Below are positions 1 to 31,271 of a DNA stretch of 31,271 nt, piece by piece. Source of the stretch: a virus. The stretch is from positions 1 to 31,271 of IMG/VR virus record IMGVR_UViG_3300031669_000155; one strand, given 5' to 3'. Position 1 is the stretch's first letter. Every line of letters begins with the position of its first letter. The translations under genes were made by a program, and so were the position numbers. The notes under the pieces were generated by a model. That model was not told the DNA's origin, made no database searches, and saw nothing but the letters and a program-made list of their open reading frames with translations.

Positions 1-1
1 C

Positions 2-310
2 GGCGGTAATTCCGATGATAGCGGGCAGGACGTTACTACATTTGATTGGTGGGGTAATTATGGGGAAACTGATACCGCGCGTCAATACCGGAGCGAAACA
101 CAGTATATCTTACGTAATACCTCGCCGTTGACTTCGGCGGATTTATTGCGCGTTGAGGACGCTGCAAAAAGAGATTTGCAGTGGTTAATTGACGATGGCG
201 AGGTGACCGAGATTGCCGCAGAGGCTAGTGTCCCAACAGTTAACACGCTTCGGCTTGAAATTCAACTTGACGGGGTGAAATTGGTTTTTTTGGAGGGCAT
301 AAATGGCTAA
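2..310 (+). CDS. Phage GP46-family baseplate protein (5' truncated)
   Basis: The reading frame is open from the left edge and ends in TAA, so the start lies outside the window. The visible 102 residues contain a FDWWGNYGE segment, which resembles the WWGD-type motif of Mu gp46-family baseplate proteins. A helical stretch (TSADLLRVEDAAKRDLQWL) and a C-terminal beta segment (LRLEIQLDGVKLVF) follow. Family members sit in the baseplate wedge next to the gp47 (J) protein. The gene overlaps the next one by 8 nt (ATG inside its last codons), the usual gp46-gp47 order. Family assignment is from motif and context; the truncated N-terminus limits certainty. Confidence 0.75.
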   Translation, partial: GGNSDDSGQDVTTFDWWGNYGETDTARQYRSETQYILRNTSPLTSADLLRVEDAAKRDLQWLIDDGEVTEIAAEASVPTVNTLRLEIQLDGVKLVFLEGING

Positions 311-1502
311 CCGCGCGCCGACAACTGGGCAAATCGCACAAAATATTTTAGCAAGTTTTAAAGAAAAATTTGGGCAAACGATTTCGGTTTTATCCAAGTC
401 TTTTTTAGCAGTCACCGCGAAAGTCATGGCTGGCGTGTATGTTACGCTTTATAAATACGCCGGATTTTTGGGGCAGCAGATGTTTATTCGCTATGCTTCC
501 GCCAAAGAAACCGAAATCAACGGCGTAATTTTAACCCCTCTTATAGAAATCGGCAGGCAAATGGGCGTTAGTCCCCCCGCGCTTGCACTCCCAGCGGAGC
601 TGGATATAATAATTACAGTCACAAAGCAAACCGGCTATATTGCAGCGGGGGCGCAACTCTTAGGTGATAGCAACGGCGTTACATACATCACAATCGGGTC
701 AATAAACCTGGACGCGCCACTTGTTTTTGGTCAAATCCTGGCCGTTGGTGATCAATCTGGAGGAAATGGCGCGGGAATTATTGGCAATTTAGATATTGGG
801 GCAAAAGTATCATTTATTAGCCCACTTGCGAATGTGGGGCAACAAACGGAGGTTGTCTCCACAATTCAACAGGGGGTAGACGCCGAAGATATTGACACAG
901 AATACCGCCAGCGGGTGCTTGACAGGCGGCAAAAGCCCCCCCAGGGCGGCGCGTACGCGGATTATTTGCTGTGGGGCGAAGAGATTAACGGCATTATAAA
1001 TATTTATCCCTACACCGGTTTGCCCGGCGTGGTGGATGTTTATGCAGAGGCTACAGTCGCCAGCTCCGGTAGCGCGGACGGAATACCAACGCCCGCGCAG
1101 CTTAACGCTGTTTATAATTCAATCCAACGAAATAATGATACCGAGCTTCCAAATCGCCGCCCGGTGGGGGCATTTGTGAATGTGCGCCCCATTTTTAGAA
1201 TTGCATTTGACATAAAGATTTTTGATTTAGATGTTGATAACAGCGGTATCGTAAAAGAAGCCATCGAAGCTGCATTAGTCCAATATTTTTTAAGCCGTGA
1301 GCCTTTTATAACCGGGCTTTCACTGCTGCCGCGCGAGGATAGGATAACCTATGCGGCAGTGGGCGGCATAGTTGAAGAGGTGGTAAGCTCGTTCAACGGC
1401 GTTTTTGGCGCCGTAGAACTTATCTTAAGTGGGACAATTATACCCATTTATAGCCTCGATGAGGGACAAAAAGCGAAATTAGGCGAGGCGATATTTATAT
1501 AA
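303..1502 (+). CDS. Baseplate J / Mu gp47-like protein
   Basis: This 399-aa protein has the size and layout of baseplate J/gp47 proteins, which form the baseplate wedge of contractile tails. An N-terminal helical part includes the segment GQQMFIRYASAKETEINGVILTPLIEIGRQMG, described here only by its start at about residue 58. A central beta-rich part contains GVTYITIGSINLDAP. A conserved block follows with DTEYRQRVLDRRQKPPQGG at about residues 197-215 and the LPGVVDVYAE strand. The C-terminus (LPREDRITYAAVGGIVEEV) is also typical. It overlaps gp46 by 8 nt and its stop overlaps the next start (TAATG), so the three baseplate genes are translationally coupled. Confidence 0.9.
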   Translation: MANRAPTTGQIAQNILASFKEKFGQTISVLSKSFLAVTAKVMAGVYVTLYKYAGFLGQQMFIRYASAKETEINGVILTPLIEIGRQMGVSPPALALPAELDIIITVTKQTGYIAAGAQLLGDSNGVTYITIGSINLDAPLVFGQILAVGDQSGGNGAGIIGNLDIGAKVSFISPLANVGQQTEVVSTIQQGVDAEDIDTEYRQRVLDRRQKPPQGGAYADYLLWGEEINGIINIYPYTGLPGVVDVYAEATVASSGSADGIPTPAQLNAVYNSIQRNNDTELPNRRPVGAFVNVRPIFRIAFDIKIFDLDVDNSGIVKEAIEAALVQYFLSREPFITGLSLLPREDRITYAAVGGIVEEVVSSFNGVFGAVELILSGTIIPIYSLDEGQKAKLGEAIFI

Positions 1503-2383
1503 TGTTTTTACGATTATTTAAATACCTGCTCCCCCGCGCCCGCGCGTGGAGCCTCACAGCGGCTAAACCCTTGCGTAAATTTTGGGAAGCGTTAACGATC
1601 CTGGGCGCGAATTTTAAAATTTTTGCGGATACGATAGTTTATGATGATTATTTTGCACAAAAAACAACCGTCTTAGACGAGTGGTGGGCAGAATACGGGC
1701 TGTTACCCGTGCCCAGCTTGACCGAACAACAACAGCGCGACAGATTAGCCGCTGCGTGGGCGGAATATGGGGGTCAGTCCCCACAATACATACAAGATAA
1801 GCTTCAGCAAGCGGGGTTTGATGTTTATGTGCACGAGTGGTGGCTTCCGGGGTATTCAATTTTATGCGGCGAACCACTGGCGCAATGCGGCGAACCACTG
1901 GCGCAATGCGGGCAATTCGGGGTAGATATACATTTTACAACCCCAACTGTAAAAAACCCGCTCGACTATCTGCGGCAAACATATTTAGCAAAAGGTGGGG
2001 TTTTAATTCAATGTGGGGGATTATTAGCGCAGTGTGGCGAACCGCTAGCGCAATGCGGGCAGCAAATAGAAAAAATCGAATATCCGCTTGTTAATAAAAT
2101 TCCACAGTCTATAATAAATTATACGATTTTATGTGGCGAGCCGCTGGCGCAATGCGGCGAACCGCTGGCGTTGTGCGGGGAATTCGACCGGATAATAAAC
2201 ACAGAACGCGATTACACTATTCCAAGCGACCCGATTTTTTGGCCGTATTTTACCTACATCGGCGGCAAAATTTTTCCGCAGGACGCGCTTGTGCCGCGGG
2301 CGCGGAAAAGCGAATTTGAAACGTTGTGTTTAAAGGTATGCCCCGCGCACCAATGGCTCGGGATGTTAATAAAATATATCTGA
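1502..2383 (+). CDS. gp48/YmfQ-like (DUF2313) tail protein with Cys heptad repeats
   Basis: This 293-aa protein follows gp47, where the DUF2313 (YmfQ, Mu gp48) baseplate protein is expected. The segment at about residues 74-110 (QQQRDRLAAAWAEYGGQSPQYIQDKLQQAG, described in part) is typical of that family. So is the C-terminal FETLCLKVCPAHQWL, matching the family's CxxxxxxPAH ending. The oddity is three blocks of CGEPLAQ heptads at roughly residues 122-138, 171-188 and 211-227, encoded by near-exact 21-nt repeats. The start overlaps the gp47 stop by one base. Role: baseplate assembly next to the fibre. Family is fairly sure; the role of the heptads is unknown. Confidence 0.82.
   Translation: MFLRLFKYLLPRARAWSLTAAKPLRKFWEALTILGANFKIFADTIVYDDYFAQKTTVLDEWWAEYGLLPVPSLTEQQQRDRLAAAWAEYGGQSPQYIQDKLQQAGFDVYVHEWWLPGYSILCGEPLAQCGEPLAQCGQFGVDIHFTTPTVKNPLDYLRQTYLAKGGVLIQCGGLLAQCGEPLAQCGQQIEKIEYPLVNKIPQSIINYTILCGEPLAQCGEPLALCGEFDRIINTERDYTIPSDPIFWPYFTYIGGKIFPQDALVPRARKSEFETLCLKVCPAHQWLGMLIKYI
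1865..2180 (+). repeat. Three blocks of 21-nt repeats encoding CGEPLAQ heptads
   Basis: Block 1 (1865-1915), block 2 (2012-2063) and block 3 (2132-2180) each encode about two copies of Cys-Gly-Glu-Pro-Leu-Ala-Gln followed by Cys-Gly. In block 1 the two 21-nt units are identical. Blocks 2 and 3 differ mostly at third codon positions, so the peptide appears conserved while the DNA drifts. Confidence 0.85.
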
Positions 2384-2396
2384 TAGGAGATAAAAA

Positions 2397-3341
2397 ATGG
2401 CGATTAAACCAGAAGATAGATATCCCGGGCAAATAAACCCGGGCGATACTGATTACCCGTATGGTTCTGCAAAAAATGTAGCTTCCCCGGGTTCCGGGGA
2501 TGGAACCCCACTTAAAGATGATTGGGTAAATGACGACTGGGGGTTTAAGCAAAAATTATTAAAACAGGCGGGTATAATTCCTACAGATAATGTCGATACT
2601 GTGCCGGTTTCTCAATATTTTGAAGCGCTTGGAAAAATCGCGCGGGCGGATATTGAGCCAGTAATCATTAAACACGATTTAGTAACTCCGGCGAGTAAAA
2701 TCGTGCTAGAGCCGGGCGTGGCGTGGGATAGCACGCGCGCGCAGATTTTAGCTCTGGACACAGCTTTAACTAAAGATTTAGCCGCGCCATGGGTCGTGGG
2801 CAACGGCAACGGCGGCCGGGCCGGCGCATTAACCGCCGATACTTGGTACCACGTTTTTTTAATAAAACACGCGAATGGCACAGTAGACGCGGGTTTTGAC
2901 ACATCGATAACCGCTTCCAATCTGTTGACCGCGAGTACCTATGACTACTACCGCCGTGTCGGTTCGATATACTATGAGACCGCGGCGATACGTTTGTTTG
3001 TGCAAATTGGAAGAGATTTTTTGTGGGATTCACCGCATTCGGACACTAACGCTGTACCAGTGGTCTACACTCCGGTGACGCTACTAACACCCCCGGGGGT
3101 ATCGGTTACAGCAAAAATTGCGCTGGAATTTTTATCTTCAGGAGTGGGGTTTTCGAGCGTAGGTTTAAAAAGTCCGCTACAAACGAACGGGGCGATTTCT
3201 ACATATGCCCCAGTCAGCGAGCATGGGGCGGCGCTAGAGGATATAATTACCGATGTTTTTTCTGCAATTGAATACAAATATTTTAATTCTGAGCCCACAT
3301 ATATAGATATAAATACGCTGGGCTGGAGGGAATTTGTATAA
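2397..3341 (+). CDS. Tail-fibre-like protein, N-terminal attachment type
   Basis: This 314-aa protein begins with a pattern common at the N-terminus of phage tail-fibre proteins downstream of gp48: YPYGSAKNVASPGSGDGTP, then a D/W-rich segment (DDWVNDDWGFKQKLLKQAG). The rest is beta-rich with no collagen-like or chaperone motif. It has a clear ribosome-binding site (AGGAGA, 8 nt before the ATG). It ends the rightward tail block and converges with the leftward primase gene 31 bp further on. It may be the baseplate-proximal fibre while the 1227-aa protein at 13.7 kb is the receptor-binding spike; that division is an inference. Confidence 0.72.
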   Translation: MAIKPEDRYPGQINPGDTDYPYGSAKNVASPGSGDGTPLKDDWVNDDWGFKQKLLKQAGIIPTDNVDTVPVSQYFEALGKIARADIEPVIIKHDLVTPASKIVLEPGVAWDSTRAQILALDTALTKDLAAPWVVGNGNGGRAGALTADTWYHVFLIKHANGTVDAGFDTSITASNLLTASTYDYYRRVGSIYYETAAIRLFVQIGRDFLWDSPHSDTNAVPVVYTPVTLLTPPGVSVTAKIALEFLSSGVGFSSVGLKSPLQTNGAISTYAPVSEHGAALEDIITDVFSAIEYKYFNSEPTYIDINTLGWREFV

Positions 3342-3372
3342 TTTTTTCATACCAACCCCCAATATTCACTAA

Positions 3373-5604
3373 TCATCCGGCGACTTGTGCGCGAGTATAA
3401 GCCGCCGCGATTTCTGAGGGTCCCCGTAAATTCAGGTCAGCATGCCCCACTTTTATAAATAATTTTGGCTTGCCGCCATCCGGCATAACTATCGAAGAAA
3501 CGCGCCCCTCGGGTAATCCCGCGTGCCAATCGTAGCCTAGTGACCACATAATTTCCCGCCGCCGATTTGAAGCTATCTGCCGCCGTGTGGCTTTTATCAG
3601 CTCGCCGAGCGCGATTGAAGACACCCACCCACCGCGGAATCCAGGGCGGCCTTCGCCGATTGCTTCTAAAATTTCTTGCTCAACCATGCCTAAAGTCAAA
3701 TCGATAGCGGCCTGTGTGGTTGATGTGTCCGGCGCGCGGTGGCAGCCGTTCGCAGGATTAAATTCGTGTGGGATTTTATATTCTGCTAAAAAATTATGCA
3801 CGATTGCATAACCATCGCCACGCAACCATTCGTACAATCGCGGGAAATAATCACCGCCCAAACCATCCCGAATTAAATCTCCCGCTTCCTGCTGTGCGCA
3901 GTAAAACACGCAAAACCGCCTGTCGTTGCGGGTTTTGCGGAGGGCGTCCCGGTGATTTGAGTTTATAATAAAATTTGCGCAGATGTCGGATGTGATTTGG
4001 TCAACGCCTTTTGCCTGAATTTCAATCCCGTCCCCGCCCGTGATCATGGGCTTTAGCGTCTCGATAATTGCGCCCCGGTCTTCCGGAATGTAAATATCCT
4101 CGACCCCTACAAATAATTTATTGAGCAACCAAGCGTTAAATTTGTTATCTAAATCCGAAGATTTTGGAAAATGCACATATTTTCTGCCGATTGCCGCCGC
4201 AACGCAGCGCGTAAAAAGCGTTTTGCCGTTCCCCTCCACGCCCTGAATAAGCGGCGCCCACTGGAATTTTACTCCTATGTGCTGCACGCACGCGGACATA
4301 TATGCTAGCAGTATCCCGCGGTCGCGCTCATCCGGTAAAATCGTTCGCAGATGAGCCAAAAATGGCGCCGGATTTCCGGCAGTGCGCGGGGTTAAAATCG
4401 GGACGTAAGTATTCACGAGTTGCCGCCCGTTCTCTGCGATAACCGCGCCGGCGGGTGTTTTCGGGCGGAAGCATTGCGTTTGTGCGCGTGGGTGGCGAAT
4501 GGCTTGCGATTCAGTGAACGCTTGCCATGCGTTAGTCGTGGTTTTCGCGTTCATGCTGTCGAGCGCAAAAATATAACCGCCATAAACGGCTTTAAATTGC
4601 TCCGGCTTCAGCAGGTCGCCCGCCGGGATAAAAGCGCGGTGAATGTCCTGAATATATACACATCCCTTAAAATGCCCCACCTGCTGCGCGGGGCTTAAGA
4701 ATTGCATGCCCGCCCGGAGCTGCGCGTCTGCTGCGGCTTCTGGGATGGGCGCGGTTAATGTTTTGTATGTTTCTTCTTGCCGTTCGATTGCGTGTGCTAT
4801 AGTGCGCGCTAAATAATCCGCGCGCGCCCACTTTTCACGCACAAGCGCAGACTGGCGCATTATGCGCTCGATTTGCCCCGGATTTTTATTAGTCCAAAAT
4901 GCCAAGTGCTGCGCCAGTGCTGCGTCTGCGGAGGAATAGTCATATTCCCTAGCCTCATCGCCCGCCGGGTATTTTACTGCCAGCGCAGCTTCATCGCGCT
5001 CCCACAGCGCTCTAAAATTATTTTGTGTTTTAAAAGGATTTTTTGCTGAGAGCGCTTTTTTTATAATTTCATCGTCTGCGAGTTCCTCACCTGCTGCCCC
5101 CGGCGGCAGCGGTCGCGCCGGGGATTTTTTAAAAAACTTTTCGATTATTTCCAGCAGCGCAGGTGTGCAATCTGTCGCGCTATCACCCACAGCCCCGGCG
5201 GCAGTAAGCGCTACATAACGCTTATCTGTGTATAGCTCTAGCCCGTGCGCCGAATTTTTATTTGTATGCACCGGGAGTTCCCCGGAATATGCGCCGATTA
5301 TATGGAACCCGCGGCCGCCGGTAGACACCTCTACATATGCGCCCTTAAACTGCGCTACCAGCTCATGCGCGAGTGGCGACCACTGCCCCCCTGTAATAGC
5401 CGCGTTATCAATATCTAAAAAAAATAACGGGTCGTTTTCTGTAAAAACAAACCCTATGCCCCAATCGGAATTTAACGCTGCCGCGGTTTCCACTGTGCCG
5501 CGGTCTGCCCAAATGCCCGCGTCCAGCGGGTTTGCAGTCACCCCAGTGCGATAATCGACCGGGATTTTACCCCGGCGGCAAATATATTGATTATACCGCT
5601 GCAA
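3373..5604 (-). CDS. Primase-polymerase / SF3 helicase fusion
   Basis: This 743-aa protein joins two replication activities. The N-terminal half looks like an archaeo-eukaryotic primase/prim-pol of the phage NrS-1 type: FFLDID (acidic DxD, about residues 60-65), VSTGGRGFHIIG and the GLELYTDKRYVALT block. The C-terminal half is a superfamily 3 helicase (DUF5906-like): Walker A GVEGNGKTLF near residue 450, the DNKFNAWL segment, then FVGVEDIY and NFIINSNHRDAL. The start is TTG at 5604, preceded by GGGAGA, and overlaps the TetR-like gene by 14 nt. Expected role: priming and unwinding at the phage origin. It reads toward the tail block and ends 31 bp from it. Confidence 0.88.
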   Translation of the reverse strand: MQRYNQYICRRGKIPVDYRTGVTANPLDAGIWADRGTVETAAALNSDWGIGFVFTENDPLFFLDIDNAAITGGQWSPLAHELVAQFKGAYVEVSTGGRGFHIIGAYSGELPVHTNKNSAHGLELYTDKRYVALTAAGAVGDSATDCTPALLEIIEKFFKKSPARPLPPGAAGEELADDEIIKKALSAKNPFKTQNNFRALWERDEAALAVKYPAGDEAREYDYSSADAALAQHLAFWTNKNPGQIERIMRQSALVREKWARADYLARTIAHAIERQEETYKTLTAPIPEAAADAQLRAGMQFLSPAQQVGHFKGCVYIQDIHRAFIPAGDLLKPEQFKAVYGGYIFALDSMNAKTTTNAWQAFTESQAIRHPRAQTQCFRPKTPAGAVIAENGRQLVNTYVPILTPRTAGNPAPFLAHLRTILPDERDRGILLAYMSACVQHIGVKFQWAPLIQGVEGNGKTLFTRCVAAAIGRKYVHFPKSSDLDNKFNAWLLNKLFVGVEDIYIPEDRGAIIETLKPMITGGDGIEIQAKGVDQITSDICANFIINSNHRDALRKTRNDRRFCVFYCAQQEAGDLIRDGLGGDYFPRLYEWLRGDGYAIVHNFLAEYKIPHEFNPANGCHRAPDTSTTQAAIDLTLGMVEQEILEAIGEGRPGFRGGWVSSIALGELIKATRRQIASNRRREIMWSLGYDWHAGLPEGRVSSIVMPDGGKPKLFIKVGHADLNLRGPSEIAAAYTRAQVAG

Positions 5605-5863
5605 GAATTCTCTCCCGCAGCGTAGGGGATACCTCTGCCAGCGCGGGGTCGTGGCGCAGCAAACCTTGCGCTAAGATAACGTAATTTTCCGTTTTAAGCG
5701 CTTCTTTTAAAATGTCGCGCCGGACGTCGTCCATGCTGCCGCAGTAGTAAGACACTGCCGAATCTGAAATTTTAGCCTCCCGCGCGATCTGCACACGTGT
5801 GAGCTCAGTGTAGTAGCCCTTTTCCGCCAGCCGCGTTGCCGCGGCGATAATTGCATTTTTCAT
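5591..5863 (-). CDS. Small TetR-like HTH protein
   Basis: This is a 90-aa protein with the N-terminal DNA-binding domain of TetR regulators: helices KNAIIAAATRLAEKG, then LTRVQIAREAKISDSAVSYYCGS, then MDDVRRDILKEAL. A full TetR repressor is about 200 aa; this one lacks the ligand-binding domain. Similar short TetR-like proteins are known in phages. The start is ATG 5863 because GGAG lies 5 nt upstream; an in-frame TTG at 5875 is incompatible with that site. It overlaps the primase start by 14 nt, so it may regulate or be co-expressed with replication genes. Its target is unknown. Confidence 0.8.
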   Translation of the reverse strand: MKNAIIAAATRLAEKGYYTELTRVQIAREAKISDSAVSYYCGSMDDVRRDILKEALKTENYVILAQGLLRHDPALAEVSPTLRERILAAV

Positions 5864-5883
5864 AAAAATCTCCAAAAATCTTA

Positions 5884-5912
5884 ATAATATAAAAAATTGC
5901 GGGCGTTGTCAA
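5884..5912 (-). promoter_or_regulatory. Promoter for TetR-like/primase operon
   Basis: On the minus strand TTGACA (5912-5907) is followed after 17 nt by TATTAT (5889-5884). Transcription would start near 5877, just before the GGAG of the TetR-like gene. The -35 lies in the GTTGTTGACAAC context shared with the other leftward promoters of the window. Confidence 0.75.
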
Positions 5913-5922
5913 CAACAGATAT

Positions 5923-5948
5923 ACACCCCCCGCACGTACGGGGGGTGT
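5923..5948. terminator. Strong GC hairpin between leftward genes
   Basis: A perfect 10-bp stem (ACACCCCCCG / CGGGGGGTGT) with a 6-nt loop lies 7 nt downstream of the 81-aa gene and just upstream of the next promoter. No clean T-run follows on either strand, so termination is likely from position and stem strength but not certain. Confidence 0.55.
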
Positions 5949-5955
5949 CCGGTTA

Positions 5956-6201
5956 TTATTCTGCTAGATAAGCTTCCCAGTCTGCGCGCACGTACTCTTC
6001 GACATCTTCGCCCCAAACCCACAAATCATCTTCCCCGCCAAAATCTAAATCTTTTGCCCCGTCTTCATCAGCCCAATCTTTTTGTTCTTCAGTGAGCGCA
6101 ATGCCGTTTATGAGATATACGCCGCCTGCGATTTCAGGGCATTTGCCAGCTAAAGCCTCGCTCTCTATCTCATCTAAAAAAGCCGCTATTTTTGTTGTCA
6201 T
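5956..6201 (-). CDS. Small acidic protein, unknown function
   Basis: This 81-aa protein is strongly acidic, with a C-terminal EDDLWVWGEDVEEYV segment rich in Asp, Glu and Trp. I do not recognise the family. It has a good ribosome-binding site (AAGGAGA before ATG) and its own promoter (6242-6270). Small acidic proteins expressed early by phages are often DNA mimics or host-protein inhibitors, but nothing here shows a target. It ends just before the hairpin at 5923. Confidence 0.7.
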   Translation of the reverse strand: MTTKIAAFLDEIESEALAGKCPEIAGGVYLINGIALTEEQKDWADEDGAKDLDFGGEDDLWVWGEDVEEYVRADWEAYLAE

Positions 6202-6241
6202 TTTCGCTCTCCTTAAAAATTATTATTGACGCTACAGTTTA

Positions 6242-6270
6242 ATAATAGCGCATTTTGTCGCTCTTGTCAA
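6242..6270 (-). promoter_or_regulatory. Repeated leftward promoter, copy 1
   Basis: Minus strand: TTGACA (6270-6265), 17-nt spacer, TATTAT (6247-6242). The TGA stop of the 78-aa gene (6267-6269) is part of the -35 box. The transcript start region (CTGTAGCGTCAATAATAA) and the leader to AAGGAG resemble those of the copies at 6953 and 7772. Confidence 0.8.
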
Positions 6271-6503
6271 CAATTATTTTCGTTTATTTTCGCTAAAAAA
6301 TCCACCAGCGGCTCACAGTGCCACTTTTCAGCTAGTAATATATCTGAAATTCTGTTTCTTTTAGAAAAATGCTCGCAATGCCCCGGATTTTCCTCACGCT
6401 CTTTCCACCACGCCGCCGTCCGAGCTTCTAAAAGAGTGCCGATTTCGATGCCATTTGGATTGTCAAGCGGATAAAAGTAGTATAACCTGTTGATTTTATT
6501 CAT
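6267..6503 (-). CDS. Hypothetical protein, 78 aa
   Basis: The sequence is unrecognised. It is basic/acidic mixed with a central ARTAAWWKEREENPGHCEHF segment and ends in KINENNC. It starts 2 nt after the stop of the upstream 134-aa gene, so the two are probably translated from one message; GAGG lies about 9 nt before the ATG. Its 3' end doubles as the promoter of the next gene. No motif indicates a function. Confidence 0.65.
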   Translation of the reverse strand: MNKINRLYYFYPLDNPNGIEIGTLLEARTAAWWKEREENPGHCEHFSKRNRISDILLAEKWHCEPLVDFLAKINENNC

Positions 6504-6504
6504 A

Positions 6505-6909
6505 TTAGCACGCCCTCACATACTCGCATATCTCTTCCCACTGTAACTTTGTGAGCATGCCGTGGCTTTTGATGTCTATGCTCTCATCAGTAGCGTCATA
6601 GAAAAAAACGGTGTTATTAAGCTCGTAAGTCTCGGTTTTGTTAAGGTCGGCAAAAAAGATGCCTGGCAAGTTACGACCTTCAAAGTACACGCGGGCATGT
6701 TTTTCGGTAGCCCATGCTTTTCCTTCTACTTTTTCAATAATATTTTGCGCGGTTTTATCGGCTGCGATAAGAGCAAACATTTCTTCTTTTTTGGCTTCAA
6801 TTTGTGCGTCTGCGGCGGCTTTTTCAGCTCTGCGCGCTGCGTTTTCGATGTTCTGGGCTGCAATCTCTTCTGCGCTGCGATTCGGGTTTAAGTTTGTTGG
6901 TGCTCTCAT
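6505..6909 (-). CDS. Coiled-coil protein, 134 aa, unknown
   Basis: Residues about 12-62 are rich in Ala, Glu and Lys with heptad-like spacing (SAEEIAAQNIENAARRAEKA and on), predicting a helix or coiled coil. The C-terminal half (YELNNTVFFYDATDESIDIKSHG) looks like a small beta domain. It has AAGGAGAACG before the ATG and promoter copy 2 upstream. It is co-transcribed with the 78-aa gene. The family is not recognised. Confidence 0.7.
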   Translation of the reverse strand: MRAPTNLNPNRSAEEIAAQNIENAARRAEKAAADAQIEAKKEEMFALIAADKTAQNIIEKVEGKAWATEKHARVYFEGRNLPGIFFADLNKTETYELNNTVFFYDATDESIDIKSHGMLTKLQWEEICEYVRAC

Positions 6910-6952
6910 TTTCGTTCTCCTTAAAAAGTGTTTATATCAACGTTACAATTTT

Positions 6953-6980
6953 ATTATAGCACATTAGTTGCTCTTGTCAA
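6953..6980 (-). promoter_or_regulatory. Repeated leftward promoter, copy 2
   Basis: Minus strand: TTGACA (6980-6975), 16-nt spacer, extended -10 TGCTATAAT (TATAAT at 6958-6953). The stop codon of the VRR-NUC gene (6964-6966) falls in the spacer. From the upstream AATAATTG through the -10 and on into TTGTAACGT it is nearly identical to copy 3. Confidence 0.85.
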
Positions 6981-7506
6981 CAATTATTTTCAATTTTTTT
7001 GCATTATTTATGAAAAAACCTTGCCCGCCTTTGCCGGTAACGATTTCAAGAAATTTTAATTGCGCCATTTCTCTTTTATTTCCCGAAAAAACCCATTTTT
7101 CGCCTTTTATTTCTACTGCTAAAAACTGCCCGCCGGGCGCAATTCCTATCAAATCCGAGGACTTTATCGCGGCGTTTACTGCCGCGCTGTCGTTCGCCAG
7201 TCCAAATCTTACGAAACGCCCGTCTTCTGTGCGTACTGCGCCCGTGTTATTACGCCACAACGGAATCCCGAGCCGCGCCGCTTCCAGCCGAACCTCGTTT
7301 AAAACCGCCATTTCCCCCTTGCCCGCCGCGGGTTGCGGCGGGTTACGGGGATATATGCCAAAAATCTCTTGCAGCTCAATAATCGCTGCTGGCGGTATGT
7401 TCCAGCGTTTAGACCAAATATTTAAATCCACAGTGTATCGGCTAGATTTTTTTAATAATTCCGGTTCGGTAAAAAAGTTTTGCTGTTTCCAGCTTTTTGA
7501 AATCAT
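6964..7506 (-). CDS. VRR-NUC domain nuclease
   Basis: The C-terminal 110 residues of this 180-aa protein match the VRR-NUC fold, a PD-(D/E)XK nuclease family that cuts branched DNA. An N-terminal helix (NEVRLEAARLGIPLWRNNTGA) leads to the active-site motif SSDLIGIAPGGQFLAVEIKG, which contains D, E and K. A QLKFLEIVTGKGGQGFFI strand-helix ends the domain. The first 70 residues (WSKRWNIPPAAIIELQEIFG) are an additional helical part. The start at 7506 overlaps the 96-aa gene by 65 nt and has no clear ribosome-binding site, so it may start later. Probable role: resolving or trimming recombination intermediates during phage replication. Confidence 0.85.
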   Translation of the reverse strand: MISKSWKQQNFFTEPELLKKSSRYTVDLNIWSKRWNIPPAAIIELQEIFGIYPRNPPQPAAGKGEMAVLNEVRLEAARLGIPLWRNNTGAVRTEDGRFVRFGLANDSAAVNAAIKSSDLIGIAPGGQFLAVEIKGEKWVFSGNKREMAQLKFLEIVTGKGGQGFFINNAKKLKIIVDKSN

Positions 7507-7732
7507 ATGCGCTGACTAGGTTACGGATGAATTTTTTTGTGCGGCAGTGCAGCATATATGCGTATGGATACGCGCGCGAAGGGGATCGAACACTGCTCAT
7601 GTGTGCATAAAAAATATCCTCAGGATACCAGCGCCCAGCGTTATCAAATGTTCCCGCCGGGTTTACCTCTCGATTTTTTGCTAGCAAAAATAATGCGTTT
7701 GTTATCTGCGTTTTTTTATCTAGTGTTTTCAT
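7442..7732 (-). CDS. Hypothetical protein, 96 aa
   Basis: The sequence is unrecognised, with an N-terminal helical part (KKTQITNALFLLAKNREVN) and a central aromatic-rich part (GRWYPEDIFYAHMSS, YPYAYMLHC). It has its own promoter (copy 3) and a good AAGGAGA site. Its 3' end overlaps the VRR-NUC gene by 65 nt in another frame, an unusually long overlap for this compact genome. It is probably co-translated with the nuclease. Confidence 0.65.
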   Translation of the reverse strand: MKTLDKKTQITNALFLLAKNREVNPAGTFDNAGRWYPEDIFYAHMSSVRSPSRAYPYAYMLHCRTKKFIRNLVSAYDFKKLETAKLFYRTGIIKKI

Positions 7733-7771
7733 CTGCGTTCTCCTTAAAAATTATTATCACGTTACAATTTT

Positions 7772-7799
7772 ATTATAGCACGTTAGTTGCTCTTGTCAA
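7772..7799 (-). promoter_or_regulatory. Repeated leftward promoter, copy 3
   Basis: Minus strand: TTGACA (7799-7794), 16-nt spacer, extended -10 TGCTATAAT (7777-7772). The TGA stop of the SF2 helicase gene (7796-7798) is part of the -35. Leader region is almost the same as copy 2. Confidence 0.85.
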
Positions 7800-9430
7800 C
7801 AACTATTTTCAATTATTTTCATTAATTCCGCCGCAGCCCGCGCCCCGAGCGTCTGCGCGGATAAAACATCAACGCCGAATTTAAAATAAAATATTCTGTG
7901 CCCTTCATCATCTGAACGCCCCGCTGCGCGGTTGTGTCCGCCCCACAGCGCAATAGCGGCGCGTAATTCCCGCTGCGCGCGCTGTTTCTCACGGTGTCGT
8001 TTTACCGCTGCTAAAATTCCAATTTGCGGGCAATGGCGGGCGCGTAACTGCGCAGCAATCGTTTCTTCTGAGAAGTCCACGGCTTCAATGTCTGTGCGCA
8101 TGCGTGCGAGCGTGACTTCGTCTAGCTCGATGAGCGAACCGTCCACATACTCCGGCGTACTTCGTGCGCGCGGCGGTTCGTAATGCCCACAGTACGGACA
8201 TTCGCGCAGATACCTTATATAAACTGCCGTACAATTCGCACACACGCGCACGGGGATTATATTCGGATCGCGCGTGGATTTGCGCTTATCTAACGGCGAG
8301 AGTGACCACACGCGCGGCGCGTCCGGCAGCCCGTGGCGCAAGACATTCCCGGCATGGTCGATGATTAGCGCGTGTTTTTTTCCGGGCATTGGACGCAAGG
8401 CTCTCCCGAACTGCTGCGCGTACAATCCGAAAGATTGTGTAGGACGCGCCATGCTCACGACCTCAAGCGCAGGCAGATCAAATCCCTCACCGAAGAGGTC
8501 GACATTTACGAGCTGCATAATCTCACGATTTTTAAAGCGGCGTAAAATCTCAATTCGCAGCCGGTCGGGCGTTGTAGCGCATATCATCTCTGCCGGTACG
8601 CCCTCCGCATTAAATTTCGCCGCGGTTTCAGCGGCCGTTTGCACATCTGTGACGAACGTAATGCCCAGTTTACCCGCGGCTAATCTCTTATAATGTTGTA
8701 CTACATCGCCCACAAGGTGCGATTTGCGGACGACATTAACCAGCCCCGTGTGGCTGTATTCCCCGCTGGCAGTGGTATTCACGCCATCCAATTTCAAATC
8801 TGAGGGGGGCGCGAAAATTTTATAATCAGTTAAAAACCCGGCGTTTATAAGCTCGCGCATATTCTCGCCGATTACCAGCGCGTGCATTACGCCATGCGCC
8901 GCTATTCCAAGCCCTGCGCCATCTGTACGCCCCGGCGTTGCTGTAACGCCCAGCCCGCGCGCATTCGGGAACATCGACACCGCTTTACCCCATTTGTTGC
9001 TTTTTAGCAGATGATGAGCTTCATCTATAACCCAAAGCTGCACCCGCGGCAGCCAGCCTGCCAGCTCGATTTTTCGGCGTATTAGCGTATCTACACCGGC
9101 TACAGCGCAGGCGGCGCGCGGGTCAAAAAATGCCCGCCCGAATTCTGCGACATGCAGCCCAATTATTTCGCGCCGGACGCTGCCGGGCGCGATTATATTG
9201 TGCCGAATGCCGCTGCGGGCAAGGGTTAGCGACATTTGACCGACCAGCTCGCGGCGGTGCGCGATTACGCAAGTCGGAGTGTTCATCTCTGCCACGATTT
9301 CCGAAAAAATAACAGTTTTCCCCGCGCCGGTTGGCAAAGCGGCGATGACATTGCGATTGCCGGCATTCCAGCTTTCATAAATGCGCCGTTTTAAATTTTT
9401 TTGATATTCTCTTAAAATTGTTGTTGACAT
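7796..9430 (-). CDS. SF2 DEAH-box DNA helicase
   Basis: This 544-aa protein has the superfamily 2 helicase motifs in order. Motif I is AALPTGAGKT near residue 35, motif II VIDEAHHLL near 135 and motif III GVTATPGR. Motif VI is QQFGRALRPMPGKKHALIIDH near 345. A four-Cys zinc ribbon (CANCTAVYIRYLRECPYC) follows at about 395-412. This layout is common in phage replication modules (UvsW/DEAD-family helicases) and suggests remodelling of forks or recombination intermediates. I chose ATG 9430 (MSTTILREYQ): the alternative ATG at 9439 lies inside the -10 box. The start has no ribosome-binding site and appears leaderless. Divergent from the DNA polymerase block. Confidence 0.9.
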   Translation of the reverse strand: MSTTILREYQKNLKRRIYESWNAGNRNVIAALPTGAGKTVIFSEIVAEMNTPTCVIAHRRELVGQMSLTLARSGIRHNIIAPGSVRREIIGLHVAEFGRAFFDPRAACAVAGVDTLIRRKIELAGWLPRVQLWVIDEAHHLLKSNKWGKAVSMFPNARGLGVTATPGRTDGAGLGIAAHGVMHALVIGENMRELINAGFLTDYKIFAPPSDLKLDGVNTTASGEYSHTGLVNVVRKSHLVGDVVQHYKRLAAGKLGITFVTDVQTAAETAAKFNAEGVPAEMICATTPDRLRIEILRRFKNREIMQLVNVDLFGEGFDLPALEVVSMARPTQSFGLYAQQFGRALRPMPGKKHALIIDHAGNVLRHGLPDAPRVWSLSPLDKRKSTRDPNIIPVRVCANCTAVYIRYLRECPYCGHYEPPRARSTPEYVDGSLIELDEVTLARMRTDIEAVDFSEETIAAQLRARHCPQIGILAAVKRHREKQRAQRELRAAIALWGGHNRAAGRSDDEGHRIFYFKFGVDVLSAQTLGARAAAELMKIIENSC

Positions 9431-9437
9431 ACGCAAC

Positions 9438-9466
9438 ATTTTAGATTACGCTTGTTTTTGTGTCAA
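9438..9466 (-). promoter_or_regulatory. Promoter of SF2 helicase, probably leaderless
   Basis: Minus strand: TTGACA (9466-9461), 17-nt spacer, TAAAAT (9443-9438). The helicase ATG begins 8 nt after the -10 box, where transcription would start, so the mRNA would have no 5' leader. Confidence 0.7.
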
Positions 9467-9485
9467 ATAAAAAATGGAGAAAATT

Positions 9486-9857
9486 ATGAAATATAAAGTT
9501 GAAATCCCCGCAATCACGCTAACAGTGCGGATGTGCGAAGAAGCAGCAGCGCCGCAGGCGCCGGCGACTTGGGAGATGACGTTGGAACCGCCGGCGAAGC
9601 CGAAGCGTAAGTCTAAAAAAACCCCCGCACCCGCGCCTGCGGAAACGGCAGAACCGGTAACCCCCGCGGCAGCGGCTGAAAATCTCGCGGAACTTATGGT
9701 ACAAATTACTCCGCTTGTCGCTAATAAAAAGATTACGATCGAAAAGATACAAGAAATTGTTGCTAGTTTTGGCGTTGGCAGCCTGCCAGCACTCGGTATC
9801 CGCCCCGATTTAATTCCAGAAATTTCGGCGAAAATCGCGGAGGTGTGCAGTGAGTAA
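9486..9857 (+). CDS. Small phage protein preceding DUF2800 (Rrp5-annotated type)
   Basis: This 123-aa protein has an N-terminal strand (MKYKVEIPAITLTVRM) and a Pro/Ala/Lys-rich linker (about residues 20-65). A helical C-terminal domain follows, with KKITIEKIQEIVASFGVGSL and an IAEVC ending. Small proteins of this layout often precede DUF2800-DUF2815-polymerase in phages and are sometimes mis-annotated as rRNA biogenesis protein Rrp5; role unknown, perhaps replication-associated. ATG 9486 is chosen because GGAGA sits 5 nt upstream; the earlier ATG at 9474 overlaps that site. It overlaps the DUF2800 GTG start by 8 nt. Confidence 0.65.
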   Translation: MKYKVEIPAITLTVRMCEEAAAPQAPATWEMTLEPPAKPKRKSKKTPAPAPAETAEPVTPAAAAENLAELMVQITPLVANKKITIEKIQEIVASFGVGSLPALGIRPDLIPEISAKIAEVCSE

Positions 9858-10953
9858 GCATTCCGCGATTTCGCCCTCGTCCGCTGGGCAGTGGGTGCAA
9901 TGCCCGGCTTCGGTGAAATTTCAGCAGGATTTTCCGCGCGAAACTGACCCTATCGCCGCGCGCGAGGGGTCGGCGGCGCATTGGCTCGCTGCGAGAGCGC
10001 TGCAGGGCGCAGATTGCAGCGGGTTGACTGTTGCAGATAACGGCATTGAAATTACTGACGAAATGCACGCGGCGGTTCGAGCATACTGCGATGACGTGGA
10101 GCGGGTAGCGGGTGTTATACACGTTGAGCAGCGCATATCTTGTCCAAAAATTCACGCGGAGGCATACGGGACTTGCGATTGCTACAGCGTGGTTGGTAAC
10201 CGGCTAACCGTGTGGGATTTTAAATTTGGGATTTTGCCGGTTTCTGCGCATTTAAATTATCAGCTGCTCATGTACGCGAGCGGAATTTTATCTAATATAT
10301 CGGATAAAAACATCACAGAAATCGACCTACGAATAATCCAACCGCGCGCGTATAACCGCGCTGAGTGTGGCTTTACGCACTGGCTGCTAGATGTTACAGA
10401 GCTGCCAAAATTCGAAGCGATTTTACATGTCGCCGCCGCAGCTGCGTTGAATGACGCGCCGCCGGCGGAAACTGGCGGCCATTGCCGCTATTGCCGCGCC
10501 CGGCACGCCTGCCCGGCATTACGGATTGAAACCGCAAAATGGGCAGAAGCTGCGCGGGAATATTCTTCTCCGCAGGAATTGCCGCCGCCTGCGCTTGGTT
10601 TTGAATTGGAATATTTGCAGGAAGCGGCGGAAATTATAAAATACCGGCTGGAAGCACTAGAGGCGCAGACTATTAAAGCAATCACGGCGGGCGGATTGGT
10701 GCCTGGTTTTAGCGTAAAACAGACTTTTTCACGTGAAAAATGGACGGTAAATTTTAACGAAATTCAGGCTTTAGGTGAGCTGCTCGGGTTTGATTTAGCA
10801 AAACCTGCGGAAGCTATAACACCTACACAAGCCCGCAAATTGGGGCTTGACAAAGAAATTACTAGCAAATTTGCTGGTAAAGCTCCGGCGGGGCTAAAAC
10901 TCGTCCGGGATAATATTAACGAAGCAAAAGAGGTATTTACAAATGACTATTAA
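9850..10953 (+). CDS. DUF2800 protein (PD-(D/E)XK/Cas4-like nuclease)
   Basis: This 367-aa protein starts with the DUF2800 signature: SKHSAISPSSAGQWVQCPAS, then AAREGSAAHWLAA. It contains the nuclease core GTCDCYSVVGNRLTVWDFKFG (D and DFK catalytic residues, about residues 105-127). It ends the core with a Cys cluster (HCRYCRARHACPAL, about 213-226) like the Fe-S region of Cas4/AddB nucleases. GTG start at 9850 with GGAGG upstream. It lies between the small protein and DUF2815, the standard order in phages with a family A polymerase. Probable role: DNA end processing or recombination with the DUF2815 protein. Confidence 0.88.
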   Translation: MSKHSAISPSSAGQWVQCPASVKFQQDFPRETDPIAAREGSAAHWLAARALQGADCSGLTVADNGIEITDEMHAAVRAYCDDVERVAGVIHVEQRISCPKIHAEAYGTCDCYSVVGNRLTVWDFKFGILPVSAHLNYQLLMYASGILSNISDKNITEIDLRIIQPRAYNRAECGFTHWLLDVTELPKFEAILHVAAAAALNDAPPAETGGHCRYCRARHACPALRIETAKWAEAAREYSSPQELPPPALGFELEYLQEAAEIIKYRLEALEAQTIKAITAGGLVPGFSVKQTFSREKWTVNFNEIQALGELLGFDLAKPAEAITPTQARKLGLDKEITSKFAGKAPAGLKLVRDNINEAKEVFTNDY

Positions 10954-11623
10954 CGTTTTAACACCAGTCGGACGGCTGGTACAGGGCAGTGCGTTTGACG
11001 CGTACACAAAAGACATTGAAGGTAACCCGTTGAAAAATAAGGAAGGTTTGCCGCGCGTAAGATATTTTATGGCGTTGGCAGTGCCAAAAACCGACCCAAA
11101 AATCAACGATTTTTTGCGGGAAATTGTGGGCGTCGCGCGCGCAGCGTTCCCTACGCTTTTTGATGCTGCGGGAAATTGCACACACGCGGAATTTGCGTAT
11201 AAATTCGCGGATGGCGATTTGACGCCGGAAAAAGAAGGTTTTGCGGGCTGTTGGATTTTAAAGTTTTCCGGCGGTTTTGCGCCGAAATGCTACACGCGCG
11301 GGGGTGAGGCAGTTATAACCGACCCGCAAGGGATAAAAAGAGGCTATTTTATCCGTATTTCGGGAACCTGCGCAGGCAATGCCTCTGCACGTAGACCCGG
11401 CGTATATTTGAACCCGCAGATGATTGAATTTGTTGGATATGGCGAGGAAATTATCGGCGGCGCAGATAGCAAAGAAGTTTTCGGCGCAGCGCCGGCAGTT
11501 TTACCGCTGGGCGCAAGTGCTACCCCGCCCGCCCCGCAAGTACCGCTCGCACCGGCAGTACCCGCGCCAGCAACCACCGTGCAACCGCACCCGGGTTTTT
11601 TATATGTCAATAATAACCATTGA
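10943..11623 (+). CDS. DUF2815 ssDNA-binding-like protein
   Basis: This 226-aa protein matches DUF2815: TINVLTPVGRLVQGSAF at the start, RYFMALAVPKTDPKINDFL, FADGDLTPEKEGFAGCWILKF, and RPGVYLNPQMIEFVGYGEEI. The family has an OB-like fold and is thought to be the phage ssDNA-binding protein. The last ~45 residues are a Pro/Ala-rich tail, as in SSBs that recruit partners by their C-terminus. It overlaps DUF2800 by 11 nt and the polymerase by 20 nt. Confidence 0.85.
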   Translation: MTINVLTPVGRLVQGSAFDAYTKDIEGNPLKNKEGLPRVRYFMALAVPKTDPKINDFLREIVGVARAAFPTLFDAAGNCTHAEFAYKFADGDLTPEKEGFAGCWILKFSGGFAPKCYTRGGEAVITDPQGIKRGYFIRISGTCAGNASARRPGVYLNPQMIEFVGYGEEIIGGADSKEVFGAAPAVLPLGASATPPAPQVPLAPAVPAPATTVQPHPGFLYVNNNH

Positions 11624-13652
11624 TTTTGAAACCTACAGCGAAGCCGGTTATTTTCTAAAAAATGACCGGTGGGCTACTATATCCGCCTCCCCACCCCACG
11701 GCTTAGCGGCTGTGGGCGCGGCGGCGTATGCAGAGCATTCATCGACAAAAATCCTATCTTTAGCGTATGATAAAAATTTATGGCTGCCCGGAATGCCTCC
11801 CCCAGTCGACCTCTTCGAGCATATCGCGGCGGGTGGTTTAATCTCCGCGTGGAATTCACAATTTGAATTCTACATCTGGCAGTGCGTGTGCTACCGCCGC
11901 ATGGGCTGGGTACAACTGCCGTGGTGGCAGCTTAGAGACCCGATGGCAGCCGCCCGGGCGTTCTGTCTTCCCGGCGCTTTAGCGAATGCCGCGCGGGTGT
12001 TAGGTGTTAGCGAGCAAAAAAATACGGACGGAAAAAGATTATTAGCAAAATTTAGCAAACCGCCGGGATCTACCGACACCGCCGACCTTATGCGACTTTA
12101 CGAATATAATTTGCAGGACGTACGCGCAGAAGCCGCAGTGGCAGCGGCTATCCCGCAGTTAACGGGGGATGAATTACAGGTGTGGCTGGTTGACCAGCTC
12201 ATAAATTACCGGGGCATTTATATTGACAGCGAAACGCTACAAAATTTCATAAAAATTATTGAAACTGCAACACTAAAATATACTGAAGAGTTGCGGAAAA
12301 TCACGGGGGGCGCGATAAACAGTGCGTCTGAAGTTTTAAAGATCCGCAACTGGCTGGCAACACAGGGCGTAAATTTACATTCACTCACCGCGGACGCTGT
12401 GTCCACAGCGTTACAAGGGGAACTACCCGCAGACGCCCGGCGGGTGCTGGAAATCCGGGCGTCACTTTCTGCTAGCAGCGTAAAAAAATTATACTCAATC
12501 GACCGGAGACTAACATCGGATGGCCGCTTGCACGGCTTACTTGCGTATTGCGGCGCAGAGCGCACCGGGCGTTTTGCCGGTCGCGGGCCGCAACCGCAAA
12601 ATCTGCCGAATTCCGGCCCGGATATAAAAATTTGCGAGTGCGGCCGCGCGTATGCGCGTGGATTGAATAATTGCCCATGGTGCGAGGCGGATGAGGCGTT
12701 TAGCGATGTTTCCGCTTGGGATTTGCAAGCTGCAAACGACTGCGCGAAAGCGGCAAAGGTAGGGCTGGCGCGGGTTGAGCAGGTATTTACGGACGCATTC
12801 GGCGCAATATCCGGCAGTTTACGCGGGTTATTTTGCGCTGCGCCGGGAGCGGATTTGATATGCTCGGATTATTCGGCAATTGAAGCGGTAATTTTAGCAG
12901 AATTAGCGGGGGAAACGTGGCGACAGGAGGTTTTTCGCACGCACGGCAAAATTTATGAGATGTCTGCGAGTAAAATTACTGGAATTCCTTTTGACGAGAT
13001 TACGCCATCAATTCGCAAAATCGGGAAAATCGCAGAGCTGGCAAGCGGCTACCAGGGTGGCGTTGGCGCATGGCGACGGTTCGGTGCGGACGAGTATGTG
13101 GGTAGCGATTCGGACATTGCCGCAGCGATAAAACGCTGGCGCGCTGAATCCCCGGCAATCGTGCGCTTTTGGTATGGCATAGAAGACGCGGCAAAAAATG
13201 CAATAGCCGCACCGGGCGCGGCTTTTAGCTATCGTGATATTATTTTTCAAACGGATAAAAATCGGGCGCATTTATTTTGTCGTTTGCCTTCTGGCCGTTA
13301 TCTGACTTACCACGAGCCAGCACTGGCGCAGGATACGCGCGGAGCGAAAATCACTTACAAGGGTTGGGCTACAATCGGCGGCTGGATTACGCAAGATACC
13401 TACGGCGGAAAACTCACAGAAAATATCGTGCAAGCCACGGCGCGGGACATTTTATGTCATGCGCTGGTTGAGCTGGAGCGCGCTGGATACCCGGTTGTAC
13501 TGCATGTTCACGATGAAATTATTGCTGAAGTAGCGGAAAACACTGGCGCTATAGAAGAATTTGAAAAAATTATGTCGCAAATGCCGCCGTGGGCGGCCGG
13601 GTGGCCTATCTTTGCCCGCGGCGGCTGGCGAGAAAAAAAATATAGGAAATAA
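11604..13652 (+). CDS. Family A DNA polymerase with 3'-5' exonuclease
   Basis: This 682-aa polymerase starts at the ATG before IITIDFETYSEAG, the exonuclease Exo I motif (D7, E9). The open frame extends 180 nt further upstream but lies inside DUF2815 with non-polymerase sequence. Polymerase motif A is CSDYSAIEAVILAELAG near residue 422. Motif B is KIGKIAELASGYQGG near 475, and motif C HVHDEI near 637. A four-Cys insertion (CECGRAYARGLNNCPWC, about 343-360) is common in phage PolA enzymes. No 5'-3' exonuclease domain is present. It is probably the phage replicative polymerase, coupled to the SSB-like gene by a 20-nt overlap. Confidence 0.92.
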   Translation: MSIITIDFETYSEAGYFLKNDRWATISASPPHGLAAVGAAAYAEHSSTKILSLAYDKNLWLPGMPPPVDLFEHIAAGGLISAWNSQFEFYIWQCVCYRRMGWVQLPWWQLRDPMAAARAFCLPGALANAARVLGVSEQKNTDGKRLLAKFSKPPGSTDTADLMRLYEYNLQDVRAEAAVAAAIPQLTGDELQVWLVDQLINYRGIYIDSETLQNFIKIIETATLKYTEELRKITGGAINSASEVLKIRNWLATQGVNLHSLTADAVSTALQGELPADARRVLEIRASLSASSVKKLYSIDRRLTSDGRLHGLLAYCGAERTGRFAGRGPQPQNLPNSGPDIKICECGRAYARGLNNCPWCEADEAFSDVSAWDLQAANDCAKAAKVGLARVEQVFTDAFGAISGSLRGLFCAAPGADLICSDYSAIEAVILAELAGETWRQEVFRTHGKIYEMSASKITGIPFDEITPSIRKIGKIAELASGYQGGVGAWRRFGADEYVGSDSDIAAAIKRWRAESPAIVRFWYGIEDAAKNAIAAPGAAFSYRDIIFQTDKNRAHLFCRLPSGRYLTYHEPALAQDTRGAKITYKGWATIGGWITQDTYGGKLTENIVQATARDILCHALVELERAGYPVVLHVHDEIIAEVAENTGAIEEFEKIMSQMPPWAAGWPIFARGGWREKKYRK

Positions 13653-13662
13653 TCGCGCGATA

Positions 13663-13671
13663 TGGTATAAT
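13663..13671 (+). promoter_or_regulatory. Extended -10 promoter for tail-fibre/lysis block
   Basis: TGGTATAAT lies 32 nt before the tail-fibre ATG and just after the polymerase stop. No good -35 is seen; an extended -10 may compensate or a phage activator may be used. GGGGA lies 6 nt before the ATG. Confidence 0.55.
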
Positions 13672-13702
13672 CCCCACAAAATAATCAAGCGCGGGGAAAA
13701 CT

Positions 13703-16700
13703 ATGGGTTTTAATAAAAATAAAAGCTGCGGAACGGCCGGAATTATCGGCAACGTTATATATAAAGGGATAATTAATGTTCCGGCGGATTTCCCGACGCT
13801 GGCAGAGGTACAAGTAGGCTGGGAGTACACAGTCGGGACGGATGTTACAGATAGTGACCCGACACGGACAAATACCGGACAAAGTTTTATTGCTGGTGAT
13901 GAAGTGCGCTGGGCTGGCACGCTGTGGGCGATTGTTGGGCAAGAGAGACTGTGGCTGCGCATAGCTGGCGAACTGGTGCCGTTTGAAAATAATGATGTCA
14001 AAATACAAACCGGCAAAAATTATCTAATAGGAAATAATCCTGTTAATTTTTCGCAAAACAAGGAGCTTTTTGTTCGCAAAAATGGTAGTGGAACTAATGG
14101 CGGCTTGACACAAATTGAAGCCGTACAGACACTAAATGAAGCCATAACAATAGCCGCTGGGCTTACGCCTTCTATCAACAATCAAATTTTTATACAAATT
14201 CTAGACGCTGAAAATTACGCGGAAAATATAACATTACCAGAATTTGTACATATTTCCGGTGAAAATGCGACCTTTTCAAATGGCACACACAATATTGTTT
14301 TAAACAATAATACTTCCGTAAAATTCAAAGATATAAATATCAATGATTTAACAAAAAGCGGCATAGGAGCAGCTAGGTTTGATTGTGATAAATTTGTTAC
14401 CTTGGGTGAGATTATTAATATTGCCGCAAATAGCACGTTATACGGAAATGTAACTAACAATTTTTCCGCCAATACTTTAACCCAAAACGGGGCATATACT
14501 AACATAAGAACGGTTGAACGCGCTGGCGGCACGGATATTCAAGATGGTACTTCCAATGTCCTCGTTGAAAATTTATCGGACAGCTATTATACACAAAAAG
14601 CCGCGAGCAGATTAACTACTGCTACAGTGGTCAAACATCCAGTTATTACCGCAGGTCCGGATAATTTACCATCATTTAATACAATAAATGTTTTGGCTTC
14701 AACGACAGGAACAGCAACTTTTAATCTGAAAAATCCAACCGCAACATATAATGTAAATGTAACTGCCGCTAATGCGGCGGCTATTGCTTCTGCAATAAAT
14801 GGGGCTGCTGGGCTAAATACCAGAGTTTTGGCGCAGGCTATTGGGGCGTTGGTTATCATATTCGCGACAATTCCAGGCGATAACAACGACTGGACGCTAG
14901 TTTTATCTCAATATACGACTTGGACGCGTAATTTTGAGCATTTTATCGGCGGCGGAACTAATAAAATCGTATTGAACGGCGAGGTAGTTGTCTCTTTTCG
15001 CTCACAAGATCAAGAAACCCCGCGGATTTATGAATTGCGTAAGACATATACTAATTTTGAAGTTACCGATCCTTACGCTTCGCCGTCACCGGTTACGCCT
15101 GGATCCGTTCCAGTAACCACTTTCCGCTTTACAGATAATTCTGGTATTTTAGATATAGCATTTGACCCGGCGACCCCTCCTACAGAAAATGCCTCTTTAT
15201 ACCCTTATTTTGGGGTTGCAAGCCACCCGACCTTAACTAATATCGAATATTTTGCCGGCATAGCTTATAAGACTACTGATTACCTAGGATCAGCGTTAAA
15301 TTCTATACGGGGCATTGGCCTTATGAAACAAGAAGGTAACTTTTTGTTTCGTGGAATTGCAACAACTTTACAACTTCAAAAAACAGGTGGGAAAATATAT
15401 GGCCCTGGTATTTCTCCACTAAATCCCTTAGCCTCTGGTGAAAAAACATATTCGCCCGTTTCTCCGGTTACTTTTTTTTACGCTTGGCGGATAAGTGCTG
15501 CCGATTTAACTTCCTTCAATGTTAACCCTTATCAAACTTTAATTGACCCAAACCGATATGATGATGGAACGGGCAAGGGAAACAACGGATTACCCAAAGG
15601 CATCGTTACGTCTAATAATTGGACGAATCAATATATATATATGGAGGGTGTTCAAAATATCGATGGAATAGCGTTTTATGGGCAAGCCCAGTATGCTACC
15701 GAAACCTTGGCTTTACAAAATCGCGGCAAAGATTTTACCCCACCGCTTATCGTGGCCGCATTGCAATTATCTGAAATTTTAACTGTTCAACAGGGAACAG
15801 GTGATCTCACGCTGCCCGCAAAAGCTACTTTTTTAGATACTAATAAATTTTTTCAGGTAGCCGGAGCAGGAGGCAATACCACGGTTATTTTTTCACCGGT
15901 TCTTTATGAAAATATGTATTACATTTCACCGAGTATCGGGAGTGATACAAATTCCGGTAAAAGCGATGAGTTACCGATCAAAACCTTAACTCACGGGATA
16001 ACTTTAGCTATAGCCCAAACCCCTAGTAATATAAAGCAATTTAATTTATATACAGTAGAAGCGGCGCAAATCGGGTATCTATTTACGTTAACATCTTGGC
16101 TGCATTTGCACGCTGAAAATACGGTTTTTACGCAAAAAATCACTTTAGACGCCGTAAATGGCGGAGATTATAATTCTGCGAGATTGGGGCAAATAAAATG
16201 TGCATTGGCTTCCGATTTTGCTTTGATTTTAGACGGAGCGGGAACAAAGCGCGTCTATCTGCGCGAAGGGCTAAATAATACAGCGACCAGCGCGAAGGGC
16301 ATACATGTTCTACAGGGTAGCAACGCAATTATAATTTCAGACGGCGGAATTTATGCCTCCGGATTAGAAGCTATTAAGCTGGAACTCAATGCTACTGCGG
16401 ATTTGCACGCGCCAACTTTACACGGATATATCAGTGTTGGCAGTGGTTCTAAGCTAACGGCTATCATCGACAAAACTATATCTGCTGCCGAGATTTCGAT
16501 GGGCAATGGCGCTGTTGTAAAATTGGGTGGTGGCGATTGCGATTTTATAGCCAATTTTATAGCCGCTTCAACTGATAGTGCGGCGAAATTATTTATAACA
16601 GGCGCAACCGCGCAGCGCATGGATTTTGCGGGCTTTAAAGGTGAGGTATATCTAAAAGTTGCGGAAACAGACCAGCAAATTGTTTTCTCCGGCAATAAAT

Positions 16701-17386
16701 TAGACGCTAAATTTGGCAGGCTTTTATATCATGGGGGCGGCTTTACTATCGGCAATAACGCACAGGTAAATTGCCAAATTGCTTATATCGATAGACCGTT
16801 AGGCATAGGGAGTGGTGCTACGGGGACTGTGACAATCGGCGAGACCGGCGCAAATTTCGCATTGACTAACAATTCGCCAGTTACATGTCAAGTGATAGTC
16901 CTTAATGATGGCGGAGAAATGCAAATCGGGGCTGGCACTAGCGGATACATGCAGATCAATAATTCGTTCGGCACGCCGTGGCTAACAATAAATGGCGCGA
17001 TAGCCCGCATGACGTTAGTGAACGGGCAAATCGTGGGCGTTCAGGATTTTGAAGCTAGCCGCGGGGTTATTGATACCATCGAAAAAGGCGGCAGAAATAA
17101 AATTGTATTGGCGACTAGCGACACAAATTACACCGCTAACGATAATGGCGCGGAAGTAAGTTTAGCACACACAGTAAGCGCAGACCGCTCAATTTCTCTG
17201 CCCTCCGAAACCGTGCCACCCTCTTTTAATAGCCTGTTGTTCAATTATTCAACGACTTATGAGCTGCATGTTTTAGCAAATGGCAATACGCTTATAAGTA
17301 ACGGCACAACAATCCCGCCGTGGCAGGTAGCTTTTTTGCGCCGTGATAAAGATAGTGCAACAACATTTTATTTGACTATATCTTAA
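13703..17386 (+). CDS. Large tail fibre/spike with beta-helix regions
   Basis: This 1227-aa protein is rich in Asn, Gly, Thr and Ser. At least two parts look like parallel beta-helix. The first, about residues 120-215, has alternating strand/turn residues (YAENITLPEFVHISGENATF). The second, from about residue 739, begins with YYISPSIGSDTNSGKSDELP and runs through many short strands to about 1130. The SxGSDTNSGxxxxPIKTL pattern is a known entry motif of right-handed beta-helix (pectate-lyase-like) spike domains. The middle (470-720) has fibre-type motifs such as NNWTNQYIYMEG. Likely a receptor-binding or polysaccharide-degrading fibre. It leads into the lectin-like and endolysin genes. Confidence 0.78.
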   Translation: MGFNKNKSCGTAGIIGNVIYKGIINVPADFPTLAEVQVGWEYTVGTDVTDSDPTRTNTGQSFIAGDEVRWAGTLWAIVGQERLWLRIAGELVPFENNDVKIQTGKNYLIGNNPVNFSQNKELFVRKNGSGTNGGLTQIEAVQTLNEAITIAAGLTPSINNQIFIQILDAENYAENITLPEFVHISGENATFSNGTHNIVLNNNTSVKFKDININDLTKSGIGAARFDCDKFVTLGEIINIAANSTLYGNVTNNFSANTLTQNGAYTNIRTVERAGGTDIQDGTSNVLVENLSDSYYTQKAASRLTTATVVKHPVITAGPDNLPSFNTINVLASTTGTATFNLKNPTATYNVNVTAANAAAIASAINGAAGLNTRVLAQAIGALVIIFATIPGDNNDWTLVLSQYTTWTRNFEHFIGGGTNKIVLNGEVVVSFRSQDQETPRIYELRKTYTNFEVTDPYASPSPVTPGSVPVTTFRFTDNSGILDIAFDPATPPTENASLYPYFGVASHPTLTNIEYFAGIAYKTTDYLGSALNSIRGIGLMKQEGNFLFRGIATTLQLQKTGGKIYGPGISPLNPLASGEKTYSPVSPVTFFYAWRISAADLTSFNVNPYQTLIDPNRYDDGTGKGNNGLPKGIVTSNNWTNQYIYMEGVQNIDGIAFYGQAQYATETLALQNRGKDFTPPLIVAALQLSEILTVQQGTGDLTLPAKATFLDTNKFFQVAGAGGNTTVIFSPVLYENMYYISPSIGSDTNSGKSDELPIKTLTHGITLAIAQTPSNIKQFNLYTVEAAQIGYLFTLTSWLHLHAENTVFTQKITLDAVNGGDYNSARLGQIKCALASDFALILDGAGTKRVYLREGLNNTATSAKGIHVLQGSNAIIISDGGIYASGLEAIKLELNATADLHAPTLHGYISVGSGSKLTAIIDKTISAAEISMGNGAVVKLGGGDCDFIANFIAASTDSAAKLFITGATAQRMDFAGFKGEVYLKVAETDQQIVFSGNKLDAKFGRLLYHGGGFTIGNNAQVNCQIAYIDRPLGIGSGATGTVTIGETGANFALTNNSPVTCQVIVLNDGGEMQIGAGTSGYMQINNSFGTPWLTINGAIARMTLVNGQIVGVQDFEASRGVIDTIEKGGRNKIVLATSDTNYTANDNGAEVSLAHTVSADRSISLPSETVPPSFNSLLFNYSTTYELHVLANGNTLISNGTTIPPWQVAFLRRDKDSATTFYLTIS

Positions 17387-17387
17387 A

Positions 17388-18167
17388 ATGACTACTATTT
17401 TAAAAAACACTAAAATTAAAAACCTTGCTATAGATGGCTTTTTAAGCCCGCTAGACCTAAATCCTGCTGCGGCTTTCATTGAAAATAACGCATTATTTTC
17501 ACGTGGTGATAATGGCGACAAATTGCACACTCAAACCGATGACGCCGGGACAATAGGAATTCCAGAAACTTTTGTAACCTCGGGAAATGAACGGACAATT
17601 GAGCGGACGGGCGCGTTTAATTATAGCAGCTATTCGGTAGGGGGGAACGATTACAAAAATCGCGCTGCTTCAAATTCTGCTTATAATTTCTTGCACAACG
17701 GCTCGGATGCTGCGTTTATCGTGCTTTTAAAATTAGCTTTTCCGACCGCAACCCAGCTTGACGGCGTTTTTTCTACCTGCCGTCTTGGAGTTACCGGGGC
17801 GGGAACGGGCATATCTATTACGAGTGAAAGTCCACGCCGCGTTAGATTTTTTATCCAAAACGATACGAGTTTGGTTTTTAACAACACTTTTTCCCTCAAT
17901 GCGCCTAGCGATTGGCTATTGTTGAGTGGGCGATTGACTTCTACGAACGTAAAATTGTACGATGGCACTGATTTGAAGCTCGATATAAGCGGCGTTAGCG
18001 GACATGCGGTAGGGAACGCCATATCGAATTTGCAAATCTGGGGCAATACCGGCACGTGGAATTTGGACGGCTGGGGTAGAGCATTATATTTATATGATTA
18101 TTTGCCGGATGAGGATAAATTTATGAATGTGTTAAAAGGATTAAAAAACAATAGCTTAGGGGATTAA
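17388..18167 (+). CDS. Concanavalin/LamG-like lectin-domain protein
   Basis: This 259-aa protein begins 1 nt after the tail-fibre stop. From about residue 85 it follows a concanavalin A/LamG jelly-roll pattern: a strand AAFIVLLKLAF, then GISITSESPRRVRFFI, then WLLLSGRLTSTNVKLYDGTD, then a closing WGRALYLYDYLPDEDKF. In tail modules such proteins are usually accessory fibre tips that bind glycans. The family call is by pattern only. There is no signal peptide. Confidence 0.6.
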   Translation: MTTILKNTKIKNLAIDGFLSPLDLNPAAAFIENNALFSRGDNGDKLHTQTDDAGTIGIPETFVTSGNERTIERTGAFNYSSYSVGGNDYKNRAASNSAYNFLHNGSDAAFIVLLKLAFPTATQLDGVFSTCRLGVTGAGTGISITSESPRRVRFFIQNDTSLVFNNTFSLNAPSDWLLLSGRLTSTNVKLYDGTDLKLDISGVSGHAVGNAISNLQIWGNTGTWNLDGWGRALYLYDYLPDEDKFMNVLKGLKNNSLGD

Positions 18168-18170
18168 TTT

Positions 18171-18500
18171 ATGAATACCGCAGCAGCTTATTTGCTAGAC
18201 GAAACCGGAAAACAACTAGAATTATATGTTGAACCTGTTATTATAGACGACCGCCAACAACTGAAATTTCACGATAACGGGGAAACAATCGCGACGTTAC
18301 GTACTGCGGGCAAATATTCGCAGGATGTGGCAACAATAATTCAAGACGAAGCAGACCGGCTGGGCGTTGAAATTGAAGAGGAAACTCTTATCATATATCC
18401 CGATGACACTAAATATATAGATAGCACCGCGCAAGCAGCAATGCTGGCGCAGCTAATAGCTGAAGTACGCAGAATGGTATTTTTTGGATATATATCATGA
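18171..18500 (+). CDS. Hypothetical protein, 109 aa (tail/lysis block)
   Basis: The sequence is unrecognised. It has a beta-rich N-terminal half (LELYVEPVIIDDRQQLKFHD) and a helical C-terminus (STAQAAMLAQLIAEVRRMV). It follows the lectin-like gene by 3 nt and overlaps the endolysin start by 4 nt (ATGA). Position suggests a small fibre-associated or chaperone protein; this is inference. Confidence 0.65.
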   Translation: MNTAAAYLLDETGKQLELYVEPVIIDDRQQLKFHDNGETIATLRTAGKYSQDVATIIQDEADRLGVEIEEETLIIYPDDTKYIDSTAQAAMLAQLIAEVRRMVFFGYIS

Positions 18501-18979
18501 CACCTGATATTTTAAAAAATAACATTATTATTCCAACGCTTGAAATGCTGGACTTATCTAGCAAGTCAGCCACTGCATTGCTTTTCGGCACAGCTTGTGT
18601 TGAAAGCGATTGCGGGCGTTATATACGCCAATATGGTTTTGACTTGGACAGTAAAAAAGGCGCGTTTGGAATTTATCAGATGGAATTGGCAACGCACGAG
18701 GATATTTGGGCAAATTATCTACAATACCATCCAATGTTCGCTGAAAAAATGCGTAAAATTCGAGATTACAACGGTTCACCACAGCAGCAGCTCATGGCAG
18801 ACCCGATTTATGCCACAGCTATGGCGCGAGTGCACTACCTGCGCGTTTCAAAAAAATTGCCCCGTGCCGATGACATTGTTGCACTTGCAAGTTATTGGAA
18901 AAAGTACTATAATACTGAGGCTGGACAGGGACGCGTTACCGATTTTATCGGCAAATATAATCATTATGAGCTAATATAA
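18497..18979 (+). CDS. Lysozyme-like phage endolysin
   Basis: This 160-aa protein has a lysozyme/transglycosylase-like pattern: TACVESDCGRYIRQYG with the likely catalytic Glu, then KGAFGIYQMELATHEDIW, then an ARVHYLR helix and an ALASYWKKYYNT segment. This arrangement occurs in a family of small phage lysis proteins (E near an AxGxxQME motif). No signal peptide or membrane helix is seen, so export would depend on the holin at 21390. The start overlaps the previous stop by 4 nt. It is the last gene of the rightward block. Confidence 0.72.
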   Translation: MTPDILKNNIIIPTLEMLDLSSKSATALLFGTACVESDCGRYIRQYGFDLDSKKGAFGIYQMELATHEDIWANYLQYHPMFAEKMRKIRDYNGSPQQQLMADPIYATAMARVHYLRVSKKLPRADDIVALASYWKKYYNTEAGQGRVTDFIGKYNHYELI

Positions 18980-19104
18980 TTGTCGGGCGGGTAAAGCCTC
19001 GTTATGTTCCGAAGCAGAGTGGTTGCCAGTGGTGAGCGCATTGACGCTTTGGGCAGGCATGGCAGGTGCCGCCGCCAATCATCCTGCAAGCATTGCGCTT
19101 GCAG

Positions 19105-19136
19105 AGCCCGGTTGCCTGCGCGCCGGGCTAATTTTA
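19105..19136 (+). terminator. Terminator of rightward tail/lysis transcript
   Basis: A 7-bp stem AGCCCGG/CCGGGCT (19105-19129) with an 11-nt loop is followed by AATTTTATT. Immediately before it is an 8-bp hairpin CTGCAAGC/GCTTGCAG (19084-19104). It sits between the endolysin and the convergent pentapeptide gene. Confidence 0.6.
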
Positions 19137-19709
19137 TTGTATATAATTCCCATTAATTTCATCCATTTTTTTAAATATATTCTCTTTATGCTCATTCCAC
19201 CAATCTAAAGCATCGCTTGACATTTCAGCTATTTCTTCATCAGTAAAATTGCGCCATTTTTTATTTTCATGAAATTCGCAACCTATTTTTGTCCCATTCA
19301 GATGAATATTTGCGGTATATTTCTCTGTTTGATAAATTCTAATGTTTTTCGGTAAAATAGCCGCTTCTAAATACGCCCCGCTAAAATCCGCCGCGCATAA
19401 ATACGCCCCGCTAAAATCCGCGCAATATAAATTAGCCAGCCTGAAACAAACCACGCGCAAATCGGCCCCGCATAAATACGCCCCGCTAAACTCAGCCTCA
19501 CTAAAATCCGCTCCGCATAAATCCGCCCCGCGCAAATTAGCCCTGGTTAAATTCGCCCCCATTAAATTCGCCCGGCACAAATCAGCACCGCGCAAATCGG
19601 CCCCGGTTAAATCCGCCCCGCGCAAATCAGCCATTTCCCCCTCTGCCCCCTCGCTTATGTACCACATGTAGTGTTGTGCCAATATCACGTCCAATTTTTC
19701 TTTAAACAT
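19134..19709 (-). CDS. Pentapeptide-repeat protein
   Basis: Residues about 27-115 of this 191-aa protein are A(D/N)LxG pentapeptide repeats (GADLTGADLRGADLCRANLM and on), about 17 units, which fold as a right-handed quadrilateral beta-helix. A short helical N-terminus (FKEKLDVILAQHYMWYI) and a 75-residue helical C-terminus (NKKWRNFTDEEIAEMSSDAL) flank them. Some members mimic DNA and block gyrase (Qnr, MfpA); the negative surface here fits but proves nothing. GAAGGGG lies before the ATG. It is the last gene of the repeat-protein operon that starts at 21272. Cys replaces the usual residue in many repeats (DLCGAD, YLCAAD), echoing the Cys-rich neighbours. Confidence 0.85.
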   Translation of the reverse strand: MFKEKLDVILAQHYMWYISEGAEGEMADLRGADLTGADLRGADLCRANLMGANLTRANLRGADLCGADFSEAEFSGAYLCGADLRVVCFRLANLYCADFSGAYLCAADFSGAYLEAAILPKNIRIYQTEKYTANIHLNGTKIGCEFHENKKWRNFTDEEIAEMSSDALDWWNEHKENIFKKMDEINGNYIQ

Positions 19710-19723
19710 TTTATTCCCCTTCG

Positions 19724-19786
19724 CTAATTAGCTCTTCCATCAACAACTGGTAAATCTTCAAACTCAGTTTGCGTGTATATTTTCAT
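19724..19786 (-). pseudogene. Truncated third copy of the hexapeptide-repeat gene
   Basis: A 20-codon ORF starts by TAATG overlap at the end of the upstream paralogue and reads MKIYTQTEFEDLPVVDGR before a TAG. It matches the first 18 residues of both CSFGE paralogues (MKKYTQTEFDALPVIDGR) and then stops. The pentapeptide gene begins 14 nt later. It looks like a third tandem unit whose repeat body was lost or replaced, though it could act as a short leader peptide. Confidence 0.7.
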
Positions 19787-20412
19787 TATTTTACCTCAAT
19801 TTTATTACTAATAATTTCAGCCGGCTGTGAAGTTACGCAATCTGCGCCGAACGTACAGCCGCTATTAAAATGACAATGCTCGCCAAAGCCGCAATCATCG
19901 CCAAAGCCGCAATCATCGCCAAAGCTGCACTGCTCTCCAAAGCTGCAACATTCGCCAAAGCTGCAATCATCGCCAAAGCTGCAACATTCGCCAAAGTCAC
20001 AATTCTCGCCAAAGCTGCAACGCTTGCCAAAGCTGCAATCATCGCCAAAGCTGCAATCATCGCCAAAGCTGCAAAACTTGCCAAAGCTGCAAATATCCCC
20101 AAAGCTACAAAGCTCGCCAAAGCTGCAACATTCGCCAAAGCTACAAAGCTCGCCAAAGCTACAATGCTCGCCAAAATTACACTTCTCGCCAAAGCTGCAC
20201 CATTCGCCAAAGCTGCACCATTCGTCAAAGCTGCACCATTCGCCAAAGCTGCAACGCTCTCCAAAGCTGCAACGCTCGCCAAAGTCACAATGCTCGCCAA
20301 AATTACACTTCTCGCCAAAACTTCTTATTACGCTATAATCGCCTGTTGGGCATTGTTTTCTTCCCTCGACAAATGGTAAAGCATCAAACTCAATTTGCGT
20401 GTATTTCTTCAT
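19786..20412 (-). CDS. CSFGEx hexapeptide-repeat protein, short paralogue
   Basis: This 208-aa protein has a 30-residue head (KKYTQIEFDALPFVEGRKQC). About 26 hexapeptides of the form C-S/N-F-G-E/D-x follow (residues about 31-187), then a tail ending IISNKIEVK. The spacing Phe-Gly-x-x-Cys-x matches the hexapeptide pattern [LIV]-G-x-x-[STAV]-x of left-handed beta-helices, with Phe in the core and a Cys at each i+4 position. This would give three Cys ladders along the helix faces. I know of no function. Cytoplasmic, with no signal peptide. The start overlaps the stop of its longer paralogue (TAATG), so the two are coupled. Confidence 0.85.
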   Translation of the reverse strand: MKKYTQIEFDALPFVEGRKQCPTGDYSVIRSFGEKCNFGEHCDFGERCSFGERCSFGEWCSFDEWCSFGEWCSFGEKCNFGEHCSFGELCSFGECCSFGELCSFGDICSFGKFCSFGDDCSFGDDCSFGKRCSFGENCDFGECCSFGDDCSFGECCSFGEQCSFGDDCGFGDDCGFGEHCHFNSGCTFGADCVTSQPAEIISNKIEVK

Positions 20413-21185
20413 TATTTTATCTCAATTTTATTACTAATAATTTGAGCAGGCTTTGAAGCTACGCAATTTGCGTCAAACTTACAGCAGCTATTAAAATAGC
20501 AATATAATCCAAAGCTACACTTCTCGCCAAAGCGGCACTTCTTGCCAAAGCTGCAATACTCACCAAAGCTACACTTCTCGCCAAAGCTACAATGCTCTCC
20601 AAAGCTACAACGCTTGCCAAAGCTACACTTCTCGCCAAAGCTACACTTCTCGCCAAAATTACAATGCTCGCCAAAGCTACACTTCTCGCCAAAGCTGCAA
20701 CATTCGCCAAAGCTACAAAGCTCGCCAAAGCGGCAATACTCACCAAAGCTACACTTCTCGCCAAAATTACAATGCCCGCCAAAGCTGCAACATTCGCCAA
20801 AGCTGCAATTCTCTCCAGAGCTACAATCATCGCCAAAGCTGCAAAGCTTGCCAAAGCTACAACATTCGCCAAAGCTACACTTCTCTCCAAAGCTGCACCA
20901 TTCGCCAAAGCTGCACCATTCGCCAAAGCTGCACCATTCGCCAAAGCTGCACTGCTCTCCAAAATTACAATGCTCGCCAAAATTACACTTCTCGCCAAAG
21001 CTGCACCATTCGCCAAAGCTGCACCATTCGCCAAAGCTGCACCATTCGCCAAAGCTGCAAATATCCCCAAAGCTACAAGACTTGCCAAAGCTGCAACGCT
21101 TGCCAAAGCTGCAACATTCGCCAAAGCTGCAACGCTCGCCGAAACTGCACCATCCACCAAAGCTGCAATACCCGCCAAAACTTCT
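19855..21185 (-). repeat. 18-bp tandem repeats encoding the CSFGEx units
   Basis: Two runs (about 19860-20325 and 20500-21185) of an 18-bp unit, seen on the plus strand as ccaaagctgcaccattcg and close variants. Some neighbouring units are identical over 54 bp, as in the runs of GEW units near 20890-20950 and 21000-21055. This points to recent slippage or unequal crossing-over. Confidence 0.9.
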
Positions 21186-21272
21186 TATTAAGCTATAATC
21201 GCCTGTTGGGCATTGTTTTCTTCCATCAATAACCGGTAAAGCATCAAACTCAGTCTGAGTGTATTTCTTCAT
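20412..21272 (-). CDS. CSFGEx hexapeptide-repeat protein, long paralogue
   Basis: This 286-aa protein is first in the repeat-protein operon. It has the same head as its neighbour (KKYTQTEFDALPVIDGRKQC) and about 39 hexapeptides of the form C-S-F-G-E-x (residues about 31-265). Its tail (CVASKPAQIISNKIEIK) is also shared. The x position alternates among W, K, R, H, C, L and Y while C, F and G are nearly fixed. This is expected if C, F and G build a left-handed beta-helix core and x is exposed. GAGGAG lies before the ATG and a promoter lies at 21309-21337. Function unknown; candidates are host-enzyme inhibitor, metal or redox binding, or virion decoration. Confidence 0.85.
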   Translation of the reverse strand: MKKYTQTEFDALPVIDGRKQCPTGDYSLIRSFGGYCSFGGWCSFGERCSFGECCSFGKRCSFGKSCSFGDICSFGEWCSFGEWCSFGEWCSFGEKCNFGEHCNFGEQCSFGEWCSFGEWCSFGEWCSFGEKCSFGECCSFGKLCSFGDDCSSGENCSFGECCSFGGHCNFGEKCSFGEYCRFGELCSFGECCSFGEKCSFGEHCNFGEKCSFGEKCSFGKRCSFGEHCSFGEKCSFGEYCSFGKKCRFGEKCSFGLYCYFNSCCKFDANCVASKPAQIISNKIEIK

Positions 21273-21308
21273 TATTTTATCTCCTCAAAATTAATAACTA
21301 CAAAGACT

Positions 21309-21337
21309 ATTATTGTATATTATGTTGACATTGTCAA
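21309..21337 (-). promoter_or_regulatory. Promoter of repeat-protein operon with palindromic -35
   Basis: Minus strand: TTGACA (21337-21332), 17-nt spacer, AATAAT (21314-21309). The -35 lies in the perfect palindrome GTTGACATTGTCAAC (21324-21338), which could bind a dimeric repressor. The start of transcription would be about 30 nt before the GAGGAG site of the long CSFGE gene. Confidence 0.65.
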
Positions 21338-21355
21338 CCCAAAATAGCAATTATT

Positions 21356-21383
21356 TTGCATTATTTTTAAAATATGCTATTAT
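21356..21383 (+). promoter_or_regulatory. Holin promoter, probably leaderless
   Basis: TTGCAT (21356-21361), 16-nt spacer, extended -10 TGCTATTAT (TATTAT at 21378-21383). The holin ATG begins 7 nt after the -10 box, so no leader or ribosome-binding site would be present. Confidence 0.6.
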
Positions 21384-21389
21384 CAACGA

Positions 21390-21800
21390 ATGATTGGAGA
21401 CGCGCTAAAATTAATAACCACAGCTATAGACAAGATTTTCCCCGACAAAATTGAGGCGGAAAAGGCTAAAATAAAATTGCTTGAGCTTGAGCAAGCGGGG
21501 GAATTAAAAGAATTGGATGGCGCATACGGTGCAATTATCGCAGAGGCAAAAAGCACGGATAAATGGACATCACGCGCACGCCCTTCGTTTCTATATGTAA
21601 TGTATATCATGATTATCGCCGCAATTCCTATGGGGCTTTTATACGCCTACAGTCCGCAAACCGCTGAACATATAGCCCTTGGGATGAAAGAGTGGCTGGG
21701 GGCAATTCCTAACGCTCTGTGGAGTTTGTTCGGCGTTGGTTATGTTGGATATTCAGCGTCTCGTTCGTATGATAAGAGTAAAATCTTAAAGGATAAATAG
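21390..21800 (+). CDS. 3TM holin (gene-transfer-agent holin family)
   Basis: This 136-aa protein matches the GTA_holin_3TM family. An N-terminal amphipathic charged region (DKIFPDKIEAEKAKIKLLEL) is followed by KWTSRARPSFLYVMYIMIIA (family signature, first strong membrane segment about residues 66-87). A C-terminal membrane segment with GVGYVGYSASRSYDK closes it. Holins form membrane pores that release endolysin; the likely partner is the protein at 18497. The start lacks a ribosome-binding site. It is an isolated rightward gene between two leftward operons. Confidence 0.88.
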   Translation: MIGDALKLITTAIDKIFPDKIEAEKAKIKLLELEQAGELKELDGAYGAIIAEAKSTDKWTSRARPSFLYVMYIMIIAAIPMGLLYAYSPQTAEHIALGMKEWLGAIPNALWSLFGVGYVGYSASRSYDKSKILKDK

Positions 21801-21815
21801 GGCGGCTACAACAGA

Positions 21816-22055
21816 TCAAACATACACCCTCGAATAAAATTTTTGCACATTATCATAAGAAGAAACTAATTGTACTAAAAATGTGCCTAGCCCATAGTTT
21901 TTGCTTTGCATATCTTTAATTACCTCCTCTTGTGAAGGATAACTACAAATGACTTTCGAATTTACTATTGCAATATATTGGCCGTTATATTTCATGACTA
22001 AAGAATTTTTATTCTTTTCATAAAATTCAAATTCTTTTTTCAACTTATCAAACAT
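21816..22055 (-). CDS. DUF5678-like small protein
   Basis: This 79-aa protein contains KYNGQYIAIVNSKVICSYPSQEEV, close to the DUF5678 pattern of a short antiparallel sheet with a (Y/W)xAIVN(G/S)KV core, and ends with GTFLVQLV. DUF5678 proteins are small, of unknown role, often in mobile elements. Codon use is AT-rich (AAA, AAT, TAT) unlike the replication genes. Its start lies 3 nt from the stop of the membrane/coiled-coil gene upstream. Confidence 0.65.
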   Translation of the reverse strand: MFDKLKKEFEFYEKNKNSLVMKYNGQYIAIVNSKVICSYPSQEEVIKDMQSKNYGLGTFLVQLVSSYDNVQKFYSRVYV

Positions 22056-22057
22056 AA

Positions 22058-22429
22058 TTATTCGTTCGTCCTGCGCGTTGCGAGCTTAAAAATATGCTCT
22101 TCAAGTCTCACGATTGATTGCTCTAAAGAGCGTAAATTATTGTTTAATATCATAAATTGCTGCTCAACAATAATTGATAATTTGTCATCAATCGCGGCAT
22201 TTAGCTGTTCGATTTGCTCTTTGCGTGTTTTACGCTCCGCGGCCATCAACACTAATAAACCAACATCAAAAACAATCAGCAGCACAATCGCAAAAAATTC
22301 TATTTGCGACAGACCACTCGAAGCTGTGAATAACTGTGCATAAAACATTTTTCCATAGCGCAAAAAAGCATACGCCGCTAACAACGTAGCGGCTATAATG
22401 CTAAGATAAGACGGGAATTTTTTATCCAC
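22058..22429 (-). CDS. Membrane protein with coiled-coil tail
   Basis: Two hydrophobic helices, YLSIIAATLLAAYAFLRYG and EFFAIVLLIVFDVGLLVLMA, are followed by a charged coiled coil (RKTRKEQIEQLNAAIDDKLS to RLEEHIFKLATRR). I prefer the GTG start at 22429, which overlaps the upstream stop by 8 nt; the frame is open to a TTG at 22462. Two-helix plus coiled-coil layout occurs in phage superinfection-exclusion and accessory lysis proteins, but no family is recognised. Confidence 0.65.
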   Translation of the reverse strand: MDKKFPSYLSIIAATLLAAYAFLRYGKMFYAQLFTASSGLSQIEFFAIVLLIVFDVGLLVLMAAERKTRKEQIEQLNAAIDDKLSIIVEQQFMILNNNLRSLEQSIVRLEEHIFKLATRRTNE

Positions 22430-22820
22430 GTTTTTTAAAATATAAATATGTGCATAAAACAAGGCTGTACACAGATATGTGGTACAACATGCTCAAAATA
22501 AAATCTACGTGAGCGTGATTAAACATTCTATAGCTGTCCAAAATCGCGCCCGTCGAAATGCCGAGCCACCCACCAGCCGCCAATCCGCAAATAACGCTAT
22601 CATGTTTAACGCTTCTTATAGCGTTAAAACAGAGCATAAAACTAAATAACGCTCCAAAAATTTTGACGGCATTAAAAATCTGCACAAGGATCATTTGTTG
22701 CTGCGCGGGCAGGCACGAACCGATGACCAACACAGACAACGCAAAAACAATAAAACTAATAAAATATCTCATACGTGTCCCAGTAATTTTTAAATTAAAA
22801 CAAGATGTTGATATTATCAT
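22422..22820 (-). CDS. Four-helix membrane protein, unknown
   Basis: About four hydrophobic helices are visible: MRYFISFIVFALSVLVIGSC, LVQIFNAVKIFGALFSFMLC, ICGLAAGGWLGISTGAILD and FILSMLYHISVYSLVLCTYL. It ends in a short basic tail (YFKKRG). The ATG at 22820 has a weak GGTG upstream; an internal ATG at 22772 (MRYFIS) is also possible. It overlaps the next membrane gene by 8 nt, so the two probably work together. The family is not recognised. Confidence 0.65.
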   Translation of the reverse strand: MIISTSCFNLKITGTRMRYFISFIVFALSVLVIGSCLPAQQQMILVQIFNAVKIFGALFSFMLCFNAIRSVKHDSVICGLAAGGWLGISTGAILDSYRMFNHAHVDFILSMLYHISVYSLVLCTYLYFKKRG

Positions 22821-22873
22821 AATTTCACCAGTTTACAACATAATTCTTAAGGGTGCATTAGGTTTTTTTTATC

Positions 22874-22921
22874 CTACTCACTCAAAGCGTCTGCCAATGC
22901 TTTTTTAACATTTAATTTCAT
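22874..22921 (-). CDS. Micro-ORF after the recombinase gene
   Basis: A 15-codon ORF (MKLNVKKALADALSE) starts by ATGA overlap with the stop of the recombinase-like gene and ends in TAG. It may be the stub of a truncated gene or a coupling peptide. There is no independent evidence of expression. Confidence 0.3.
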   Translation of the reverse strand: MKLNVKKALADALSE

Positions 22922-23904
22922 AATGTTTTATCATTATCAAGTTCTGCCCTTTTTATTTCTTGAAACTTCCAATTTTCCATTATCTTGAGTAATTTACTTT
23001 CTTGTCCTCCAAACTCCTTTTCGTTTTCTTCCCACAAATCAGAAAATAAAGTGTGTTTTACTGGCTCTACTTTATCGTGATAATCACGAATATATAAAGC
23101 ACTCCCTGTATATTCTCCATTTGAATTTCTATCGCCAAATTGTTTCAGTGTTTTTAAATCCCCTTCCCATTCGCCTTTTGGATTTTTCCACGCAATAAGT
23201 CTTTTACTCCGTTTAGAAGCAGTTACTTCAACACTCCTGCCAGCATAAATTACAACCTTATCGTATTCTTGAATAAATTGTTTTCCATTTTTCAAAATTT
23301 TATCTTGTCTTGGAAAAATACGGACACGATAATCATATCCATTTTTGCTCAATATATTTTTAATTTTATTTCCAAAGTTATTCATAATATCTTCGGCTAA
23401 TTCCTCTTCATACTTCTTTTCTTTAATTTCCACTATCTCAACAATAATCTCTAAATTCCTAAAAATTGCGTCCAAGTATTCATATCCAAATCTTGCCAGC
23501 CTATCTTTATATTCGATTAAAATCCTCTCAACTTTTCCCTCGAAACACATCTTAATCAACTTATGTATTCCTTTTCGTTTTTCATTTATTCCGCTTGCTA
23601 TTTCGTCTATCATCAAATACTTGTGTCCCTTTTCTTCGGCGTGTTTTCTCAATCTGTCTTTTTGTCTTTCAAGGTTTTCTTTCTGTTTGGCGGTAGAACA
23701 TCTGGCGTAAATTACGGTTAGCCGTTCTTGCTTTTCTTTCTTAACTCCCATATAAGCGTCAAGATCATATTCTCTAAATCGTCTATGCTCACCGCTTGTT
23801 TTGAAAGAATTTAGTTTGCCGTTATTCGCTAATGTCTTTAACGAATTTATACTTATGCCGAGATATTTACTTGCTTCTGTTATTTTTAGTATGCGATTAG
23901 TCAT
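22918..23904 (-). CDS. IS607-like serine recombinase with foreign C-terminus
   Basis: The first ~190 residues of this 328-aa protein are an IS607-type TnpA. There is a MerR-like helix-turn-helix (LKITEASKYLGISINSLKTL, TSGEHRRFREYDLDAYMG). A serine resolvase domain follows, with the nucleophile in YARCSTAKQKENLERQ (Ser70) and the KDRLARFGYEYL motif. IS607 TnpA normally ends about 20 residues after an EEELVEDLI-like helix. Here, after EEELAEDI, an unrelated ~135-residue domain begins (MNNFGNKIKNILSKNGYDY; WKNPKGEWEGDLKTLKQF), perhaps a host gene fused in frame. ATG 23904 overlaps the endonuclease stop by 8 nt. No TnpB gene is adjacent. Confidence 0.8.
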   Translation of the reverse strand: MTNRILKITEASKYLGISINSLKTLANNGKLNSFKTSGEHRRFREYDLDAYMGVKKEKQERLTVIYARCSTAKQKENLERQKDRLRKHAEEKGHKYLMIDEIASGINEKRKGIHKLIKMCFEGKVERILIEYKDRLARFGYEYLDAIFRNLEIIVEIVEIKEKKYEEELAEDIMNNFGNKIKNILSKNGYDYRVRIFPRQDKILKNGKQFIQEYDKVVIYAGRSVEVTASKRSKRLIAWKNPKGEWEGDLKTLKQFGDRNSNGEYTGSALYIRDYHDKVEPVKHTLFSDLWEENEKEFGGQESKLLKIMENWKFQEIKRAELDNDKTL

Positions 23905-24487
23905 AATCTTTAATCCTAATAAATTCACAATGTAATTCTGTTTTAATAAGTTTTTCCCTGTAAATATCTCTTTCTGTATTTTTAGGCTTTTCATCAATTT
24001 CTATCGCTATTTTTATTTCTGGAATATATCCATCAAGAAAATACCCCAAACATTCATATTGTCTTACAATTTTTATGCCCATTTTTTGTTCAATAGCATC
24101 TAAAATCTTTTTTTCATTTCTACCAATACGAGGGCATATAATATCGCAAATCTTTTTAGCATATTCGAAAGAGGATTTTCTCATTTTTCCCTTTGTTTCT
24201 ATTGAAGGGCTTGGTCTTTTCTTCCCTTGCCAGTATTTTATAGGATTGCGTAATTTAGCCTGTTTCATTTTTTCTTTTGTCTCTTCTGAAAAAGGACTAC
24301 GCTTTTTACCCTTTCTAATACTACTTAATTTATCTTTTGTTTTTTGACTTACAGTTCTGCCTTTCGCCCAAGTATTTATACCTTTCATTGAAATATGAAG
24401 CTTGGCCTTATGTTCTTTAGATAAACTACGCCCTTTCATTGCGTTGCTAATTTTATTCTTATGTGATTTGGATAATTTTCTGCTCAT
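23897..24487 (-). CDS. NUMOD3 / Vsr-like homing endonuclease
   Basis: The first ~100 residues of this 196-aa protein are repeats of the NUMOD3 DNA-binding motif (SKSHKNKISNAMKGRSLSKE, SQKTKDKLSSIRKGKK, SEETKEKMKQAKLR). This module is found in homing endonucleases. The last ~75 residues (EKKILDAIEQKMGIKIVRQY, GYFLDGYIPEIKIAIEIDEK, RDIYREKLIKTELHCEFIRI) match the DUF559/Vsr-like (EDxHD) nuclease fold, with acidic residues in the D-x-Y-x-P...EIDE strands. Such enzymes cut target genes to spread their own locus. Starts by ATGA overlap with a micro-ORF and is coupled to the recombinase downstream. Strong A+T bias suggests foreign origin. Confidence 0.82.
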   Translation of the reverse strand: MSRKLSKSHKNKISNAMKGRSLSKEHKAKLHISMKGINTWAKGRTVSQKTKDKLSSIRKGKKRSPFSEETKEKMKQAKLRNPIKYWQGKKRPSPSIETKGKMRKSSFEYAKKICDIICPRIGRNEKKILDAIEQKMGIKIVRQYECLGYFLDGYIPEIKIAIEIDEKPKNTERDIYREKLIKTELHCEFIRIKDYD

Positions 24488-24510
24488 ACTGTTATTTTAT
24501 AAATTTTCAT
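24484..24510 (-). CDS. Micro-ORF MKIYKITV between methyltransferase and endonuclease
   Basis: Eight codons, joined by ATGA overlaps to the methyltransferase stop and the endonuclease start. The first seven residues are the same as in the micro-ORF at 25043-25078. It is part of the direct repeat flanking the methyltransferase gene and is likely a residue of insertion or duplication. Confidence 0.3.
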   Translation of the reverse strand: MKIYKITV

Positions 24511-24512
24511 AA
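24489..24512. repeat. 24-bp direct repeat, left copy
   Basis: An exact 24-bp repeat of 25057-25080. The pair flanks the methyltransferase gene (start-to-start distance 568 bp). Plus-strand sequence begins ctgttattttataa and ends tttcataa. Confidence 0.9.
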
Positions 24513-25046
24513 GGTTATATCATTTTCTACTTCATTACCCCAGACATCCCAGCCTTCTGTTTTTTGTCTTGCAAATAATTCAATTCTTGGAATATCCCCA
24601 AATAAATCAACTATCTTGTCTCTAAATACCTGTGGTTTCTCGCTATGTTTAGTCCTTCCCGTGCTTACGAAACTTGAAACACTGTTTGACTTAACAAGTG
24701 AATGAGCTTTACCCTTTACTGCGAGTAAACAAACTTCTTGATTGGACTTTGCATAGTAACCAATCCCGAAGAAAGGCGAGCCGTCTTTATTTGTCTTGAG
24801 CCAACTGAAACCCAATGTCTTGTATTTGAAACCCCAAGCCCTAATAACCTCTAATGCCTCTGGTAATTGCGGAAATGTCGCCCACATCATCAATACGCAA
24901 GTTTCGTCTGCTATATCTTGAATTGGTAACTTTTTAATTTCTTCAAGAGACATAGTTTTATATTGATGATTTACCCCCCCTTGTGGAACTCCACCATTTT
25001 GATAACTCCAAGGCGGATCTGCATATATTATTTGATATTTTTTCAT
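24507..25046 (-). CDS. MT-A70 family adenine methyltransferase
   Basis: This 179-aa protein starts with the MT-A70 catalytic motif KYQIIYADPPWSYQNGG (DPPW, N6-adenine methylation). Typical blocks follow: YKTMSLEEIKKLPIQDIAD, CVLMMWATFPQLPEALEVIRAWGFKY (SAM-binding fold), and SEKPQVFRDKIVDLFGDIPRIELFARQ. Phages use such enzymes to modify their DNA against restriction or to regulate packaging and transcription. No restriction partner is present nearby except the homing endonuclease downstream, which is not a typical partner. Its start and stop overlap micro-ORFs at 25043 and 24510, and it lies between 24-bp direct repeats. Confidence 0.9.
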   Translation of the reverse strand: MKKYQIIYADPPWSYQNGGVPQGGVNHQYKTMSLEEIKKLPIQDIADETCVLMMWATFPQLPEALEVIRAWGFKYKTLGFSWLKTNKDGSPFFGIGYYAKSNQEVCLLAVKGKAHSLVKSNSVSSFVSTGRTKHSEKPQVFRDKIVDLFGDIPRIELFARQKTEGWDVWGNEVENDITL

Positions 25047-25078
25047 AGTTTATTGCCTGTTATTTTATAAATTTTCAT
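25043..25078 (-). CDS. Micro-ORF MKIYKITGNKL before the methyltransferase
   Basis: Eleven codons, ending in a TGA that overlaps the methyltransferase ATG. It shares MKIYKIT with the micro-ORF downstream. It is possibly the stub of an original gene into which the methyltransferase was inserted. Confidence 0.3.
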   Translation of the reverse strand: MKIYKITGNKL

Positions 25079-25080
25079 AA
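25057..25080. repeat. 24-bp direct repeat, right copy
   Basis: Second copy of the repeat described at 24489-24512; identical over 24 bp and lying at the methyltransferase 5' side. Confidence 0.9.
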
Positions 25081-25114
25081 AATACTCTTGATAATGTGCT
25101 TTATGACGGCACAA

Positions 25115-25441
25115 TTAAAACCATTCTTCGTCAATACTTGGATGTAATTGTTGCCCACACTTTGAACAATAAAATATTTTTACTGGAGGCGAAATTGGTT
25201 TGTATAATCTTTGCCCTAATGGTGTTAAAGCACCTTTTAACCTATCGTGCCTAACCCCATCTTTGATAAAATGTTTTGCACAACCACCCTCTTCTCCTCC
25301 GTCATATGGCAAACAATCGGGGCAATCCTTATCATCAACCCCCAATCCCACTTCCTCTAAAACCTTATCGCCTATGTGTTCGCAATCTTCGTTTTGTTGA
25401 AAATTCTCGCAGGTGCATTTTTTAGTCCAATCTTTTTTCAT
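25115..25441 (-). CDS. Cys-rich zinc-ribbon-like protein
   Basis: This 108-aa protein has ten Cys and several His: CTCENFQQNEDCEH near the start, CPDCLPYDGGEEGGCAKHF in the middle, and CSKCGQQLHP near the end, the last being a zinc-ribbon knuckle. The family is not recognised; a nucleic-acid or protein-binding role is possible. It starts by ATGA overlap with the 51-aa gene upstream. Confidence 0.7.
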   Translation of the reverse strand: MKKDWTKKCTCENFQQNEDCEHIGDKVLEEVGLGVDDKDCPDCLPYDGGEEGGCAKHFIKDGVRHDRLKGALTPLGQRLYKPISPPVKIFYCSKCGQQLHPSIDEEWF

Positions 25442-25593
25442 ATTTTCCCTCTTAATTTATTAACTACTACTTCTGCTGTATCCATAATCTTCTGCAATTC
25501 TTTTATGGATATAACCTTTTCTAATGGCTCAAAGAAGTAAACTTTTTCGCCTTCGACCTCGTAATACTCTTTTGTAATGTTTGTTATTTTCAT
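25438..25593 (-). CDS. Small protein, 51 aa
   Basis: The ORF runs from ATG 25593 (MKITNITKEYYEVEGEKVYF) to a TGA overlapping the next ATG. AAGGAG lies 7 nt before the start and a promoter-like sequence lies just upstream. The C-terminal part is helical (SIKELQKIMDTAEVVV). The family is unknown. The ribosome site plus ATGA coupling support it as a real gene. Confidence 0.65.
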   Translation of the reverse strand: MKITNITKEYYEVEGEKVYFFEPLEKVISIKELQKIMDTAEVVVNKLRGKI

Positions 25594-25607
25594 ATCATTA
25601 CTCCTTA

Positions 25608-25636
25608 ATTATATATTATTTAATAATAAAATGCAA
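25608..25636 (-). promoter_or_regulatory. Candidate promoter within accessory operon
   Basis: Minus strand: TTGCAT (25636-25631), 17-nt spacer, TATAAT (25613-25608). Transcription would begin near the ribosome site of the 51-aa gene. The match is good, but the region is very AT-rich, so chance is possible. Confidence 0.5.
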
Positions 25637-25715
25637 GTGTTTTTAACCGATTTCTGTGGATATTGTAGGGTTTTTGTAAGCAGTTGCTACCTCCTATTAC
25701 TTCCGATAATAATCT

Positions 25716-26150
25716 TTATCTAAACATTAAATGTTGCTTTGCTTTAAACGCTTTTTTACAACCATCAATAAATGCTTGTGTTTTTCCCCTTACGTTTCCT
25801 ATATGACCGCCAAAGTCTAAATCATCAGGAATTTTTTTTATTAAAATCTCCAGTCTTTTGTAAATACGTTCTAACAATCTCCAATGAATATATCCACCGC
25901 AATCTGAATGAGATAATAATTTGTGTAATGGATTTGGTTTTAACACGCTCCACTTAAGCGGCAGCATGTTAATTACATCTGGTAAAAATTCCCCGCCCCA
26001 AAGCCCCTTCATTAATTCTAATGGCATACCTTCCCAAAACCCCTCCATTAATTCTAATGGTACATTTTCTAAAGATGCTATATATTTGCGCCACCTATGA
26101 AATGCCCCATATGCTCCGCGCCAAGCCTCGTGTGAAATACTTAAACCCAT
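25716..26150 (-). CDS. Conserved phage protein of unknown function (MGLxxSHxAW type)
   Basis: I chose ATG 26150, with GAGGGGGA 9 nt upstream, giving 144 aa. The frame is open to 26228 but the extra residues look non-coding. It begins GLSISHEAWRGAYGAFHRWR, a pattern I associate with an uncharacterised family in phages and their hosts. A HSDCGGYI segment lies in the middle and a helical C-terminus (RGKTQAFIDGCKKAFKAKQ) ends it. An internal duplication, PLELMEGFWEG followed by PLELMKGLWGG, lies near residues 35-58. Function unknown. Confidence 0.75.
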   Translation of the reverse strand: MGLSISHEAWRGAYGAFHRWRKYIASLENVPLELMEGFWEGMPLELMKGLWGGEFLPDVINMLPLKWSVLKPNPLHKLLSHSDCGGYIHWRLLERIYKRLEILIKKIPDDLDFGGHIGNVRGKTQAFIDGCKKAFKAKQHLMFR

Positions 26151-26171
26151 ATAATTAATTCCCCCTCTATA

Positions 26172-26193
26172 TCCGATAATAAAGTTTATCGGA
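26172..26193. other. 8-bp hairpin between coupled genes
   Basis: Perfect inverted repeat TCCGATAA / TTATCGGA with a 6-nt spacer. It lies between the stop of the 58-aa gene and the start region of the 144-aa gene. No T-run follows, so it may be an mRNA processing or stability element rather than a terminator. Confidence 0.45.
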
Positions 26194-26194
26194 G

Positions 26195-26371
26195 TTAGTG
26201 TTTGATACGTATTTCGGCTTTTATGCAATGGTAAGTTTCGTTAGTTGGGGAATTAGCCCCCGTTTCAAGATAATTCCCTTCCTTAAAAAAAGGACACACA
26301 CCAGCGTCCATCAAAATACCATCATCAGGATAGTATCTGCAGTTCTTGCAGATTATTTTTTTCTCGCTCAT
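26195..26371 (-). CDS. Small Cys-rich protein, 58 aa
   Basis: ATG 26371 follows GGAGG by 8 nt. The protein reads SEKKIICKNCRYYPDDG, then VCPFFKEGNY, and ends near a CIKAEIR segment. The CxxC...C...C spacing suggests a small zinc-binding knuckle of the kind common in phage accessory genes. It starts by ATGA overlap with the 17-codon ORF upstream. Confidence 0.7.
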   Translation of the reverse strand: MSEKKIICKNCRYYPDDGILMDAGVCPFFKEGNYLETGANSPTNETYHCIKAEIRIKH

Positions 26372-26421
26372 TTTACTGCCTCCGCCCAGACTAAACGGCT
26401 TATTAATTTTTCTTTATCCAT
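26368..26421 (-). CDS. 17-codon micro-ORF in coupled operon
   Basis: It reads MDKEKLISRLVWAEAVK. It starts by TAATG overlap with the 69-aa gene, ends by ATGA overlap with the 58-aa gene, and contains that gene's GGAGG site. It could be a true micropeptide or simply a coupling device. Confidence 0.4.
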   Translation of the reverse strand: MDKEKLISRLVWAEAVK

Positions 26422-26630
26422 TATTCGCCCCCACCTCGTCCATTTGTTATAAAACTGGAAATCAGTGTTTGTAAACTTTTTAAATATTTGATTGTATCCC
26501 AGCCTTCTATCTGGCATATTTTAAGATCTATTAAAATGTCATTTAATAGTTTTAGTCTCATTTGTTCACGAGCTAAATCATTTAACCTTTTGGGGGTATC
26601 TATATTTTTATCTAGCATTATACCCGTCAT
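26421..26630 (-). CDS. Small helical protein, 69 aa
   Basis: All-helical appearance (KRLNDLAREQMRLKLLNDIL, DTIKYLKSLQTLISSF) and a Gly-rich end. It starts by overlap (ATGA) with the 59-aa gene upstream. The family is not recognised. Confidence 0.6.
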   Translation of the reverse strand: MTGIMLDKNIDTPKRLNDLAREQMRLKLLNDILIDLKICQIEGWDTIKYLKSLQTLISSFITNGRGGGE

Positions 26631-26806
26631 TGTTTTAACTCTTTTAAAGAGAATTGTATACCCTTAAATTTTGCATTAATTATTTCTAGCCGTTGTTCAT
26701 CAGTATCAAATGTTGTAATCGCCAGCAATTTCCACTTCGCATAATCCAAAGCCTCTTTATACCCGATACTTTTCCAATCGCTAAAGGTTGTTTTAATCAT
26801 TATCAT
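26627..26806 (-). CDS. Small protein, 59 aa, first gene of accessory operon
   Basis: ATG 26806 is chosen because GGAG lies 7 nt upstream; a second ATG is two codons later. The sequence (IKTTFSDWKSIGYKEALDYA, then TTFDTDEQRLEIINAKF) is not recognised. It lies directly behind the promoter at 26849-26877 and is coupled to the 69-aa gene. Confidence 0.65.
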   Translation of the reverse strand: MIMIKTTFSDWKSIGYKEALDYAKWKLLAITTFDTDEQRLEIINAKFKGIQFSLKELKQ

Positions 26807-26848
26807 ATTTTTTCTCCTTAAAAACTATTATTATCACGATACAATATA

Positions 26849-26877
26849 ATAGTAGGCTATTTTATTGACCGTGTCAA
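26849..26877 (-). promoter_or_regulatory. Leftward promoter of the accessory operon
   Basis: Minus strand: TTGACA (26877-26872), 17-nt spacer, TACTAT (26854-26849). The start region TTGTATCGTGATAATAATAG and the following TTTTTAAGGAG resemble promoter copies 1 to 3 at 6-8 kb, so this operon is probably under the same control. Confidence 0.75.
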
Positions 26878-26880
26878 CAA

Positions 26881-27072
26881 TTATTCACTAAAATATCTAT
26901 TAAATTTTCTCCCGGACAATATTTTTGCGACGGAAAATAACGCTTTTTCTGACAATTCTTCTGCGGCTAACGCGCGATTTTCTCGCAAAAAGTTTCTAAA
27001 ATACCGCATATTTTCTTTTGAATCTAAACAAAACGCCGAAATTATATTAATTAAAACTATTTTTTGCTCCAT
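26881..27072 (-). CDS. Small helical protein, 63 aa
   Basis: Helical sequence (EQKIVLINIISAFCLDSKEN, RALAAEELSEKALFSVAKIL) of unknown family, with GAGGAG 9 nt upstream. It is the gene nearest the candidate origin and its ~118-nt leader contains the DnaA-box-like cluster. It could be an origin-linked regulator; this is inference from position only. Confidence 0.6.
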   Translation of the reverse strand: MEQKIVLINIISAFCLDSKENMRYFRNFLRENRALAAEELSEKALFSVAKILSGRKFNRYFSE

Positions 27073-27093
27073 TTTCTGTTTTCTCCTCTAAAG

Positions 27094-27227
27094 TTATCCC
27101 CAAACTATCCCCGTGTTATCCACAAGTGGAATTTTAAGCTATCCACAGGTGAAATTTTTAATTGTGCGTTTTTTAATTTACAAACACACAAATAAAATTA
27201 TAGCATATTATTTATTGTTGTCAACAA
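27094..27227. other. Candidate replication origin: phased DnaA-like boxes and AT-rich stretch
   Basis: Four TTATCCACA-like 9-mers lie on the plus strand: TTATCCCCA (27094), CTATCCCCG (27105), TTATCCACA (27116, perfect) and CTATCCACA (27139). The first three are exactly 11 bp apart and the fourth is 23 bp further. An 80-bp stretch very rich in A+T follows (27150-27230), which could be the unwinding element. The phage has its own primase-polymerase and helicases but no visible DnaA, so host DnaA would be used. Confidence 0.5.
27197..27224 (-). promoter_or_regulatory. Leftward promoter across the candidate origin
   Basis: Minus strand: TTGACA (27224-27219), 16-nt spacer, extended -10 TGCTATAAT (27202-27197). 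The -35 lies in the 19-bp palindrome TTATTGTTGACAACAATAA. The transcript would run through the DnaA-like boxes before the 63-aa gene. Confidence 0.75.
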
Positions 27228-28068
27228 TAAAAAGCCGGTACGTACCGGCTCCACGCTAGCCCCCGCCCACAGCGGCTTTTACGAAAAAATTAGAATTAAA
27301 AAGCCGGTACGTACCGGCATTGCAGCACTGGCGCGGCTTTCAAATTTTAGAGGCTTGAAAACCGCACGCAGGGCTTCGTTCAAGAGGCTATAGCATTTCA
27401 AAAGCCGGTACGTACCGGCATTGCAGCACTGGCGCGGGTTTTGGATTTTTTGTCCCAAACTCCGCTATAGGCGCGGGTTTCCAAAGGGGGGTATTTTAGA
27501 TTTCTGATAGTCAGCGCTGGCGCGGGCTGGAGCGGCATTTTGGCGCTTTTTTCGGACACGAAGCCGGTATATACTGGCTTCACGGAATGGCACAGTGGGC
27601 GCGGCTTTCCAGAGTTTCAAAAATGGTAAAAGCCGGTATAAGCCAGTATATACTGGCTTCAGCAATGCCAGCACTGGCGCACCATACACACCCCTCTTAC
27701 ACATCTACCCTTATAAATTGATAGTAAATATAATGTAGTAAGTCAAGACGTATGTGGGAGGCACGACAGTGCGCGCGCGTACGCGCGTACGCACACACGT
27801 GGGGTTAAAATCGGGGCAAATGTGTAAAATGGCTGAAATCCCGCAGTGGGCGTGGCTTGTGGAAGCCGGTATATACTGGCTTTTCGTTTTTGGTACCGGC
27901 TTCGAAGTCTGAAATCCTTTACCGGTGTGGCTTTGAGTGCGCCGGTACGTACCGGCATTCCACTAAAAACACGAAAACCGCCCGAAAGCTGCGTTATCAT
28001 TGACTTTCAAAGGGCGGGGCGCTTAAAAACCTTTCCCAGCCCGCTTTTACGCGCAAAACACGTAAAAG
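27228..28068. repeat. Non-coding region with seven GCCGGTAC/TATAC palindromes
   Basis: About 840 bp without a convincing gene. It holds palindromes centred on GCCGGTACGTACCGGC (27233-27250, 27303-27318, 27404-27419, 27941-27956). Related ones centred on AAGCCAGTATATACTGGCTT lie at 27561-27580, 27640-27659 and 27863-27882. Copies 2 and 3 are identical over 38 bp and lie 101 bp apart. GGCGCGG-TTTC motifs are interspersed (27330, 27431, 27470, 27519, 27598). A 33-bp alternating purine-pyrimidine run is at 27769-27801. Short ORFs here translate the palindromes (PVRTG, PVYTG) and look spurious. Confidence 0.85.
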
Positions 28069-28097
28069 TAGAAAATCAACACAAAAAAAACTATACT
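28069..28097 (+). promoter_or_regulatory. Candidate promoter before structural gene
   Basis: TAGAAA (28069-28074), 17-nt spacer, TATACT (28092-28097). The ATG at 28105 lies 8 nt after the -10, matching the leaderless arrangement of the helicase and holin genes. The -35 is only 4 of 6. Confidence 0.4.
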
Positions 28098-28104
28098 TCG
28101 CTAA

Positions 28105-28818
28105 ATGATAAATGTCAACACGAAAATGTTAAAAATTTTAGAGTCGCAACTAAAAGCGTTTAAGATCCGCGCGTTCCCCTTTGCTACTCAGCAGACTGTG
28201 AATAACGCGGCGTTTAAAACGCGTAGTGAGGCGCAAGAGAACATACGCAATTTTTTTATAAATAGAAATAAATTTACTGAGCGCTCGATTAGAGTGGATA
28301 AGACGAGGTCATTGGACGTTAATCAACAAATTTCTCGGGTCGGTTCGATAGCGGATTACATGAGGGCGCAGGAGAACGGCGCTACGCTCTCAAAACGTGG
28401 GGGGGTAGGTATACCTATACCCACATCGTTTGCGAGCGGTGAGGGGGAAAATACGCGCCCTAGGAGGCGATTACCCCGCGGGGCTAATAAACTCTCTGCA
28501 ATTAGATTGTCCAACCGCAGCCGCGCATTTGGATCTAAAAAGCAGGCGGCAGCTGTGGCAGTAAAGCAGGCGGTGAAAAGCGGGAATAAATTTGTGTACA
28601 TGGAGTTGCAAAAGACGCGCGGAATATATAAACTCGTGGGGACGAAGAGAAATCTTAAAATAAAAATGGTCTACGATTTAACGCGGCCGTCAGTAATTAT
28701 TCATGCAAAACCGTGGTTGTTACCGGCAGCAGAGAGCGTAGGAAAGCAATTGCCGGAAATCTATTTTAAGGCATTAAAACAACAGCTTGAAAGGCACGGG
28801 CTGCTAAAGAACATATAG
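28105..28818 (+). CDS. Phage minor structural protein (neck/tail type)
   Basis: This 237-aa protein has an N-terminal TVNNAAFKTRSEAQENIRNF segment and RNKFTERSIRVDK. The characteristic block VGSIADYMRAQENGATLSKR then GGVGIPIPTSFASGE follows, which I associate with an uncharacterised phage structural protein found near terminase genes. A basic middle (RPRRRLPRGANKLSAIRLSN) and a C-terminal YFKALKQQLERHG helix complete it. A neck or tail-completion role is likely but not shown. No ribosome-binding site precedes the ATG at 28105; an alternative ATG is at 28126. Confidence 0.65.
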   Translation: MINVNTKMLKILESQLKAFKIRAFPFATQQTVNNAAFKTRSEAQENIRNFFINRNKFTERSIRVDKTRSLDVNQQISRVGSIADYMRAQENGATLSKRGGVGIPIPTSFASGEGENTRPRRRLPRGANKLSAIRLSNRSRAFGSKKQAAAVAVKQAVKSGNKFVYMELQKTRGIYKLVGTKRNLKIKMVYDLTRPSVIIHAKPWLLPAAESVGKQLPEIYFKALKQQLERHGLLKNI

Positions 28819-29050
28819 GCGCGGCTTTCAAGAGACGTACCTCGGAAAGCCGTATCTAGTAAAGGTTTCAAAGGCGCATAAACAAAGGGTTTCAAGGGTA
28901 GCTTCTGGAGCCCGTAACGGCAAAGGGTTTCAAATACCATACTTAAAAAAGGCGCCTCTTGAAAGGTACTGTGGGCGCGGGTTTCGGGGCGCCATTTTGA
29001 TGTAAAGACTGCGAGCCTCGCGCGATATATGAATTTTGGAAATGAATAGC

Positions 29051-29647
29051 ATGGCTGGAAAAAAAGTAGTTACACAAACCGCATTTTCAAAAATCGCCGG
29101 GGTTACATCCGCCTCGATTTCGAAAGCAATTCTTGCGGGTTTAGCCCCCGCGCTTGTTGGGCGCAAAATTGACGCCGGACATCCGACCGCGTTAAAATAT
29201 ATGGCGCGCCAAAAAGCGTTGGCGAATTTAAAAAAAGAAACGGACGCCATTGGAGACGCTCCGCGCGACATTTCAAAAGTCGAAAAGTATTTAGAGCTAA
29301 CACTGCGCGAGATTTTAGAAGCATTTGGAACAGATGTGGAGTTTTTAGATTGGTTAAAGTCAGTCAAACAGTTAGAAGAAATCCGGGAGAAGCGAATTAA
29401 AAACGAGGTTACATTGGGCAATTTAATCTCACGTGATTATGTTCGAACGCATGTTTTTTCATTAATTGAAACGGCAAACGTCCGGCTGTTAAATGATTCG
29501 CCGCGCACAATAACTGCCCGTATTTTGGAAGCGAAGGAATCGGGCGAGTCACGCGAAAAAATAGAAAAGTTAGTTTGCGATTTAATCAGCGTGCAGCTGA
29601 AAGGTATTAAATTACGCGCGCGCCGGGCGCTACAGGAAAAGACATAG
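29051..29647 (+). CDS. Terminase small subunit
   Basis: This 198-aa protein lies directly upstream of the large terminase. It begins with a helix-turn-helix-like part (TQTAFSKIAGVTSASISKAI) and PALVGRKIDAGHPTALKYM, like Nu1-type small terminases that recognise the packaging site. A helical middle (EKYLELTLREILEAFGTDVE) and C-terminal coiled region follow. Several in-frame starts exist (TTG 29036, ATG 29042, ATG 29051). I favour 29051 because GGA lies 10 nt before it, but this is not certain. The stop is 1 nt from the large terminase ATG. Confidence 0.8.
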   Translation: MAGKKVVTQTAFSKIAGVTSASISKAILAGLAPALVGRKIDAGHPTALKYMARQKALANLKKETDAIGDAPRDISKVEKYLELTLREILEAFGTDVEFLDWLKSVKQLEEIREKRIKNEVTLGNLISRDYVRTHVFSLIETANVRLLNDSPRTITARILEAKESGESREKIEKLVCDLISVQLKGIKLRARRALQEKT

Positions 29648-29648
29648 C

Positions 29649-31271
29649 ATGTTTTTAGATGAAAATTTTTCGGCGGATTCACATGCGTGGTTGTCGCGAG
29701 AAATAGCCGCGTTAACTGACAAAATAAAAATGGTCTCTCCCAGCGTTTGGGCGGAAGAAAATCGTTATCTGCCTGCAAATGTCACTCCTCTCCCCGGATT
29801 TTACAGCTACGAAGTTTGCCCGTACCTGCGCGAGATTGTTGACTGTCTTGATATTCGCTCGACTGTTCGAGAGGTTACAGTTATGAAGGGGGCGCAGATA
29901 GGCGCTACTGTGGGTATCCTTGAAAATGCAATCGGATATTTTATTTCGCAGGTGAAGTCCGCGCCAATGATGTTATTAACGGCTGATGGCGAGCTGGCTA
30001 AAATACGAATGGACGGGCACATTACGATCATGATACAGCAGAGCGGCTTGGCAGGGCTTATCCAATCATCGGACGAGATGAGCCGCAATAAAACCGGCAA
30101 GACGAATGCTAAAATTGAATGGGTGGGCGGCGGATATATTTTACCGTTCGGCGCGAGGAACGCGGCTAAGTTACGCTCTAACCCGATTCAGGTGCTGCTT
30201 GAAGATGAAATCGACGGATACCCGGAGGTTGTGGGCAGGGACGGAGACCCGCTAAAACTTGCGGAAGGGCGCACCAAAGCGTACATGCAGACGCGTAAAA
30301 TTTTGCGGCTATCTACCCCGCTGGTAAAAGGCACGTCTAAAATCGAACGGGCATATCTTGAGGGCGACCAGCGGCGATTTCACGTCCCTTGCAAAGCGTG
30401 TAAAAAATACCAGGAATTAAAATTTTACGGAATTAACGAGCAGACGGGGGAAGTTTGGGGGCTAACGTGGGATAAAGACGAGCGCGGCGTTTTTATCCCG
30501 GACACGGTTAGGTACGTTTGTCAATATTGCGGGCAGCGGCACAGTAACGCAGATAAGATTTGGATGTTACCGCGCGGTAAATGGGTTGCAACGGCACAGC
30601 CTACAATGCCTAATGTGCGCTCCTACCACATTAGCGCCATGTATTCCCCGGCGGCGATGTACGCGTGGAGCGATGCCGTGCGCGATTATTTGAACGCCTG
30701 GGATGTAGAAGCTTCCCGCCCTCGGGATTTGGGGCTAATGCAAGAATTTTATAATAACGTTTTGGGTAAAACTTTTGAATTGCGCGGGACTAAAATTAGG
30801 CTGGTCACGGTTTCTAACCACCGGCGCAGTTTTTATAACTATGGCGAGATCCCGAATTCGTATGCACAGGAACATTCGGGGAGTAAAATTTTAGTTTTAA
30901 CCTGCGCGGTTGATGTCCATAAAGATAATTTAACTGTCGCCGTTTTCGGCTGGACGCGGGGGGCGCGTAATTATTTAATCGATTATTGGGTTTTCGAGGG
31001 AGACACAACGCAGATGGGGGACATGGCAACGTGGGGGCGACTGGCGGAGTTGATTGAGGGGGATGGATATGTGGCTGATGATGGCAGTTTATATAAAATA
31101 ACTCTGACGCTAATCGATTCCGGTTACCTGCCCGACCAGGTCTATCGGTTTTGCGAGCAGTACGAATCAAGTGTTTATCCGCTCAAGGGCCGCGATTTCC
31201 CGCCGAAAAATGCCTCCCTTAAAGAATTTAGCGTTTTTTCTTCGCCGTTGGGGACGACAGTTTACGGCGTA
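29649..31271 (+). CDS. Terminase large subunit, GpA family (3' truncated)
   Basis: The frame is open from ATG 29649 to the right edge (541 codons) and continues beyond it. It matches lambda gpA-type terminases, the packaging motor. The ATPase has a Walker A-like VTVMKGAQIGATVGILENA (about residues 76-94) and Walker B VLLEDEIDGYP (near 183). A zinc knuckle is formed by CKACKKYQ and CQYCGQRH. The nuclease domain begins LTCAVDVHKDNLTVAVFGW (Asp, near residue 420) and continues ITLTLIDSGYLPDQVYRFCE. Starts 1 nt after the small subunit. It likely ends in the part outside the window. Confidence 0.93.
   Translation, partial: MFLDENFSADSHAWLSREIAALTDKIKMVSPSVWAEENRYLPANVTPLPGFYSYEVCPYLREIVDCLDIRSTVREVTVMKGAQIGATVGILENAIGYFISQVKSAPMMLLTADGELAKIRMDGHITIMIQQSGLAGLIQSSDEMSRNKTGKTNAKIEWVGGGYILPFGARNAAKLRSNPIQVLLEDEIDGYPEVVGRDGDPLKLAEGRTKAYMQTRKILRLSTPLVKGTSKIERAYLEGDQRRFHVPCKACKKYQELKFYGINEQTGEVWGLTWDKDERGVFIPDTVRYVCQYCGQRHSNADKIWMLPRGKWVATAQPTMPNVRSYHISAMYSPAAMYAWSDAVRDYLNAWDVEASRPRDLGLMQEFYNNVLGKTFELRGTKIRLVTVSNHRRSFYNYGEIPNSYAQEHSGSKILVLTCAVDVHKDNLTVAVFGWTRGARNYLIDYWVFEGDTTQMGDMATWGRLAELIEGDGYVADDGSLYKITLTLIDSGYLPDQVYRFCEQYESSVYPLKGRDFPPKNASLKEFSVFSSPLGTTVYGV

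What the first reader, a model, noticed from the sequence alone, without database searches (positions are those of the whole stretch)
19786..21272. Twin proteins built of CSFGEx hexapeptides, possibly a Cys-laddered left-handed beta-helix
Two adjacent genes encode about 26 and 39 hexapeptides of the form Cys-Ser-Phe-Gly-Glu-x. The Phe-Gly-x-x-Cys-x spacing fits the hexapeptide rule of left-handed beta-helices, with Phe in place of the usual Leu/Ile/Val and Cys at the small-residue position. One 18-residue turn would then hold three Cys, giving three continuous Cys columns, while residue x (W, K, R, H, L) is exposed and variable. With dozens of Cys and no signal peptide, metal wires, redox storage or a mimic surface are possible. 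I know of no described function.
Basis: partly seen in the sequence, partly recalled or inferred. Interest (0 to 1): 0.85.

Follow-up and report, generated by a model that had tools for sequence, protein, structure and literature searches.

The report
Phage Cys-Phe hexapeptide rod proteins

Summary
Minus-strand genes 20412-21272 (286 aa, 46 Cys) and 19786-20412 (208 aa, 31 Cys) are arrays of 38 and 26 Cys-x-Phe hexapeptides behind a conserved N-cap (YTQxEFDALP..CPTGDYSxIxSFG). They are tandem duplicates, with a third truncated cap downstream. The family spans about 60 loci in phage contigs and bacterial genomes from several phyla. No Pfam, PHROG or NCBIfam model found here describes the cap-plus-array family. 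Codon comparison shows purifying selection on Cys and Phe, with position 6 essentially free. Sequence evidence points to the hexapeptide (left-handed) beta-solenoid: Pfam Hexapep above its cut-off, PDB sequence hits mostly LpxA/LpxD-like. Both AlphaFold2 models, however, resemble right-handed solenoids, and AF2 is unreliable on such repeats, so handedness is open. The Cys ladder as wire or redox store is not supported: replacements are mostly small residues, and the family's commonest C-terminal domain also caps YdcK-type and pentapeptide solenoids without Cys columns. Best explanation: a cytosolic, non-enzymatic, length-tolerant rod that binds a partner or presents its end domain, usually encoded near phage replication/recombination genes. 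The target is unknown.

The parts
20412..21272 (-). Gene 1: 286-aa cap + CSFGEx array protein, 46 Cys
21174..21272 (-). Conserved N-cap of gene 1 (residues 1-33, YTQxEFDALP..CPTGDYSxIRSFG)
   Evidence: alignment A1 of 12 sequences
20463..21167 (-). CSFGEx hexapeptide array of gene 1 (residues 36-270)
19786..20412 (-). Gene 2: 208-aa tandem paralogue, 31 Cys; its start overlaps the stop of gene 1
19837..20307 (-). CSFGEx hexapeptide array of gene 2 (residues 36-192)
19724..19786 (-). Third, truncated copy: N-cap only (MKIYTQTEFEDLPVVDGRAN-stop), start overlapping the stop of gene 2
19134..19709 (-). Pentapeptide-repeat (right-handed solenoid class) protein directly downstream; neighbour, not a member
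   Evidence: Pfam PF00805 8e-32
21390..21800 (+). GTA-type 3TM holin, divergent neighbour; context only
   Evidence: PF11351 6e-24

Best explanation
A phage accessory protein that folds into a capped beta-solenoid rod. Shown: a conserved N-cap; arrays of 6 to 43 hexapeptides with selected Cys and Phe and free positions 5-6; exchangeable C-terminal domains in relatives; array length that changes between near-identical phages; frequent location among phage replication/recombination and regulatory genes. Inferred: Phe and Cys pack the core, most likely as a hexapeptide (LpxA-type) solenoid; the rod is cytosolic and non-enzymatic and works by stoichiometric binding. The exposed corner residues (positions 5-6) offer a repeated, quickly changing surface, and the C-domain, where present, gives the attachment. 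The window's two proteins have no such C-domain and would act through the rod alone. The target is probably a host or rival-element protein, but this is not known.
For: Codon test: pN at Cys 0-0.15 and at Phe 0-0.04, with synonymous change near saturation in most arrays, against pN 0.52-0.69 at position 6. Hexapep above cut-off and PDB sequence hits dominated by LpxA/LpxD-like left-handed helices. Repeat number differs in near-identical contigs: L004/L009 by 5 repeats, L007/L059 by 15, L044/L046 by 5. Array lengths are even mod 3 (18/18/17) and positions 5-6 show no coil-length peak in autocorrelation, so length and register look unconstrained. The same ~65-aa C-domain (predicted strands plus two helices, pLDDT about 90-97) sits on CSFGEx, YdcK-type and pentapeptide rods. 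Sipho_Gp157 lies downstream of both CSFGEx (L022/L073, L081) and YdcK-type (L085, L087, L095) rods. Neighbours include ERF, dUTPase, SSB, SbcC, DNA polymerase and repressors.
Against: No target, expression or phenotype data. The neighbour survey uses mechanical ORF calls and has no matched control. In the window itself the genes lie beside a holin, not in the replication block. W at position 6 is only 1.46 times what base composition predicts, so selection for binding residues is weak evidence. Cys is kept at 91%, stricter than mere small-residue packing would need. AF2 models do not show the left-handed fold.
Confidence: 0.42

Rival explanations
1. Cys-ladder function: the stacked thiols bind metal or store/relay redox equivalents.
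For: Cys 91% at position 1 across 710 units; in L030 no non-synonymous Cys change in 40 units while position 6 is saturated.
Against: Replacements are mainly small residues, Ser and Gly first; L099 has runs of Ala at that position; the same C-domain and, in some phages, the same genomic slot are served by rods without Cys columns; His is rare.
Confidence: 0.12
2. DNA-mimic solenoid, like Qnr/MfpA pentapeptide proteins, inhibiting a DNA-binding host enzyme.
For: Window 208-aa protein has net charge -24; pentapeptide-repeat gene next door; AF2 model of L022 resembles MfpA weakly (Z 4.8).
Against: Net charge runs from -24 to +18 across the family, so a negative surface is not conserved.
Confidence: 0.15
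3. Inert spacer or scaffold: the rod only sets the distance between cap and C-domain, or oligomerises like bactofilin.
For: Arrays of 6-43 repeats with no preferred register; exchangeable C-domains and repeat chemistry.
Against: Window proteins have no C-domain to hold; a cap at one end and a C-domain at the other would hinder end-to-end polymerisation.
Confidence: 0.2
4. Non-functional repeat expansion or DNA-level element (iterons) that happens to be open.
For: 18-bp tandem array; frequent copy-number change.
Against: Same protein consensus written with different codons in different phages (Ser as AGC, TCC, TCA, TCG) and strong purifying selection on Cys/Phe.
Confidence: 0.03

Closest known systems
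Bacterial transferase hexapeptide / left-handed beta-helix (LpxA, LpxD, GlmU, dynactin p25/p27)
   Same: Six-residue period, bulky residue then Gly, small residue four later; Pfam Hexapep above cut-off; divergent members match LpxA by sequence
   Different: Phe and Cys replace Ile/Leu/Val and Ser/Thr/Ala almost throughout; no strict PROSITE-type match in any of 51 ORFs; no adjoining enzyme domain recognised
YdcK-type solenoid (PF18836; PDB 2F9C/2PIG; phrog_7964)
   Same: Phage hexapeptide rod; same ~65-aa C-domain (phrog_20532) and same position near Gp157 in some phages
   Different: GNAxVx repeats and a different N-cap; no Cys columns
Pentapeptide-repeat proteins (Qnr, MfpA, phage L orf232)
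   Same: Small-x-bulky core pattern; found in phages; repeat-number change (phage L against ST64T, PMC8022706); L074/L093 share the C-domain
   Different: Period five, not six

Membership tests
Hexapeptide repeat / left-handed beta-helix | Tandem hexapeptides scoring above the Pfam PF00132 gathering cut-off | tested here: met
   29.4 and 35.8 bits against 27; L069 58.5 bits
Hexapeptide repeat / left-handed beta-helix | Classical consensus [LIV]-[GAED]-x2-[STAV]-x in the strict PROSITE-type pattern (pattern from memory) | tested here: not met
   0 of 51 ORFs match; 50 of 51 match once Phe and Cys are allowed
Hexapeptide repeat / left-handed beta-helix | Left-handed triangular coil of 18 residues | tested here: inconclusive
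   PDB sequence hits dominated by LbH proteins, but AF2 models match right-handed solenoids and AF2 is unreliable on such repeats; autocorrelation silent
Hexapeptide acyltransferase enzymes | Catalytic His, CoA site and trimer | not tested
   No enzyme-specific domain recognised; activity not assessed
Nab2-type CCCH zinc finger (PF14608) | C-x-C-x-C-x3-H metal ligands | tested here: not met
   Pfam scores 39 and 58 bits, but the ligand pattern is absent from both window proteins: false positive from spaced Cys
Pentapeptide-repeat (Rfr) proteins | Five-residue period | tested here: not met
   Lag-5 identity 0.03-0.04, lag-6 0.55-0.61; no PF00805 hit
YdcK-type solenoid | PF18836 repeats and its N-cap | tested here: not met
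   No PF18836 hit for the window proteins; L088 does hit

The most novel reading that the evidence does not exclude
An undescribed phage system of interchangeable solenoid rods: one C-terminal domain used with several chemically different repeat arrays, CSFGEx being a Cys-Phe-cored type whose stacked thiols have a real chemical role, under rapid length and surface change.
Probability: 0.12. Interest if true: 0.82.

Novelty: new variant of a known kind. Interest (0 to 1): 0.52.

Why it matters
It defines a phage protein family that current libraries miss or mislabel (Pfam reports a CCCH zinc finger). It shows that phages put the same small domain on chemically different beta-solenoids, which makes a testable question of what these rods bind. 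A near-pure Cys/Phe core would also be a useful test case for solenoid design and for structure-prediction error on repeats.

Tried and rejected
Plasmid tblastn gave 921 low-identity records, several of the listed ones labelled replication initiation protein; taken as repeat/composition matches, not relatives, and not followed further. RiPP precursor: NCBIfam HxsA4 hits stay below cut-off; neighbours were not searched specifically for maturases. DNA mimicry as a family trait: charge not conserved. Type 1 and type 2 C-domains as homologues: hhalign E 0.01, probability 4%, inconclusive; likewise the window's pentapeptide C-terminus. Coil length from autocorrelation: no signal at 3 or 4 repeats. 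Foldseek for the window model found no match under E 0.001 in PDB; no LbH entry appears among the listed rows, which does not exclude that fold. Close relatives of the window's pentapeptide gene: none found in IMG/VR. Literature: no paper found on this repeat.

Full report
Observation. The window is an IMG/VR virus record. On its minus strand lie two genes, 20412-21272 and 19786-20412, whose products are almost wholly made of C-x-F-G-x-x hexapeptides: 38 and 26 of them, 46 and 31 Cys. Lag-6 identity of 0.61 and 0.55 is far above shuffles (at most 0.17). The pair is a tandem duplication. A third cap, cut off after 20 codons, follows at 19724-19786, and then a pentapeptide-repeat gene. The holin at 21390-21800 is divergent. 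Elsewhere the contig carries baseplate, primase, helicase, exonuclease, ssDNA-binding protein and DNA polymerase A genes.

Family. Scans of IMG/VR and of GTDB genome contigs gave about 60 loci with the same cap, MKxYTQxEFDALPxxxGxxxCPTGDYSxIxSFG, followed by CSFGEx arrays; some loci are the same contig fetched twice. Genome hits carry titles from Clostridia, Alphaproteobacteria, Bacteroidota, Melainabacteria, Zixibacteria and Phycisphaerae. In one sampled class it is rare: 2 of 291 genomes. No Pfam, PHROG or NCBIfam model found here covers cap plus array. The best Pfam hit, a Nab2-type zinc finger, is a false positive of regularly spaced Cys.

Anatomy. Over 710 units, position 1 is Cys 91%, position 3 Phe 96%, position 4 Gly 88%; position 2 is mostly Ser, 5 mostly Glu/Lys, and 6 very mixed with Gly, Arg and Trp leading. 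Relatives add C-terminal domains of several kinds; the window proteins end in a 16-residue tail. The commonest domain (type 1) is predicted as strands plus two helices. In IMG/VR it also sits on YdcK-type GNAxVx rods, pentapeptide rods and a DCSxLR repeat. Sipho_Gp157 lies downstream of this domain in both CSFGEx and YdcK-type elements. Cultured phages with the type 1 domain include Ruminococcus phage phiRM10, beside Gam-like and Rad52 genes, and Mannheimia phage 587AP2, beside RecT and exonuclease.

Selection. Different phages write the same consensus with different codons. Within arrays Cys and Phe codons change synonymously but hardly otherwise, whereas position 6 is saturated with replacements. 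So the protein, and Cys and Phe in it, are selected. Array length is free: near-identical contigs differ by 5 or 15 repeats, and lengths are even mod 3. A phage pentapeptide gene in the early left operon likewise differs by one repeat between phage L and ST64T (PMC8022706).

Fold. Sequence says hexapeptide solenoid: Hexapep above cut-off, and the intermediate members L069 and L077, with Ile/Leu/Val at the Phe position in part of their repeats, match LpxA/LpxD and, for L069, dynactin. AF2 says solenoid too (mean pLDDT 68, high at both ends; 90), but its models resemble right-handed helices: tailspikes and pertactin, Z about 15, and SV2C/MfpA, Z about 5. AF2 is known to give confident but unrealistic solenoids for repeats (PMC11795689). 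A solenoid is likely; handedness is open, with the sequence evidence favouring left-handed.

Mechanism. I favour a cytosolic, non-enzymatic binding rod (0.42). The Cys columns most likely pack the core: replacements are mostly small residues, Ala runs occur in L099, and rods without Cys columns share the same C-domain. The strictness of Cys is nevertheless unusual, and I keep a thiol role at about 0.12. Family-wide DNA mimicry is disfavoured because net charge runs from -24 to +18.

Limits. Gene calls around loci were mechanical; neighbour counts lack a matched control and include duplicates such as L022/L073. The repeat-unit statistics depend on a simple register-finding script. No expression, target or structure was available.

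Noticed in passing
L039:4700-5032, L049:865-1221, L061:4103-4486: Phage gene near the CSFGEx gene encoding a Cys-every-third-residue array (..GCVDCIGCIDCAGC..) behind a conserved head MRYVSSVSPKGNxSWS; another Cys-repeat class of unknown function (L039 matches phrog_15341).
   Followed up: partly
L009:6016-6723: SNGVNx repeats followed by a zinc-ribbon-like end, two genes downstream of a CSFGEx gene.
   Followed up: no
L035:1081-1701: Protein with an NCxDC-type repeat tail in a phage with a CSFGEx gene.
   Followed up: no
L024:6001-6700 (also L084): CSFGEx gene of Alistipes split over two frames; a one-frame homologue exists in L089.
   Followed up: partly
L092:2677-2874: Second N-cap copy directly downstream of a full CSFGEx gene, as in the window.
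   Followed up: no
window 22918-23997: Resolvase-type serine recombinase with an HTH domain (phrog_6620 transposase).
   Followed up: no
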